64,000 bases of DNA from Archangium sp. (lineage in GTDB: Bacteria; Myxococcota; Myxococcia; Myxococcales; Myxococcaceae): NCBI GenBank assembly GCA_030695565.1, contig JAUYRZ010000085.1:62001-126000 (forward strand), written 5' to 3'. Shown in pieces: positions 1 through 64,000 of this stretch (positions within the stretch are counted from its first letter, which is position 1; each line of letters begins with the position of its first letter). The notes beneath the pieces were generated by a model, which saw only the letters and a list, made by a program, of their open reading frames with translations, ran no database searches and was not told where the DNA came from. A program made the translations under genes and the position numbers.

Positions 1-1
1 C

Positions 2-43
2 GGGCTCAAGTACTTCAAAGACCTCCAGCGTTTTTATCGGTGA
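2..43 (+). CDS. C-terminal end of an upstream gene (partial)
   Basis: One plus-strand frame is open from the window edge and reads GLKYFKDLQRFYR before a TGA. It looks like the tail of a protein whose body lies outside the window. The stop falls just before the start of the DHH phosphoesterase, so the two would be closely spaced. The fragment is too short for any functional call. Confidence 0.4.
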   Translation, partial: GLKYFKDLQRFYR

Positions 44-49
44 ACGACG

Positions 50-1108
50 GTGGCGCCCGCCTCCTTCGAAGTCGCGAGTCTGCCCGCCAAGGGGAAGGTC
101 GAGCGGCTCACCAAGATGTTCCGGGGTCGGCAGCGCGCGCTCGTGCTGACCCACGACAACCCCGACCCCGACTCGATGGCGGCCGCCTGGGCGCTGGCCA
201 CCGTGCTCAGCGATCGGGTGGGCGTGCCCGCAGACATCGCCTACGGCGGCATCATCGGGCGGGCGGAGAACGCAGCGTTCGTGAAGACGCTGAAGATTCC
301 CATCAACCACGTCGAAGACGTGGACATGAGCGGCTACGACCTGTTCGCGATCGTCGACACCCAGCAGGGCGTGGGCAATCACGCGCTGCCCGAGTCGACC
401 CTGGCCGACATCGTGGTCGACCATCACCCCGTGCGTGAAGAAGAGGGCACCAACCCCTTCGGTGACGTGGGCGGGGAGTACGGCGCCACCTCGACGATGC
501 TCACCGAGTACGTGCGCGCCGCGCGCATCGAGCCTTCGCCGGAGCTGGCCACCGCGCTCTATTACGGCATCAAGGCCGACACGCGTGACCTGGGGCGGCA
601 GACCAGCGACCCCGACGTCGACTGTTACCTGTGGTTGTTCCCGCGCATCGATCGCGAGCTGCTCTCGCAGATCGAACACCCCAAGCTGCCGGTGCGGTAC
701 TTCAGGCTGTTCCACGCGGCGATCGAGAAGGCGCGCATCTACTCGCAGGCGGTGATCACCGACCTGGGCGATGTGTACTCGCCCGACCTGGTCGCGGAGG
801 TGGCCGAGCGGTTGTCGTTCATCGAAGACACCAAGTGGTCGCTCGCGTTCGGCAGCTATCGCAGCCAGCTCTTTCTGTCGCTGCGGGTCAGCGATCGCCG
901 GATGAATGCGGGCCGGTTGATCCGCGAGACCTGCGCTTCGTTCGGTGGTTCAGCGGGCGGGCACGGCAGCATGGCGGGCGCACGGTTGCCGCTGGCGGGC
1001 CGCAAAGCCCAGCGCGAAGCGTTCAAGCGAGAGCTGGTGCGCCGGTTCAAAGAAGCGTTCGGTGTCGAAGGTGAACGCGGCGCGTCGTTGTTATCCGATG
1101 AAGCCTGA
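50..1108 (+). CDS. DHH/DHHA1-family phosphoesterase (NrnA-like)
   Basis: A 352-residue protein of the DHH superfamily. The N-terminal half carries the metal-binding motifs, HDNPDPDS near residue 34 and the DHH-type VVDHHPV near residue 122. The C-terminal DHHA1 domain ends in the substrate-binding glycine motif GGSAGGHGSMAG. Length and order match the NrnA group, cytosolic enzymes that degrade short oligoribonucleotides and/or dephosphorylate pAp; which activity applies here cannot be read from sequence. The GTG at 50 is used because the DHH fold begins soon after it; a GTG at 40 is in another frame. The stop lies 80 bases before the cysteine desulfurase, with a dispersed repeat between. Confidence 0.88.
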   Translation: MAPASFEVASLPAKGKVERLTKMFRGRQRALVLTHDNPDPDSMAAAWALATVLSDRVGVPADIAYGGIIGRAENAAFVKTLKIPINHVEDVDMSGYDLFAIVDTQQGVGNHALPESTLADIVVDHHPVREEEGTNPFGDVGGEYGATSTMLTEYVRAARIEPSPELATALYYGIKADTRDLGRQTSDPDVDCYLWLFPRIDRELLSQIEHPKLPVRYFRLFHAAIEKARIYSQAVITDLGDVYSPDLVAEVAERLSFIEDTKWSLAFGSYRSQLFLSLRVSDRRMNAGRLIRETCASFGGSAGGHGSMAGARLPLAGRKAQREAFKRELVRRFKEAFGVEGERGASLLSDEA

Positions 1109-1145
1109 CCACCGACTGATCGATCCTCCAACTCCTCCAGCAGCT

Positions 1146-1180
1146 CCCTCTCCCCGAGGGGGAGAGGGTCGGGGAGAGGG
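1146..1180 (-). repeat. Dispersed GGGAGAGGG/CCCTCTCCC repeat, copy 1
   Basis: A palindromic core CCCTCTCCCC-GAG-GGGGAGAGGG is followed by TCGGGGAGAGGG. It matches seven other copies in this window and is in reverse orientation relative to the form CCCTCACCCCGACCCTCTCCC. Its last GGGGAGAGGG lies 8 bases before the TTG of the cysteine desulfurase and would act as the Shine-Dalgarno sequence. Confidence 0.85.
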
Positions 1181-1188
1181 CTGACCCA

Positions 1189-2319
1189 TTGCTCTACTGG
1201 GATCACAACGCAGGCGCCCCGCTTCTCCCGGAGATCGCGAGACACCTCTCGACCGCCTTCGCGCAAGCGGCCGGCAACCCCTCGAGCGTGCACCAGGCCG
1301 GTCGCAACGCCCGCCGTCATCTCGATCAAGCAAGAGAACGCGTCGCCAAGGTCCTCGGCTGCACGCCGCGAGAGATCGTCTTCACGGGCTCAGGCAGTGA
1401 AGCGGCGGCGATCGCCGTGCTGGGTGCCTACCGGGCGCGCAAGGACAAGTCGAAGCGCCGGGTGGTCACCACGGCGATCGAACATCCCTGCGTGCTCGGC
1501 GCAGTGACGGCGCTCGAAGAAGAAGGCGCCGAAGTGATCCGCGTCGCGCCGAACTCCGACGGCGCAGTTCCGGCCCAGGCGCTCATCGACGCGCTGAACG
1601 ATCAAACCGCGCTCTGCTCGGTGCAGTGGGTGAACAACGAGACGGGCGTCATTCAGCCCGCAGGTGAACTGGCGCGCGTCTGTGCTCAGCGGAAGATCGT
1701 CTTCCACTCAGACGCGGTGCAGGCGTTCGGGCGACTCCCTGCATCGTTGCGCGAGGTGCCGGCGGATCTGCTCTCGCTCTCGGCGCACAAGCTGGGCGGG
1801 CCCGCGGGCGTCGGCGTGTTGTTCGGCCGGCGCGGCGTGAACGTCGCGGGCCTCACGCCGGGTCATCAGGAAAACGGGCGACGCGGTGGAACGCAGGCGG
1901 TCGCGATGTCGGAAGCGATGGCGATGGCGCTTGAACACGCGGTCGCATCTCAGGAGGTCACTTCAGTGAAGGTGGCTTCGCTGCGTGATCAGTTCGAGCG
2001 CGCCGTGCTCACCGCGATTCCAGGCACCACGGTGAATGGGACGGCGGAGCGCGTGGCGTCGACCTGCAATCTTCAGTTTCCCGGGGTGGATGGAGAGGCG
2101 TTGCTCATCGGGCTCGACCTCGAGGGGATCTGTGTTTCGACCGGGGCTGCGTGTGCTTCGGGGTCGCTTTCGCCTTCGCACGTGTTGATGGCGATGGGGC
2201 GCAGCGCAGAGCAGGCGAGTGGATCTCTGCGGTTTTCCATCGGTGCGAGCACCACGGAAGAGGAAGTGGCGACCGTGGTGCAGGCGTTGATCAGGTTGGT
2301 TCCGCGGAACCGCGGGTAA
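1189..2319 (+). CDS. Cysteine desulfurase (NifS/IscS family)
   Basis: A 376-residue class V aminotransferase-fold, PLP-dependent enzyme that takes sulfur from cysteine for Fe-S clusters or thiolated tRNA. The N-terminus reads LLYWDHNAGAP, as in NifS/IscS (YLDHNATTP). The PLP lysine is in SLSAHKLGGP near residue 204, and the catalytic loop cysteine is in STGAACASGS near residue 325. The start is TTG; no ATG or GTG is available upstream without losing the conserved N-terminus, and GGGGAGAGGG from the adjacent repeat gives a well-placed ribosome site. No isc/suf scaffold genes are next to it, so its sulfur acceptor cannot be assigned. Confidence 0.93.
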   Translation: MLYWDHNAGAPLLPEIARHLSTAFAQAAGNPSSVHQAGRNARRHLDQARERVAKVLGCTPREIVFTGSGSEAAAIAVLGAYRARKDKSKRRVVTTAIEHPCVLGAVTALEEEGAEVIRVAPNSDGAVPAQALIDALNDQTALCSVQWVNNETGVIQPAGELARVCAQRKIVFHSDAVQAFGRLPASLREVPADLLSLSAHKLGGPAGVGVLFGRRGVNVAGLTPGHQENGRRGGTQAVAMSEAMAMALEHAVASQEVTSVKVASLRDQFERAVLTAIPGTTVNGTAERVASTCNLQFPGVDGEALLIGLDLEGICVSTGAACASGSLSPSHVLMAMGRSAEQASGSLRFSIGASTTEEEVATVVQALIRLVPRNRG

Positions 2320-2320
2320 G

Positions 2321-2366
2321 CCCTCTCCCCGACCCTCTCCCCCTCGGGGACCTCGGGGAGAGGGAG
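2321..2366 (+). repeat. Dispersed repeat, copy 2
   Basis: CCCTCTCCCCGACCCTCTCC followed by CCCTCGGGGACCTCGGGGAGAGGG, between the convergent cysteine desulfurase and Ser/Thr kinase genes. The inverted arms CCCTCTCC and GGAGAGGG could form a hairpin on either strand and may serve as a bidirectional terminator-like structure, although no T-tract follows. Confidence 0.8.
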
Positions 2367-2374
2367 GCTTCGTT

Positions 2375-3274
2375 TCAGTCACTCGTTCCGAACAGGCCTC
2401 TGACCACGGCTGAGATCGCCAAGGGTGTTCCGACCCGCTCGTCGTAGAGCGGCGCGATCTCTTCGGCGAACTCCTTCGCGCTCTGAAACCGCATCGCCGG
2501 ATCGACGTCGAACGCCCTGGCGACCAGGCCTTCCACGATCGCCGGAACTTCCGGCCGCAACGCGCGCACCGGGATGTACGAAGACGTGCGGATCGCCTTG
2601 AACACCTCCTGCGGCGTCTTGCCCACGAACGGCCGCTGCAGGGTGAGCAGCTCGTACAAAGTCACCCCGACCGCCCAGAGATCCACCGCCGAGGCCAGGT
2701 GCCCGTTGACCGCCTCGGGCGACAGATAGAACGGCTTGCCCATCACCTGATCCGGCCCCACCTCGATGAGCGAGCGCGCGACGCCGAAGTCACCCAGCAC
2801 CAGCTCACCGGTGCGCGAGACGAAGAAGTTCGAAGGCGACACATCGCAGTGCACGATGCCCAGCGGCTTGCCCGTCGGCCCCTTCGCGTGGTGCGCGTAG
2901 TCGAGCGCCTCCAGCAGCGCGCGCGAGAGATAGAGGGCGAAGTCGATCGGCCACGGCACCTGCTTCTGCTTACAGCGCTTGATGATCTGCGCCACGTCGC
3001 GCCCATCGATGAAGTCCATCACGATGTAGATGTCGTCGGCGTCGCTGCCGACGTCGAGCACCTGCACGATGTTGGGGTGATGGAGGTGCCGCGAGAGTTC
3101 GGCTTCCGCCGTGAAGAGCCGCACCGCCTCTTCATCTTTGCGCAGCGCCGGCAGCAGCCGCTTCAGCGCCAGCTCACGGCCGTTGTAGCGGCCCGCGACG
3201 GCACGAACGCGAAACACCTCTGCCATGCCGCCTTTGCCCAGCAACCGGAGAATCTCGTAGTTCCCGGTGCCCAC
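2375..3274 (-). CDS. Hanks-type Ser/Thr protein kinase, non-RD variant
   Basis: A 299-residue soluble kinase made of the catalytic domain alone. The glycine loop is LGKGGMAEVF (residue 12 on), the ATP lysine is K38 in ELALKRL, the catalytic loop is HCDVSPSN (H142, D144, N149), and the metal motif is DFG at 162-164. The Arg usually before the catalytic Asp is Cys143, making it a non-RD kinase, which usually does not need activation-loop phosphorylation. There is no transmembrane segment or sensor domain. It follows a TPR protein gene with a 3-base gap, so the two are an operon; the TPR protein is a likely partner (inference). Confidence 0.92.
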   Translation of the reverse strand: MGTGNYEILRLLGKGGMAEVFRVRAVAGRYNGRELALKRLLPALRKDEEAVRLFTAEAELSRHLHHPNIVQVLDVGSDADDIYIVMDFIDGRDVAQIIKRCKQKQVPWPIDFALYLSRALLEALDYAHHAKGPTGKPLGIVHCDVSPSNFFVSRTGELVLGDFGVARSLIEVGPDQVMGKPFYLSPEAVNGHLASAVDLWAVGVTLYELLTLQRPFVGKTPQEVFKAIRTSSYIPVRALRPEVPAIVEGLVARAFDVDPAMRFQSAKEFAEEIAPLYDERVGTPLAISAVVRGLFGTSD

Positions 3275-3277
3275 GGC

Positions 3278-4186
3278 TCACTTCGGCTTCTTGCGGTTGT
3301 GCTGTGCCTGGGCCTCGGCGAGCAGCCGCCTGAAATCGGTGTCCGTGCGAAGCGGGTTCAGATCGGGATCATCGGTCAACGAGTCGATCAGGTTCGACGC
3401 ACCACCCATGCGCACCGCGGTCTTCAGCGACGCGACGGCGCCCTTCTTGTCGCCCATGGCCACCTGCGCGCAGGCCCGGTTGTAGTGCGCCATTGCCAGG
3501 TTCGAAGCGCTGGTCTTGCGCAGTTGCGCGACGGCGAGCGCCTTGTCGAAATACTCCAGCGAACGTTCGGGGTGACCCAGCTTCACCTCGGTCAGGCCGT
3601 AGCCGAGGAAGGCATCCCAGCGGGTGCCGTCGAGCTCCATCGCCTGGCGGAACTTCTCGCGCGCCGGGCCGAACTTGGTGTCCTGAATGAGGCGCTGACC
3701 TTCGTTGATCGCTTCGTCGGCCTGCACCGCGGGATCCGACTTGTCTTTGCCGGCGACCTGCGCGGCCGAGCTCTCGCTGGCGACCTTCTGCTTCTCTTCG
3801 TTGGTGGCCGGCCTGAAGAAGAGCGAGCGGCCATCGAGCGCGGGCGACTTGCACGAGCCCTCGAGCCGAATCCACCCCGCCACCGCGTCATCGTGCGCGA
3901 CGCCCAGCATCGGGTAGCTGCGCTGCAGCGCACAGCCGGCCCCGGTCTGACAGAGCGTGACGCTCCCGACGAAGACGCCGCCTTCGAACGCGCCGCTCAC
4001 GACCTGGGTGTCGGGAGGAAAGGTACACTGGGCAGACGACTTCACTTTGCCCACGACCTTGCCGTCGACCAGCGTGAACTGGACGAGGCCCAGCTCACCG
4101 ACCGAGTAGAGGCCCGAAAGCACAGGTGTCGCCGCTGCCGCAGCCACACAAGGGACCATCACCAGAGCGACCCACATTCTCTTCAT
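3278..4186 (-). CDS. Exported TPR-repeat protein
   Basis: A 302-residue protein with an N-terminal signal peptide (MKRMWVALVMV...AAAAATP). Residues 25-135 form a beta-rich region with four cysteines (CTF, LCQT, GCAL, GSCK). The C-terminal half holds TPR-like helices, for example EAINEGQRLIQDTKFGPA, then AFLGYGLTEVKLGHPERSLEYF, and AHYNRACAQVAMGDKKGA as the best unit. TPRs are protein-binding scaffolds; no enzyme motif is visible. It is the first gene of an operon with the non-RD Ser/Thr kinase, which starts 3 bases after it. Export of the TPR protein while the kinase is cytosolic makes a direct contact uncertain unless the signal sequence stays as an anchor. Confidence 0.75.
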   Translation of the reverse strand: MKRMWVALVMVPCVAAAAATPVLSGLYSVGELGLVQFTLVDGKVVGKVKSSAQCTFPPDTQVVSGAFEGGVFVGSVTLCQTGAGCALQRSYPMLGVAHDDAVAGWIRLEGSCKSPALDGRSLFFRPATNEEKQKVASESSAAQVAGKDKSDPAVQADEAINEGQRLIQDTKFGPAREKFRQAMELDGTRWDAFLGYGLTEVKLGHPERSLEYFDKALAVAQLRKTSASNLAMAHYNRACAQVAMGDKKGAVASLKTAVRMGGASNLIDSLTDDPDLNPLRTDTDFRRLLAEAQAQHNRKKPK

Positions 4187-4207
4187 CCGCCAAGGCAGGG
4201 TAGCACC

Positions 4208-4235
4208 TTGAAACTGGCGGGCGGGCCCTTATGAT
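4208..4235 (+). promoter_or_regulatory. Sigma70-type promoter for 6S RNA/fau
   Basis: TTGAAA at 4208-4213 and TATGAT at 4230-4235 are separated by 16 bases, and each matches the consensus at 5 of 6 positions. The expected transcription start is about 4242-4243, just ahead of the predicted 6S RNA closing stem. It lies in the divergent gap between the exported TPR gene and fau. Confidence 0.7.
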
Positions 4236-4242
4236 CAGGGCT

Positions 4243-4455
4243 CGAAAGGACTTTTGAAGGGTTGTTCCCTGCGGGGTACGTGATGGTCGGCCAACACTCG
4301 AACCGATACATATAAAACGGGGGTTGTTTCGTCCAACTGGGTGCAAGCCCTCCTCGCAAGAGAGAGGGACGCCGAAAGAAGGCAAATGGCTCCCACCTGA
4401 ACCGTCAAGGTTCAGTGAAGGTCGGGACACACGGCTCATGGCGGGGAACGTTTCA
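4243..4455 (+). ncRNA. ssrS: 6S RNA (ssrS)
   Basis: 6S RNA binds housekeeping RNA polymerase holoenzyme by mimicking an open promoter. The region has the expected pieces in order: CCCTGCGGGGTACGTGATGG, then GGTCGGCCAACACTCGAACC followed by GATA (compare the E. coli 6S GAGCCGATA), a variable hairpin with AGCCCTCC/GAGGGAC arms, and the 3' half CACCTGAACC...GGTTCAGTGAAGG (E. coli: CACCTTGAACC...GGTTCAAGGG). GTTCCCTGC (4264-4272) pairs fully with GCGGGGAAC (4441-4449), forming the closing stem. Its place directly upstream of fau is the classical proteobacterial arrangement, and a strong promoter lies at the right distance. Ends are approximate. The closing stem overlaps the first codons of fau. 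Confidence 0.85.
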
Positions 4456-5028
4456 TCGGACAAAGCGGCGCTGCGGAAGGAAGCAGAGAACCGTCGGCGT
4501 GCACTGAGTCCTGAAGTGGTTCAACGGTGGGGCGGCGAGGTGCAAAAGCATCTCGCCGCCCTTCCTCTTTTCAGCGATCGCATCATCCGCGCGGTGGGCG
4601 TCTACGACGCGCAGCCCTTCGAGGTGCCGCTGGCGGAGTTCATCGTCGAGCTCAGTTCGCGCGGGGTGCAGTGCGTCTACCCCCGGGTGGTGAAGGGCAC
4701 GCGAGAGCTGGTCTTTCATGAGGTGGGAGAAACCTGGGCCCGAGGGCCCTTCGGGATCCGCGAGCCACCCAGCCAGTCACCGCGGCGGGCGATCGACGAG
4801 ATCGACGTCTTCATCGTGCCCGGGGTGGCCTTCACGCGTGACGGCCGCAGGCTCGGCCGGGGCGCGGGCTACTACGACTCCACGCTCGCGTTGCGCGATC
4901 GCCGCGCGCAGACCATCGGAGTCGCCTTCGACTGCAACGTCGTCGATGACCTCCCCACGGAGCCGCACGACGTGACCATCGACTTCCTCGCGACTGAGAA
5001 CGGCGTGATCGTTACTTCTGTTCGGTGA
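4438..5028 (+). CDS. fau: 5-formyltetrahydrofolate cyclo-ligase
   Basis: A 196-residue enzyme that converts 5-formyl-THF to 5,10-methenyl-THF using ATP, in folate one-carbon metabolism. The N-terminal KAALRKEAENRRRALS matches the family start, and the C-terminal signature VPGVAFTRDGRRLGRGAGYY is complete. ATG 4438 is chosen because the family begins right after it; an in-frame TTG at 4324 would lie inside the 6S RNA. The start codon and the next four codons lie in or beside the 6S closing stem, so translation from a full-length 6S-fau transcript could be blocked unless the RNA is processed. The stop overlaps the PilZ gene start (GTGA). Confidence 0.92.
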   Translation: MAGNVSSDKAALRKEAENRRRALSPEVVQRWGGEVQKHLAALPLFSDRIIRAVGVYDAQPFEVPLAEFIVELSSRGVQCVYPRVVKGTRELVFHEVGETWARGPFGIREPPSQSPRRAIDEIDVFIVPGVAFTRDGRRLGRGAGYYDSTLALRDRRAQTIGVAFDCNVVDDLPTEPHDVTIDFLATENGVIVTSVR

Positions 5029-5330
5029 GCTTCGACGAGCGCCGTCAGTTTCCCCGAGTCGCCTGCCGCTTCCCTGCTTCTGCCGAAGGACCGCGTGGTC
5101 CCGTGCGGGGAACGTGTGCGGATCTTTCGATGGGCGGGCTGTTCCTCGAAGGCGTGACGCTCAACAGCGGCTCGCTCACCTCGGTGACGATCGAGTTCCC
5201 TACGGGCGCGCTCAGCTTTCAGGTGCAGGTGCGCCGCGTGTCGACGCAGCCCAGGGGCTCGGGGCTTCAGTTCACGCGGCTCGAATCGAACCAACTCGCC
5301 GTCTTGCAGCGGCACGCGTCAGCGCGTTGA
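5025..5330 (+). CDS. PilZ-domain protein
   Basis: A 101-residue single-domain protein. PilZ domains bind cyclic di-GMP through an N-terminal RxxxR and a later D/NxSxxG. Here ERRQFPRVAC supplies arginines at positions 6, 7 and 11, and DLSMGGLF supplies the second motif. The start GTG overlaps the fau stop by 4 bases, so it is translationally coupled to fau and probably transcribed with 6S RNA. The effector target is unknown; PilZ singletons of this size often regulate motility or exopolysaccharide (family knowledge, not shown here). Confidence 0.85.
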   Translation: MSFDERRQFPRVACRFPASAEGPRGPVRGTCADLSMGGLFLEGVTLNSGSLTSVTIEFPTGALSFQVQVRRVSTQPRGSGLQFTRLESNQLAVLQRHASAR

Positions 5331-5455
5331 CCTTGCGCGCGTGACCGTCACGCCCTCCCCCAGATCGGGCAACGGCTCGTTCTCGGGAAGGTTCGCCGCG
5401 GCTCAGCCGTCGAACGCCGAAGTCGGAGCGCAGGAGCGCTTCGATGGAGACCCGT

Positions 5456-6445
5456 TCAACCACGCGTCGCGAAGACCCAGGTGTAGAGACCATCGCCGGC
5501 GCTCGGCGGGAAGTGCAGTCCGGTGAGCGTATCGGCGAGGCACCGATCGAGCAGGTAGTCGGACGCCGTCGGGCCGTCGCTCAGCGTGCCGGCGACCCAG
5601 GCGTTGGTCACGGTGCCCGCGTCGTTCACGCGAAAACGGAAGGTGCGGCCGCCTCCGATGGTGGTGCGGCGGATGAGCGCGGTATCCCAACAGGCGGAGA
5701 CCTTCGCGCCTGCCAACTTGATGGTCTCTTTCACCATCATCGGGTCGAGCGCGACGCCGGTGCTGGTGGTGGGCGCGACGTAGGCCGAGACGTCACCGCT
5801 GGGCGTGGCGCCGCCTTTGGTGAATTGAAAGAAGAGCTCGCGGCTCGAGGGCCAGGCCGTCGCGTTCAAGACCGCTTCCACGCAGCGCTCGGAGTCGGAG
5901 AGTGCGGAAGGCAGTGCTCGCACTTCGAAGCCCGGCGTGTGCCGCACCAGGAAGCGCGTGGAAGGACGCAACGGGCCTGACTTCGAGAGACACGCGCTCA
6001 CCAGCGGCGCGGGATCGAGCAGGCCTCGTTCGGGGCCAAAGCGGGTGGCGGAGAGCAGCTTGACCCAGTCGAGCACCGCGTAGCCGTCGATGGGTTGTTC
6101 GGGCGGCGCGACCTCGAGGGTCGCCGGCGGTGAGGCCCAGGTGGTCGCGATCTCGCGGATGCAGCGGCCGGTCGAGTTGGTGGCTCCGGCTTTTGCTTCG
6201 AAGAGCACGTCCTTCTCGATGAAAGTCAGCGTGATTCGTTCGGTGCGTAGCGCGTTCTGCGGCCAGCAGACGGCGAAGAGCGCTTGCGCGGGGAGCGAAG
6301 GGGCGGTCGTGACTTTTTCGAACCTGGCCCCTCCTTGTGAGGCTGAAGGTGTCGTGCAGGCCACGAGCAAGCAGCTCAGGACCAACAGCCCCTCACCCCA
6401 ACCCTCTCCCCGCTGGCGCGAGGAGAGGGAGCGCAGGGTCGACAT
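5456..6445 (-). CDS. Lipoprotein with AgmX/TonB-C-like C-terminal domain
   Basis: A 329-residue lipoprotein. The lipobox is LLVAC near residue 30. The first 19 residues (MSTLRSLSSRQRGEGWGEG) are encoded by a copy of the dispersed repeat. The last ~90 residues fit the AgmX/PglI-type C-terminal pattern: KVSACWD, then FRFRVNDAGTVTNAWVAGTL, a second cysteine in DRCLADTL and a HFPP motif. It starts inside the stop of the PDH E2 gene (TGATG), so the start is fixed by coupling and it is the last gene of the PDH operon. A role in PDH function is not evident. Precise function unknown. Confidence 0.7.
   Translation of the reverse strand: MSTLRSLSSRQRGEGWGEGLLVLSCLLVACTTPSASQGGARFEKVTTAPSLPAQALFAVCWPQNALRTERITLTFIEKDVLFEAKAGATNSTGRCIREIATTWASPPATLEVAPPEQPIDGYAVLDWVKLLSATRFGPERGLLDPAPLVSACLSKSGPLRPSTRFLVRHTPGFEVRALPSALSDSERCVEAVLNATAWPSSRELFFQFTKGGATPSGDVSAYVAPTTSTGVALDPMMVKETIKLAGAKVSACWDTALIRRTTIGGGRTFRFRVNDAGTVTNAWVAGTLSDGPTASDYLLDRCLADTLTGLHFPPSAGDGLYTWVFATRG
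6389..6430 (+). repeat. Dispersed repeat, copy 3 (inside a coding region)
   Basis: CCCCTCACCCCAACCCTCTC followed by CCC-gctggcgcga-GGAGAGGG. It overlaps the 5' end of the lipoprotein gene and is translated on the minus strand as part of the positively charged n-region of the signal peptide. Confidence 0.85.
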
Positions 6446-7704
6446 CAGAACAGCAGCCGCAGCGGGTGCTCGAGCAACGAGCGGAGCTCCTGCAGGTACT
6501 GCGCACCGACCGCGCCGTCGATCACCCGGTGATCGCCCGACAAGGTGACCGACATCATCTGGCGAATCACCATCGCGTCGTTGCGCACCACGACCTTGGG
6601 CTCCACCTTGCCGACCGCGAGGATCGCGGCCTGCGGCGGGTTGATCACCGCGATGAAGCTGTCGATGCCGAACATGCCCAGGTTGGACACGGTGATCGAT
6701 CCACCCGTGTACTCCTCGGGCTTGAGCGCCTTCTTCTTCGCACGATCCGCCAACTCGCGGACTTCCTGCGCGATCTCGGCCAGCCCCTTCACGTCGGCGT
6801 CCTTGATGATCGGCGTGATGAGACCGTCTTCGATGGCCACGGCCACACCGACGTCGACGGTGTTGAGCTGCACGATGCGATCACCCGCGAAGAACTGGTT
6901 GATGCGGGGGAACTTGCGCACCGCCATCGCCGTCGCCTTCACCAGCACGTCGTTGACGGAGATCTTCAGATCCTGCGCCTTCGCTTCTTCACGAAGCTTG
7001 AGCGCCTGATCCATCTCCACCTCGATGGTCAGGTAGAAGTGCGGCACGCCCGGCTTCACTTCGCCCAAACGCTGCGCGATCACCTTGCGCATCGAGGTGA
7101 GCGCGATGTCTTGCGGGGCCTGACGCACGCCCGGGGCCGCGCGGACGATCGGCGCTGACTTCTTCGCGGCCGGCGCGGGGCTCGCCATCGCCTCTTCCAC
7201 GTCGCGCTTCACGATGCGGCCGTTGGGGCCCGAGCCCGGCACGCTGGCCAGGTCGATGCCCTGCGTCTCCGCCATCTTCCGGGCGAGCGGAGAGACACGG
7301 AGGCGCTCTTCACCTGCAACGGGCGCAGCAGCCACCGGCTTCGGCGCAGGCTTCGGAGGCACCGCCGAAGCAGCAGGAGCTGCCGGAGCAGGCTTCGGCG
7401 CGGCAGCGACCGGCGCAGGCGCCGCAGGGGCAGCGGCCGGGGCAGGCGCCTCGGGGATCGCCTCACCGGGTTTGCCGATCCAGCCGATCACGCCGCCGAC
7501 CGGACTGGTGGAGCCCGCAGGCACCACGATCTTCAGCAGCGTGCCGCCGTCGGTCGCCTCGATCTCCAGGTTCGACTTGTCGGTCTCACACTCGGCCAGG
7601 CCGTCACCCGAGTTGACCTTGTCGCCTTCTTTCTTGAGCCACTTGGTGATGCGGCCCTCGGACATCGTGGGCGAGAGCGCAGGGAGCTGAATGGCGATGG
7701 GCAT
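6445..7704 (-). CDS. pdhC: Pyruvate dehydrogenase E2, dihydrolipoamide acetyltransferase
   Basis: A 419-residue E2 core subunit that moves the acetyl group from lipoamide to CoA. One lipoyl domain is at residues 1-78 with Lys43 in ETDKSNLE as the lipoylation site. An Ala/Pro linker follows (~80-135), then a peripheral-subunit-binding domain (RVSPLARKMAETQGIDLASV, ~137-172). The catalytic domain (~195-419) ends with the active-site motif SGDHRVIDG, with His and Asp present. It is third in the E1alpha-E1beta-E2 operon and overlaps the following lipoprotein gene by one base. Substrate is called pyruvate from the E1 sequences; a branched-chain 2-oxoacid complex cannot be fully excluded. Confidence 0.92.
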   Translation of the reverse strand: MPIAIQLPALSPTMSEGRITKWLKKEGDKVNSGDGLAECETDKSNLEIEATDGGTLLKIVVPAGSTSPVGGVIGWIGKPGEAIPEAPAPAAAPAAPAPVAAAPKPAPAAPAASAVPPKPAPKPVAAAPVAGEERLRVSPLARKMAETQGIDLASVPGSGPNGRIVKRDVEEAMASPAPAAKKSAPIVRAAPGVRQAPQDIALTSMRKVIAQRLGEVKPGVPHFYLTIEVEMDQALKLREEAKAQDLKISVNDVLVKATAMAVRKFPRINQFFAGDRIVQLNTVDVGVAVAIEDGLITPIIKDADVKGLAEIAQEVRELADRAKKKALKPEEYTGGSITVSNLGMFGIDSFIAVINPPQAAILAVGKVEPKVVVRNDAMVIRQMMSVTLSGDHRVIDGAVGAQYLQELRSLLEHPLRLLF

Positions 7705-7726
7705 GGGGTCTCTGAGAAGAAGAAAT

Positions 7727-8707
7727 TCAGCGGTACAGAACCTGGTGGACCGCCTCGACGACGCGCGCCGCAGACGGAAGAATGAGTCGCTCGAGGTTCT
7801 CGGCGTAGGCCATGTTGACGTCGAGGCCGTGCACCCGGGTGACGGGCGCGTCGAGATCGTCGAAACACTCGCGGCTGATGAAGTCGGCGATGTGGGCTCC
7901 GAAACCGGCGTAGCCCCACCCTTCCTCGACGATCACCACGCGGTTGGTCTTCGCGACCGAGGCGGCCACCGCTTCGGCGTCGAAGGGCTTGATGGTGCGC
8001 AGATCGAGCACCTCGGCGTTGATGCCTTCAGCGGCCAGCAGCTCGGCGGCCGGCAGCACCACCGCGGTCAGCATGCGCGACCAGGTGATCAACGTGACGT
8101 CGCTGCCTTCACGCTTGAGGTCGGCCTTGCCGATGGGAACGAGGTGTTCACCCTCGGGCACTTCGCCCTTCACGCCGTAGAGCAGCTCGCCCTCCATGAA
8201 GATGACCGGGTTGTCATCGCGGATGGCCGACTTGAGCAGGCCCTTGGCGTCGGCCGGCGTACCGGGCGCGATCACCTTGAGACCGGGGAAGTGCGCGTAG
8301 TTCGCCTCGAGCGCCTGCGAGTGCTGCGACGAGAGCCGCCCGCCCGCGCCGTTGGGGCCGCGGAAGACGATGGGGCACCGCAGCTGGCCGCCCGACATGT
8401 GACGCAGCTTGGCCGCGCTGTTGACGATCTGATCCATCGCGAGGATCGCGAAGTTCCAGGTCATCATCTCGATCACCGGCCGCAGGCCGCCCATGGCCGC
8501 GCCGACGCCGAGCCCGCCGAAGCCGAGCTCAGAGATGGGGGCGTCGACCACCCGCGCGCTGCCGAACTTGTCGAGCAGCCCCTTGGAGACCTTGTACGCG
8601 CCGTCGTAACGAGCGACCTCTTCACCCATGAGGAACACGCGGGGATCGCGCTCCATCTCTTCGGCGAGGGCTTGATTCAACGCTTCACGGTATGCGAGCT
8701 CAGCCAT
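7727..8707 (-). CDS. pdhB: Pyruvate dehydrogenase E1 component, beta subunit
   Basis: A 326-residue transketolase-like E1beta. It opens with MAELAYREALNQALAEEM and contains GEEVARYDGAYKVSKGLL, the conserved region around the TPP-activating Glu. The pyrimidine-binding and C-terminal domains are complete, with VVIVEEGWGYAGFGAHIA near the end. The open frame runs 96 bases further upstream into pdhA, but ATG 8707, two bases after the pdhA stop, gives the canonical N-terminus. It forms the alpha2beta2 E1 with the adjacent alpha subunit. Confidence 0.93.
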   Translation of the reverse strand: MAELAYREALNQALAEEMERDPRVFLMGEEVARYDGAYKVSKGLLDKFGSARVVDAPISELGFGGLGVGAAMGGLRPVIEMMTWNFAILAMDQIVNSAAKLRHMSGGQLRCPIVFRGPNGAGGRLSSQHSQALEANYAHFPGLKVIAPGTPADAKGLLKSAIRDDNPVIFMEGELLYGVKGEVPEGEHLVPIGKADLKREGSDVTLITWSRMLTAVVLPAAELLAAEGINAEVLDLRTIKPFDAEAVAASVAKTNRVVIVEEGWGYAGFGAHIADFISRECFDDLDAPVTRVHGLDVNMAYAENLERLILPSAARVVEAVHQVLYR

Positions 8708-8709
8708 GA

Positions 8710-9816
8710 CTAGGACTTCGCTCCCTTCTTGGCTTCGGGGTCGGGTTTGGAGCGGGGTTCGAGATCCCACGTCACTTTGAAGTCGGTGGGGTGCGCGGGC
8801 CACTTCACGTCTTTGGCGCCCAGCACGCGCTCGCGCGGCTTCTCATCGGGCTCGCCTTCTTCCACCGTGGTGTGAGTCCAGATGTCGCTGTCGGGCGGGA
8901 GCGGCGAGGCGTCGGCGAAGGCCAACGCCTTCTCGATGAGGGCCTTCTCTTCTTCGTCGATCGCATCCAGCTGGGCTTCGCTGGCGGCCTTCTTCTCCAG
9001 CAAGACCTGACGCAGCTTGAGGATCGGGTCGCGCTGCTTCTCCAGCTCGACCTCGTCTTTCGTGCGGTAGGTCGCCGCGTCAGACATCGAGTGCCCGCGG
9101 AAACGGTAGGTGTTCGCCTCGAGCAGCACCGGGCCGTTGCCCGCGCGGATCCACTCGATGAGCTCTTTGGCCTTCTCGTACACGGTCAGCACGTCCATGC
9201 CGTCGACCGCTTCGCCGCGCATCGCCCAGCCCGGCGCCCGCTTGTGAATCTCAGGCACGGAGGACACGCGCGCGATGTCGGTGCCCATGCCGTAGCGGTT
9301 GTTCTCGACGATGTAGAGCACCGGCAGCTTCCACTTCACCGCCATGTTGAACGTCTCGTGCATCGCGCCCTGGTTGGCCGCGGCGTCGCCGAAGCTGCAC
9401 ACGGTGACGCGATCTTCGTTGCGGTACTTCGAGGCGAAGGCGAGCCCGGCCGCGAGCGGGATCTGCCCTCCCACGATGCCGTAGCCGCCGTAGAAGCCGT
9501 GCTCGATGTCGAAGAAGTGCATCGAACCGCCCTTCCCCTTCGAGTAGCCGGTGTCTCTGCCATACAGCTCGGCCATCAACATGCCGGCATCAGCGCCCCG
9601 AACGAGCGGGTGAACGTGATCGCGGTAGCCGGTCATCACCCAGTCGCTTTCGCGCAACGCTTCGTTCACGCCCACCACCACGGCCTCCTGGCCGATGTAG
9701 AGGTGGCAGAAGCCCTGGATCTTCTTCAGACCGTACGCCTGCCCGGCCTTCTCCTCGAAGCGGCGAGCGAGCAGCATCTTCCGGTACATCGTCAGCATCG
9801 ACTCGGTGCTGGCCAC
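8710..9816 (-). CDS. pdhA: Pyruvate dehydrogenase E1 component, alpha subunit
   Basis: A 368-residue TPP-dependent E1alpha. It begins MLTMYRKMLLARRFEEKAGQ, the usual substrate-side helix, then HLYIGQEAV. The TPP/Mg motif is GDAAANQGAMHETFNMA through ENN near residues 142-170. The loop RFRGHSMSDAATYR corresponds to the phosphorylation loop of E1alpha. The acidic, Lys-rich C-terminal ~60 residues are longer than the typical 320-330 residue family member. It is the first gene of the pdhABC operon; no E3 gene is in the window. Confidence 0.93.
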   Translation of the reverse strand: MASTESMLTMYRKMLLARRFEEKAGQAYGLKKIQGFCHLYIGQEAVVVGVNEALRESDWVMTGYRDHVHPLVRGADAGMLMAELYGRDTGYSKGKGGSMHFFDIEHGFYGGYGIVGGQIPLAAGLAFASKYRNEDRVTVCSFGDAAANQGAMHETFNMAVKWKLPVLYIVENNRYGMGTDIARVSSVPEIHKRAPGWAMRGEAVDGMDVLTVYEKAKELIEWIRAGNGPVLLEANTYRFRGHSMSDAATYRTKDEVELEKQRDPILKLRQVLLEKKAASEAQLDAIDEEEKALIEKALAFADASPLPPDSDIWTHTTVEEGEPDEKPRERVLGAKDVKWPAHPTDFKVTWDLEPRSKPDPEAKKGAKS

Positions 9817-9899
9817 TTAAGACTCCTTGTTGAGCGCGATGAAAGAGCGCGGGGCTTGTAACAGAGCGATCCGCACCTGCCACCTTCTTGCGAAGGCGA

Positions 9900-10637
9900 T
9901 CAGGTCGCGAAGTGCGGAATGGAAATGCAGCGGGGCTCGAGCTTCACGTCGCGGCCCGAATGATCGGTCGCGAGGTGCACCGGGATCGCCTCGGGGAACT
10001 TGAGGGCGTAGTCGTTGATGTGCTGCGGCTCGTTGTCGAACGCGGCGAGCACGGTGCCCATCGAGCGCAGGTGATCGTGCGTGGTGCGCTTGTACGCATC
10101 GTCATCATCGGGGAGCGCAGGCTTCATCAGCAGCTGCACGTGGCCGCCGGTGCTGGGCATCGGCATGCCGCAGCGTTCGATGCACGCTTCGGTGCCCGGC
10201 CGCATGCCTTCGTGGCGGCCGGTGACGTAGATGACGCGCGCCTTCACGTGGTCGAGCGAGTGCAGGTACCGCGGAGCACCCACGATCTCGATGTCGTCAC
10301 GGGCGTAGTCGCTGGTGAAGAAGCGCTCCTGCCAGAACGCCTTGAGCTCCGGGTACAGCGCGTCTGAATCGGCCTGGCTCAGGCCGCACGAGACGGTGGC
10401 GCCGCGCAGATCCCAACCCGAGGTGAAGTGCCAGGCCTGGCAGCCGAGCAACCTGTTCAGCTTCTTCGCCGCGCCGAACTCACGAACGATGCGCGCCTGC
10501 CGGGGCCGGTTGTCGAACACCGTGGAGTCGAGATCGAACACCAACAGGCCACGGGGGCCCGACTTCTGAGCGAGCGAGAGGATCTGCTCGAGCGTCTTGT
10601 GCCAATCGACCGCGACGCGAGTGAGGTAGTCAGTCAT
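9900..10637 (-). CDS. HAD-superfamily hydrolase
   Basis: A 245-residue protein with the HAD motifs: FDLDSTVFDN (motif I, nucleophile Asp near residue 34), YVTGRHE (motif II Thr, near 138) and AAFDNEPQHIN (motif IV, near 200). HAD enzymes are mostly phosphatases using an Asp nucleophile. The region between motifs I and II contains a cap-like helical insert. The substrate is unknown. It is downstream of an unrecognised membrane protein gene with a 42-base gap and upstream of nothing in the same orientation for 83 bases, so it may be in a two-gene unit. Confidence 0.75.
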   Translation of the reverse strand: MTDYLTRVAVDWHKTLEQILSLAQKSGPRGLLVFDLDSTVFDNRPRQARIVREFGAAKKLNRLLGCQAWHFTSGWDLRGATVSCGLSQADSDALYPELKAFWQERFFTSDYARDDIEIVGAPRYLHSLDHVKARVIYVTGRHEGMRPGTEACIERCGMPMPSTGGHVQLLMKPALPDDDDAYKRTTHDHLRSMGTVLAAFDNEPQHINDYALKFPEAIPVHLATDHSGRDVKLEPRCISIPHFAT

Positions 10638-10679
10638 GGAGAGCGGCGCTCTAGCAAAAGAGCGCGCGATGCGGGCGTC

Positions 10680-12338
10680 TCAGTCGGTGACTTGCTGCGT
10701 CACGGGCGGCACCGCCGGCTGCTTCACCGCAGGAGGCCGGGCCGGGGGCACGTTCACCCAGGTGGGCGCGCTCTCGGTGACCACCGTCTCGGGCACCAGA
10801 TCGGTCATGCGCTTGATGCCGTTGCGGTCGAGCACCAGGCGCACCAGGCGCACCGTGGTGCGTTGGTGACGGCCGTCATCGACGGCGAAACGGAACGCCA
10901 CGTCGACCCGGTAGCTCTTGGCCATCTGCAGCTTGCCGACGGAGAAGTCTTCGAGGTCGACGTAGTCGAGCGCGTACTCGGGGTCGTCCATGTCGTGCAG
11001 CAGGCGGTCGATGTTGAGGCGGATGATGTCGGTGACGCCCGACACCAGGCCGTCGGCGATGCGCGGCAACATCTGCGAGTCGAGCGCGATGCGCTTGCGA
11101 TAGCGGATGACCATCTCGCTCAGCTCGGTCTGCGAGACGGTGACGAGATCGTCTTGCGCGCGCAGCTTGGCGATCTCCGGGGGCACCTCGACCGCGTCGC
11201 CGTAGTCGAGCTTCTCGCGGCACACCCCCACGTTGTCGTGGGTCACCGGGTCGACGATGAGCGTGGTGCGCTCGTAGAGGAACTTGCCCATGTAGGAGGC
11301 CAACGAGCGGCGCAGGGCCTCCTTCAAGCGGTCTTTGAACATGTAGCCGACCACGGCGAGCATGAAGAAGTTGAAGCTCGCCTGCGGGTACCGTGACTGC
11401 GCGAAGAGACCGACGCCGAGCGCGAAGGCCATCGAGCCGCCGGCGGCGATCGCGAAGAGCACCTCTTCCCAGGCCTTGCGCTTGGAGCTGCGCTGCACCT
11501 TGAGGAAGAGGATGTTCATGCAGAACTTCTTCAAGAAGCCGACGCGGTGCGAGTACTCCTCGTTGTCGCCGTGGGCGGCGAGCACCGAAGGCAGCTTCTT
11601 CGCGCGCCGGTAGCTCTCGTCGGCGATCACCACGTCCATCAATTCGCGGCGCAGCTCGATGTAGATGCCGGAGCGGGGCATCGACTCCATCTGCACCACG
11701 ATGCGGCGGAAGAATTGCTCCACCGTGAGGCTCAGGTACTCGTCGACCAGCCGCAACGCCGCTTGCGCCTTTTCACCGAGGTCGTACTTCTCGGCGAGCT
11801 GCGCGGAGGTCGAACGGAAACGCTGGAGGATCTCCTGCGTGGCGTTGATCGACTTGCGCGCCAACGCCATCAGGTGCGCGGGTGACTCGGGCGGCGCGCA
11901 GTTGTCGGTCTCGGCCCCGCTGAGCAGGTGCGCACACTCGCGCCGCATGCCGCGGGAGAAGCGTCGCAGCGCACCGCGCGTCACGCAGGCGAGCATCTTG
12001 GCGTCGTAGACGACCTCGCTGACCGGCCCCATCAGGCCCAGCGGCAGGCGTTGCTCCATCTGAACCAACGGGGAGTGCGAGCCGGTGAGGATCTCCTCGA
12101 AGGCCAGCACCGGGGTCTTGAGCCGAACGTAGTTGTGGAGATCGGCGTAGAACTGATCGCGGCTCCACGTCTCGGCGTCGATGTTCAGGCTGCGGGGAAT
12201 GAAGAGGAGCGTCTCGACCAGGTACTCCGACTTGGGGTCCGTGCCGCTCGGTTGGTACTCGAGCTTCAGCTCGAACTGCTTGCGGTCATGAACTTCGACT
12301 TTGGTATCGAAGAGTTCGGAGGGTCCAGAAGATGCCAC
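10680..12338 (-). CDS. Unrecognised protein with two central membrane segments
   Basis: A 552-residue protein that I do not recognise. The first ~320 residues are mixed alpha/beta with many charged helices. Two adjacent hydrophobic segments follow near residues 325-365 (VLFAIAAGGSMAFALGVGLF and FNFFMLAVVGYMF) with a short hairpin between, so both large ends are cytoplasmic or both outside. The last ~180 residues are soluble, ending in a Pro/Val-rich tail. No catalytic motif was found. GTG 12338 is preferred; an in-frame GTG at 12374 is possible. It is divergent from an MFS transporter and precedes the HAD gene by 42 bases. Confidence 0.6.
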   Translation of the reverse strand: MASSGPSELFDTKVEVHDRKQFELKLEYQPSGTDPKSEYLVETLLFIPRSLNIDAETWSRDQFYADLHNYVRLKTPVLAFEEILTGSHSPLVQMEQRLPLGLMGPVSEVVYDAKMLACVTRGALRRFSRGMRRECAHLLSGAETDNCAPPESPAHLMALARKSINATQEILQRFRSTSAQLAEKYDLGEKAQAALRLVDEYLSLTVEQFFRRIVVQMESMPRSGIYIELRRELMDVVIADESYRRAKKLPSVLAAHGDNEEYSHRVGFLKKFCMNILFLKVQRSSKRKAWEEVLFAIAAGGSMAFALGVGLFAQSRYPQASFNFFMLAVVGYMFKDRLKEALRRSLASYMGKFLYERTTLIVDPVTHDNVGVCREKLDYGDAVEVPPEIAKLRAQDDLVTVSQTELSEMVIRYRKRIALDSQMLPRIADGLVSGVTDIIRLNIDRLLHDMDDPEYALDYVDLEDFSVGKLQMAKSYRVDVAFRFAVDDGRHQRTTVRLVRLVLDRNGIKRMTDLVPETVVTESAPTWVNVPPARPPAVKQPAVPPVTQQVTD

Positions 12339-12381
12339 CGCGCAAATGTATGTGACAACCAGGTGACACGCCACTGAGTGT

Positions 12382-12464
12382 CCCCGGAAGTCCGGGGGGA
12401 TGCCGGGGGTCGGAATTGGGGTTTGACCCCAGCCGAAGAAGGTGGGACTTGCGCCCGCGGGAGG
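12382..12464 (+). promoter_or_regulatory. 5' region of MFS gene with two small hairpins
   Basis: The gap between the divergent genes holds CCCCGGA-AG-TCCGGGG (12382-12398) and GGGG-TTTGA-CCCC (12418-12430). GGGAGG at 12459-12464 is the likely ribosome site for ATG 12474. The hairpins may be operator or leader structures; no sigma70 hexamers are convincing. Confidence 0.3.
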
Positions 12465-12473
12465 CTTTTCCGC

Positions 12474-13922
12474 ATGCCGCCGTGGTTGTCCAACCTGCTC
12501 CCGATCGTCCTGCTCCTCGGAGCGATCGCGCTCGTGCTCGCGCGTTTGCCCAAAGTCGAGCTGGGTCACTCCGAAAGCTTCAAGAAACGCCGCTTCTGGA
12601 ACTGGTTTCCGCTGGGCATGACGTACGCGTTTCTCTACTTCGCCCGGTACAACATCAACGAAGCCACGAGCGCCATCAAACAGCTCGACAACGCGGCCTT
12701 CGGCACCATCTTCGCGGTCGGCGCCTGGGTGTACGGGGTCTCGTTTCTGATCAACGGCCCGCTGACCGACAAGCTGGGGGGCCGGCTGACCATCTTGATC
12801 GCCGCCATGGGTTCGGCGGTGGCCAACCTGCTCATGGGCGGGCTGGTCTACGCGGTGGTGGGCAACGGCTGGGCGCCGCCCGGTGGGCTGCTGGTGTGGC
12901 TGTCGGTGCTCTACGGCCTCAACATGTACTTCCAGAGCTTCGGCGCGGTCTCGATCGTCAAGGTCAACGCGGCGTGGTTCCACGTGCGTGAGCGCGGCCA
13001 ACAAGGCGGCGTGTTCGGCATCTTGATCAGCCTGGGCATCTACTTCGGTTACGACTGGAGCCGGATGATTGTGAAGGGCAACCCGGCCTCACCCTGGCTG
13101 GTGTTCTTCGCCCCGGCGGCGATCCTGCTGGCCGTCTTCGTGGCCGATCTCTTCCTGGTGCGCGACGCGCCCAGCAACGCGGGTCACGCCGACTTCGAGC
13201 TGGGTGATGCCTCGACCACCGACGCGGCCGGCGAGGACCCCACCGCGGCGCAGGTGTTCGTGAAGATGATCAAGAACCCGGTGATCATGACCATCGTCGC
13301 GATCGAGTTCTGCACCGGCTTCCTGCGGAACGGCGTGATGTCCTGGTACCCGAAGTTTGCCAAGGCGGTCTCGCTGCAGGACGACTTCGTCTCGAAGAAC
13401 TGGGGAATGCTGCTGTGCGTGTTCGGGATCATCGGCGGCATGTTTGCCGGCATCATCAGTGATCGCGTGTTCCACTCGCGGCGGGGGCCGGTCGCCTCGG
13501 TGCTCTACGCGGGCATCGCGGCCGGCTCGATCGGCATGTTCTTCTTCCTCGACCAGGCGTGGGTCGGGTGGATCCTGGTGTTCATGGCGCTCAACTACGT
13601 GGGCGTGCACGGCATGCTCTCGGGCACCGCGAGCGCCGACTTCGGCGGGCGCAAGAACACCGGCGTGGCGGTGGGGATCATCGACGGCTTCGTGTACCTG
13701 GGCACCGGGCTGCAATCACTGATCGTCGGGAGACTGCTGCCGCAGGGTGACCTCGCCAAGGTGGCCTCGAACTGGATCAGCTGGCCGATGGCGATGGTGC
13801 CGATGGCCATCATCGGGTTGGTGCTGTGCACGCGGGTGTGGAACGCGAAGCCGCAGAACAAGCCGGTGGAGCCGAGCCCGCCGGTTGCACTGAACGCCGC
13901 GCATGGACCCGTTGAGCCGTGA
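12474..13922 (+). CDS. MFS transporter, organophosphate:phosphate antiporter (OPA) type
   Basis: A 482-residue inner-membrane protein with about twelve hydrophobic segments. Near the N-terminus YAFLYFARYNIN matches the OPA family motif (GlpT/UhpT YxxxYxxRxN), and the first hydrophobic segment precedes it. A charged linker near residue 240 (FELGDASTTDAAGEDPT) separates the two six-helix halves. Members exchange sugar phosphates or glycerol-3-phosphate for Pi; the substrate here is not determinable. The open frame extends to 12378 but ATG 12474 has a ribosome site and gives a normal first membrane segment. It is followed at 64 bases by a small arrestin-like protein. Confidence 0.82.
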   Translation: MPPWLSNLLPIVLLLGAIALVLARLPKVELGHSESFKKRRFWNWFPLGMTYAFLYFARYNINEATSAIKQLDNAAFGTIFAVGAWVYGVSFLINGPLTDKLGGRLTILIAAMGSAVANLLMGGLVYAVVGNGWAPPGGLLVWLSVLYGLNMYFQSFGAVSIVKVNAAWFHVRERGQQGGVFGILISLGIYFGYDWSRMIVKGNPASPWLVFFAPAAILLAVFVADLFLVRDAPSNAGHADFELGDASTTDAAGEDPTAAQVFVKMIKNPVIMTIVAIEFCTGFLRNGVMSWYPKFAKAVSLQDDFVSKNWGMLLCVFGIIGGMFAGIISDRVFHSRRGPVASVLYAGIAAGSIGMFFFLDQAWVGWILVFMALNYVGVHGMLSGTASADFGGRKNTGVAVGIIDGFVYLGTGLQSLIVGRLLPQGDLAKVASNWISWPMAMVPMAIIGLVLCTRVWNAKPQNKPVEPSPPVALNAAHGPVEP

Positions 13923-13985
13923 AGGAGAGGCAGCCACACCGTTCCTCTGGACGGCTCTCGGGGCAAACGGTGAACGGGGCCCTGC

Positions 13986-14507
13986 ATGACTGCGCTGCTG
14001 CTGACGCTCGACGCGACGTCGTATCGCCCCGGTGAGCGGGTCACCGGCACCGTGCAGCTCGACCTCCCAGCGCCCGCTCCAGCCAAACGGTTGGTGGTGG
14101 GCCTGATGGCCCGCCAACGCGCGGTGGGCCTGCCGCCCCATCAAGGTCTCGCGCTCAGCTACCGCAACGACAAGGTCTGGGAGTTCGAACTTCAGCTCGA
14201 CGGACCGCGCCGGTACCGCCCCGGCGAAACCGCGCGCTTCGAGTTGCTCATTCCGCTCGAGGCCGAAGGTGAGCTGCCGGGCGACGTCGCGAAGGCGCTC
14301 TCAGAGCTCTCGAACGTGAAGCGCTTTCCCCTCGAGTGGAGGGTGTTCGCGGTTCTCGAGCGGCCCTGGCAGATCAACCCGAAGGGCGAAGTGCGGCTGC
14401 CACTCGCGGCCGCGGAGACCCAGCCCACGCCCCCTGCGCCCCCAAAGCGTGGAGCCCGAAAGCCCGCGCCTGCAAAGAAGAAGGCCGCGGCGAAACGAAA
14501 GCGCTGA
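13986..14507 (+). CDS. Arrestin-fold-like (Spo0M-like) protein with basic tail
   Basis: A 173-residue cytosolic protein. The first ~135 residues are beta-rich, starting LLLTLDATSYRPGERVTGTV with a later RYRPGETARFELLIPL, a pattern seen in arrestin-N and Spo0M-type sandwich domains. The last ~35 residues are Pro/Ala/Lys/Arg-rich, ending KKKAAAKRKR, which resembles nucleic-acid-binding tails. The arrestin assignment rests on pattern only and no function can be given. It follows the OPA transporter on the same strand, with a convergent Nudix gene downstream. Confidence 0.5.
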   Translation: MTALLLTLDATSYRPGERVTGTVQLDLPAPAPAKRLVVGLMARQRAVGLPPHQGLALSYRNDKVWEFELQLDGPRRYRPGETARFELLIPLEAEGELPGDVAKALSELSNVKRFPLEWRVFAVLERPWQINPKGEVRLPLAAAETQPTPPAPPKRGARKPAPAKKKAAAKRKR

Positions 14508-14667
14508 GTCGAAGCGCAGCGGCTGCACCAGAACGCAGCTTCTGCTGACGCAAGCCCATTCACGGCACGCAGCAAATGGCCGTCAAGATGCACGCGGTCC
14601 CCGACACCGATGGGGGGAGACCACATGACTCGACAGCTCCGGAACATCCTCGGCGTGGGTGCGCTGA

Positions 14668-15378
14668 TCAGACCGAGACCGACGTCGAGGCGGAGATCAC
14701 CACCGATGACGAGGCCGGCTGGCGCGCGAGAAACCGTCGCAGCGCCAGCTCGGTCTTGGCGTCTTGAATCGTCCCATCAAAGAGCGCGCTCTCCAGCGAA
14801 GCGAGGGTGCGCCACCAGGTCGCCCCGCCTTCTTCCAGCGGGCTGCCATCACCCTCTGGAACAGCCGGCACCAGTCCCGTCACGTCGACCGCGGTGAGGA
14901 AGATCTTCTCGCTGATGATGCCGGGGGCCACGAAGAAGGGAGGGCCCAGCAGGGCCACCGCCTCGAGCGGCACGCGGAAGCCGGCCTCTTCGAAGGTCTC
15001 TTCCACCGCGCGCTGACGAACGCCGGGCAGGCCTTGATCGGTGGTCTCCAGCAACCCCGCGACGATCTCTTCGCAGAAGAGGTGGGAGCGGCCATCGGGC
15101 ACGTTCGGCACCTTCTCGTGACGGAAGTGCGCCGCGGGCCGCAGGTTCTGGCGGGTGAGGAACTCGAGCCCCTGATCACCCCTGCGAAAGAGCAGCACCG
15201 CGACCGCGTCGAGGCGCGGGCGATCGACGACATCGACCCGGTACACGTCTGATTTGCTCCCGTCGGCGCGCAGGTTTCTGACCCGCAACCTCCGAATGTG
15301 GAGGAACCCCTCGTCGCACCTTCCGGTCGCGGTGAAGTCCTCCACCACATCGAGGTCTGTCACGAGCGCGTTTGCCAT
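14668..15378 (-). CDS. Nudix-fold hydrolase-like protein
   Basis: A 236-residue protein. Residues ~48-60 (RLDAVAVLLFRR) and ~118-130 (QRAVEETFEEAGF) fit the Nudix strand and the end of the Nudix box. The box is imperfect: EExGF is present but the Arg of the RE pair is displaced (GVRQRAVEET). Length and layout resemble ADP-ribose pyrophosphatase-type Nudix proteins. Substrate and activity are uncertain. ATG 15378 is chosen; the open frame further upstream enters the divergent promoter region of the nucleotidase gene. Confidence 0.65.
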   Translation of the reverse strand: MANALVTDLDVVEDFTATGRCDEGFLHIRRLRVRNLRADGSKSDVYRVDVVDRPRLDAVAVLLFRRGDQGLEFLTRQNLRPAAHFRHEKVPNVPDGRSHLFCEEIVAGLLETTDQGLPGVRQRAVEETFEEAGFRVPLEAVALLGPPFFVAPGIISEKIFLTAVDVTGLVPAVPEGDGSPLEEGGATWWRTLASLESALFDGTIQDAKTELALRRFLARQPASSSVVISASTSVSV

Positions 15379-15465
15379 GTCTGACCGCTTTACCAGAGGC
15401 GCGTGGGCGCGTATGTGACCGAACGGTTGGCCGCCCTTCCCCCGCACCCCGAGCCCGGATCCGTC

Positions 15466-17889
15466 ATGAAGCTCTTTTCCCGACTCCGCTCGACTGCCGT
15501 GCTGGCCGCTTTCAGCTGCGCAGCCATGGTTCAGACGTCTTGCCTGCCCACGCTCGAGGGCTACGACATCAACCTCGCGGGCCAGCAGGTGCGCCTGACG
15601 ATGTTGCACACCTCAGACCTTCACTCGCGTCTGTTGCCGTACGACTTCAACCCGCTCAAGACCGACACCGACCTGGGCATGATCCCCGAAGCGGGTCCGT
15701 TCGGCGGCGCTACCCGAATGGCCGCGCTGATCAAGACGGAGCGCGCGCGCGCGGACCGGGTGATCCACCTCGACTCGGGCGACTCGTTTCAGGGCGCGCC
15801 CATCTACAACCTCAACCTCGGCGAGGTTGAGTACAAGTTCCTCTCGATGGTCGGCCTCGATGCGGCCGTGATCGGCAACCACGAGTTCGACTCAGGGGCG
15901 GCCAACTTCACCAAGCAGGCGCGTGACGCCGCGCGCTTCCCGCTGCTCGCCGCCAACTACCAGTGGGAAGACATCAGCCAGCCCGGCAGCAACGGCACCG
16001 CGCTCTACGCCGCGCCCTACACCATCAAGAACGTGGGCGGCCTGCGCGTGGGGATCATCGGGCTGGCCAACTTCGGCTCGCTCAACTCCATCGTCGAGCA
16101 GGGCAACTCGCTGCAGGTGATCCCCCTCGAGCAAAACGAGGTCGTGCGCAACTACGTGCAGTTCATCCGCGGCTCGGTCGACGTGATCCTGATCACCAGC
16201 CACGCCGGCCTGACCGAAGACCAGGATCTCATCGAGGGCTACGAGGCCTTCTACGAGTGGAACCTCGCCAAGAGCTTCGTCGAGCGCACCGAGCTGCCGT
16301 GGGAAGTGCTGGAGTGGTTCGGCGACGAGTTCGCCTCCGACTCCGTGGTGCGGGTGCGCGTGCCCGGCGTGGAGGGCATCGACGCCATCCTCGGCGGCCA
16401 CCTGCACATCGTGCTCAACCCGCCGCAGCGCCTCACCGACCCCGCGGGCCGCGCGGTGCTGCTGAGCCACGGCGGCGCCTTCTCGAAGTACCTCGGGCGC
16501 ATCGACGCCGTCATCCAGATGCCGCCTGAGGGTGAAGGCCGCGTCGAAGGCGGCGAGATCGTCAGCTTCGAGCACCAGATCTTCCCCATCGATTCGTTGT
16601 GGTGCAACGACGGGCTGCGCGCCCTGTACCGCTCGCAGTTCTGGGGAGCAGGCGAGTTCATGGCCGACCCCCGCGTCAAGGCCGGCATCGACGCGTGCAA
16701 GCTGCAGGAGGACAAGGAGACCACCGAGCTGCTGGTGCCCTACATCACCGAGCTCGACGTGAAGCTGAACCTCACCTCGCTCTTCGCTTACGCGCCCCGC
16801 AACATCGAGCGTCGCAACAACGCCTCGGGTGGCGACAGCCCGCTGGGCAACATCCTCGCTGACTCCATGCGCCGCCGTCAGGGTGTGGAGGCCGAGGTGG
16901 CCCTGAGCAACTCGCTGGGCATTCGCGACAACCTGTACGCCGGGCCGCTCACGCAAGAGGCGATGTTCAACGTCTTCCCCTTCGAGAACACCGTCAACGT
17001 GATGTTCCTCTCGGGCAGTGAAATGCAGGAGCTCTTCGACTTCATCGCCGAGCGCTCCGCCGAGCGTGGCTGCGGCGCCCAGGCCCAGGTCTCGGGCGTG
17101 CGCTTCACGATGGACTGCGCGCAGGCGCAGCTCAACAACATCAGGACGCCGTGCGATCCCGCGGGCGACGCCAGCGAATGCCCGGCGGGCGACCGCACCG
17201 GCCGCGCGCCCTGGCAGTGCCTGTCTGACGAGACCTCGCCGGCAGGTGGGCGTTGCTGGGCGCACCCGGGCACCAACATCAGCATCAACGGCAACCCGTT
17301 GAGCATCAACGAGACGTACCGCGTGGCGGTCAACGACTACATCGCGCGCGGTGGCTCTGGCTTCCTGGTGCTCAAGCGCAACACCACCCGCATCGAGACG
17401 GGCATTCCGCTGCGTGACTCGGTGGTCGGCTACATGCAGAACTTCTGCAGCTGCGACGAGATCCTCGCGGCCCGCACCGATGCCGCGGGCAACATTCTGG
17501 GGGGCAAGGGCCAGCCGTGCGGCAACCGCGACCCGCTCATGCCGTCGCGCTGGGTGGTCGAGGCGCAGGAGCTCTCGTTCTGCACGCAGACCGCCGCCTT
17601 CCGTGACTCGCTCTACCAAGCCCGCGGCGCGTGCAGTTGTTACGACGTCTTCCGCAAAGACGCCGCGACCTGCCAGAACGGCGGCGACTTCACGGCCCAG
17701 CTCGCTGACTGTCAGGCCGCGTTGCCCGCGGGCCCCACGCTCGGCCGCTGCACCTGCCGGCAAGCGCTCCTGGGTGATCCGCTGTGCGGCAACGTGACGC
17801 GCGCGGTGCGAAACTTCTGTGAGAACCCCACCAAGCTACCGGTCGCCGTCGGCACGGATGACGGGCGTATCCAACGGAGGGTCAAGTGA
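15466..17889 (+). CDS. UshA-like 5'-nucleotidase/metallophosphatase lipoprotein, Cys-rich
   Basis: An 807-residue exported lipoprotein (lipobox VQTSC, Cys26). The N-terminal calcineurin-like metal site is complete: HTSDLHSR, DSGDSFQG, GNHEFDSG, TSHAGLTED and GGHLHI. The C-terminal nucleotidase domain begins near residue 450 with NNASGGDSPLGNILADSMRR. Inserted near residues 540-605 is a stretch with six cysteines (MDCAQ, TPCDP, SECPAG, WQCLS, RCW), and the last ~150 residues hold over a dozen more. These are absent from UshA itself. Such enzymes hydrolyse nucleotides outside the cytoplasm. The stop overlaps the next lipoprotein gene (TGATG). Confidence 0.87.
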   Translation: MKLFSRLRSTAVLAAFSCAAMVQTSCLPTLEGYDINLAGQQVRLTMLHTSDLHSRLLPYDFNPLKTDTDLGMIPEAGPFGGATRMAALIKTERARADRVIHLDSGDSFQGAPIYNLNLGEVEYKFLSMVGLDAAVIGNHEFDSGAANFTKQARDAARFPLLAANYQWEDISQPGSNGTALYAAPYTIKNVGGLRVGIIGLANFGSLNSIVEQGNSLQVIPLEQNEVVRNYVQFIRGSVDVILITSHAGLTEDQDLIEGYEAFYEWNLAKSFVERTELPWEVLEWFGDEFASDSVVRVRVPGVEGIDAILGGHLHIVLNPPQRLTDPAGRAVLLSHGGAFSKYLGRIDAVIQMPPEGEGRVEGGEIVSFEHQIFPIDSLWCNDGLRALYRSQFWGAGEFMADPRVKAGIDACKLQEDKETTELLVPYITELDVKLNLTSLFAYAPRNIERRNNASGGDSPLGNILADSMRRRQGVEAEVALSNSLGIRDNLYAGPLTQEAMFNVFPFENTVNVMFLSGSEMQELFDFIAERSAERGCGAQAQVSGVRFTMDCAQAQLNNIRTPCDPAGDASECPAGDRTGRAPWQCLSDETSPAGGRCWAHPGTNISINGNPLSINETYRVAVNDYIARGGSGFLVLKRNTTRIETGIPLRDSVVGYMQNFCSCDEILAARTDAAGNILGGKGQPCGNRDPLMPSRWVVEAQELSFCTQTAAFRDSLYQARGACSCYDVFRKDAATCQNGGDFTAQLADCQAALPAGPTLGRCTCRQALLGDPLCGNVTRAVRNFCENPTKLPVAVGTDDGRIQRRVK

Positions 17890-20141
17890 TGAACCGCTCT
17901 GTTTCCAGGCTCGCCTGCGGTGTGCTGACGCTGGTGCTGACCGCCTGCCCGCTCGAGCAAGCGCCGCCGCCCAATGCGATGAGCAGCTTCAAGGTGACCG
18001 TGCTCGGCGTCTTCGAGCGCGTGGGCAACACCCGCTCCGCGCTGCCCGTGGTGGCGCCCTGCGTGCTGCGCTACGGCAGCCAGGCCGCCGTGCCCCAGGA
18101 AGCCAAGGGCAAAGAAGACTGCCGCTACGTGATCCCGCGCGGCGAGGCGGAGTTCGACGTCGAAGCCCACGCGGTGGCCATCGATGGTCAGCCGTACGAC
18201 GACTTCAACGGGTCGGTCAGCTTTCGAGTGGTGCCAGGCGATCTCCCGAACAACCTGCGGGCGCGCTGGTCTCTGGCGGAGCTCGGGCAGGTCAAGGCCA
18301 CGGTGCGGGCCGTCTCTCCGTACGGTGAAGCGCGGGTCTGGGTGGAAGACGCGCCCCCGCGGAACATCTACGACGGCGGTGTGGTGGCGCAGGAAGAGCT
18401 GCCCCCTGAGCCCGTCGCGCCTCTCAAGCGCACCTTCGCGTCGGGCACCTCCGACCCGATCTATTTCGCCGACCAGACGCTCCAGTCGATCCAGATGCCG
18501 GGCGAGCTGGACAACCGGGGCTCTCCGTTCTCGGGCAACTTCGTGATGGTGGGCAAGAACGCGGGCTCGGTGCCGCTCCAGCAGAACTGCGCCGACGACC
18601 CGGCTCGCAATGGCCGCGACTCCCTGATGGTGATCACCGGCCTCGACCCCGCCGGCTTCTTCGTCACCGACATCTCGGCCTGCCGGGTGGTCGAGCAGCT
18701 GTCCGACAACGCCGGGGCCAGCGTGCGTGCAGCGAACGTCGAACCGCCCGAGCCGTGCTGGCTCACCGCGGCTGACGGTGGGCGCGAAGAGAACCTCGAC
18801 GGCGGCCCCGGGCGCTGCAACATCTCGGAGCGCGCGTGCACCCGCAGGTCGCAGTGCCCCGGCTACAGCCCGGGCACCTTCGCCTCGATCTTCGTCTACA
18901 ACTACAACTTCCCCGACAACCTCGACGAAGGTGACCTGCTCTTCACCCTCTCGGGCGGCATCCAGGAGTTCACCTCGACCACGCAGCTCGTCTTCCCCTC
19001 GTGGACCACCGCCGAGCGGGTTCGCCGCCTGCCCGAGGATCAGTGGGACAAGTGGCTGCAGTACGCCCGGCCCTACGACATCACCGGCCGCACGTGCGGG
19101 CAGGACAACGTCGAAGACATCTACTTCGCCGACGCGCTCTGCGGGCAGAACCGGCGCAACCTCAAGCTGGAGAGCCTGGAGTCGGGGCTGGTGCGGCTGC
19201 GGCGCGTGCGCTTCCCCAAGCGGTTTCAGAACTGCGACTTCAACGCGAACGGCTCGGTGCCTTTCTTCTGCGACAACGCGCAGGGCCGCGTCTGGGACAC
19301 CTGCAGCTTCGACGCTCCGGAGCCCGAGGCCGACCGCATCGAGCGCACCTGCCATCACGATTGCGTGGTCGGCCTGGGCGAGAACGCGGGCACCATCTGC
19401 AGCGAGCAGGCGACCTTCCGTGGCTTCGGTCAATACGTGGTCGAGATGGCGGCGCCCGGCCCCTCGGCGCTGGGTCTCGATGATTCGTTGCCCCAGCGCG
19501 TGAAGACCGCGGTGGCCAGGTTGTATGTGCCACCGCCGGTGCGTGATGCGGGCATGCCCGACGCGGGCACCGGTGATGCGGGCGAGGCCGATGGCGGCGA
19601 GACCGATGGCGGTGAGGTGGATGGCGGAGTGGATGCCGGCATCGACGCGGGTGTTCCCCAGAATCCGTCGACGCGGCTGACCGCGTTCTTCCCCGGCGTG
19701 CAGGTGGCGGTCACCTGCGACCAGCCGGCGCACTACCGGGTGGGCGGGAGCAACGTGGTCGCCTCCGCAGCCGACGCGGTGATCGCGCCGGGCCAGATCG
19801 TGCGCGTGACCTTCGACTCAGCCAACTCGGCCATCGCCTTCCAGGCGATCAGCGCCCAGGCCACCTGCACCGTGGGGCAGAGCGCGCGCACCCGCATCAA
19901 CCTGATGACCCGTGACGCGGTGCCCGAGCTCGAGCCCGACTGCAACGAGGCCGACCCCGACGAGGAGCGCGCGAAGCAGTGCCAGTACCTGCGTGGCGCC
20001 GAGTTCGACGTCATCGGCCACCTGCGCCAGGCGCAGCCGGCCCGCCCCCGGTGGATCGTGCTCCCCCGCGCGCCCGACGACCTCTGTTGCTACCCCGGCC
20101 CGGGCCTGCAGTGCCCTCGCCCGATTCAGCCGTGCCCCTGA
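17889..20141 (+). CDS. Large lipoprotein with Asp/Gly/Ala linker
   Basis: A 750-residue lipoprotein of unknown function. The lipobox is VLTAC (Cys near residue 19). There are about 20 cysteines spread through the body, and near residue 555 a repetitive acidic linker (DAGTGDAGEADGGETDGGEV) of the type common in myxobacterial secreted proteins. The C-terminal part after the linker is a separate ~170-residue domain ending in CYPGPGLQCPRPIQPCP. ATG 17889 overlaps the nucleotidase stop by one base, so the two are co-translated. Together with the barrel protein downstream it forms a surface-directed three-gene unit. Confidence 0.7.
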   Translation: MNRSVSRLACGVLTLVLTACPLEQAPPPNAMSSFKVTVLGVFERVGNTRSALPVVAPCVLRYGSQAAVPQEAKGKEDCRYVIPRGEAEFDVEAHAVAIDGQPYDDFNGSVSFRVVPGDLPNNLRARWSLAELGQVKATVRAVSPYGEARVWVEDAPPRNIYDGGVVAQEELPPEPVAPLKRTFASGTSDPIYFADQTLQSIQMPGELDNRGSPFSGNFVMVGKNAGSVPLQQNCADDPARNGRDSLMVITGLDPAGFFVTDISACRVVEQLSDNAGASVRAANVEPPEPCWLTAADGGREENLDGGPGRCNISERACTRRSQCPGYSPGTFASIFVYNYNFPDNLDEGDLLFTLSGGIQEFTSTTQLVFPSWTTAERVRRLPEDQWDKWLQYARPYDITGRTCGQDNVEDIYFADALCGQNRRNLKLESLESGLVRLRRVRFPKRFQNCDFNANGSVPFFCDNAQGRVWDTCSFDAPEPEADRIERTCHHDCVVGLGENAGTICSEQATFRGFGQYVVEMAAPGPSALGLDDSLPQRVKTAVARLYVPPPVRDAGMPDAGTGDAGEADGGETDGGEVDGGVDAGIDAGVPQNPSTRLTAFFPGVQVAVTCDQPAHYRVGGSNVVASAADAVIAPGQIVRVTFDSANSAIAFQAISAQATCTVGQSARTRINLMTRDAVPELEPDCNEADPDEERAKQCQYLRGAEFDVIGHLRQAQPARPRWIVLPRAPDDLCCYPGPGLQCPRPIQPCP

Positions 20142-20174
20142 TTTCGAATTGAAGTTTGAAGTTCCTGTCGTGGA

Positions 20175-20200
20175 GGGCCCGCCCCCCGGGCCCGGGAGAG
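20175..20200 (+). promoter_or_regulatory. GC hairpin abutting the ribosome site of a TTG-start gene
   Basis: GGGCCCG-CCCCC-CGGGCCC (20175-20193) is a perfect 7-bp all-GC hairpin. It is followed at once by GGGAGAG (20194-20200), the Shine-Dalgarno sequence of TTG 20205. It could reduce translation of the barrel protein relative to the two lipoproteins upstream, or act as a 3' stability element for the upstream message. Confidence 0.45.
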
Positions 20201-20204
20201 AACA

Positions 20205-21734
20205 TTGAAGCTGGTATTCAGGTGTGTCGCCCTCGTGGCGATGGTGTCGAGCGCAGCGATCGCCGGTGACTTCATCGATACGCGCATCGCGTTCGCGGTC
20301 GCCAACTCCAACGTGTTCGTGCAGCCCGGCGAGACGACGCCCAGCGAACCGGGCACCGGCTTCGGCGCCGCGCGGCAGAACACGCAGTTCTACGACAACT
20401 TCAATACGCGCTTCACCGGGTTCGAGACGCTCTCGAACATCTCGCTCTACAAGAAGAGCTTCAGCTTCTTCGAGGGGTTCGAGGCGGAGGCGGCGCTCAA
20501 CATCAACCTCCTGACCAACCCCTCGGGGGCGATCAACCTCTTCGACAACGCCAGCTTCGTGAAGGTGAACTACCGGCCGCCGGGCTGGGGTCAGAAAGAA
20601 GACATCTCGCTGACCGGCTTCCCGGTGTCGGCCGATCGTTTCCGCCTCGGCTACGCGTGGAAGGTGTCGTGGGGTGGTGACGCGGCGTTCACGTACAACC
20701 AGGGCCCCGGTCTCTCGACGACGGGCCGCCCCGCCGCCGTTCCCGGCGCCAAGTTTCAGATCACCCGCGAGCGTTGGTACGCCTTCGTGGGCGCCAAGAC
20801 GGGCTTGCTGCTCAACCGGCTCAACGCGAACCAGGAGCGGCAGTACGGCGTGTTGTTCGGCGGCGGCATCGACCTGCTGAGCAACCTCCGCCTCGAGGCC
20901 AACGGCGGCTACTTCACCCGCGGGGTCAACCCGGTGCTGGCCGACCTCGGCGTGCGCGCTTCGGTGAACGCGCTGGGTGGCTCGATGCAGCTGAGCCTCT
21001 TCTCCGACACCATTCTTCCGTCGCTCGATCTGCGGCTCTACAAGAACGATCCCGACGTGGCGCAGAAGTTCTTCCGCCCCGAGAACTACCCGGGAGGCTT
21101 GAGCTACCAGCTCTCTCTCGAAGGCAGCTTCCTCGGGCAGACGCTGGCCAACCCCGAGCGTTTCGCGTCGACCCGGTTGCAGCCGGCTGCTGCGCTCGCC
21201 CTGCAGGCGCGGTTCAAGTACGACTTCTGGCGTTTCTACGCGATCGGCCTGATGCGCACGCTCTCGTTCATTCAGTTCGACGTGCCCGGCGTGCGGCCGT
21301 ACACCGACTACTCGGATGGCGACGAGGTCACCCCTGAGATGTGGATCGCCGTCGGCGGAGATCGGTTTCTGCCGCAGCAGCACCTGACGATCGGCATCGT
21401 GTTCGGCGTGCAGTCCACCGCCTCGCGCACCAGCCCCGATCTCGGCGGCGGCAACAACCCGCCTGCAGCGTTCCTGGGCACGCGCACGCAGGTCTACCGC
21501 AACGTGAACGACCCCTCGACGCTGCCCGAAGGCGACAACCCCGTTCCGATTTTCTCGGTGAAGGGCACCTTCAAGCTCGACATCACCGAGTACTTCGCGG
21601 CGTTGGGCGAGGTCTTCTACAACTACGACAACAACCGCGTGACCTTCCGCGACTCGGTCGCGCTGATCAGCCAGCCGGTGTACCAGCAGGCGAACCAGCT
21701 GGGCTTCAACCTGGTGATGCAGGCGCGGTTCTAA
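20205..21734 (+). CDS. Probable outer-membrane beta-barrel protein
   Basis: A 509-residue exported protein. The signal peptide reads LKLVFRCVALVAMVSSAAIAGDF from a TTG start; the downstream hairpin-linked GGGAGAG supports that start. The mature part is rich in alternating aromatic/hydrophobic strands with Tyr/Phe and ends FNLVMQARF, with a terminal Phe as in many outer-membrane barrels. No known family is recognised. It follows two coupled lipoprotein genes at 63 bases and may provide their surface channel or anchor (inference). Confidence 0.6.
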   Translation: MKLVFRCVALVAMVSSAAIAGDFIDTRIAFAVANSNVFVQPGETTPSEPGTGFGAARQNTQFYDNFNTRFTGFETLSNISLYKKSFSFFEGFEAEAALNINLLTNPSGAINLFDNASFVKVNYRPPGWGQKEDISLTGFPVSADRFRLGYAWKVSWGGDAAFTYNQGPGLSTTGRPAAVPGAKFQITRERWYAFVGAKTGLLLNRLNANQERQYGVLFGGGIDLLSNLRLEANGGYFTRGVNPVLADLGVRASVNALGGSMQLSLFSDTILPSLDLRLYKNDPDVAQKFFRPENYPGGLSYQLSLEGSFLGQTLANPERFASTRLQPAAALALQARFKYDFWRFYAIGLMRTLSFIQFDVPGVRPYTDYSDGDEVTPEMWIAVGGDRFLPQQHLTIGIVFGVQSTASRTSPDLGGGNNPPAAFLGTRTQVYRNVNDPSTLPEGDNPVPIFSVKGTFKLDITEYFAALGEVFYNYDNNRVTFRDSVALISQPVYQQANQLGFNLVMQARF

Positions 21735-21742
21735 GCACTGCG

Positions 21743-21766
21743 CTCACTCTCCCGAAGGGAGAGGGG
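21743..21766. repeat. Dispersed repeat, copy 4 (core only)
   Basis: CTCTCCC-GAA-GGGAGAG lies in the 33-base gap between the convergent barrel gene and the acyl-CoA dehydrogenase gene. Only the palindromic core is present. Confidence 0.7.
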
Positions 21767-21767
21767 A

Positions 21768-22919
21768 TCAAAGCCCGAGCTGCTTGGCGATGATCTCGTT
21801 CATGATCTCGCTGGTGCCGCCGCCGATGGGGCCCAGGCGCGCGTCACGCCAGTGCCGCTGAATGTCGAACTCCATCATGTAGCCCGCGCCGCCGTGCAGC
21901 TGCAGTGACTGGTCTGCCAGCCTGCAGCACATCTCGGTGGCCACCTTCTTGGCCATCGCGGTCTGACCGAGCGCCCACTCGCCCGCCGCGTGCAAGCGGA
22001 GCGCGTGGTAGGTGAGCTGCCGAGCCGCCTCGAGATCCGTCGCCATCTCGGCCAGCTTGTGTTTGGTGACCTGAAACTTCGCCACCGCCTGCCCGAAGGC
22101 TTCGCGGTTCTTCGTGAACTCGATCACAGTCTGGAGAATGTCGTCGGCCGCGCCGACAGCGCCGAGCGCCAGTGACAGGCGCTCCCACTGGAAGTTGCCC
22201 ATGATCTGCGAGAAGCCGCCGCCTTCGGTGCCCAGCAGCGCCTCCCCCGGAATGCGGCAGTCTTCGAAGTGCAGCTCGGCGGTGTCCGACGCGCGCCAGC
22301 CCAGCTTCTGCAGCTTCTTGCTCACGATGAAACCCGGCGTACCCTTCTCCACGATTAACATGGAGAGCCCCTTGTGGCCCTTCGTCACGTCGGTCTTCGC
22401 CGCGACGATCACGTAATCCGCGCGCACGCCGCTGGTGATGTACGTCTTGGCGCCGTTGAGCACCCAGCCCTCGCCTTCGCGCCTGGCGGTGGTCTTGAGG
22501 CCGGCGACGTCGCTGCCGCCGCTCGGTTCGGTCACCGCGAAGGCGCCGATCCACTCGCCCTTGATCGCCCGGGTGAGGTACCTCTGCTTCTGCGCATCGG
22601 TGCCAAAGAGATGAATGGGCCCGGTGGCGATGGTCATCTGCGCGCCCAGGCCCGCCGCCACCCCGCCCGAGCTGCTTTTGGAGAGCTCCTCGGTGGCGAC
22701 CGCTTCGAAGAAGAAGCCGGCATCCGACCCGCCGTACTTCTCTTCGTACTTCAGGCCGAACAGGCCGATCTCCGCCGCCTTCCCGTAGAGTTCCCGGGGG
22801 AATTCTTCGGCCGCTTCCCACTTCTGGATGTGCGGTTTGATCTCCCGCTGGACGAACTGGCGCACCGTGGCGCGGAACGCTTCATGCTCTTCCGAGTAGG
22901 TCTGGAATCCTGAACTCAT
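21768..22919 (-). CDS. Acyl-CoA dehydrogenase
   Basis: A 383-residue FAD enzyme that oxidises acyl-CoA to enoyl-CoA in fatty or branched acid breakdown. The ACAD signatures are both present: AFAVTEPSGGSDVAGL in the middle domain and QLHGGAGYMMEFDIQRHWRD at the C-terminus, followed by GGTSEIMNEIIAKQLGL, the usual end. Length is typical. The open frame runs on through the tRNA-Cys gene to 23447, which is not plausible; ATG 22919 gives the standard N-terminal helix. A tandem 18-base duplication sits at the start codon. The electron-transfer partner genes are not nearby. Confidence 0.93.
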   Translation of the reverse strand: MSSGFQTYSEEHEAFRATVRQFVQREIKPHIQKWEAAEEFPRELYGKAAEIGLFGLKYEEKYGGSDAGFFFEAVATEELSKSSSGGVAAGLGAQMTIATGPIHLFGTDAQKQRYLTRAIKGEWIGAFAVTEPSGGSDVAGLKTTARREGEGWVLNGAKTYITSGVRADYVIVAAKTDVTKGHKGLSMLIVEKGTPGFIVSKKLQKLGWRASDTAELHFEDCRIPGEALLGTEGGGFSQIMGNFQWERLSLALGAVGAADDILQTVIEFTKNREAFGQAVAKFQVTKHKLAEMATDLEAARQLTYHALRLHAAGEWALGQTAMAKKVATEMCCRLADQSLQLHGGAGYMMEFDIQRHWRDARLGPIGGGTSEIMNEIIAKQLGL

Positions 22920-22953
22920 GAACCCAAGAGAATCAATGAACCCAAGAGAATCA
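22918..22953. repeat. 18-base tandem duplication at the acyl-CoA dehydrogenase start
   Basis: ATGAACCCAAGAGAATCA occurs twice back-to-back (22918-22935, 22936-22953) and a third unit begins (ATGAA). The first unit overlaps the start codon of the minus-strand acyl-CoA dehydrogenase gene, so the duplication forms its 5' untranslated region. Confidence 0.9.
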
Positions 22954-22966
22954 ATGAATCGCACCC

Positions 22967-22997
22967 TTGACCAACACGAACAGCTGAGGCAGGTAAG
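22967..22997 (+). promoter_or_regulatory. Possible promoter for tRNA-Cys
   Basis: TTGACC (22967-22972) is a good -35 box. A -10 box at 17-18 bases is weak (AGGTAA). It lies about 40 bases upstream of the tRNA 5' end, at a reasonable distance. Confidence 0.35.
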
Positions 22998-23008
22998 GCC
23001 CTGATTTC

Positions 23009-23080
<72 letters not shown>

Positions 23081-23099
23081 CTTCGAAGTCTTCGAGTTC

Positions 23100-24734
23100 A
23101 TGCGAAGTGCGCTGTTCGCCACGTTGCTCTTCGCTCAGCTCGCCCGCGGTGGCGACGCTTTGGATCTCCCTCCCGCGCCCAGTGAGCTGACCAACAAGCG
23201 GCTCGACTTCAAGAGCGGCTCTCCGATCATTCCCGTGCGCCTGATGGAAGGCAGCACCGAGGTGACGCTGGTCGGCCGCGGGCGGCTGCGTTTCCGCCTG
23301 CCGGGTACGCCCGAACGATTGGTGGAAGGTCCTCCGGGCATGGCGTGGAAGATCAAGCGCGTCTCCGGCACGCCCGCATCGATCGTGGCGCGCATTCAGA
23401 TCGTGGAGATCCCCTTCGCCGACAAGCTGGGCCTCGCGCAGGCGCAAGAGGAGTGGTCGTCGCGCGGGCTCAGGCTCAAGTCGCAGATCCTCGGCGGGGT
23501 GTACGGCATCGCCGGCAAGGTGATCGACAACCGCCGCTACGTGCTGGTGGTCGATCAGCCCCCTGCCCCGCCCGAGTCACTCGCCGCGCAGCAGGCCGAC
23601 ATCTTGAAGAAGTTTTCGGTGCGCACCTCGCTGCTGGAAGACGTGAAGGTCAAGGGCACCATCAAGTTCGAGCTGGTCGATGGCACGGGCAACGTCACCG
23701 CCACCGTCGATGGGCAGCTCACCGCCGAGTCACCCGATGGCGCGCCGATCGAAGTGAAGCGGGTCGAGTTCGGGGTGGGCTACGACTTCCACAACTTCGA
23801 AGACCGCGCCTTCCGCGGCAGCGTGCTGCTCACCGCCGATCGTTTCGGGAAGATCGCCGTGGTGAACCAGGTCGACCTCGAGGATCTGCTCAAGGGCCTG
23901 GTGCCCTCGGAGATCTTCGCCAAGGCCCACGCCGAAGCGCTCAAGGCCCAGGCGGTGACGGCACGCGGAGAAGTGCTCGCGAAGATCGGCCTCAAGCACC
24001 TGGCCGACCCGTATCTGCTGTGCACCGAACAACACTGCGCGGTGTACCGGGGCGTGTCGGGTGAAGCGGCCACCACCAACGCAGCGGTCGAAGCCACCCG
24101 CGGTGAAGCCAGCTTCGACGCGAACGATCGCCTGGTCGACTCGGTGTACAGCGCGGTGTGTGGCGGCCACTCGGAGAACAACGAGATCGTCTGGGGCGGC
24201 GTGGCCAACGCCTCGTTGCGCGGCCGGCCCGACATCATGCCGGGCAAACCCACGCCTGCCTCCCCGAAGGAGCTCTCCAGGTTCCTCAGCACCGAGGCGC
24301 AGCACGCGTGCAAGGTCTCCAGCTTCGCCGCGCTCAGCAAGTACCGCTGGGAGAAACGTTTCACCGCGAAAGACGTCGACGACAAACTCGCGTCGTTCGC
24401 GGTGGGCAAGGTGATGGCGATGAACGTCACCGAACGCGGCGTCTCGGGGCGCGCGCGCCTGCTGCAGATTTCAGGTGAAGAAGGGGCCACCACCATTCGG
24501 GGAGAGCTCAACATTCGCCGCACCTTCGGCATGCTCAACAGCGCGATGTTCGAGCTCAAGGCCGAGAAGGATGCCAAAGGCCGGCCGGTCACCTGGATCT
24601 TCACCGGCGGCGGCTGGGGCCATGGGGTGGGCATGTGCCAGACCGGGGCGATCGGGCGGGCCGAAGCAGGCCAGACCTACCGCCAGATCCTCGACCACTA
24701 CTTCAATGGCGCGCAGGTCGCCCGAATCTACTGA
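23100..24734 (+). CDS. SpoIID/LytB-domain protein
   Basis: A 544-residue exported protein with a short signal peptide (MRSALFATLLFAQLARGGDA). The N-terminal ~230 residues contain a SpoIIB/SPOR-like or adaptor region. The SpoIID domain runs from about residue 255 (VNQVDLEDLLKGLVPSEIF, LKAQAVTARGEV) through CGGHSENN and ends with GGGWGHGVGMCQTGAIGRA and ILDHYF. SpoIID proteins cut glycan strands of denuded peptidoglycan or enhance amidases. The catalytic-site Glu in VPSEIF is present. It begins 20 bases after the tRNA-Cys gene, so it may be transcribed with it. Confidence 0.85.
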   Translation: MRSALFATLLFAQLARGGDALDLPPAPSELTNKRLDFKSGSPIIPVRLMEGSTEVTLVGRGRLRFRLPGTPERLVEGPPGMAWKIKRVSGTPASIVARIQIVEIPFADKLGLAQAQEEWSSRGLRLKSQILGGVYGIAGKVIDNRRYVLVVDQPPAPPESLAAQQADILKKFSVRTSLLEDVKVKGTIKFELVDGTGNVTATVDGQLTAESPDGAPIEVKRVEFGVGYDFHNFEDRAFRGSVLLTADRFGKIAVVNQVDLEDLLKGLVPSEIFAKAHAEALKAQAVTARGEVLAKIGLKHLADPYLLCTEQHCAVYRGVSGEAATTNAAVEATRGEASFDANDRLVDSVYSAVCGGHSENNEIVWGGVANASLRGRPDIMPGKPTPASPKELSRFLSTEAQHACKVSSFAALSKYRWEKRFTAKDVDDKLASFAVGKVMAMNVTERGVSGRARLLQISGEEGATTIRGELNIRRTFGMLNSAMFELKAEKDAKGRPVTWIFTGGGWGHGVGMCQTGAIGRAEAGQTYRQILDHYFNGAQVARIY

Positions 24735-24805
24735 TTTCATTGGATGATTCGGAGGGGCCCCGGGCTGCGAGGAACACCGCAGGCTCGTTATGATGTTCAC
24801 GACGC

Positions 24806-26047
24806 ATGCTTCTGACTCAGCCCCAGCGAAAGACCGCCAACGGCAAACGCGCCGTGCTGGTCTTGCTGACGCTGGCGCTCACGGTGTTGGTGCATGCCGG
24901 GCTGGTGGCGATGATCGTGCTCACCTCACTGCTCAAGTGGGACGTGCCCGATCGGCCCAGGAGCAGCGCGCGCCCCACGCCTTCGCGGCCGGTGATGCTG
25001 CGGGGCCTCTCGGCGGACCAGTTCGAGAAGAACCGCGGCGCTGAGAGCCGCGACGAACGCACCGTCAACCGGCCGCCCGAGAAGAAGAAAGAAGAGAAGC
25101 AGCCCGAGAAGATGCCGGACGGCCAGGTGGTCGCCACGCCCAGGGGCAATGACCAGGTCGACCCGAAGGCGAAGTACGTCTCGGAGTCGAACAACGTCGC
25201 CCAGAAGGAGACGCGGGCGAAGGAGCAGACGGCTTTCTATCGAAACGCGACCAACCAACGCACCGCGCCTCAGAAGGTGGAAGGCAACGGCACCTCGGAA
25301 GCGGAGAAGCCCCAGGCCAAGGGCAACAACGGCATGGGTGATGACGACCGGCCGTTGATGGAGGGCGCCCAGCCCAAACAGGCGCTGCAAGTGCCCGACG
25401 TGAAGAAGCGCGAGGAGATCGCGCTCAAGACGATCACCCGCGAAGGGCCCGGGCTGGCGGTGGAGAACCGCGAAGAGGCCGAAGCCATCAAGGGCAACTC
25501 CGACCGGCTCAACCTGGTGCCCGGCTCGCAGAACACCGGAGAAGACGTCTCGGCGGGGCGCGTGGGCCAGGCGGGCGCGCTCAACCTGCTGCCCTCGGCG
25601 GCGGTGGTCGACAAGATCACCGGGGCCGCGCCGAACGATCATCTGAAAGACGTCGAAGAAGGCGACGGCACGTACCTCAGTACCCGCGAGTGGAAGTACG
25701 CCAGCTTCTTCAATCGCGTGAAGCAGAGCGTGGGCCAGGAGTGGAGCCCGAACGACCAGATGCGCCTTCGTGATCCGTCGGGGCAGATCTACGGCGGGCG
25801 CGATCGCTATACGATCCTCACCGTGACCATCGATGGCACCGGCCGCCTCAAGGATGCCTTCGTCGACAAGTCGAGCGGGTTGGACTTTCTCGACCTCGAG
25901 GCCGTGAAGGCGTTCGAGCGCGCGCAGCCGTTTCCCAATCCTCCGCCGGGGATTCTGGCGACTGATCAGACGGTGCGGTTTCAGTTCGGGTTCTTCCTCG
26001 AGCTGAGTGGCCGGCCGGGCATGCGGTTGTTCAGATCGAATCAGTAG
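24806..26047 (+). CDS. TonB-like energy-transducer family protein
   Basis: A 413-residue inner-membrane-anchored protein. It has one N-terminal membrane segment at ~18-40 (VLVLLTLALTVLVHAGLVAM), then a charged Lys/Glu/Gln-rich periplasmic linker to about residue 280. The C-terminal domain has the TonB-C pattern (RYTILTVTIDGTGRLKDAFV, SSGLDFLDLEAVKAFERAQPF, FPNPPPG). TonB proteins pass proton-motive force to outer-membrane receptors or, in myxobacteria, form gliding-motor parts. No ExbB/ExbD gene is in the window. It is 71 bases downstream of the SpoIID gene. Confidence 0.8.
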   Translation: MLLTQPQRKTANGKRAVLVLLTLALTVLVHAGLVAMIVLTSLLKWDVPDRPRSSARPTPSRPVMLRGLSADQFEKNRGAESRDERTVNRPPEKKKEEKQPEKMPDGQVVATPRGNDQVDPKAKYVSESNNVAQKETRAKEQTAFYRNATNQRTAPQKVEGNGTSEAEKPQAKGNNGMGDDDRPLMEGAQPKQALQVPDVKKREEIALKTITREGPGLAVENREEAEAIKGNSDRLNLVPGSQNTGEDVSAGRVGQAGALNLLPSAAVVDKITGAAPNDHLKDVEEGDGTYLSTREWKYASFFNRVKQSVGQEWSPNDQMRLRDPSGQIYGGRDRYTILTVTIDGTGRLKDAFVDKSSGLDFLDLEAVKAFERAQPFPNPPPGILATDQTVRFQFGFFLELSGRPGMRLFRSNQ

Positions 26048-26091
26048 AAAACCTGGGCGGAGATCTCGAGAGAATTTGTTGGGGTTGTTTC

Positions 26092-27816
26092 TCAGTCGAG
26101 GGGCGTACCGGCGGGCAGGCGCACTTCGAACGAGGTGCCTTTGCCCACCTGCGTCTTGCAGTTCACCGAGCCGCCGTGCTCCCTGGCGATCTTCTTCACG
26201 ATGGCCAGGCCCAGCCCGGTGCCGTGCTTCTTGCCCGAGGTGACGAACGACTCGAACAGGCGCCCGGCGATCTCCGGCGGAATGCCCGGCCCGTTGTCCT
26301 TCGCGCGAAAGACCACCTCGTCGGCCTCACGCTCCACCGAGAGCAGGAAGCGCCCGCCTTCAGGCATCGCGTCGATCGCGTTGCGCGAGAGATTGAAGAT
26401 CACCCGTTTGATCTTGTTCTCGTCGAACCGCGCCGCGCCCGTGTAGCCCGCGTGCACCTTGAGCTCGACCTGCGTGCCCGCGAACTCCTGCACCAGCTGC
26501 TCGGTGAGCTCACGCATGAAGACGTGCATGAACACCCGGCGAATGAAGACCGACTTCTCGCCGCGCACGAACGCCAGCGTCTCCTGCTGCATGTCGGAGA
26601 TGTGCTGCAGCTGGGTGAGGATCTGCGCCGACATCTCGGCTCGCAGCGCCGGCTCTTCTTCCCCGGCCATCATCTCGGCGTACCCACCCACCACCGTGAG
26701 CGGCGTGCGCAGGTCGTGAAGCACGCCGCTGAGCATCTGCCCGATGGTGGCCAGACGTGAACGGCGCTCGACTTCTTCTTGCGACTGCCTGCGCTGCAGC
26801 GCGCGCCCGATCTGAGCCGCCAGCAACACGGCCAGCCGCTCGTCCTTCTCGCTGAAGCCGCCCTTCTTGTTGAGGAGCTCCAGCGCGCCGAAGGTCTTGT
26901 TGCCGGTGATGACCGGCACGCACAACACCGCGCCCGTGGTGAGCCCGAGCCGCTTGGCGATGGTGCGATCGTGAAACTCGGAGTCCTCCGCCGACTTCAC
27001 CCGAACCACCTCGCCGCTCTCGGCCACGTGCCCGGCGATGCCCTGCCCGGTCTTGAGCCGCAAGGAGACCAGCGCCTCGCTCCTCTCGCCCTTGGCCGTG
27101 CGGAAGTAGAGGCTGTCGCGATCTTCTTCAGCCAGCAGGATGCTGCCGGCGCGCGCGCCCACCCGCTCCATGGCGATCTCGAGGATCTTCTCCAGCAGGT
27201 CGGCCTGCGCCGTCACCGAAGAGACCGCACGCTCGACCTCGTAGAGCGCGTCGAGATCGCTCATGCGGCTGGCGAGCTCTTCGCCCCCCCGCTTGAGCTC
27301 TTCCACCAGCAGCACGTTGTCGAGCACCGCCGCGATCTGCGTCGAGATGCCCTCCACCAACGCCCGATCGTCCGCGTCGAACGCGTCGACCCGGCTGCCG
27401 AGCACCTGGAAGACGCCCAGCACCCGGCCGCTCAGGTGCCGCAAGGGCGTGGCGATCACCGAGCGGGTGCGGAAGCCCGATTGCCGATCGATCTCCGGGT
27501 TGAAGCGGGGATCGCTGTACGCGTCGCCGAGGATCATCGTGCGCCCGGTGGAGAACACGTGCCCTGCGATGCCCAGCTGATCGGGAACGCGAATGTCTTT
27601 GAGCGACTGACCGCGCATCGCCCTTCCCCACAGCTCGCGGTTCTCGCGATCGTGCATGAACAGGGTCGCCGCTTCGGCCTCCAGCAGCACGGCGATGCGC
27701 TCCACCACCGCTTGCAGGAGCTGATCGATGTCTCGGGCCGATGAGATCTGCGAGCCCACCTCGAGCAGCGCCTGAAAGCGCTCGGCGGAGGTGGTTTGGC
27801 GAGGGGAGCGATCCAT
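26092..27816 (-). CDS. GAF-domain sensor histidine kinase
   Basis: A 574-residue soluble kinase. Two GAF domains occupy about residues 15-160 and 180-330. The dimerisation domain has the phosphorylated His in VLHDLRTPLTVVGGY (~364). The ATPase domain shows the N box (NLSRNAIDAMPEGG), G1 (DNGPGIPPE) and G2 (HGTGLGLAIVKK). No membrane segment is present, so the signal is cytosolic. No response regulator gene is adjacent; the gene begins 19 bases after the polA stop and probably belongs to that transcript. Confidence 0.93.
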   Translation of the reverse strand: MDRSPRQTTSAERFQALLEVGSQISSARDIDQLLQAVVERIAVLLEAEAATLFMHDRENRELWGRAMRGQSLKDIRVPDQLGIAGHVFSTGRTMILGDAYSDPRFNPEIDRQSGFRTRSVIATPLRHLSGRVLGVFQVLGSRVDAFDADDRALVEGISTQIAAVLDNVLLVEELKRGGEELASRMSDLDALYEVERAVSSVTAQADLLEKILEIAMERVGARAGSILLAEEDRDSLYFRTAKGERSEALVSLRLKTGQGIAGHVAESGEVVRVKSAEDSEFHDRTIAKRLGLTTGAVLCVPVITGNKTFGALELLNKKGGFSEKDERLAVLLAAQIGRALQRRQSQEEVERRSRLATIGQMLSGVLHDLRTPLTVVGGYAEMMAGEEEPALRAEMSAQILTQLQHISDMQQETLAFVRGEKSVFIRRVFMHVFMRELTEQLVQEFAGTQVELKVHAGYTGAARFDENKIKRVIFNLSRNAIDAMPEGGRFLLSVEREADEVVFRAKDNGPGIPPEIAGRLFESFVTSGKKHGTGLGLAIVKKIAREHGGSVNCKTQVGKGTSFEVRLPAGTPLD

Positions 27817-27835
27817 GTGCTGCCCTTCTACCGCC

Positions 27836-30541
27836 TCAGTGCGCCTCGGCCCACGACCTTCCCTGCCCCACGTCGATCACCAGGGGCACCTTGAGCTGGG
27901 CCACCGAGGCCATCACCTTCCTGGCCAGGGCGGTCAGCCGCTCCACTTCGCCCTCCGGGCACTCGAAGAGGAGCTCGTCGTGCACCTGCAGCAGCATGCG
28001 GGCGCTCAGGCGCTCGGTGACCAGTTGTTTCTCCATCTCCAGCATGGCCCGCTTCACGATGTCGGCGGCGCTGCCCTGAATGGGCATGTTGATCGCCGCG
28101 CGCTCGGCGGCCATGGAGACCTGGCGGTTGCGCGAGACGAGATCCGGCATGTAGCGGCGCCGGCCGAAGATCGACTCGACGTAGCCCTTCTTGCGCGCCC
28201 CTTCGAGGGTCTCCTCGACGTAGCGGTTGATGCCGGGGAAGCGCGCGAAGTACCGCTCGATGATCGACTTCGACTCTTCGATGGGAATGTTGAGGCGCGT
28301 GCTCAGGCCGTGCGCCGACAGGCCGTACGCGATGCCGTAGTTCACCATCTTCGCCACGGAGCGCTGCGACCTCGTCACTTCGGCCAGCGGCACGCTGAAC
28401 ACCTCGGCCGCCGTACGCGCGTGCACGTCGGCGTCTTCCGCGAACGCCTTCACCAGGCCCTCGTCGCCCGAGATGTCCGCCAGGATGCGCAGCTCGACCT
28501 GGCTGTAGTCAGCCGAGACCAGCACCCAGCCCGGCTCGGCCACGAACGCGCGGCGGATCTGTTTTCCCAACTCGGTGCGGATGGGGATGTTCTGCAGGTT
28601 CGGGTTGGTCGAGGTGAGCCGCCCGGTGGCCGCGGCCGCCTGCTTGTAGGTGGTGCGGATGCGACCATCGGCGCCGATCAGCGTGGGCAGCGTGTCGAGG
28701 TAGGTGCTCTTGAGCTTGGCCACCGTGCGGTACTCGATGATCGCGCGCGGCAGCGGGTGCTCTTCGGCGAGCTTCTCCAGCACCTCGTGATCGGTGGAGC
28801 GCTTCTTGATCACCGGCAACTTGAGGTCGTCGTAGAGCACCTGCGCGAGCTGCACCGGCGAGCCCACGTTGAACTCGCGGCCGCCGGCGTGCTCGAAGAC
28901 GTTCTTGAGCATCTCCTGCACCGACGCGTCGACCTGCACGGAGATCTCCGCCAGCGCCGCGCGATCGATGCAGATGCCGGTGCGCTCCATCTTGGTGAGC
29001 ACGGGCACCAGCGGCAGCTCGATCTCCCGCGCCAGCTTCGAGAGCCCCATGCCTTCGGTCTCGACCCACAGATCGCTCACCAGCCGGTCGACCGCATCGG
29101 CCGAGGCCGCGAAGAACATCGCCGCGCGCTCTTCGTGGATCTCGCTCAGCGTCGCCTTGCCGCGCCCCGACTGACCATCGGGCCACGCCGGCAGTTCGGT
29201 GCGCAGGCGCTCACGGGCGAGATCGGGCAGCGCGTGTTCCTTGCGCGAAGGGTTGAGCAGGTACGAGATCAGCTCGACGTCGGTGTGCAGCGTGACGCCT
29301 TCGATGCCCACGTTGGCCAGCAGGTGCAGCAACGCCTTGCCGTCGTGCGCTTCGATCTCCAGCTCCGGCCGCCGGAGCGCGGGCCCGAGATGAGCGGCCA
29401 GCAGGGAAGCGCCGATCGCCGGCACCACCAGGTACACGCAGGTCTCCGTGCCCACCACGCAGCCCAGGCCCTTGAGCTCAGCGGAGTGCGGCTCGCCCTC
29501 GAAGGCAGGCGCGAGCGACACCCGGGTGGTCTTCGCCAGGCCCTCGCAGAACGCCTTGAGCCCCGCTTCATCGCTGATCAACGTGGCCGCCTGGCGCAGC
29601 GGCGTGGCGGGGGCTGACGGCATCTCCTGAATCAGCCGGTAGAACTCGAGCTCGGTGAAGAGCGCCCGGGCTTCGGCCGCGTGCAGCTCCTTGCGAATGA
29701 GCCCGTCGAGCTCGACCTCGAGCGGCAGCTCATGGCGAAAGCTCACCAGCTGCAGCGCCATCTTGAGCTGCTCCAGGTTGGTCTTGAGCGACTCCTGGAT
29801 CTTCGGCTTCTTCACCTCGTCGAGGCGGCTCATCAACGCTTCGACGGTGCCGAACTGCGCGAGCAGATCGGCCGCGGTCTTGGGGCCGATGCCGGGCACC
29901 TTGGGGATGTTGTCGATCGCGTCACCCACCAGCGCCTGGTAGTCGCGCATCTGCGAGGCCTTCACGCCGTACCGCTCCAGGGCGTCGGCTTCGGTGATGG
30001 GCTTGTCCTTCATCGGGTCGAAGATGCGAACGCCGGGCTGCAGCAGCTGGAGGAAGTCTTTGTCGCTGGTGATGATCTCGACCTCGAACGCCTGCTTGAG
30101 CGCACGGCCCACCAGGGTGGCGATGACGTCGTCGGCCTCCCAGCCGGGCATCTCGACGATGGGCAGCTCGAGCACCTGGGCGATCTTGCGGATGAGGTCG
30201 AACTGGCTCATCAGATCGGCAGGGGGCGCTTCGCGGTTCGCTTTGTAGTTCGGGTCGATCGCCAGCCGGCCCTTGCGGCTGTCGCGGTCGAAACACAGCG
30301 CGAGGTGGGTCGGCTTTCGCTCGCGCAACAGCTTGAGCACCATGCGCGTGAAGCCCAGCACCGCGTGGGTGGGCACGCCCTTGCTCGTCGTGAGCGGGGG
30401 GAGCGCATGGTACGCGCGGAAGATGATCCCCGACGCGTCGACCAGCGTCACCGTCTTGGGGCCCGGCGGAGGCGCGGGCGGCGCCTTCGCAGGAGGAAGG
30501 CCCTGCTGCTGGAAGCCGAACAAGTCACCCTGCGTCGCCAT
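27836..30541 (-). CDS. polA: DNA polymerase I
   Basis: A 901-residue family A polymerase for repair and Okazaki-fragment processing. Residues ~30-310 form the 5'-3' exonuclease (VDASGIIFRAYHAL, LALCFDRDS, GDAIDNIPKVPGIGPKTA). The middle domain (~320-500) keeps the fold but lacks the proofreading residues: the usual DTE of motif I is replaced (SLAPAFEGEP) and motif III is FFAASADAVDRL. The polymerase domain has motif A DYSQVELRI (~678), the O helix RSVAKMVNYGIAYG (~725) and motif C VHDELLFE (~852). ATG 30541 is chosen; the longer frame runs into a dispersed repeat. It lies between a FHA protein gene and a sensor kinase. Confidence 0.95.
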   Translation of the reverse strand: MATQGDLFGFQQQGLPPAKAPPAPPPGPKTVTLVDASGIIFRAYHALPPLTTSKGVPTHAVLGFTRMVLKLLRERKPTHLALCFDRDSRKGRLAIDPNYKANREAPPADLMSQFDLIRKIAQVLELPIVEMPGWEADDVIATLVGRALKQAFEVEIITSDKDFLQLLQPGVRIFDPMKDKPITEADALERYGVKASQMRDYQALVGDAIDNIPKVPGIGPKTAADLLAQFGTVEALMSRLDEVKKPKIQESLKTNLEQLKMALQLVSFRHELPLEVELDGLIRKELHAAEARALFTELEFYRLIQEMPSAPATPLRQAATLISDEAGLKAFCEGLAKTTRVSLAPAFEGEPHSAELKGLGCVVGTETCVYLVVPAIGASLLAAHLGPALRRPELEIEAHDGKALLHLLANVGIEGVTLHTDVELISYLLNPSRKEHALPDLARERLRTELPAWPDGQSGRGKATLSEIHEERAAMFFAASADAVDRLVSDLWVETEGMGLSKLAREIELPLVPVLTKMERTGICIDRAALAEISVQVDASVQEMLKNVFEHAGGREFNVGSPVQLAQVLYDDLKLPVIKKRSTDHEVLEKLAEEHPLPRAIIEYRTVAKLKSTYLDTLPTLIGADGRIRTTYKQAAAATGRLTSTNPNLQNIPIRTELGKQIRRAFVAEPGWVLVSADYSQVELRILADISGDEGLVKAFAEDADVHARTAAEVFSVPLAEVTRSQRSVAKMVNYGIAYGLSAHGLSTRLNIPIEESKSIIERYFARFPGINRYVEETLEGARKKGYVESIFGRRRYMPDLVSRNRQVSMAAERAAINMPIQGSAADIVKRAMLEMEKQLVTERLSARMLLQVHDELLFECPEGEVERLTALARKVMASVAQLKVPLVIDVGQGRSWAEAH

Positions 30542-30559
30542 GGCTGGCAGGTAGCAGGT

Positions 30560-30601
30560 CCCCCTCTCCCTGCGAAGCGGGGAGAGGGTCGGGGTGAGGG
30601 G
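30560..30601 (-). repeat. Dispersed repeat, copy 5
   Basis: CCCCTCTCCC-tgcgaagc-GGGGAGAGGG followed by TCGGGGTGAGGGG, between polA and the double-FHA gene. It is in reverse orientation. It occupies most of the gap and could form a hairpin in the minus-strand message. Confidence 0.85.
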
Positions 30602-30611
30602 CACTCCTTGC

Positions 30612-32951
30612 CTACGGTGTGCAGCCCTCTTCGGTCATGCTCTCGGCGATCTTCTCCTTGAAGCCGTCGCCATCGACCGCGAAGTCCATCGCGGCCTTGA
30701 GCTGCTCGCACGACTGGGCCCGTTCGAACGCATCCGACGCGCGTTTGGTGCACACGTTGGTGAGCGCCTTGAGCAGGTCGATGTTGCTGCGCGAGAAGTT
30801 GTTGCCGAGCTTCCAGATGCGGCACGCCGCCCTGAAATCCTTCCGGTCGGCCAGCGCCTTGCCCTTCTCGTACGACTGCGAGCTCATGGTCTCGACGATC
30901 GCCTTGCGAATGAAGGACACCCGTTTCTCCAGCTCCTTCTTCTTCTCGTCGGCGGTCAGCTTGGCCGCGCGATCACCGAGCACCAGCCGCTCGTCGACGG
31001 CCAGCGCCTTGAGGAACGGCACCTCGGCCTTCTCGGGCCGGTCGTTGGTGATCTCGGTGGTGCCGTTCTCGTAGAGGTTGATGGCGTTGTTGATGTCGAG
31101 CAGCAGCGCGCGGGCGGCCTCGTGGTACTGCGCCTTCTCCATCTTCTCGGTGATCTTCTGCAGCGGCACCGGCGCCGATTGGAAGTCGCCTGAGAAGTAG
31201 AGGGTGAGCGCGCGGCCCATCTCGGGTTCGGGGTACCGCTTGGCCAGCTCTTCCTTGGCCAGCTTGCCCGGATCAGGCGGGGGCGGCGGCGGGCGGAACG
31301 CGATGATCTCGGGGCACTGCCACATCGGCTCGCCCGGCTTCACCTTCTCGCGAGACTTGAGGAAGTTGATGTAGAGCGGATCTTTGGGGCGCCAATCGGT
31401 CTTCGGGTTGAGCGGCCCATCGAGCTTCATCTTCATCAGCGCCGGCGGGTACAGATCGTCGGGGCTCATCGTCTGGCAGGCCAGGCGGGTGTAGAGCTCG
31501 CAGCGTTTGAAGGCGAGATCCCACTTGGCGTTGGTCGAGTAGTTCTTGCAGTCCACCCCCGCGCGCTTCTTCATCTCGGCGACGGGCTCCTTGGCCACCG
31601 AGAGCGAGCGCAGCAGGTAGCTCTCGCAGCCCTTGTGGATCTTCGCGAGCAGGTCGAGCGCCATTTCGATCTGGCCGCCCGCGAGCTGTTCCTTCGCGCC
31701 GTTGAAGTTCTGCTCACACACCTTGAGCACCGAGATGCGTTTGACCAGGGTGTTGGCCTCCTGGTGAATCGGCTCGAGCTCGATCACTTTCTGGCAGGCC
31801 GTGTCGGCGCGCGACCAGTCGGTCAGCCCCGCTTCGCTGCTCGAATAGGTGCGGCACTCTGCCAGGTACGCTTCGATCTGCTCCGCGGGATCCAGCTCCA
31901 CCGCGGGCACGTTCCTGGGGCGCTTGGCCGGCAGCCCGTTGATGTCCTTCATCTCGTTGTCGATCTTGTCGGGCGGCGCGGTGAACGCCTGGATCAACAC
32001 CAGCAGAAAGAGCGCGCCGAGCACGCTGCCCGCGATGATCATGATCTTCTTCTTCCTGGGATCGAGCGGCACGCTGCTCGCTTCGCTTCCTCCATCCAGG
32101 CTCTCGCTGGGACCCCGCGGCCCTCGCGGCGTGACGGGCCGTGCCGGCGGGTCGGCAGCCGCTCCACGCCGGGCAATGGGCGCGCGCGAACCCGACGAAC
32201 CGCCGGTCTCGAACATCACCTCGACCACGCCGAACTGAATGATGTCTCCGGGCGCGAGAATGGTGTCTTCCGAGATGGGCGCGCCGTTGACGGTGGTGCC
32301 GTTGGCGCTGCCGAGATCCTTGACCGTCACTTCGCGGCCGTTGACCACCAGCTCTGCGTGTCGCCGACTGACTGAGTCGTCGTCGACCACCAGGTCCACG
32401 CCCGCCACGCGGCCGACGATCATGGTGCCGGTCAACGAGAAGGTCTTGCCGGTGATCGCGCCGGTGAGCCCGCGCAGCTGGGGCCCGGCGGCCTTCTGCG
32501 GCCCGGGCCGTTTGGCCAGCGAGGCCCCGCCGCTGGGCTTCTCTTTGATCGCCGCCACCACGCGCGTCGAACGAGGAGCCGCGGGTTTGACGGCCTTGCC
32601 GCTGGCCGAGGTGGGCTCCTTCGAGGGCCTGGCGCCCGCCTTGGAGACCTTGGGCAGGGGCTTCGAGCCCAGCTTGAGCTGGATCTCGTAGTCGCCGATC
32701 ACGATCTGGCTCTTTCCGGAGAGCCTGGTCGGGCCTTCGATCTTCTCGCCGTCGACGAAGGTGCCGTTGGCAGAACCGGCGTCCTCCACCATGCAGGCTT
32801 CGCCTTCGACGAAGAAGCGGGCGTGTTTGCGGCTCACCCCGCCCTCCGAGAGGATCAGATCATTCCCTTCGGCGCGGCCGATGGTGAGCTGACCGGAGAC
32901 GTCCTGCTCCTGCTGGCTGCCGTCTGGGTTCTTGATGACGAGGGTCGGCAC
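30612..32951 (-). CDS. Membrane protein with two FHA domains
   Basis: A 779-residue protein. FHA domain 1 is at ~1-95 (TIGRAEGNDLIL, SRKHARF, GSANGTFVDG) and FHA domain 2 at ~165-255 (IVGRVAGVDLVV, SRRHAEL, SANGTTVNG); both keep the Arg, Ser and Asn that bind phosphothreonine. A Pro/Arg-rich linker precedes one membrane segment at ~303-322 (IMIIAGSVLGALFLLVLIQA). The remaining ~450 residues are helical and TPR-like, with several Cys, probably in the periplasm. It starts 9 bases after the FHA-CpaF gene, so they are co-transcribed. It may sense kinase status for the Tad machine (inference). Confidence 0.82.
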   Translation of the reverse strand: MPTLVIKNPDGSQQEQDVSGQLTIGRAEGNDLILSEGGVSRKHARFFVEGEACMVEDAGSANGTFVDGEKIEGPTRLSGKSQIVIGDYEIQLKLGSKPLPKVSKAGARPSKEPTSASGKAVKPAAPRSTRVVAAIKEKPSGGASLAKRPGPQKAAGPQLRGLTGAITGKTFSLTGTMIVGRVAGVDLVVDDDSVSRRHAELVVNGREVTVKDLGSANGTTVNGAPISEDTILAPGDIIQFGVVEVMFETGGSSGSRAPIARRGAAADPPARPVTPRGPRGPSESLDGGSEASSVPLDPRKKKIMIIAGSVLGALFLLVLIQAFTAPPDKIDNEMKDINGLPAKRPRNVPAVELDPAEQIEAYLAECRTYSSSEAGLTDWSRADTACQKVIELEPIHQEANTLVKRISVLKVCEQNFNGAKEQLAGGQIEMALDLLAKIHKGCESYLLRSLSVAKEPVAEMKKRAGVDCKNYSTNAKWDLAFKRCELYTRLACQTMSPDDLYPPALMKMKLDGPLNPKTDWRPKDPLYINFLKSREKVKPGEPMWQCPEIIAFRPPPPPPDPGKLAKEELAKRYPEPEMGRALTLYFSGDFQSAPVPLQKITEKMEKAQYHEAARALLLDINNAINLYENGTTEITNDRPEKAEVPFLKALAVDERLVLGDRAAKLTADEKKKELEKRVSFIRKAIVETMSSQSYEKGKALADRKDFRAACRIWKLGNNFSRSNIDLLKALTNVCTKRASDAFERAQSCEQLKAAMDFAVDGDGFKEKIAESMTEEGCTP

Positions 32952-32960
32952 GGTGGGTCC

Positions 32961-34748
32961 TTACTCCTCGCGGAAGATGCCCATGTTGACGGGAATGCCG
33001 CGGCGCTGGAGGTCATCGTAAAAACGAGGCACGAAACCCGTGGCGACCATGCGGCCGCGCACCTTGCCGTCGTCCGTGAAGCCTTCCTGCTTGAAATAGA
33101 AGATGTCCTGCATGGTGACGACATCGACTTCCATGCCCGACACCTCCGAGATGTAGGTCACCCGGCGGCTGCCGTCGGAGAAGCGGGTCTGCTGCACGAT
33201 CATGTGCACGGCCGAGGCGATCTGTTCACGAATGGCCTTCACCGGCAGATCCATGCCGGCCATCAGCACCATCGTCTCGAGCCGGGCCAGCGCGTCACGC
33301 GGGGTGTTGGCGTGCAGGGTGGTGAGCGAACCGTCGTGGCCGGTGTTCATCGCCTGGAGCATGTCGAGGGCCTCACCGGCTCGACACTCGCCGACGATGA
33401 TCCGGTCCGGCCGCATGCGCAGGCAGTTCTTCACCAGGTCACGAATGGTGATGGCGCCTTTGCCTTCGAGGTTGGCGGGGCGTGACTCGAGCTGCACCCA
33501 GTGATCCTGGGTGAGGTTCAGCTCGGCGGCGTCTTCCACCGTGACGATGCGCTCGTCGTCTTGAATGAACGTGCTGATCACGTTGAGCAGCGTCGTCTTG
33601 CCCGAGCCCGTGCCGCCGCTGATCACCATGTTCTTGTGGGCCTTGACGACCATCTCCAGGAACTCGGCCATCTGCGGCGTCATCGACTTGTACTTGATGA
33701 GATCGCTGACCTGCAGCTTGTCGCGCTTGAACTTGCGGATGGTGATGCAGGGCCCCTTGAGGGCCAGCGGCGGAATGATCGCGTTGACGCGCGAGCCGTC
33801 TTTGAGGCGGGCGTCGACCAGGGGGCTCGACTCGTCGATGCGGCGGCCGATGGGGGCCACGATGCGCTCGATGACGCCGAGCACTGCGCTGTTCGAGCTG
33901 AAGATCTTCTCGGAGAGGCGAATCTTGCCCTTCTTCTCGATGTAGATCTGGTTGGCGTGGTTCACCATGATCTCGCTGATGTCGTCGTCAGCGAGGAACG
34001 CCTCGAGGGGCCCCAACCCGAGCGCCTCGTTGAGCACGTCGGTGAGCAACATGTCGCGATCGATCTCGTCGGGGATCTCACCGTCCCCGTCCATCTGCGC
34101 GAGGATGTCTTGAATCGCCTTCTCGGTGCGGCGCCAGAGCTCTTCGTCGCCGAGCCTGTCCATGTCGAGGCGGCGCAGGTCGAGGTACTCGATCAGGCGA
34201 TCGTGAATGTCTTTCTGCAGCGTGGCGTAGGCCTCGATGCGCGGGTCGACGTGTTTGCCGCGGCGTCGCATCGCGTTCGCCAGTGAGGCCGGCATGTTCC
34301 CCGCGGGCACCGGATCGGGCTCTTCCTCGGCAGGCGCCTCTTCTTCTTCCTGCGCCTCTTCTTCGTATTCCTCCTCAGCCTGCTCCTCTTCCTGAGGCTC
34401 TTCCTCCTCCTGCTGGGAGTCGTCGAACCCTTCGCTCGATTCACCCTCGTAGTCCTCGGGGGGCGCGTCGACGTTGATGATGTAGTCGCCGACGTAGATC
34501 TTGTCGGTGGGCCGCACCACCAACGGGCCCGCGATCTTCTTGCCGTTGACGAAGGTACCGTTCGTCGACTTGAGATCGACGACGATGTACTTGCCGTCTT
34601 TGAGAACGATCTTGGAGTGGTACTTCGAGACGTTGCCCTTGTTCAGGACGATGTCGTTGCCAGCGAGTCGGCCGATGGTGACTTCCTCTTTTTCAAAGAG
34701 GAGATCCCGGGCGTCTCCACCCTTCTCGGCCAGAGTGATGAAAAACAT
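32961..34748 (-). CDS. cpaF: CpaF/TadA-type secretion ATPase with N-terminal FHA domain
   Basis: A 595-residue fusion. Residues 1-90 are a FHA domain (TIGRLAGNDIVL, KYHSKIV, STNGTFVNG). Residues ~95-155 are a nearly unbroken Glu/Gln-rich linker. From ~180 it is a CpaF ATPase: EIMVNHANQIYIEKKGKI, Walker A GGTGSGKTT near 381, VECRAGEALDMLQAMNTGHD with the Walker B/His region, and HANTPRDALARLE. Such ATPases power Tad/Flp pilus assembly. CpaF normally lacks a FHA domain. ATG 34748 is used; a GTG-type extension 9 residues upstream lacks support. A terminator separates it from cpaC. Confidence 0.92.
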   Translation of the reverse strand: MFFITLAEKGGDARDLLFEKEEVTIGRLAGNDIVLNKGNVSKYHSKIVLKDGKYIVVDLKSTNGTFVNGKKIAGPLVVRPTDKIYVGDYIINVDAPPEDYEGESSEGFDDSQQEEEEPQEEEQAEEEYEEEAQEEEEAPAEEEPDPVPAGNMPASLANAMRRRGKHVDPRIEAYATLQKDIHDRLIEYLDLRRLDMDRLGDEELWRRTEKAIQDILAQMDGDGEIPDEIDRDMLLTDVLNEALGLGPLEAFLADDDISEIMVNHANQIYIEKKGKIRLSEKIFSSNSAVLGVIERIVAPIGRRIDESSPLVDARLKDGSRVNAIIPPLALKGPCITIRKFKRDKLQVSDLIKYKSMTPQMAEFLEMVVKAHKNMVISGGTGSGKTTLLNVISTFIQDDERIVTVEDAAELNLTQDHWVQLESRPANLEGKGAITIRDLVKNCLRMRPDRIIVGECRAGEALDMLQAMNTGHDGSLTTLHANTPRDALARLETMVLMAGMDLPVKAIREQIASAVHMIVQQTRFSDGSRRVTYISEVSGMEVDVVTMQDIFYFKQEGFTDDGKVRGRMVATGFVPRFYDDLQRRGIPVNMGIFREE

Positions 34749-34792
34749 GAGGAGGACCTTACCACGGCACGGCAACCCTACGGTTTAAGAAC

Positions 34793-34831
34793 GAAAAACC
34801 CGCGGCCGGTCCAGATGACCGAGCCGCGGGT
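34793..34831 (-). terminator. Rho-independent terminator after cpaC
   Basis: On the minus strand ACCCGCGGC-TCGGT...ACCG-GCCGCGGGT forms a 13-bp stem (arms 34798-34810 and 34818-34831) and is followed by TTTTTCGTTCTT. It would end the RHH-FHA/prepilin peptidase/cpaC transcript before cpaF, which then needs its own promoter or readthrough. Confidence 0.8.
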
Positions 34832-34882
34832 GGTGGTTGCTGGGCCTACCCGGGAGCGAAGCCGGTCGACCCAGAAAAACAG

Positions 34883-36343
34883 TCAGTCAAAAATGCCGAA
34901 GGTCACTTCACCGCGGGCCTGCTTATAGCGGCTCTTCACGTCGTCGATGATCGTGCGGATCTTGTCGGAGTCGGGGTTCACGATGCGCGGCGTGACGAAG
35001 ATGACCAACTCACGCTTGTTCGAGTCGAACGCGCGGTTCTTGAAGAGCTCGCCGATGATCGGAATGTGACCCAGGCCGGGAAGCTTGGAGACCTGCTTCT
35101 GCTCGTCGTGCGCGAACACGCCTGACAGCACGATGGTCTCGCCGTGACGCACGGTGACGTTGGTCTTCACCTTGCGGGTGCGGAAGCCGGGCACCGTGGC
35201 GCCACCACCGACGGCGACGGCGACCGAGACGTCGACTTCCGAGACCTCAGCCTCGATCTCCGTCTGGATGTTGCCATTGCGGTCAGCCGTGGGGCGCAGC
35301 TTGAGGATCACGCCGTAGGGCTTGAACTCGACGGTGAACTGGTTGTTGGTGATGAGGGGAATCGGAATTTCGCCGCCGGCCAGGAACTCGGCCTTCTCAC
35401 CACTGGCGCACACCAGCTTGGGCTGGGCGAGCAGGCGGCCGTAGCCGTCGTTCATCTGGAAGCCGACGTTGAACTGCGAGCCGCCGATGGCACGGGCCAG
35501 CAGGGCGCCTTCCCCGAAGTTGCCGGGGAAGAGATCCTTCGTGATGTTGACGGCGGCCTGGGCGGTGCCGGTGATGTCGGTCGGGTAGCGGATGCCGTAC
35601 CGATCGGTCGAGTTGCGGCGGATTTCGACGAACTGCACCTCGCTCAGAATCATGCGCTTGATGCCGACCACCAGCAGGTTCTCGACCTTCTCGCCGATGG
35701 CCTTGGTGATGAGCTCGGCCTTCTGGAGATCTTGCTGCGACTCCACCGAGCCCTCGAGGAAGATGGTGGAGCCGACCACGTTGGCCGCCACGTTCTTGAG
35801 GCCGGCCTTCTGAAAAGCAGCGTTGAGGTTCTGTGCAACGAGCTTCTTCGCGTTGGGAGCGATCTTCACGAAGCTCTTCACGTTGCCGTAGAGCCCCACG
35901 ACCTGGTCGATGCGATCGGCGTCGCCCTGGGTGTACGCCTGGCCGTCGAGATAGATGCGGTCGCCGACCATGCGCACGTTGACGCCTTCGATCTCACCCA
36001 GGAGCTTCTTGATCTCCGAGATGATCTCGTTGGGGTCCTGCTTGCGCACGGACACGAGGTAGCTCACCCGCTGACCTGAGGTCTTCCAGACGAGCAGCGT
36101 CGTCTTGCCTTCGGTCGAGCCGATGATCAGCAGCTGGTTGTTGCCGATCGTCTTGACGTCGGCGACGTTGGGATCGCCGATGGCCACGCGCTGAAGACCC
36201 GGCACGTTGAGCACCTTCTGGGTGCCGACGCCGAGGGCGAGGTTGCCACCATCCTGCGACGAGGCAGGCAAGGCGACGAGCATCACCGCGAGAACTGCAA
36301 CACTGCGAACCAGACCCGAGCGCATCGGCACCACTTCGCGCAT
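34883..36343 (-). CDS. cpaC: CpaC/RcpA-type secretin
   Basis: A 486-residue outer-membrane secretin of the Tad/type II family. The signal peptide is near residues 1-30 (SVAVLAVMLVALPASSQDG). BON/N-domains follow, with pilus-assembly secretin N motifs (LNVPGLQRVAIGDPNVADV near 45, VNVRMVGDRIYLDG near 120). The secretin core spans ~290-465 and includes VPGFRTRKVKTNVTVRHGET, LSGVF and LPGLGHIPIIGELFK, the standard C-terminal secretin motif. GAGGGGAG lies 8 bases upstream of ATG 36343. It follows the prepilin peptidase gene by 35 bases. Confidence 0.93.
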   Translation of the reverse strand: MREVVPMRSGLVRSVAVLAVMLVALPASSQDGGNLALGVGTQKVLNVPGLQRVAIGDPNVADVKTIGNNQLLIIGSTEGKTTLLVWKTSGQRVSYLVSVRKQDPNEIISEIKKLLGEIEGVNVRMVGDRIYLDGQAYTQGDADRIDQVVGLYGNVKSFVKIAPNAKKLVAQNLNAAFQKAGLKNVAANVVGSTIFLEGSVESQQDLQKAELITKAIGEKVENLLVVGIKRMILSEVQFVEIRRNSTDRYGIRYPTDITGTAQAAVNITKDLFPGNFGEGALLARAIGGSQFNVGFQMNDGYGRLLAQPKLVCASGEKAEFLAGGEIPIPLITNNQFTVEFKPYGVILKLRPTADRNGNIQTEIEAEVSEVDVSVAVAVGGGATVPGFRTRKVKTNVTVRHGETIVLSGVFAHDEQKQVSKLPGLGHIPIIGELFKNRAFDSNKRELVIFVTPRIVNPDSDKIRTIIDDVKSRYKQARGEVTFGIFD

Positions 36344-36378
36344 CGTCGAACTCCCCTCAAAAAGTGAAGCCAGTTATG

Positions 36379-36885
36379 TCAGTCCCACCACATCGCCCAG
36401 ACGCTACCCAGAGCGATCGCCACTCCGTACGGAATGTGCCTCTTAGTCGGGTTTGCGCCTTGGCCATCGACCTTTCGCGCCAACACGCCGCGAACGGTAT
36501 CAGACAGTGCCCCCGCCCAGATCAAAGAGACGAGGGCCTGAAAGGCCCCGACCACGCTCACGAACACCATGGCGGCCAACGTCAGAGGCATGCCCAGGGC
36601 TGCGCCCATCACGCCGGCGAGCTTCACGTCGCCCCAGCCCATGCCCTTTTTTGAGAGCGCAAAAGCGCCGAACCAGACGACCGCAGCGCCCAGCCCCGCG
36701 AGCCCCGAGAGCAGACCCGAGGTCGCCTCGCCCACGCCCTCGAGCCAGAAACGCGCGGCGAGGCACAGCAGCATCGCAGGGTACGTCAGCAGGTCTGGAA
36801 TGCGTCTGCTCCTCACGTCGGTGACCACCGCGATGACGGCGGTCACGACCAGCAAGGAGAAGAGGATCTGCTTGAGCGTCGGCAC
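36379..36885 (-). CDS. cpaA: Prepilin peptidase (CpaA/TadV type)
   Basis: A 168-residue, six-segment membrane aspartic protease that processes Flp-type prepilins. It has both catalytic aspartates: one in TDVRSRRIPDLLT after the first membrane segment, and one in GMGWGDVKL (GxGD type). It has no N-terminal methyltransferase domain, as in CpaA/TadV. No flp prepilin gene is seen in the window. It lies 5 bases after the RHH-FHA gene. Confidence 0.9.
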   Translation of the reverse strand: MPTLKQILFSLLVVTAVIAVVTDVRSRRIPDLLTYPAMLLCLAARFWLEGVGEATSGLLSGLAGLGAAVVWFGAFALSKKGMGWGDVKLAGVMGAALGMPLTLAAMVFVSVVGAFQALVSLIWAGALSDTVRGVLARKVDGQGANPTKRHIPYGVAIALGSVWAMWWD

Positions 36886-36890
36886 AGAGC

Positions 36891-37682
36891 TCAGCGGTAG
36901 ACGAACTTCACCTTCTCGGAGCAGATGAAGTACTCGTCGCCGTCTTCGATCTTGCGGCGCTTGATGCGCTGCTTGTTGAACCAGGTGCCGTTCGACGAGC
37001 CGAGATCTTCTAAAAAGAACTCGCCTGCATCCCGAACGATCACAGCGTGTTCACGCGAGACCTTGCCGGAGTTGATCACGAAGTCGCAGTGTTTGCCGCG
37101 CCCGATGACGAAGCGCTCCTTGGCGATGCGATCGAGCTCTCCGCCTTCGAGCATCATGTAGAGGGCCGGGGCGCCGCCTGCTTCGCCGCCCATGTCGACG
37201 TCGACTTCACCGTCGCCGCCGTCGTCGCTCTGATCCATCGACTGATCGGGCGCGGGCTGGTTGTTCTGGTTCTTCGACTTGATCAGGCGCTCGAGCTCGG
37301 CGGCCGTCTCCAGCACGCGCTCCTGCACCTCGCGGCGCACCGGATCGTCATCCATCGCACCGCCACCCGAAGGCGGCGGAGGCTGCTGCACGGGCTTGAG
37401 CATCGGCGGCGCACCGCCACCGGCTGCTGGACGTGGAGGCGGCGCCGCACGGGGCGCTGCTGCAGGAGCAGGCGCGGGCTTGACCGCGGCCCCTGCTCCA
37501 CCGGGAACACTCGCCCCACCTGCGGAGTCGAGGAACCCATTGAGACGGGCGAACATGAACATCGCCTGATTGATGAGCGCATCCCGATCAGACCCCATCT
37601 GAGACGCCATCTCTTCGAAGGCGCCCCAAATGTGATCGGCGATCTGCACTTTGCGCGCGGGCCGGCTGCTCGGATCCATCAT
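36891..37682 (-). CDS. RHH-like/FHA protein
   Basis: A 263-residue protein. The first ~55 residues (KVQIADHIWGAFEEMASQMG, then SDRDALINQAMFMFARL) read like a ribbon-helix-helix/CopG-type domain. A Pro/Ala/Gly-rich linker (~60-115) and an acidic Asp/Gly stretch (~150-175) follow. The C-terminal ~85 residues are a complete FHA domain (FVIGRGKHCDFVI, VSREHAVIV, GSSNGTWFNKQRI). This could be a DNA-binding regulator read out by phosphothreonine (inference). It is the first gene of the cpaA-cpaC operon. A small inverted repeat GGGTAA-CGGT-TTACCC lies just upstream of its start (37686-37701). Confidence 0.75.
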   Translation of the reverse strand: MMDPSSRPARKVQIADHIWGAFEEMASQMGSDRDALINQAMFMFARLNGFLDSAGGASVPGGAGAAVKPAPAPAAAPRAAPPPRPAAGGGAPPMLKPVQQPPPPSGGGAMDDDPVRREVQERVLETAAELERLIKSKNQNNQPAPDQSMDQSDDGGDGEVDVDMGGEAGGAPALYMMLEGGELDRIAKERFVIGRGKHCDFVINSGKVSREHAVIVRDAGEFFLEDLGSSNGTWFNKQRIKRRKIEDGDEYFICSEKVKFVYR

Positions 37683-37752
37683 GGGGGTAACGGTTTACCC
37701 TTCGTGCCAACGGGAGGCGTGAAAGATACCAGCCATTTCGGAGAGCACCAAA

Positions 37753-39993
37753 CTACCGCCAACAAAAGGCACCCTGCGTGGTGCTCAAGGCCCCGAGCCG
37801 CGGGCCCGAAATGGCCCCCACCGCCTCGAGCGGGATCTCCACGATGCCGTTGCCCGAAGGCACCGCAGCCATCACCGTCCACCGCAGACTGATCGCCCCA
37901 CCACTGACCCGGGTGGGCACCTGGTCCATCACCATGTTGCCGAGCACCACCTGCCCCGGGAGCTGCGCGTAGCAGCCGATGGTCAGGGTATCGATGGAGG
38001 ACTGGTACGGGGCGATGAAGCCGTTCACCTGGAAGGTGGTCGACGCGCCCTCATTCCGCGGCACGGATTGGGGAATGTTCACGGTCAGGGCCGTGCGCGA
38101 CGAGGTGACGTCAGCCGGCAAGAGCACATAGGGGCGGTTGTACGTGAGCGTCTCACCGGGCGCCCATCGGCCCAGATAGCCTTCGAGGTCAGCCACCACC
38201 ACCAGGGGCTTGGCGCCATCGGCCCGCACGGAGAAGCGAACGCGCGAAGCGCACGTGGCGGGGGCTTCGGCCGCTTCGATGAAGCCCGCACCGATCGCAG
38301 CGATCGTGCTGCGGCCACACTCGAGGTACCCGAGGGTGTCGGTGCCGGTCTCGAACCGAACGATGTCCCCCACCGCGGCGCGCGCTTCGAGCCCGCCGGT
38401 GTTGAGCCGCACGCCGTCAGCGGCCGTGGTCGGCAGCGACACGAGACCGGGGATCTGGCCCTTGAACACGAAGGCGATCGCCTGGGTCTCGAGGTAGCCG
38501 TCGGAGATGTCGAAGGTCCACTGCTCCGTGCCACCATCAGCGTTCTCCAGAGGCGCATCGGAGACCCGGTAGGTCGCCCCGCCGACATCACGGAAGTTGA
38601 CCGCCAGGGCGGTGCTCGAGCCGATGGCCCCGCCGTCTTCACCGATCAGCGATTCGCCGCCGTCAGGCAACTGCCCGGGGATGCGCGCGGAGGCCGCCGA
38701 CATGAGCGAGCGGCGCGGGTCGTAGTCGATCACCGAACCGGCGAAGCCGCTGAAGAAGGTGATCAGCCCGGTGGAAGACGAGAACGCGCCCAGCTCGTTG
38801 TATTGCTGGCGGAAGGAGAGATCGAGCCCACCGTCGTTGGGGTTGGTACCGGCCTGCATGATGGCGCCACCGCTGGCCACCGTGAGCCCGGTGATCAACC
38901 CGTCGCCTGCCCGAAGGGGACGCCAGGGCAGACCGAGCGCGTCGAGGGAGGCGGGGAAGCTCGCCCGATACGGGGGCGTGGTGGAGCGGGTCGCGGTGAC
39001 GATGTCGACGGCCACGATGCCGCCGCAGGCCGGGCTGCCGCAGGCCTGCTCCTCGAGCACGCCGTACACCCGGCTGCCGTCGCCAGAGACGACCAACTTA
39101 CGAACCGGGCCGCTGAACGAGAGCGTGGCCGACGCGCCCGAGTCGGGATCCAGCAGGTAGCTCTGGCCCCCCAGCCCGCTGCTGTCACGGGTGGCGACCG
39201 CGAGACAAACCGAGGTGGCACAGAACGGTGCGCCATCGAGCGACCGGCCGATACGGGGGGCGACCACCACCATCGCGGCGACGGGCGTGGGGCCGACCAA
39301 CAGTTCACGCTCCCAGGGGAGCGATTGCATCAGGTTGAGAGCGTCTGGGTTGGTGGGGAGCGACGCGGAGAAGATCGAGGCGTTCGCTCCATCCCACGTG
39401 GCCGTGAAGAGCCGCGTCGTCGTGGGCAGCCTGGTCTCGAGCGGCGCGTCGGCCGGGTCGAGCACCATGAAGGCGCCGATGGCGGTGACCGGGGCCGGCG
39501 CGGCCATGGGCCGGGTGACCTGGCTGCCTGCCACCGCGCCGCCGACCTGCCGCTTCTGCGCGACGCTGACCACGCTCACTTCGGCGCCACCGGGGCGCGC
39601 CGCATAGACGTAGCCGCCGGTCACGCGCAGGCCCTGCTTGTTCCTGCCCTCGTCGGCGGCAAGCATGCTGGGCCGATCGAGCACGGGAATGGAGAGCGTC
39701 TCGAGTGGATTGGCGGCCTCGACGAAGGAGCGGCCACCCGCCGTCGTCTGGAAGTTCTCGAGGATGTGCAGCTGATGCAGGTCCGTCGAGGTGACGAACA
39801 GGAACCGTGAAGGAACGCCGTTGCTGCCGACGGTGACGCCGCCATCCTGAACCGTCTCGGCCAGAAACCCATTCGCAGGATCACCGACGAGCACCAGGTC
39901 GTGCGTCCCCGCCAGGTTGGCGTTGTGCACGCCTGAGGGCGAGGTGCACGCCAGGAGCGCCGCGAGACCGATCACACAAAAACGAAGCTTCAC
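37753..39993 (-). CDS. Beta-propeller-like lipoprotein
   Basis: A 746-residue lipoprotein (lipobox LLAC near residue 16). The body contains repeated strand patterns such as RFLFVTSTDLHQLHILENF, GYVYAARPGGAEVSVVSV and DGSRVYGVLEEQACG, as in YVTN/NHL-type propellers. The last third looks like a separate beta-sandwich region. No enzyme motif is seen. GTG 39993 overlaps the stop of the preceding lipoprotein by 4 bases, so they are coupled. It is the last gene of a run that begins with a PEGA kinase and includes glyQS. Function unknown. Confidence 0.7.
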   Translation of the reverse strand: MKLRFCVIGLAALLACTSPSGVHNANLAGTHDLVLVGDPANGFLAETVQDGGVTVGSNGVPSRFLFVTSTDLHQLHILENFQTTAGGRSFVEAANPLETLSIPVLDRPSMLAADEGRNKQGLRVTGGYVYAARPGGAEVSVVSVAQKRQVGGAVAGSQVTRPMAAPAPVTAIGAFMVLDPADAPLETRLPTTTRLFTATWDGANASIFSASLPTNPDALNLMQSLPWERELLVGPTPVAAMVVVAPRIGRSLDGAPFCATSVCLAVATRDSSGLGGQSYLLDPDSGASATLSFSGPVRKLVVSGDGSRVYGVLEEQACGSPACGGIVAVDIVTATRSTTPPYRASFPASLDALGLPWRPLRAGDGLITGLTVASGGAIMQAGTNPNDGGLDLSFRQQYNELGAFSSSTGLITFFSGFAGSVIDYDPRRSLMSAASARIPGQLPDGGESLIGEDGGAIGSSTALAVNFRDVGGATYRVSDAPLENADGGTEQWTFDISDGYLETQAIAFVFKGQIPGLVSLPTTAADGVRLNTGGLEARAAVGDIVRFETGTDTLGYLECGRSTIAAIGAGFIEAAEAPATCASRVRFSVRADGAKPLVVVADLEGYLGRWAPGETLTYNRPYVLLPADVTSSRTALTVNIPQSVPRNEGASTTFQVNGFIAPYQSSIDTLTIGCYAQLPGQVVLGNMVMDQVPTRVSGGAISLRWTVMAAVPSGNGIVEIPLEAVGAISGPRLGALSTTQGAFCWR

Positions 39994-41435
39994 TGCGAGC
40001 CTTCCTTGCTGGCACGGCAACCGGGCGAACTCTCCCCCTGCGTCAGACACACCTCGGTCTCACCGAGGGTCGCCACGATGCGCGCCGCCTGCGGGCGATC
40101 GAGCGAGGGCACGTCGATCACCGCGATGCGGCCATCACCGTAGGTGCTCACGAAGATGCGCGCGGCATTGCCTCGCACGTCGACGGCCAGTGAATAGGGT
40201 TGAGCGCCCACGCCGGGGAGCTGCGCGACCAGGTCACCGACCTCGTCGTCGTAGAGCACCACGGTGCCCGAGGCGGTGCAGGTCACCGCGACCAGATCAC
40301 CCCGCCCTGCCCGCGGAATCACCTTGGCGTCGTTGGGCGCATCACACAGCGGAACGCCGCGCACGAAGTTGAGCGTGGGCACGCTGTTCTGGTTCGTGAT
40401 GGTCGCCACCAACAGGGTGTCAGGCACCCGGCCGACGATGAACAGCCGCTGGCCATCCGACGAGACCGTGATCGAACGCGAATCAGACACGCGGAAGAGC
40501 GACTCGAGGGCGGTGGAGAGCACCACTCCTTCGCGATTGACCAGGCGCAGCAGGTTCGGCGCCGGGTTCAAGATGCGGCCGGTCACGTAGACCCACGAGC
40601 CCGCCACGGCGACCGAGTTCGAACCGCCAGGGCCAATCGGAATCAGGTTCTCCGTCTTGAACGTGAAGTCGTCGGAGTCGAGCCGCGCGACGTGGCCGAT
40701 GAGCGCGCGCCCGTTGAGCAGGGCCGAGGCATCGGATCGCGGGGCGTAGCTCACCCACACATCCGCGAAGGGGAGCCGGTTCGCGTCGAGGCACCGGCCC
40801 GCCTCGCAGGTGCGGCCGCAGCTGTCGCCGGTCGCGCAACACTCGGCAGTGGTGGCACAGGTGCGGTTCGCCGCTGCGACTCCGAACGGGGTGAGCGGCC
40901 ACTGCACGCCGGCATCGATGCCGTCGAACACCTTGGGCGTCATGCTGGTGCCCTTGCCGGAACAGTCCTGGCCCGTGGCGTCGACACAGGAGAGCACCGG
41001 CGTGGTTCCTTCGATGCGCGCGGCCAGCTGGTAGGCGTTCATGCCCTCCGAGCGGGTGGGCACGTAGAGGCGGTACTCGGTCGCCGAGATCGGCTGCACC
41101 GCGAGCTCGCTGGCGAAGCTGGCGATCTGCACCGACTGCGTTTCGGTCATCTTGAGGTCGGTCAGGCGAAGGATCGAGGGGGCGCCTGCGTCGACGCTCA
41201 GCTCAGGCAGCCCGAGCAAATCGAGCTGCAGCGCCACCACGGAACCCGTGGCGTAGCGTTTGTTGCTGTTCGCGTTGGCCACGAACAGCACGCCTTCCGT
41301 CGACCCGGCCACGTCGACGTGTGCGATGCCCACGGGGAAGTAGAGCCGATCGATCGGAGGCGCATTGGCCCCGCTCGTCTCGGGACAACCTGCCAACAGC
41401 AGCAATACGGGGATGAGTTTGAGCTGAAGCTTCAC
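39990..41435 (-). CDS. Beta-propeller-like lipoprotein with Cys cluster
   Basis: A 481-residue lipoprotein ([19 protein letters not shown], Cys near residue 17). Repeats of the form VGIAHVDVAGSTEGVLFVAN, SNSVAVAGSWVYVTGRI, SRSITVSSDGQRLFIVGR and PYSLAVDVRGNAARIFVS suggest a seven-bladed propeller. A Cys-rich loop (CATTAECCATGDSCGRTCEA) is inserted near residue 195. The start is GTG and overlaps the glyS stop (GTGA); it is unusual for a lipoprotein to be coupled to a tRNA synthetase. Function unknown. Confidence 0.72.
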   Translation of the reverse strand: MKLQLKLIPVLLLLAGCPETSGANAPPIDRLYFPVGIAHVDVAGSTEGVLFVANANSNKRYATGSVVALQLDLLGLPELSVDAGAPSILRLTDLKMTETQSVQIASFASELAVQPISATEYRLYVPTRSEGMNAYQLAARIEGTTPVLSCVDATGQDCSGKGTSMTPKVFDGIDAGVQWPLTPFGVAAANRTCATTAECCATGDSCGRTCEAGRCLDANRLPFADVWVSYAPRSDASALLNGRALIGHVARLDSDDFTFKTENLIPIGPGGSNSVAVAGSWVYVTGRILNPAPNLLRLVNREGVVLSTALESLFRVSDSRSITVSSDGQRLFIVGRVPDTLLVATITNQNSVPTLNFVRGVPLCDAPNDAKVIPRAGRGDLVAVTCTASGTVVLYDDEVGDLVAQLPGVGAQPYSLAVDVRGNAARIFVSTYGDGRIAVIDVPSLDRPQAARIVATLGETEVCLTQGESSPGCRASKEGSQ

Positions 41436-43526
41436 GACTCCGCCTGGATCTTCGAGAAGTCGGCCACGGTTCCGAAGAGCCCGCCGATCTCCATGAGCAA
41501 CCGCACGCGGTTTTCCCGCAGCGCCTTGTCTTCCGCCATCACCATCACCTTGTCGAAGAACGCGTCGACGAAGGGCTTGAGCGGCACCACCTTCGCCATC
41601 GCGCCCGCGTAGTCGTCGGCCTGCACCGCGGCCGTGAACGCCGCGCTCACCTTCGAGACCTCGGCATGCAGCGCCTTCTCGGGCTCATCGGTGAGCTTCT
41701 TCGGATCGACCGCGTCACGGGTGATGTCCTTCGCCTGCTTCTCCACGATGTTCGCCACGCGCTTGAAGGTCGCGGCCAGTGAGGCGAAGTCGGGGCGGCT
41801 CACGTAGGCCGAGATGGCCTCGAGTCGCAGCTGCGCGCAGGCCAGATCGTCGAAGCCAGCAGACAGCACGGCCTCCACCACGTCGGCGCGGTGGTTCTCT
41901 TTCCAGGTCGACTCGAGCCGGCCGCGGAAGAACTCCACCAGCTGATCCTTCACGGTCGGATCGGTCGGCTTGCGCTTGGCGTCGACCAGCTTGGCCCCGA
42001 GCAAGGAAACCGACTCGTCGATCGCCGCGGAGAGCGAGAAGCGATAGCCCCGCGCGATCACGATGCGAATGAAGGTGATCGCCGCACGCCGCAGCGCGAA
42101 GTCGTCTTTCGCCCCAGTGGGCTTCTTGCCGATGCCGAAGAGTCCGCAGAGCGAGTCGAGACGATCCGCGAGGCCGATGATTGCGCCCGCGTCTTGCGTG
42201 GGCAGACCGTCACCGGCGCCGCGCGGCAGGTAGTGCTCGAAGATCGCCAGCGCGACTTCCTTCGGCTCCTTGTCGTGGAGCGCGTACTCGCGGCCCATCA
42301 CGCCCTGCAGCTCGGGGAACTCACCGACCATGCCGGTGTTGAGGTCGGCCTTGCAGAGGGTCGCGGCCCGCTCCACGGTGGGAATCAGGGCCGTCTGACC
42401 GACCGCCTTCGCGATGAAGGCGCCCAGCGCCCGAATGCGATCGGTCTTCTCGGACATGCTGCCGAGCTTGTCGATCCACGAGCGGCGCTTGAGCTTCTCC
42501 ATCCGCTCGGGAGCGGACAGCGGCATGCGGCGATCTTCGTCGAAGAAGAAGCGGCCGTCGGTGAGCCGGGCGCGAAGCACGCGCTCATAGCCCTTGATCG
42601 ACAGCTGCTCGTCTTTGACCGGCGTGTTGCTGACCGCGATGAACTTGGGGAGCAACTTGCCATCGGCCGCGGTGAGGCTGAAGTAGCGCTGGTGGCTCTT
42701 CATCTCCTGAATGAGCACCTCAGGCGGCAGATCGAGGTGACGCTCTTCGAAAGTGCCCACCACCGGCGAGGGCAACTCGACCAGGTTCACCACCTGATCG
42801 ATCAACGCCTCGTCGGGCAACACCGTACCGCCGGCCTTCTTCGCGGCAGCGGCGATGCGCTCGATCATCAACGCGCGGCGTTTGGCCACGTCGGGGATGA
42901 CGTTCGACTTCTCGAGCAGCGCTTCGTAGTCGCCCGGCTTCTCGACCGTGATCGGCGCAGGCGAGAGGAAACGGTGGCCGCGCGTGACGCGACCGCTCTT
43001 CACGTCGGAGTAGGTCACCGGCACCACCTCGGTGCCCAGCAACGCCACGATCCACTGCAGCGGACGGCCGAAGCTCTGCTCCACGTCGCCCCAGCGCATC
43101 TGCTTGGCGAAGTTGATCTTCCGGGTGCACAGGTTGAGCACGTCGGAGAGCAGCTCGAAGCTGCGGCGGCCTTTCTCCTCCACCGTGGCCATCAGGTAGT
43201 CGCCCTTGGGCGTGCTGACCTTCTTCAGCTGATCAACGGGCAGCTTCACGCTCTCGGCGAACTTGATCGCGGGCTGCGTGGGTGCACCGGCGGCGTCGAA
43301 GGCGGCCTTCACCGACGGGCCCTTCACTTCCTTCATCACGTCGTCGGTCTTCTCGGCGACGTCAGCGACCAGCAATGCGAGGCGGCGCGGCGTACCGAAG
43401 CGGCGAATGGCGCCGTGCTTGATGTTGAGCGCGATGCACTGCTCGGTGAAGGTCTTCTCGAGATCGTCGAGGGCCGGCACCACGAAACGGGCGGGCAGCT
43501 CTTCGGTTCCGAGTTCAAAGAGGAGC

Positions 43527-43534
<8 letters not shown>
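41432..43534 (-). CDS. glyS: Glycyl-tRNA synthetase beta subunit
   Basis: A 700-residue subunit of the bacterial alpha2beta2 enzyme that charges tRNA-Gly. The N-terminus [20 protein letters not shown] is diagnostic. [17 protein letters not shown] and [10 protein letters not shown] are conserved, and the C-terminal anticodon-binding-like region ends in [20 protein letters not shown], followed by LLMEIGG. It overlaps glyQ by 8 bases upstream and a lipoprotein gene by 4 bases downstream. Confidence 0.97.
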
Positions 43535-44513
<979 letters not shown>

Positions 44514-44584
44514 GACGGCGCGCACCGTACAGGCGGCGCGGTCACCCTTCAATCAGCGATCTTGGGGGATTCCTGGAAGGGAAC

Positions 44585-45223
44585 TCACCGCCGCGACTTC
44601 GGTGGAGCGACCAGCTTCTTGAATCGCGGCTGCTTTCGAAGCGACGCGAAGTCATCGTCGTCCCGCGCAGCGTCGCGGTCGTCCGGGTTGACGGCGATGG
44701 CCGCCTCCAGCGCGTCGAGGGCGGCGTCGCTGGACCCTTCGACCGCGAGGTAGCAGGCGCGGTTGTAGAGGCCGATCGGGTGCCGGGGATCGCGCCCGAG
44801 CACCTCGTCGAGGTCGGCGAGCGCGGCCGTCAGCGCGCCCTCAGAGAAAGAGAGGTTGGCGCGATCGAGCCACGCGTCGAGCTCATCCGGGTAGACGGAC
44901 AGACATCGGTCGAGGACCAGGCGCGCCTGCTTGCGTTCCCCCAGCATGACGAGGCACTTCTCGAACGAGAGGTGAACCGAGGGGTCGAAGAAGCCTTCGT
45001 TCACCACGGTCGTGTACGCCACCTCGAGGCTGGCCCGGGCCTGGGCTGGCCGGTCGAGGTGAAACGCGAGAATCCGCCCACGGATGGAGTGCGCCTGAGG
45101 ATCATCGGGATCGTCCGCGAGCACCTCGTCCACCAGGGCCAGGGCGTGATGAGGGTCCTTCTCCATCTCGAAGTGGGCCCGCCGCACGGCCGGCTTGACC
45201 GCGAAAGATTTCTTCTTCTTCAA
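44585..45223 (-). CDS. TPR-repeat protein
   Basis: A 212-residue cytosolic protein with Lys-rich ends (KKKKSFAVKP, PPKSRR). Four TPR-like units are visible, for example ALALVDEVLADDPDDPQAHS, AWLDRANLSFSEGALTAAL and LYNRACYLAVEGSSDAAL. The start is TTG 45223, which overlaps the preceding kinase stop (TTGA). It probably works with the PEGA kinase (inference from coupling). A similar kinase/TPR pairing occurs at 2375-4186. Confidence 0.72.
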   Translation of the reverse strand: MKKKKSFAVKPAVRRAHFEMEKDPHHALALVDEVLADDPDDPQAHSIRGRILAFHLDRPAQARASLEVAYTTVVNEGFFDPSVHLSFEKCLVMLGERKQARLVLDRCLSVYPDELDAWLDRANLSFSEGALTAALADLDEVLGRDPRHPIGLYNRACYLAVEGSSDAALDALEAAIAVNPDDRDAARDDDDFASLRKQPRFKKLVAPPKSRR

Positions 45224-47466
45224 GGGATCAGGGGAAGCGAACTGACGTCGACCGCGCGCATCTCGTTGGTCTTGCCCGCCTCGATGGTGATCGAGAGCAT
45301 GCGCGGCTTGCCGTCGCCGTCGATCAACCTCAACTTGTGCACGCCCGCCTCGACGGGCACCCTGCTCAGCGGGGTCGAGCCGAGCTCGTCGCCGTTCATG
45401 ATCACGTTGGCCGACGAGGGGTTCACCGTGCGCAGCGAGAGGTAGCCGATGTCGGCGTTCTTCGCGCCCTTGAGGTCTTTGACGATCTCGACCTGAACCT
45501 CGGGGTTGGCGGGATCGACCTTCTTCGGGGCCGTCTTCTTGTTCTGCTTCTCCGCCATCATGGTTTTGAGGTCATCGATCTGCTTCTGCAGATCTTCGAT
45601 CTTCTTCCCGTTCGCGACGCCCGCCACCGCGCCCGCCTGGGCCGCCAGCTTCAGTGAACGCTGCTCGGCCTCGAGGTAGTCGAGCTGCTTGAGCTCTGCT
45701 TCGAGCTCCGCCAGCATGCGTTGCCGCTCGGGGTCGTTGGCCGCCGCTTCGATCTGGGCCATGCGTTTGCGCTCGGCCTCCTGCTCGGCCTTCTGCTTCT
45801 CTTTTTCGACGAGCCACGCTGGCTTCTCGCCGTCGGGCGTGGGCTCGAGATCCACCTTCTTCGGGGTGGTGTCGGGCGCTTTGGGCTCTTCGGTGAGCGC
45901 GGTGAACTGATCTTTGAAGGGGCCCACGGTCACGGCCCAGACCAGGCCCCCCAGAATGCCCACCAGCACCAGCAGCGCGAAGATGGTGCCCAACGAGCCA
46001 CCCTTCTTCTTCGCGGGCGCGTCGGTCTGCTCAGCTTCGGGCGGAGGCGGCGCGACCGGTTTGGGCGGCATCACCACCTGCGGCAGCTTCATCTGCGACT
46101 TCGAACGGGGCGGCAGCGTCGCGTCGAGATCTTCTTTCGGCTTGGCGAAAGGCGACCTCGAGTTGGGCGGAACCGTCTCTTCTTCAGGAAGGGGCGGAGG
46201 GGCCGGCACCCGGGGCAGCTTCATCGACGACTTGGCGGAGACCGGGGGCAGCTGGCGGCTGGAGCCCGCCACCTTCGATTCTTTCGTGGGGCCCACGCGC
46301 GGCAGCTTGTTGCTCGAGCCGCTGGTGCTCTTGAGCCCCGGCCGCGGATTGGGCGTGGCCGTGGGCGGACCCGAGGTCAGGCTCACGTTGGCGCGCACGC
46401 CCCCCGTCTTCTTCGCGGGTTTGGCTTCGACCTCACGTTCGTCGGTGGTGAGCCCGGCGGCCGCCTGCTTCATCGAGGCCTGGTCGGAGTCGTTGGCCGC
46501 TTCGAGCAACGAGCGCGTGATGGCGATCTTGTCTTCGAAGAGCTGGCCCATGAACTCGGCGAGCTGTTCGTCTTCGAAGAGATCGGGGCAGGCCTGTTCG
46601 ATGGCGCGCGCGAACTCGCGGCCGGTGTTGAAGCGCTGCTCGCGTTTCTTCGAGAGGCACTTCATCACCACGTCAGACAGCTCGGGCGTGACGTAAGGGT
46701 TGTTCGTGGAAGGCGGCGTGACTTCGCCCTCGACGATCTTGAGCATCATGCCCGCGTCGGTGGGCGCGGTGAACAGGCGCTCCCCGGCGAGCAGCTCGTG
46801 CAACATCACCGAGGCGGCGAAGAGATCGGTGCGCCCATCGAGCGGCTCGTTCTTCACCTGCTCGGGCGACATGTAGCCCGAGGTGCCTTTGACCACGCCC
46901 ACCATGGTGCGGTTGAGCCGGCCGCGCGCCTTGGCGATGCCAAAGTCGATCACCTTCACCTGGCCCGTCCAGGTGATCATCACGTTCTTCGGGCTGACGT
47001 CGCGGTGCACCACGGCCATCGGCTGGCCGGTGGGATCGGTGAAGTGGTGCGCGTAGTGCAGGCCGAGCGCTGAATCGCGCACCACGCGGGCGGCGAACCC
47101 GACGGGAATGGCGAGCTCGCGTTTGGCGGCGCGTTTGGTGACCTGCTCCAGGTTCTGCCCGGCGATGAACTCCATCGCGAGGTACAGCTCCTGGCCTTCT
47201 TCACCGAGATCGAAGACCTGGCCGATGTTCGCGTTGTTGAAGGCCGCCGTGATGCGCGCTTCGTCGAGGAACATCTTCACGAACGAGTCGTCGGCCTTCA
47301 CGTCAGGCAGGATCTGCTTGAGCGCGACGAACTTCTTGAAGCCGCCGGGGCCGGGCAGGTACGCGAGAAACAGCTCCGCCATGCCGCCAACGGACAAGCG
47401 GGTGATGATCTCGTACTTTCCGACGCGTCGACCCCGATCGAGGTCTGATGATGACTTCGACGGCAT
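45220..47466 (-). CDS. Ser/Thr protein kinase with transmembrane segment and PEGA domain
   Basis: A 748-residue receptor-like kinase. The kinase domain is at ~15-285: glycine loop LSVGGMAELF, ATP Lys in FVALKQI, HRDVSPKN and DFGIAKA, all standard. A long low-complexity region (~300-500) contains repeated KLPRV/KLPQV motifs. The membrane segment is near 505-530 (LGTIFALLVLVGILGGLVWA), then a Glu/Gln-rich coiled coil (~570-660). The C-terminal ~70 residues fit PEGA (GYLSLRTVNPSSANVIMNGD, TPLSRVPVEAG). ATG 47466 is preferred. PEGA kinases are typical of myxobacteria. The TPR gene downstream overlaps the stop. Confidence 0.92.
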   Translation of the reverse strand: MPSKSSSDLDRGRRVGKYEIITRLSVGGMAELFLAYLPGPGGFKKFVALKQILPDVKADDSFVKMFLDEARITAAFNNANIGQVFDLGEEGQELYLAMEFIAGQNLEQVTKRAAKRELAIPVGFAARVVRDSALGLHYAHHFTDPTGQPMAVVHRDVSPKNVMITWTGQVKVIDFGIAKARGRLNRTMVGVVKGTSGYMSPEQVKNEPLDGRTDLFAASVMLHELLAGERLFTAPTDAGMMLKIVEGEVTPPSTNNPYVTPELSDVVMKCLSKKREQRFNTGREFARAIEQACPDLFEDEQLAEFMGQLFEDKIAITRSLLEAANDSDQASMKQAAAGLTTDEREVEAKPAKKTGGVRANVSLTSGPPTATPNPRPGLKSTSGSSNKLPRVGPTKESKVAGSSRQLPPVSAKSSMKLPRVPAPPPLPEEETVPPNSRSPFAKPKEDLDATLPPRSKSQMKLPQVVMPPKPVAPPPPEAEQTDAPAKKKGGSLGTIFALLVLVGILGGLVWAVTVGPFKDQFTALTEEPKAPDTTPKKVDLEPTPDGEKPAWLVEKEKQKAEQEAERKRMAQIEAAANDPERQRMLAELEAELKQLDYLEAEQRSLKLAAQAGAVAGVANGKKIEDLQKQIDDLKTMMAEKQNKKTAPKKVDPANPEVQVEIVKDLKGAKNADIGYLSLRTVNPSSANVIMNGDELGSTPLSRVPVEAGVHKLRLIDGDGKPRMLSITIEAGKTNEMRAVDVSSLPLIP

Positions 47467-47500
47467 GGGCCCGGGCACCCTACCAATCAAGACCAACCAG

Positions 47501-48775
47501 TTACAGCTTCCAGAATGCCCACGGCCGGATGTCCTTCACAGGACAGCTGGTGGAGCCATACGCCCCGCTGCTCACGTTGAGGAAGCTCCAGCGCTGGCTG
47601 CCGATCGAGAGCGTGTCGTTCGCGCCGGGCAGCAGCTCGATGGTGTTGGTGCCGGTGCTGAACTTGAGGCTGAAGAACAAGAGCCGGCCGCAGGCGTTCT
47701 GAGCGCACCCCACCGCGACCGCCCCGTCTTCCACCCGGAAGGGGCCCAGATCGGCGGTCTGCAACAGCCGGCCGCCCTGCCCCATGTCGGCGGCGAAGAG
47801 CACCTCTCCGGTGAGCAGATCTTTCATCACGAAGGCGCGCGAAGGGGCCGAGGTGTCGCCGTCGTCGACCAGGGTGGCCACCACCTGGCGGCCGCTCATC
47901 AGGGGCGCACCGGTACCGACGGGCAACTTGATCTGAACGCGGCCGGTGAGCAACTCACCCATCACGGGCCCCGGCCTGGAGAAGGAGAGAAGAAGGGTGC
48001 TCGATTGATACACCGCCGACGTGAGCAGCCCCGTGCCGGAGTACTGGCTGCCCTGGGGGCGCGCGCTCATCGCGAAGAAGCCCATGTTGTCGGGCGTGGC
48101 CACGGTGAGGATCCACTCCGCGCCGACCGCGGGGAACTCGTTGGCCGGGCAGCCGGTGGTGCAGGCGCCGTCGAGGCAGAGCTCGTCGGCCCCCTTACAC
48201 TCGGCGGTGGTGGTGCAGGCGCTGCCGCGGGCGGGGCCGATCTCCACCTCGAGATCCTGCGGGGCGAACGGGCGGGTGGTGCAGGTGGTCGTCACCCGGG
48301 GGAGCAGCCCGGAGCCCACGCCGGCGTCGCTGAAGATCACGCCCGAGGGCTTCTGAGGGGAGAAACACAGCTCGAGGGTGAACGGCTCGTTGAGCGGCGC
48401 GTTCTGCTGGTCGAGGCAGCCCTCGGTGCCGCAGTTGCTGAAGCCGGCGACCTGCACAACGCCATCCCAGGTGCGCTCCACCGTGCCGCCCGCTTCGAGG
48501 CGCAGCACGCGTTCGGTGCCCGCATCGGGGCAGCTGCAGCTCGTGCTGCACGCGTTCGAGCAGAAGCGGCACTCGCAGGCGAGATCGTCGAAGGCGAACT
48601 GCTCGCCGTTGACCTCGCGTTTGAGGGTCAGCCCGTGTTTGCCGGCCGTATCGTCCACGTAGATGGGGAGCCGGGTGGTGTTCACCAATCGCAGGGTGAC
48701 CGGTTGGGGCGTGGCTGGGCTACAGCGGCAGCCAGCGATCGACATCATCAGAAGAGAGAGGGAGATGAGGCGCAT
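47501..48775 (-). CDS. Cys-rich lipoprotein
   Basis: A 424-residue lipoprotein (SIAGC lipobox, Cys near 16). Near the N-terminus there is a tight cluster CECRFCSNACSTSCSCPDAG, and a second CTTTAECKGADELCLDGACT near residue 195. The rest is predicted beta-rich. Function unknown. The long upstream open frame is not coding; ATG 48775 follows GAGAGGGAG. It is divergent from the VWA lipoprotein and 34 bases ahead of the PEGA kinase. Confidence 0.75.
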   Translation of the reverse strand: MRLISLSLLMMSIAGCRCSPATPQPVTLRLVNTTRLPIYVDDTAGKHGLTLKREVNGEQFAFDDLACECRFCSNACSTSCSCPDAGTERVLRLEAGGTVERTWDGVVQVAGFSNCGTEGCLDQQNAPLNEPFTLELCFSPQKPSGVIFSDAGVGSGLLPRVTTTCTTRPFAPQDLEVEIGPARGSACTTTAECKGADELCLDGACTTGCPANEFPAVGAEWILTVATPDNMGFFAMSARPQGSQYSGTGLLTSAVYQSSTLLLSFSRPGPVMGELLTGRVQIKLPVGTGAPLMSGRQVVATLVDDGDTSAPSRAFVMKDLLTGEVLFAADMGQGGRLLQTADLGPFRVEDGAVAVGCAQNACGRLLFFSLKFSTGTNTIELLPGANDTLSIGSQRWSFLNVSSGAYGSTSCPVKDIRPWAFWKL

Positions 48776-48896
48776 GTCTGGCGTGAATGTCGTAGGCGGC
48801 CGGCCCCAAGAGAGCAATCCCCACAATGAATCGAATGCGTTGTGGGTTGTACCCGAAGCTTGCATCAGCAAGGCCACGTCCTCCAATCTCCCTACC
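48776..48896. promoter_or_regulatory. Divergent intergenic region between lipoprotein genes
   Basis: A 121-base gap between two divergently oriented lipoprotein genes; it must hold start signals for both. I see no convincing -35/-10 pair, repeats or RNA element. Confidence 0.3.
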
Positions 48897-49967
48897 GTGA
48901 GTCGACTTCTTCCAATCGCGCTGCTCCTGATCTCTGGCTGTGACCCGGTGGGGCGAGAGAACGGGCGCGGCTCGGCCGTTCCCGAGGTGGCGCCGCCGAT
49001 TCTGAGCCCGGTGGAGATCAAACCGCCCCGCATCGAACGGGCGCCGGTCGGCCGGGTCGATCTGATCGATCCGCCCCGGGTCGACTCGATTCAGGTCGAT
49101 GAGCTGCGGCAATCCGACGGCGTCGTCGACATTCTGTGGGTGGTCGACGATTCAGGCTCGATGACCAATGAGCGGCGCACGCTCGTGGGCAACTTCAACC
49201 GCTTCGTTCAAGAGCTGCTCGCCCTGCAGGTCGACTTTCAGATGGGGGTGACCTCGATCGTGGCCAGCGACGGAGGCCGGCTGCGCGGCGCCACGAAGAT
49301 CATCACCAACCTGACCACCGATCCCCGGCGGGTGTTCGAGTTGAACACCACCTTCCCCTCCTCGCGCTCGCGTTGGGAGCAGGGCCTGCGCATGACGCAG
49401 CTGGGGCTGTCTTCTCCGAACATCGATCCCGGTCAACCCAACGCGGGGTTCCTGCGGCCCAACGCGGCGTTGGCGATCATCGTGCTCACCAACGAAGACG
49501 ACTCGAGCTTCGGCACCACCGATCACTACGCGCGCGTGTTCAAGGCGCTCAAGGGCAAGGGCAACGAGAACCTGGTGAGCTTCTCGGTGATCGGCGGCAC
49601 CATCCCCAACGGGTGCGTGCCCCCCGGGGAGACCGGGCTCTACGGCAGCACCGCTGACCCGGCGATTCGGTATGCGGAGGTGGCCACCAAGACCGGCGGC
49701 ATCATCGGCAGCATCTGCGACGCGAGCTTCGAGCAGACCCTGGTGCGCATCGCGCAGGCCCTCAACACGCTCAAACGGGTCTTCCCGCTCACCCTGCCCC
49801 CGATCATCAACTCGATCACCGTGACCGTCGCGGGGGTCGCCGTTCGACAGGATCCGGTGAACGGGTGGCAGTACCGCACCGACACCAACTCCGTCGTCTT
49901 CCTGGGCAACTACGTGCCCCCGCCCGGTTCGACCGTGCGCCTTCAGTACGCCTACGCCCGCCCATGA
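48897..49967 (+). CDS. VWA-domain lipoprotein
   Basis: A 356-residue lipoprotein (start GTG; MSRLLPIALLLISGCDP). A Pro/Arg-rich segment leads to a von Willebrand A domain: DILWVVDDSGSM supplies the MIDAS DxSxS, with further metal-site residues in NLTTDPRR and VLTNEDDSS. The C-terminal ~90 residues are beta-rich. VWA domains bind protein ligands through Mg2+. The stop overlaps the start of the next lipoprotein (ATGA). Function unknown; both proteins should be on the same membrane face. Confidence 0.8.
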   Translation: MSRLLPIALLLISGCDPVGRENGRGSAVPEVAPPILSPVEIKPPRIERAPVGRVDLIDPPRVDSIQVDELRQSDGVVDILWVVDDSGSMTNERRTLVGNFNRFVQELLALQVDFQMGVTSIVASDGGRLRGATKIITNLTTDPRRVFELNTTFPSSRSRWEQGLRMTQLGLSSPNIDPGQPNAGFLRPNAALAIIVLTNEDDSSFGTTDHYARVFKALKGKGNENLVSFSVIGGTIPNGCVPPGETGLYGSTADPAIRYAEVATKTGGIIGSICDASFEQTLVRIAQALNTLKRVFPLTLPPIINSITVTVAGVAVRQDPVNGWQYRTDTNSVVFLGNYVPPPGSTVRLQYAYARP

Positions 49968-51328
49968 GATTCTGGATCTTCGCCCTGTTTCTGCTGGCCG
50001 GGTGCTCGCGGAGCGCGCTCAACCCCGACTGTCCCAATGGCTACACCCGGCCTGATGGCGGCGCGTGCGTGTGCCAGACCGACGAAGGCTGTCCCACCGG
50101 GTACTCGTGTGAAGAGGCGGTGTGCGTGTGCCGAAGCACGAACTGCTGCCCCAGCGGCTACGAGTACTCGGTTGATTCTGAAGCATGCGTGTGCCGCGCC
50201 TCGGAGTGTTGCCCGCGCGATCACCGCTGGCTGGCCGACGAACGCCGCTGCGTGTGCGACGACGAGAACTGCTGCCCCGGTGGTTACGAGTTCAACGACA
50301 CCACGCGCGCGTGCGAGTGCGCCGATGACGCGTGCTGCCCGGTCGGCTTCAGCTGGGACGCAGACAGGGGCCTGTGCGCCTGTGCTTCGGACAATTGCTG
50401 CCCGGTCGACTTCCGCTACGACGCGCTCACCGGCGATTGTGTCTGCGCGAAGACCGAGTGTTGCCCCGCCAACCACGAATACGATCCCGCGCTCGCCGCC
50501 TGCGTGTGCGTGGGCAATGCGTGCTGCCCGCCCGGCTTCCAGCGCGGCGCCGGCAACCGCTGCGTGTGCATCAACAACGCGAGCTGCCCTGCCAATCAGG
50601 TCTGCGACGCGGCTTCGGGTTCGTGCAAGTGCAGCAGCAACGCGGGCTGCCCCGCGAACAACTTCTGCAACGCGCTGGGCTACTGCCAGTCGTTCGCCTC
50701 GTGCACCTCGAACCTCGACTGCCCGGGCGGCACGTTCTGCGACATCACCACCACCCGCTGCATCCCCAACGGGCCGTGCACGCTCGATGAACACTGCGCG
50801 CTGAGCCAGGTCTGCAGCACGGCCACCCTGCAGTGCCGCGCCGGCTGCCGCGATGATGGCGACTGCACCCCGAAGAACTCGTGCGTGACGGGGCAGTGCC
50901 AGTTCTTCTGCCGCGACAACTCGTTCTGCGCGGTCAATCAGTTCTGTGATCGAACCAGCGGCACCTGCGCCACCCGGCCGGCCCGGCGTGATTGTGAGAG
51001 CTGCGTGGCGGGCATCGAGTGTGCGGCGACCATCTCGTGCCTCACCTTCGTGACCGAAGGGCAGATGGGCAGCTTCTGTGGCCACGACTGCCAGACCGAT
51101 GCGGATTGCCCGTCGGGGTTCGATTGCGGCGGGGTGATCTTCAGCTGCTCGAGCGGCGCGAGTTGTCCGACGGCGCCGGGTGGCGGCGCGGTCACCTGCA
51201 ATTCGTTCACGGTAGAGAACGAGACGGGGCCGCAGTTCTACTGCTCGGGCAGCAACGGGCTGCCGATTGAGTACAAAAAATCGTGCGCGCCGAGGTCAGG
51301 CTTCTGCCCCGCCAGCGCCGCGCCTTGA
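49964..51328 (+). CDS. Lipoprotein with ten Cys-rich tandem repeats
   Basis: A 454-residue lipoprotein (MRFWIFALFLLAGCSR). From residue 35 to ~239 there are ten tandem units of 19-21 residues with the pattern CxC-x5-CCP(x)2-(Y/F); six consecutive ones are exactly 21 residues. A further Cys-rich region continues to the C-terminus with at least 25 cysteines. No known domain was recognised; the spacing is unlike EGF or TNFR modules. ATG 49964 overlaps the VWA gene stop, so the two are coupled and probably act together outside the cell. Confidence 0.78.
   Translation: MRFWIFALFLLAGCSRSALNPDCPNGYTRPDGGACVCQTDEGCPTGYSCEEAVCVCRSTNCCPSGYEYSVDSEACVCRASECCPRDHRWLADERRCVCDDENCCPGGYEFNDTTRACECADDACCPVGFSWDADRGLCACASDNCCPVDFRYDALTGDCVCAKTECCPANHEYDPALAACVCVGNACCPPGFQRGAGNRCVCINNASCPANQVCDAASGSCKCSSNAGCPANNFCNALGYCQSFASCTSNLDCPGGTFCDITTTRCIPNGPCTLDEHCALSQVCSTATLQCRAGCRDDGDCTPKNSCVTGQCQFFCRDNSFCAVNQFCDRTSGTCATRPARRDCESCVAGIECAATISCLTFVTEGQMGSFCGHDCQTDADCPSGFDCGGVIFSCSSGASCPTAPGGGAVTCNSFTVENETGPQFYCSGSNGLPIEYKKSCAPRSGFCPASAAP
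50066..50680 (+). repeat. Coding tandem repeat of ~63 bases, ten units
   Basis: Encodes the CxC...CCP protein repeats. The DNA is strongly diverged between units and only the protein pattern is kept, so this is an old duplication and not a recently expanded satellite. Confidence 0.8.
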
Positions 51329-51334
51329 CGAAGC

Positions 51335-51362
51335 GAGGTGGGAGAGGGTCAGGGTGAGGGCC
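51335..51362 (-). repeat. Dispersed repeat, copy 6 (half)
   Basis: GGGAGAGGGTCAGGGTGAGG followed by GCC, between the convergent Cys-rich lipoprotein and rsmI genes. Only the arm with GGGTGAGGG is present; the palindromic partner arm is lost. Confidence 0.75.
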
Positions 51363-52187
51363 TCACTTCAGGCCCAACCCAATCCGGTACAACTCCTGGG
51401 CCGACCAACCCGATCTCTTTGCGAGATCGGTGGAAAGCCCCTTCAACCGCTCCCCCGCTGCGAGCGCCGCAGTCAAAGCGCGGCGCACCTCATCCTCTGA
51501 CCACCGGGTTTCCCCCGTCCGGCCCTCCACCAGCACCACCACCTCACCCAGCACCTCGCCCGCCCCATACTGCTCCGCGAGCTCGAGCAACGTGCCCCGG
51601 CCGAACTCCTCGTGCAGCTTGGTGAGTTCCCGCGCCACCACCGCCCGGCGCGGCCCCAACCACTCCGCCAACGACTCGAGCGTATCGACCAACCGGCGCG
51701 GCGATTCGTAGAGCACCAACGTCGCCGACAGCTGCGACACCTCGTCGATCATCGCCTTCGCTTCACTCACCTGCCGCGGCAGGAACCCCAGGAAGTGAAA
51801 CCGGCCCGTGGGCAACCCACCCGCCGAGAGCGCCGCCACGAACGCGGCAGGGCCCGGAATGGGAATGATGGTGACTCCGGCGGCCACGGCCTCGAGCACC
51901 AGCTTCTCGCCGGGGTCGCTGATGGCCGGCGTGCCTGCGTCGGTGACCAGGGCCACGTCGGCGCCCGCCAGCAGCCGCTCGAGGATCGCTCCGGCGCGTT
52001 GGCCTTCCGCGAAGGCGGGCAGGCTGACGGTGGGCGTGGCGATGCCGAACTTCTCCAGCAGGCCTCTCGTGTGCCTGGTGTCTTCGCAGGCGATGACTGA
52101 GACGGCTCGCAGCGTCTCGATCGCCCGCGGCGAGAGATCGTTCAGGTTGCCGATCGGGGTGGCGACGACGAAGAGACGGCCGGGCAT
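51363..52187 (-). CDS. rsmI: 16S rRNA (cytidine-1402-2'-O) methyltransferase RsmI
   Basis: A 274-residue tetrapyrrole-methylase-fold enzyme that 2'-O-methylates C1402 in the ribosomal P site. PIGNLNDLSPRAIETL, EDTRHTRGLL, TDAGTPAISDPG, PGPAAFVAALSAGGLP and YESPRRLV are all signature stretches. ATG 52187 is the standard start; the longer frame reaches into a repeat. It is downstream of yraN in the rplS operon order. Confidence 0.95.
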   Translation of the reverse strand: MPGRLFVVATPIGNLNDLSPRAIETLRAVSVIACEDTRHTRGLLEKFGIATPTVSLPAFAEGQRAGAILERLLAGADVALVTDAGTPAISDPGEKLVLEAVAAGVTIIPIPGPAAFVAALSAGGLPTGRFHFLGFLPRQVSEAKAMIDEVSQLSATLVLYESPRRLVDTLESLAEWLGPRRAVVARELTKLHEEFGRGTLLELAEQYGAGEVLGEVVVLVEGRTGETRWSEDEVRRALTAALAAGERLKGLSTDLAKRSGWSAQELYRIGLGLK

Positions 52188-52210
52188 GAAGTGGGGCGTA
52201 GCATTCTTTG

Positions 52211-52245
52211 CCCTCACCCCGACCCTCTCCCGAAGGGAGCGGGGG
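52211..52245 (+). repeat. Dispersed repeat, copy 7
   Basis: CCCTCACCCCGACCCTCTCC followed by C-gaa-GGGAGCGGGGGCC, in the gap between yraN and rsmI. It is the most complete example of the long left arm. Confidence 0.85.
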
Positions 52246-52250
52246 CCACG

Positions 52251-52619
52251 TCAACGACCCGCGTCGAAGGCGTCTTCGATGTGCTCGATGTGCCCTTCCC
52301 GGCCCTTGCCCACCACCGCGGCGACGTCGAAACGAATGACGCGCTCGAACAGCCGGTTGCGCTGGCAGTACTCGTACGCCGCCAGCACCACCTTTCGCTG
52401 CTTGGCGAAGTTCACGCTCATCGACGGGTCGCCGAAGCACGCAGTCGCCCGCATGCGCACCTCGACGAACGCGAGCACGTTGCCCTTCTCCGCCACCACA
52501 TCGAGCTCACCCCGCCGGCACAACACGTTGCGATCGCGGATCGTGTAGCCCGCACGCTCCAGGTGTTCGACGGTCAGCTGCTCGGCTTCATCCCCCGCGG
52601 CCCTCTTCTGCGTCGTCAT
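52251..52619 (-). CDS. yraN: YraN-family (UPF0102) nuclease-fold protein
   Basis: A 122-residue protein of the PD-(D/E)xK-like YraN family. GDEAEQLTVEHLERAGYTI and RRGELDVVAEKGNVLAFVEV are the conserved parts. The catalytic-like E-V-K is E-V-R here. The biological role of the family is unclear (DNA repair or recombination is proposed). It sits between a degenerate SMC-like gene and rsmI. Confidence 0.88.
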   Translation of the reverse strand: MTTQKRAAGDEAEQLTVEHLERAGYTIRDRNVLCRRGELDVVAEKGNVLAFVEVRMRATACFGDPSMSVNFAKQRKVVLAAYEYCQRNRLFERVIRFDVAAVVGKGREGHIEHIEDAFDAGR

Positions 52620-52652
52620 CTGCGGTCCACCCCCCAGCAGACGACGGTCGCG

Positions 52653-54560
52653 TCAGATCGGCGCGGGCGTGTCAGCCATGCTCGCATTCTGCCCAGACCC
52701 ACTGACATGCAGGACCTGGGTGAGCGAGCCGAGGTGCTTCACCATGCGCCCGAACAGGGGCTGCTTGGCCGCGTCGAGCACGGTGTTGAAGGTGTCTTCG
52801 ATCACCACCGGCAACTTGTGCTGGCCCGCCGCCTTCTCGATCAACGTCAGGCGCAGGGCCAGGTACATCAGATCGAGATCCTTGCCCGGCAGCTCGCGCG
52901 CAGAGATCGTTCGGCCCGGCGCCTCGAGCGTGGCGTGCCCGTCTTTGTCGATCGAGATGCCGTGGTAGCGGCGGTCGGTCAGCGCGGTGAGGTACTGCAC
53001 GGCGCGATCGTGGAGCACGCTCCAGAGCGACGGCACGTCGGTGGTGAACAGGTCGGTCGCCAGCATCATCAACGGCGCCGCGGGGTCGTCGAAGGTCTCG
53101 GTGGGGGTGGTGACCACCGGCGCGAAACCTTCACCCGACATCGAGGGCTTCGGCGCCACGGGAGCAGCAGCAGCAGCCGGCTCCTTCAAGCGGGCGATCT
53201 CGCGCTCGATGTCGCGCACGTCGCGCACGTAGCCGTCCGACATGCCCAGCAGCTCCTCGTTGCAAGCCTCCTGGCTGGCCTTGAGCTCCGCGCTGCGGGA
53301 GGCGAGCGAGGCGTACTCGGGGGTCGACTGCGCGTCGGCCCACTCCGCCTCGAGCTGGTTGACCTGCGTCTGCAGCCCGGCGCGTCGCTCCATCACCGCG
53401 AGGAACTCGTCGAGGGTCTCCGCCCCCACCTGCGCGAACGCCTTCTGCACCACCATGGTGGTCAGCGCGAAGTCGTCAGCCAGCTTCTTCGCGCGGCCCG
53501 TCAACACCTCGGCTTTGCCGCCGCTGCGCCCGGAGTGCTGCAGATCTTCGATGAACCGCAACGCCAGCAGCGCGGCGAAGGTGAAGGGCACCATCGAGCC
53601 CACCGCGAGGTACCGCAGGCCGCCTTCGAGAAACACGGCGCCGATCAGCAGCGCCAGACCCGCGGCGATCGCGCCCAGGAAGCGTTGATCCGACTGCAGG
53701 GGTGCCGGCGGCTCCGGCTGATTGTCGATGATCGCCCGCTGTTCTTCTTCGAGGCGGGCGAGCTGCTCCTCGTGGCGTTTGCGATCTTCGGGGTAGCGCT
53801 TGGCCCGTGCCACCACGTCTTCGGCCGCCGCGGGCGACTGCTCAGAAGACTTGCGCAGCTCGGCGCGCGCCGTCTCCAGCCGCTGCTTCAGCTCTTCCCA
53901 GCTCTTCATCTTGGATTCGATGGTGAAGAGCTCGGAGCTGACACCATCGAGCCGGAACTGCACTTCAGCCGCGCGTTTGGAGGTGACCAGCTCGGCCTCG
54001 AGCGACGCCAGCCGCGCCGGATCTTCAGCGACCGGCGCCGAGGGCGCGTCCATGTTCCAGCTGGCGGTCGGCAGGCGCGGGGCCGACTTCGAAGTCGCCG
54101 ATGCAGCCGCCGGCCGCGCGGGCCCCTTGGGACGGCGGGTGGGCAGCTGCGGCCCGGTGAGCGTGAAGAGCTGCTCCCAGGTGGAGCGCGCGGGGAAACC
54201 GGCACCGGCCCGCAACGATTGCCCCATCTCCAACGCGTCTTGCGAGACGACGTCGAACTGGTTGGTGGCTTTGTTGAGCTTGTGCAGCCCGCCGGCCCCG
54301 CCGAGATCTCGAACGATCCGCCAGACCGAGCCGTCATTGCCCTGGATCGAGAGACCAGCGCGGCCCGACTTCGCGCCAGGCGCGAGGAACGCGGAGTCGC
54401 CTCCGCGCCCATCGGGGAAAGCGAGCGCGACGATCAACCCCGACAACGGCGCCGGGAGATCAGACGGGCTTTGCAGGGCTGAATACCCCGGTTTGAGCGC
54501 GAGGCGGACCGAGGGAGACAACCCACGAACGCCCTGCGCCGCCAACTCGAGGAAAAGCAT
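52653..54560 (-). CDS. SMC/YhaN-like coiled-coil protein with degenerate ATPase head
   Basis: A 635-residue protein with the layout of the AAA/SMC-type YhaN group: N-terminal head piece (LFLELAAQGVRGLSPSVRLA through VALAFP), coiled coil (~165-270), two membrane segments (~285-330), second coiled coil (~350-450), and C-terminal head piece (ELPGKDLDLMYLALRLTLIE, LPVVIEDTFNTVLD, LGSLTQVLHVS). The Walker A loop, expected after LKPGYSAL, reads QSPSDLPAPLSG and lacks the GxxGxGKS pattern. The ABC-like LSxG signature is LPGK. It probably does not hydrolyse ATP alone. It follows rplS by 15 bases, where rnhB often sits in other genomes. Confidence 0.6.
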   Translation of the reverse strand: MLFLELAAQGVRGLSPSVRLALKPGYSALQSPSDLPAPLSGLIVALAFPDGRGGDSAFLAPGAKSGRAGLSIQGNDGSVWRIVRDLGGAGGLHKLNKATNQFDVVSQDALEMGQSLRAGAGFPARSTWEQLFTLTGPQLPTRRPKGPARPAAASATSKSAPRLPTASWNMDAPSAPVAEDPARLASLEAELVTSKRAAEVQFRLDGVSSELFTIESKMKSWEELKQRLETARAELRKSSEQSPAAAEDVVARAKRYPEDRKRHEEQLARLEEEQRAIIDNQPEPPAPLQSDQRFLGAIAAGLALLIGAVFLEGGLRYLAVGSMVPFTFAALLALRFIEDLQHSGRSGGKAEVLTGRAKKLADDFALTTMVVQKAFAQVGAETLDEFLAVMERRAGLQTQVNQLEAEWADAQSTPEYASLASRSAELKASQEACNEELLGMSDGYVRDVRDIEREIARLKEPAAAAAPVAPKPSMSGEGFAPVVTTPTETFDDPAAPLMMLATDLFTTDVPSLWSVLHDRAVQYLTALTDRRYHGISIDKDGHATLEAPGRTISARELPGKDLDLMYLALRLTLIEKAAGQHKLPVVIEDTFNTVLDAAKQPLFGRMVKHLGSLTQVLHVSGSGQNASMADTPAPI

Positions 54561-54575
54561 TCCCTTGAGAGTGGC

Positions 54576-54977
54576 TTACTTCGCGGCCGGAGTCGCGGCC
54601 TTCTTCTCAGCGCCTGCAGCCGGCACGTTCTCTTCGAGCGCGTCGAGACGGGCCGCCTTGCCGCGCAGACCGCGGAGGTAGAAGAGGCGACCACGGCGCA
54701 CGTCACCGCGGCCGAGCACTTCGATCGACTCGTAGCGGGGCGAGTGCAGGGGGAAGATGCGCTCGACACCAACGCCGAACGACATCTTGCGGACGGTGAA
54801 CGTGGCGTCGACGCTGCCGCGCGTCTTCCGGATGCAGACACCCTCAAAAGCCTGGGTGCGCTCCTTCTCGCCTTCCTTCACCTTCCACCAGACACGCACG
54901 GTGTCACCGGCGCGGAAATCGACCACTTCTTTGCGCGAGTGGAGCGAGTCCACGAACATGATGGCGGCGTTACGCAT
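54576..54977 (-). CDS. rplS: 50S ribosomal protein L19
   Basis: A 133-residue ribosomal protein at the 30S/50S bridge. [30 protein letters not shown] and [15 protein letters not shown] are diagnostic. An Ala/Lys-rich C-terminal tail extends past the usual end. rpsP-rimM-trmD, the common partners, are not adjacent; here it leads an operon with the SMC-like gene. Confidence 0.97.
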
Positions 54978-55245
54978 GATTGAAGCACTCCAAAGAGAGA
55001 GAAGTCAGAAAGAGCGGCGCACGTACCAGAGCCCCTCAGGGGCTGCAAGCATGCTCAACGTCTGAATGGTGGTTCGCTTGACCCTGAGGGTGGTCGCAGC
55101 GTAGAGGCAGGCTGCTTGCGCCTTCGGGTCTAGCTCACTTCGGGGCCCACCATCGGGGTGGGATGCCGGGGAAGCGCCGGGGTTCGAGTCAGGGCGTCGC
55201 GCCCTTCTTTCCCCCCGCGATTCTTTTCAAAGAAAGCCAAAACAC
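54978..55245. promoter_or_regulatory. Divergent region between rplS and rplY
   Basis: A 268-base gap. TTGACC (55078-55083) with TAGAGG (55102-55107) at 18 bases is a plausible promoter for rplY. AGCCCCT-C-AGGGGCT (55029-55044) is a small perfect hairpin within the rplS leader side. I see no further gene; GGTTCGAGTC near 55172 resembles a tRNA T-loop but has no cloverleaf. Confidence 0.4.
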
Positions 55246-55950
55246 ATGACCATCACCACTTCGAAGCTCGAAGCGAAGTCCCGTACCAGCTCCGGCAAGG
55301 GCCCTGCCCGCCAGACCCGCTTCGCCGGCCTCGTGCCCGGCGTCGTGTACGGCAAGCACCTCGACAAGCCGTTCTCCATCGCGCTCGACGGCAAGGCGCT
55401 GCGCGCGGCCATCGCCACCCCCAAGAAGCTGAACACCGTGCTGGGCCTGATGGTCGACGGCACCGAGCACATGGTGATGCTCAAGGACTACCAGCTCGAG
55501 CCCATGACGAAGGAGCTGCTGCACGCAGACTTCATCGCCGTGAAGGAGAACGAGCAGGTCAAGGTGAAGATCCCCCTCGTCCTCGTCGGTAAAGCAGTCG
55601 GCACGCTCGAGGGCGGCATCCTCTCGCAGATGCGCCGCGAGCTGGAAGTCTGGGCGCTGCCCGGTGCGATCCCGCTGAACATCGAGGTCGACGTGACCCC
55701 GCTGAAGATCGCGACCGCGCTCCACATCAACGACATCAAGCTCCCCACGGGCATCACCGTGAAGGCGCACACCAACTTCACCATCGCCGTCGTCACGGCG
55801 CCGGAAGTCGAGAAGGTGGCTGAGCCGGTGGCTGCCGCTGCGGGTGCGGCTCCTGCGGCCGGTGCGGCTGCGGCGCCTGGTGCGGCCGGTGCGGCGCCTG
55901 CGGCGGGCGACAAGAAGGCCGAGGCCGCCAAGGCCCCTGCCAAGAAGTAA
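55246..55950 (+). CDS. rplY: 50S ribosomal protein L25 (CTC/TL5 type)
   Basis: A 234-residue 5S-rRNA-binding protein of the long CTC type. The N-terminal L25 domain covers ~1-95 (GLVPGVVYGKHLDKPFSIAL, LLHADFIAV), then the C-terminal TL5-like beta domain to ~185 (IPLVLVGKAVGTLEGGIL, PLNIEVDVTPLKIATALHI). A low-complexity Ala/Gly/Pro/Lys tail ends it. It is followed by a terminator and pth, the normal neighbour. Confidence 0.95.
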   Translation: MTITTSKLEAKSRTSSGKGPARQTRFAGLVPGVVYGKHLDKPFSIALDGKALRAAIATPKKLNTVLGLMVDGTEHMVMLKDYQLEPMTKELLHADFIAVKENEQVKVKIPLVLVGKAVGTLEGGILSQMRRELEVWALPGAIPLNIEVDVTPLKIATALHINDIKLPTGITVKAHTNFTIAVVTAPEVEKVAEPVAAAAGAAPAAGAAAAPGAAGAAPAAGDKKAEAAKAPAKK

Positions 55951-55974
55951 GTCGCTTCGTCTCTCAGTTTCGGC

Positions 55975-56012
55975 GCCGCGTCGGGGTTTCCCGGCGCGGC
56001 GTCGTCGTTTTT
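55975..56012 (+). terminator. Rho-independent terminator after rplY
   Basis: GCCGCGTCGGG-GTTT-CCCGGCGCGGC (55975-56000) is an 11-bp stem with one G-T pair, followed at 8 bases by TTTTT (56008-56012). It lies between rplY and pth on the same strand. Confidence 0.6.
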
Positions 56013-56040
56013 GCGCGAGCCATTCTGGTAGGTGGACGCC

Positions 56041-56613
56041 ATGAAGATCCTCTGCGGGCTCGGCAACCCCGGCCGGGAATACGAGCAGAACCGGCACAAC
56101 ATCGGCTTCCTCGTGCTCGAGGCGCTCGCTTCGCGCTGGAAGCTCAACTTCAGCAGCCGCAAGTTCGACGCGGAGCTCGCCCAGGGCAGCTTCGCCGGCG
56201 AGAAGCTGCTGCTGCTCAAGCCGCAGACCTTCATGAACCTCTCGGGCACGTCGCTGGGCGGCGCGGCGCGTTTCTACAAAGTCGAGCCCCTCGACGTGCT
56301 CGTCATCCACGACGAGCTCGACCTGCCGTACGCCAAGCTCGCGCTCAAAGCCGGCGGCGGTACCGGCGGGCACAACGGGCTCAACTCCATTCGGGAGTCG
56401 TGGGGCGAAGAGACCTACGGGCGGCTGCGGTTCGGCATCGGCAAGCCCACCGGCCCCAACGCGAAGGAGCAGGTGGTCGGTCACGTGCTGGGCGATTTCT
56501 CCAAAGAAGAACGAACCACGCTCCCCGACCTGATCACCAGGGCCTGCGACATCGGTGAAAGCTGGGTGCGCGAAGGGTTGCCCCGCGCGATGAACCGCTG
56601 GAATGGGAAGTAA
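56041..56613 (+). CDS. pth: Peptidyl-tRNA hydrolase
   Basis: A 190-residue enzyme that frees tRNA from drop-off peptidyl-tRNA. [20 protein letters not shown] opens it, with catalytic His19. Asp in [11 protein letters not shown] and [13 protein letters not shown] are the other conserved sites. ATG 56041 is used; an in-frame GTG lies 9 bases upstream. It follows rplY as in many bacteria. Confidence 0.96.
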
Positions 56614-56640
56614 GACAGGGCTACGAATCGCCCCCTAACC

Positions 56641-58976
<2,336 letters not shown>

Positions 58977-58982
58977 GGTACG

Positions 58983-59018
58983 GCCTCACCCCGCCCCTCT
59001 CCCACACGGAGAGGGAGA
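58983..59018 (+). repeat. Dispersed repeat, copy 8
   Basis: GCCTCACCCCGCCCCTCTCC followed by C-acacg-GAGAGGGAG. It lies between convergent genes and is translated on the minus strand as the C-terminal residues of a small open frame. Confidence 0.8.
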
Positions 59019-59216
59019 CAAGGCTCGGCGCAGGCTGAGCGCAAAGCGCCGCACCGCGTAGCTGCGAAAGTCGTCGACCGGATCGACCTCGACGTCGAAC
59101 GCTTCGAGCACGCTGTCGAGGGCCACCACGGCCGATGCGGCGTCTGGCGACTTCAGCTCGTCGAGATGAAACGCAGCGTTGACCAGGTGGCCCCAGCGCG
59201 CATCGGGTTCAGTCAC
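58986..59216 (-). CDS. Small acidic protein ending in repeat-encoded residues
   Basis: A 76-residue frame from GTG 59216, overlapping the Rnk-like gene by 8 bases. It reads MTEPDARWGHLVNAAFHLDE, then LKSPDAASAVVALDSVLEAF and DVEVDPVDDFRSYAVRRF. The coding-type composition supports it. Its last residues (LSPSPCGRGAG) come from the dispersed repeat, so the original C-terminus has probably been replaced. No family is recognised. Confidence 0.45.
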   Translation of the reverse strand: MTEPDARWGHLVNAAFHLDELKSPDAASAVVALDSVLEAFDVEVDPVDDFRSYAVRRFALSLRRALSPSPCGRGAG

Positions 59217-59592
59217 GCCGCACCGAGATGACCTGCAGCCTCCAGCGCCGCGGGCCATCGTCCCACGCGAAGGTGTCGCCCTGCTTGAGGCCGATGAGCG
59301 AACACCCGATGGGCGAGAGCACCGAGAGGAACTCCGTGCCCGCGCGCGCGTCTTCAGGCGCGACCAGCACCACCTCGCGGCGTTGTTTCGACTCGAGGTT
59401 TTCGTACACCACCCGATGGCCCAGGCTGACCACGCCCACCGCCTTGGAGGGCTCGACCACGGAGGCGCGGCCCACTTCTTCTTCGAGGCGATCGAGCAGC
59501 AGATGCCTGACGGAGGCACCTGCCCGCTCCAGCAGGGAGCTGAGCCGATCGAAGTCGGGGCGCGTGAGGGTGATGGGCGGTTGGGTCAGCAT
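59209..59592 (-). CDS. GreA/GreB-family Rnk-like regulator
   Basis: A 127-residue protein with a short N-terminal region (ITLTRPDFDRLSSLLERAG) and a C-terminal GreA/GreB FKBP-like domain (VVYENLESKQRREVVLV, LSPIGCSLIGLKQGDTFAWD). Length and lack of the long coiled coil fit Rnk, which binds RNA polymerase without the cleavage activity of GreA. A strong ribosome site AGGAGG lies 9 bases before ATG 59592. It leads a small two-gene unit. Confidence 0.8.
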   Translation of the reverse strand: MLTQPPITLTRPDFDRLSSLLERAGASVRHLLLDRLEEEVGRASVVEPSKAVGVVSLGHRVVYENLESKQRREVVLVAPEDARAGTEFLSVLSPIGCSLIGLKQGDTFAWDDGPRRWRLQVISVRRD

Positions 59593-59801
59593 GGAACGAC
59601 CTCCTGGTGTGAGGATTGGCTCTGCGAGTTGGAGGAGAACCCCACCGCGGCGAGTGCCTGCGGCGGGGTCAGCCAGGGAAGATGAACGTGCGCCGAACAC
59701 ACGCCTTCCACTGGCCGGACAGGCCGTCGTGGAGCGAGGTGGCGCGGAGCATTTTCATCGAACGAGACCGTAACGCGCGACCCCGCCGATTGCTTCCCGG
59801 C

Positions 59802-61886
59802 TCAGGCGACGTCGGCCAGGGGCTGCGCTTCGGCCAGCGGCAGAAGAATGGTGAAGGTGGAGCCTTTGCCCGGCCCCTCCGACTGCGCTTCGATCTCACC
59901 GCCCACGCGCTTGACGATGCCGTAGGCCGCGGTGAGCCCGAGCCCGATGCCTTTGCCCACGCCGCGGGTGGTGAAGAACGGCTCGAACACCCGCCGCAGG
60001 TTCTCGCGCACGATGCCCAGGCCCTCGTCGCGCACCTGCACCATCACGCGATCGTTGCTCTGCCAGGTGCGCACGAAGATCTTCTCCTTCTTCGGCGTGG
60101 CCAACCGCGCGTTGCGCAGCAGGTGACCGAGCGCCTGATCGAGCTGCAGCGGGGGAATGTCGGCCTGCAGGCTCGCATCGAGCTGCAAGGTCACGTTGGT
60201 TGCTTCACCCAGCTCGGCGCGCACCACCCGGCTGACCGAGGCGTTCACGTTGGCGGGCTCACGTTTGCCGATCTCCAGGCGCGAGAGCTCGCGCAGCCCC
60301 TTGACGATGTCGCCCACCCGGCGCGCACCGTCGAGCGACTCGTCGATCATCTCCAGACCGTCGTCGATGTGCTGGGTGTCGGGCTCCACGCCGCTGGCCA
60401 GGAGCGCCAGCAGCTCTTCGTTGCGGTTCTCCCGCGCCATCAAGACCACGTCTCCGAAGGTGCGCAGCGAGGCGCGCAGCTCGTCGAAGAGCCCCCGCAG
60501 GGTGCGCAGGTTCGAGGTGACGAAGCCCAGCGGGTTGTTGATCTCGTGCGCCGCGCCGCTGGCGAGCTGACCGACCGCTGCCAGCCGTTCGCTCTCGCGC
60601 AGCTTCTCGGCCATCACGTAGGACTCGGTGATGTCGTGGTAGGTGACCACCACGCTGCCGTCGCGTGGATCGTCGTTGAGCCAGTAGCCGTTGAGCTTGA
60701 AGAACCTGGAGCGCCCCGGCGCCGCATCGGGGGTCTCGATCTCGGCGCCCTGGGTGTGGCCGCGGCCCTTGGCCAGCGGGCAACCCGGGCACGGCGTGTC
60801 GCGACGGGCAAACACCTCGTGGCACTTCTTTCCGGGGATCTCGCGCACCGGCTGGCCCACCTTGCGCGCGTAGGCCTGGTTGGTGCGGCGAATCACGTAG
60901 TTGTCGATCAGCGCGATGGGCGCGTCGATCGCGTCGAAGGTGCGCTCCCACTCCTGCTTGGCGCGGGTGATCTGCTGGGTGCGCTCCTTCACCTTCTTTT
61001 CGAGATCGAGGTTCGCCTCGAGCACCTGCGCCTGCGAGGTGCGCAGCGCGGTGGTGATCTGCGCGTTGTGCACGGCGATCGCCACGTGAGGGGTCAGCTG
61101 CACCAGGCGCTCGAGGTGCGCCGGCGCGAACGGCGTGGCGCCGATCGAACGCACGGCCATCAACACGCCCAGCACGTCGCCCCCCAGCACCAGGGGCGCG
61201 GCCACGATGGAGCCGGTGCTGAAGCCTGATTGCAGGTCGGCCGAACGATCGAAGTCGGCGCAGCTCTGCGCGTCTTCCACCAGGCGCGGGCGCGCTTCGA
61301 CCGCCACCCTGCCCGCCACGCCTTTGCCGCGGGGCAGCTGAATGCGGTCGAGCCCGGCGGCCGCGCCCGAAGAGGTGTCGATGTAGAGGCCGCCGGTCGA
61401 CGGCTCGATCAACATCAGGCTCGCGCCCTCGGCCTCACACAGCTCGCGGGTCTTGGCGATCGCCACCTGAACGAGATCGGGCAAGGCGAACTGCTCGGCG
61501 ATCACCTGCGCGAATTGGCGAACGCGCGCGGCGCTGCCGGTCTCCACGCCCAACAAGCGGCCCTGCGCGCGGAACACGGAGGCCACCAACCCGGAGGGGC
61601 GCTCGACACATTCGATGTCGGCGCTCACGTCGGGGCCGGGGCCACCGAGCACCACCGGTACGGCGCCTGCCGCGCGAAGCCGCTCCAGATACAGCCGCAG
61701 GCCCAGGCGCCGCTCGGTCACCACCACCCGGCAGTGTCCCAGGGAGACCCGCTGCAAGGCGGTCTGTTCGTTCACTCGTTCGGAGCGGAGATGCCACGCG
61801 TCGAGCACCTCTTGAATGCGCGCGTGAAGCTCCTCATCGGCGACCACCGTCAAGCAGTCCAGCCGGGCTGTGAGCTGTTCCTCCAT
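59802..61886 (-). CDS. Hybrid-like sensor histidine kinase with receiver-like, GAF and PAS domains
   Basis: A 694-residue soluble kinase. Residues 1-100 resemble a receiver fold but lack the phospho-acceptor Asp set. A GAF domain is at ~125-290, a coiled coil at ~295-320, and a PAS domain at ~325-430 with a Cys-rich loop (KKCHEVFARRDTPCPGCPL) that may hold a metal or redox site. HisKA has GAAHEINNPLGFV (His near 447), then N (HLLRNARLA), G1 (DEGLGIVRE) and G2 (GKGIGLGLTAAYG). A response regulator gene lies 6 bases upstream in the operon. Confidence 0.92.
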   Translation of the reverse strand: MEEQLTARLDCLTVVADEELHARIQEVLDAWHLRSERVNEQTALQRVSLGHCRVVVTERRLGLRLYLERLRAAGAVPVVLGGPGPDVSADIECVERPSGLVASVFRAQGRLLGVETGSAARVRQFAQVIAEQFALPDLVQVAIAKTRELCEAEGASLMLIEPSTGGLYIDTSSGAAAGLDRIQLPRGKGVAGRVAVEARPRLVEDAQSCADFDRSADLQSGFSTGSIVAAPLVLGGDVLGVLMAVRSIGATPFAPAHLERLVQLTPHVAIAVHNAQITTALRTSQAQVLEANLDLEKKVKERTQQITRAKQEWERTFDAIDAPIALIDNYVIRRTNQAYARKVGQPVREIPGKKCHEVFARRDTPCPGCPLAKGRGHTQGAEIETPDAAPGRSRFFKLNGYWLNDDPRDGSVVVTYHDITESYVMAEKLRESERLAAVGQLASGAAHEINNPLGFVTSNLRTLRGLFDELRASLRTFGDVVLMARENRNEELLALLASGVEPDTQHIDDGLEMIDESLDGARRVGDIVKGLRELSRLEIGKREPANVNASVSRVVRAELGEATNVTLQLDASLQADIPPLQLDQALGHLLRNARLATPKKEKIFVRTWQSNDRVMVQVRDEGLGIVRENLRRVFEPFFTTRGVGKGIGLGLTAAYGIVKRVGGEIEAQSEGPGKGSTFTILLPLAEAQPLADVA

Positions 61887-61892
61887 TGGCCG

Positions 61893-62450
61893 TCACGAGG
61901 CCTGAAGCAGACGCACCTCGACAGAACCAGAACGCTCGTCGTCGTCGAGCAGCACGTAGCCTTCCGCGTCACGAACCACGTGCGCGATGCCCGGGTGCTG
62001 CACCTCGAGCGTCTTCATCACGTCGTACTGGCGGCGCACCATCGAGAGCAGCTTGCGGTTCTCGCGCTCCAGGTCGAGCTGCTCGAAGGCCAGGAAGAGG
62101 GTCACCTTCAGCTCGGTGTCGTCCCAGGGCTTGGTGAGGAACCGGTAGATGTTGCCGTGGTTGATCGCGTCGACCGCGGTCTGCATGTCGGCGTGACCGG
62201 TGAGCATCAGGCGCATCGTGTCGGGGTAGCGATCGCGCACGATCTTGAGGAAGTCGAGGCCGGTCATGTTGGGCATCAGGTGATCGCTGATCACCATGTC
62301 GACCGGCTGGTCCTTCATCACCGCGAGGCCTTCGGCGGGCTCGGAGCCGAAGAAGAGCTCGTACCCCTCCTTGCGCAGGCTGCGGCGCAGCGCGTGAAGC
62401 ACGTTCTCTTCGTCATCGACAATCAGGATCCGGCGGGGCGGAAGGGCCAT
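61893..62450 (-). CDS. Response regulator (RpfG/CheY-like receiver)
   Basis: A 185-residue protein with a receiver domain at ~1-125: acidic pair D12-D13, phosphorylated Asp56 in SDHLMP, Thr84 (MLTGHAD), Lys107 (FLTKPWD). No DNA-binding domain follows, just a ~60-residue helical extension that includes a coiled segment (FEQLDLERENRKLLSMVRRQ). It starts the operon with the sensor kinase 6 bases downstream, its likely partner. Output is probably by protein contact. Confidence 0.92.
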   Translation of the reverse strand: MALPPRRILIVDDEENVLHALRRSLRKEGYELFFGSEPAEGLAVMKDQPVDMVISDHLMPNMTGLDFLKIVRDRYPDTMRLMLTGHADMQTAVDAINHGNIYRFLTKPWDDTELKVTLFLAFEQLDLERENRKLLSMVRRQYDVMKTLEVQHPGIAHVVRDAEGYVLLDDDERSGSVEVRLLQAS

Positions 62451-62495
62451 GTGAATCTCCTCGGGGTGTGGGACTTCAAGGCAGGTGCCAGCGGA

Positions 62496-63680
62496 TCACG
62501 GCGTGATTGCGGGCGTCTGGGCTGAGGGGGAGGGGGGTGACGCGCTCCCCTGGGGTACGACCCACCCGGAGCTGGAGCGCAGCGCCTGGACGATGCGGGC
62601 CTGCACGTCGGGTTCGACCCACAGCACGCGCACGCGGCCGTTGGTGCGGGTGACCAGCACGCGCTGGCCTTCAGCGGGCACCGGTTCGTGCACGGCGAGC
62701 TGCTCGAGATCACCCAGCCGGCCACCGGCCACCACCACGTGCGAGAACCCGGCGCAGGCGCCTTTGAGGCACTCGATGGGGCTGACGGCGAGCTGGGTGA
62801 CGATGAGCCCGGGGTGAGTCGGGTGTTGGTGTGACTGGCGCCCGGTGACCTGCACCAGGGCGATCTCCGAGGCCCGGCTCACCGCGGCAGGCAGGGGCTC
62901 GGCGGCGAGGCTGATCGCGGGCACCAGCGCGACCAGGGCGAGGCGGCGGCTGCGTTTGAGCAGGGCGAGCATCATCATCGGCAGCAGCAACCAGACGGGC
63001 GAGCTGGCGGTCGAGCTGCAGCCGGCGAACACCGGGGGCACCGCAGACGGCTCTGGCTCCAGGCCGTACAACGAGAGCAGGCCGTCACGATCGTCGGCCT
63101 TGAGGGTGCGCTTGCTCACCTCGCCGGGGGGCGCCGAGGGGTACATCACCAGATCCTCGGTGGCGTTGTTGTGCATCAGCCCCAGCACGTGGCCCAGCTC
63201 GTGGGTGATGGTGTTCTGCACGTCGTCGAACTGGCGCTCGTCTTTTGCCGCTTCGGGCAACACCTTGAAGCGGTGCGACTCGACGTTGAAGGCCACGTCG
63301 GCGTCGAGCAGCTCGTTGGTGCGCGCGTTGAGGGTGACCAGGGTCACCGCCAGCGCGTCTTCAGAATAGGGCCAGTCTTCCAGCACGAGGATCGAGTTCT
63401 GGTTGTCGCTGGCGCCGACCACGTAGCCCATGGGCTTGCCTTCACCGATGGTCATGGAGACCTCGAGGTACGGCGTGGCGTCTTCGAAGTTCTTCACTGC
63501 GGCGGCGATCGCCGTCTCAGCGCGCGAGTCGCGGAGGAGCTGACCCGCCTTCGCGTCGAGCACCATCACCAGCGGCTTGCCCCAACGAACGAGATCACCT
63601 TCGGAGTCGGTGCGGACATCCCACGCGGCGCAGGGAAGACTCAGGGTTAGGCAGAGGAGAGGAAGAAGTTTGTGCAGCAC
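62496..63680 (-). CDS. Matrixin-like metalloprotease with internal MYXO-CTERM motif fused to a second exported domain
   Basis: A 394-residue protein. Residues 1-19 form a signal peptide. The zinc site is HELGHVLGLMH (H160, E161, H164, H170) with Met-turn VMYPS at ~178. At 220-246 there is a MYXO-CTERM-type motif: GCS (Cys221), PVWLLLPMMMLALL, then KRSRR. Instead of ending, the frame continues into a second hydrophobic segment (LALVALVPAISLA, 247-259), a signal-peptidase-like AEP site, and a ~130-residue domain (VLVTRTNGRVRVLWVEP, ECLKGACAGF). It may be a polyprotein processed by myxosortase and signal peptidase, or a fusion of two neighbouring genes. Confidence 0.8.
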   Translation of the reverse strand: MLHKLLPLLCLTLSLPCAAWDVRTDSEGDLVRWGKPLVMVLDAKAGQLLRDSRAETAIAAAVKNFEDATPYLEVSMTIGEGKPMGYVVGASDNQNSILVLEDWPYSEDALAVTLVTLNARTNELLDADVAFNVESHRFKVLPEAAKDERQFDDVQNTITHELGHVLGLMHNNATEDLVMYPSAPPGEVSKRTLKADDRDGLLSLYGLEPEPSAVPPVFAGCSSTASSPVWLLLPMMMLALLKRSRRLALVALVPAISLAAEPLPAAVSRASEIALVQVTGRQSHQHPTHPGLIVTQLAVSPIECLKGACAGFSHVVVAGGRLGDLEQLAVHEPVPAEGQRVLVTRTNGRVRVLWVEPDVQARIVQALRSSSGWVVPQGSASPPSPSAQTPAITP

Positions 63681-63821
63681 GGTGAACCTCCGTGCCGTGC
63701 GTTGAGCAGCCTGCGTGCCATGGGCTCTTCCGAGCGGGGAGCGCCGCTCGGCTGGAGTCGCGCGTCGCAGGTGGGCCCGAGCTGACCCGCATCACGGCGA
63801 ATTCACGAACATGACGCGCCA

Positions 63822-63998
63822 TCAACATGTCTCGTTTGGGCCCTCCTCCGATTCAAAACTCGAAGCGTCCGGATCGATCACCGGTGGCTTCTTGCCGAGC
63901 CCGAAGGCCCCCTTGAGCACCCGCTCGAGCCGCTCCGCCTCGGCCTGCTGAGAAGGCGGAATGTGCGCGACGAGCACCTCTCGAAGCAGACCGCCGTC
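63822..63998 (-). CDS. C-terminal part of a gene entering from the right edge
   Basis: A minus-strand frame is open from the window edge for 58 codons to TGA at 63822. It reads REVLVAHIPPSQQAEAERLE, then RVLKGAFGLGKKPPVIDPDA and SSFESEEGPNETC. The composition looks coding. The N-terminus and function lie outside the window. It would be upstream of the metalloprotease gene, with a 141-base gap. Confidence 0.55.
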   Translation of the reverse strand, partial: DGGLLREVLVAHIPPSQQAEAERLERVLKGAFGLGKKPPVIDPDASSFESEEGPNETC

Positions 63999-64000
63999 AC

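Follow-up and report, generated by a model that had tools for sequence, protein, structure and literature searches.

The window analyzed here is a stretch of 64,000 nucleotides from Archangium sp. (contig JAUYRZ010000085.1, positions 62,001 to 126,000 of the forward strand). It carries, between the genes rplS and yraN, an ORF with an ATG start that encodes a protein of 635 amino acids and that we call gene X. According to the AlphaFold secondary structure and hydropathy, the product of gene X consists of a head half, a coil, a hydrophobic two-helix hairpin, a second coil, and a second head half. The features of the locus, in window coordinates, are as follows.

51363 to 52217, minus strand: rsmI (tetrapyrrole-methylase fold; NCBIfam names the M. 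xanthus homologue a 16S rRNA methyltransferase)
52251 to 52619, minus strand: yraN (UPF0102), directly downstream of gene X (Pfam PF02021, E 1.1e-22)
52653 to 54560 including the stop codon, minus strand: gene X, a predicted membrane-anchored Rad50/SMC-like pseudo-ATPase of 635 aa (ORF, orthologues, AlphaFold, Rad50 fold match)
52656 to 53093, minus strand: C-terminal head lobe of X, residues 490-635 (Rad50 profile match, alignment)
53172 to 53540, minus strand: second coiled-coil arm, residues 341-463 (AlphaFold)
53541 to 53687, minus strand: two apical hydrophobic helices, residues ~292-340, a predicted membrane hairpin (AlphaFold, hydropathy, alignment)
53706 to 54020, minus strand: first coiled-coil arm, residues 181-285 (AlphaFold)
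54126 to 54560, minus strand: N-terminal head lobe, residues 1-145, with the P-loop replaced at about residues 30-40 (AlphaFold pLDDT 93-98 for residues 1-140; N-lobe profile A4)
54438 to 54476, minus strand: site of the lost Walker A loop, residues 29-41, LQSPSDLPAPLSG (alignment with P-loop-bearing members of family f13)
54576 to 54977, minus strand: rplS (ribosomal protein L19), with its stop 15 bases upstream of gene X (Pfam PF01245, E 3.2e-42)

The coordinates and motifs quoted in the initial annotation are correct: LPVVIEDTFNTVLD is present, and QSPSDLPAPLSG stands at the position expected for the P-loop. Its head-coil-membrane-coil-head plan is likewise borne out, the membrane part being a predicted hairpin (AlphaFold, hydropathy peaks). 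The C-lobe carries a degenerate signature, LPGKD (residues 557-561), and a Walker B-like segment, VVIEDTF (585-591). A purine-rich AAGGGA abuts the ATG of gene X (window 54558-54566, minus strand), closer than is usual for a ribosome-binding site, and it is possible that translation of X is coupled to that of rplS.

The gene order rplS-rnhB-yraN-rsmI is an ordinary one in bacteria, and the locus is generally conserved. Within the window's order, rplS adjoins X in 75 of 77 loci (some genomes being counted twice); it does so in 21 of 27 loci outside the order, several of the remaining ones being cut by contig ends. In M. xanthus, whose orthologue is L097, the order includes rpsP, rimM, trmD, rplS, X, yraN, and rsmI (rplS by BLAST). 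In most loci, yraN and/or rnhB lies directly downstream of X. The initial annotation had remarked that X occupies the place where rnhB is often found. Although X does lie between rplS and yraN, it is not a stand-in for rnhB: rnhB is found in none of the 77 order loci, but it directly follows X in 14 of the 27 outer-family loci, and the rnhB of the window's own genome, sought elsewhere as the annotation had proposed, is located on another contig (G000:C40:56126-56659). We therefore discarded the idea that X replaces rnhB. The loci with rnhB after X rather indicate that X is an old resident between rplS and rnhB, and rnhB most likely left the locus later. In the excerpt consulted of PMC7310880, rplS serves as a tree marker only. 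Elsewhere in the window, a long plus-strand ORF (49964-51328) begins like a lipoprotein (FALFLLAGC) and continues with numerous C-rich repeats of CCP type; it looks like a secreted or surface protein rich in cysteine.

We modeled X with AlphaFold as a single chain, using an input alignment of 42 proteins (that of the window plus 41 relatives). In the resulting model (mean pLDDT 89.4, pTM 0.53), the two end lobes form one Rad50-type two-lobe ABC head. Its best VIA match was Pyrococcus Rad50 (4ncj_A; Z 24.6, rmsd 2.7, 274 aligned), followed by SMC heads (Z ~20-21), and the top Foldseek matches were Mre11-Rad50 chains. In a search that did not use the model, a C-lobe profile alone matched Rad50 chains in the PDB (E 3.3e-10). 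The SMC-type head proposed initially is upheld as a head of SMC/Rad50 architecture. A profile of the N-lobe only had no PDB match up to E 1, as expected if the most telling motif of this lobe is gone; the evidence for its homology is therefore the fold together with the f13 orthologues described below. A Pfam search of X gave no confident family, the best being SMC_N (E 0.13). Weak Pfam/NCBIfam matches of order members (TIGR04211, NPV_P10, and others) that we judged to be coiled-coil matches were set aside.

The label “SMC/YhaN-like” is supported in its first half. Bacillus YhaN combines a Rad50-like architecture with membrane helices halfway along the coil, and its general plan resembles that of X. 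However, the YhaN-type family AAA_27 (PF13514) had no match to X even at E 1, so specific kinship with YhaN stands as a lead. The window's genome has, at a PF13514 hit, a protein of 1066 aa (L171:1146-4343, minus strand, contig C33) that aligns weakly with X in both lobes but, unlike X, has an intact P-loop (GPNDLGKST), a signature-like LSVGTRD, and no strong hydrophobic hairpin. Rad50/SbcC of the Mre11-Rad50 system, with its two head lobes linked by an antiparallel coiled coil, is closest to X by fold and C-lobe sequence. Yet X has no Walker A, its signature and switch residues are degenerate, its coils are short, and it has no zinc hook CxxC (none in 635 aa), the apex being a hydrophobic hairpin instead. 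No Mre11 was found among the conserved neighbours identified at X loci. SMC proteins share the head fold and the head-coil-coil-head order; in contrast to them, X has no hinge domain (helices only between the coils in the model), a much shorter coil, the hydrophobic hairpin, and no P-loop.

The alignment and the model show a conserved two-helix hydrophobic hairpin at the distal tip of the coils, taking the place of a zinc hook or hinge. In the window protein, the hydrophobic stretches between the arms span residues ~292-309 and ~317-340, and the two 19-residue windows starting at 294 and 319 have mean hydropathies of 2.22 and 1.78. In each of the 50 order members listed, one or both of the two top-scoring hydropathy windows fall in the hairpin stretch, with the second-best window weak or elsewhere in some (e.g., L015, L021, and L037). 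A motif like RYLALLDIPAFG recurs in this stretch from the window's family to outer families, and the hairpin is also visible in aligned outer members. We infer that the hairpin is inserted in the inner membrane; the shortness of its helices (~18-21 residues) and the weak or displaced second window of some members speak against this.

Within the window's order, the ATP site was read in 78 distinct proteins, drawn from 60 searched relatives and 45 named loci (including Myxococcus, Corallococcus, Pyxidicoccus, Archangium, and Hyalangium) after exclusion of three defective or partial rows and of duplicates. None of the 78, the window protein included, has a Walker A motif GxxxxGK[ST] anywhere. The Walker B aspartate position (588) holds E in 51, D in 26, and G in 1, and the residue after it (589) is D in 62 and E in 8; the window protein has E-D at 588-589 and so does not have the combination of Walker B aspartate and catalytic acid. 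Some members keep a textbook Walker B without a Walker A, such as L037 (ILDDPFAGLD) and L042 (LLLDEETSGLD). The signature serine position (558), part of LPGKD in the window protein, holds P in 57 of the 78 and S in 8, and P140 is invariant in all of them. The motif DGRGGD is well conserved in the window's family; DGRG is missing from most other families of the order and from outer families.

Outside the order, 28 genomes had matches, of which 27 were read. One family from elsewhere in Myxococcota, f13 (L140, L142, L143, L146, L147, L160, L161, L162, and L164), differs from the window's X in the ATP site: all nine members have a P-loop (e.g., GGSGSGKT or GGPGSGKT) and the Walker B aspartate, and a GxGK[ST] within the first 60 residues is present in 9/9 compared with 0/18 in the other outer families. 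They share with X the gene place, the hairpin, and the fold, and they likewise have no signature serine (absent in 9/9) and no histidine at the switch position. The model of one of them (L146) folds into the same head (Rad50 match at Z 27.4, rmsd 2.6, 280 aligned), in which the P-loop sits where expected, between strand and helix. At E 0.01, Pfam AAA_23 matches 9/9 and SMC_N 8/9 members, and PF13514 matches one of nine (E 0.0037). Together, the P-loop, the head model, and the AAA_23/SMC_N matches argue that the X family descends from a P-loop ATPase, and f13 probably preserves an earlier form of it that still binds nucleotide.

Walker A-bearing orthologues, which the initial annotation had named as refuting its reading and as a sign of local decay, therefore do exist. 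Local decay is nevertheless not borne out, since the loss spans the whole order as well as the other outer families read. Judging from these alignments, the loss of Walker A predates the diversification of the window's order. In an unrooted tree of 51 rows built with the P-loop columns removed, f13 forms one side of a branch with 100/100 support, and a single Walker A change is needed. Against taxonomy, family f10 (L132 and L133), assigned by its labels to the window's class, is placed together with f13 of another class (97/89), a grouping that reflects either transfer or tree error. Forcing the window's class together costs 27 log units and is not clearly rejected (p-AU 0.051). With an unrooted tree and this p-AU value, one loss of Walker A and several losses would both be compatible. 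The initial reading of X as a pseudo-ATPase is supported in part: the order-wide absence of Walker A and the constrained heads favor it, and for the window protein itself, pseudo-ATPase would be the best reading.

The gene is widespread and its head is under constraint. Of the 60 relatives searched, 57 have an orthologue of X. Across Myxococcota, the N-lobe profile matched 164 of 193 sampled genomes, with one match in the window's own genome. Among six close members (15 pairs, by the simple NG86 method), dN/dS was 0.045-0.218 for the N-lobe, which holds the dead P-loop site, 0.100-0.398 for the C-lobe, and 0.337-0.830 for the two coils, single values being rough because the regions are short. 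Purifying selection on the head lobes means that X is not a decaying gene; going by these substitution patterns, the head is retained for some use. The 57 orthologues and the constrained heads rule out a local pseudogene or frameshift. Plasmid and phage searches with X gave no match, which together with the fixed synteny speaks against a mobile gene. As far as its distribution tells, X is a vertically inherited, chromosomal Myxococcota protein found phylum-wide. All three small genomes of genus g20 (G024, G135, and G160; 2.1-2.7 Mb), which belongs to the window's family, are without an X match, whereas nearly all other members of that family have X. This points to loss with genome reduction and shows that the gene can be lost.

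The reading we favor, to which we give a probability of roughly 0.6, is that X serves as a Rad50-like scaffold tethered to the membrane and independent of ATP, with a Rad50/SMC-type ABC ATPase as its ancestor: probably a former motor turned fixed scaffold, without the ATP-gripping loop in most members. The hairpin would lie in the inner membrane and the head in the cytoplasm, and each arm of ~105 residues (~15 nm as one helix) would hold the head at a set distance from the membrane. Because P-loop, signature serine, and switch histidine are all missing, the heads presumably do not cycle with ATP and would instead provide a permanent docking scaffold, which is most likely dimeric or oligomeric. 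The partner tethered to the membrane could be nucleoid DNA or a DNA/RNA-processing or ribosome-linked complex. The net charge of the N-lobe is +5 to +7 in eight sampled members of family f1 and -3 to +5 in four from other families; by analogy, Rad50 kinship and the positive N-lobe suggest, but only suggest, DNA as a ligand. The operon company offers a weak clue to translation or RNA processing, weak because the locus is generally conserved in bacteria. Counting against the scaffold are the canonical Walker B of some order members, such as L037, the absence of X from genus g20, and the short hairpin helices; ATP may also be bound without a Walker A.

Among the alternatives, the one that fares best, though we consider it unlikely, is that X is the dead half of an asymmetric ATPase and pairs with a live SMC/Rad50-type partner, whose ATP site it completes or regulates. 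ABC pseudo-ATPases paired with active subunits are known, and live partners are available, since three or more ORFs of the window's own genome combine an intact P-loop with a PF13514 hit. However, the serine that X would lend to such a partner is mostly proline in the order, and the loss of this serine disfavors the pairing; moreover, the conserved neighbours at X loci, where part of the ORFs were identified, include no P-loop ATPases. Ranking below this, and improbable in our view, is a nuclease-linked relic, in which X would act in Mre11's place as a Rad50-like regulator of its neighbours YraN or RNase HII. YraN is a predicted nuclease-fold protein, and one or both genes immediately follow X in most loci. 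Yet rnhB is missing from all 77 order loci while X remains, and the adjacency is weak evidence given that this gene order is an ordinary bacterial one. Least probable is unusual nucleotide binding, with other residues (e.g., DGRG after the first helix) offsetting the loss of Walker A: the mostly retained acid at 589 and the DGRGGD of the window's family speak for it, but the aspartate position drifts to E and DGRG is missing from most other families of the order and from the outer families.

Returning to the ATP-independent scaffold, it is tempting to speculate on how it arose, although the following scenario is tentative and more doubtful than the scaffold itself. The ATP machinery would have been lost stepwise, signature and switch first, then Walker A, with Walker B drifting last, and f13 would represent a nucleotide-binding intermediate. 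The outcome would be a core Myxococcota tether that, independently of ATP, keeps the nucleoid, or a complex that processes nucleic acids, at a defined spacing from the inner membrane.

A full-text literature search, mostly at the level of listings, returned no paper on an X-type protein, and queries for YhaN and SbcEF yielded nothing of use. Heads of the Rad50/SMC type are well known; as far as the literature searched goes, a phylum-wide member that appears to have no Walker A and to carry a hydrophobic hairpin at its apex is new. Rad50/SMC proteins are usually viewed as ATP-driven machines. If the scaffold reading is true, a well-kept head without an ATP site and with a hairpin at the apex would imply that the head is under selection for a role of its own that needs no ATP. 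As the P-loop is retained by f13 at this very locus, the loss of Walker A is directly testable through living relatives, and M. xanthus, with its orthologue L097, is a tractable host.
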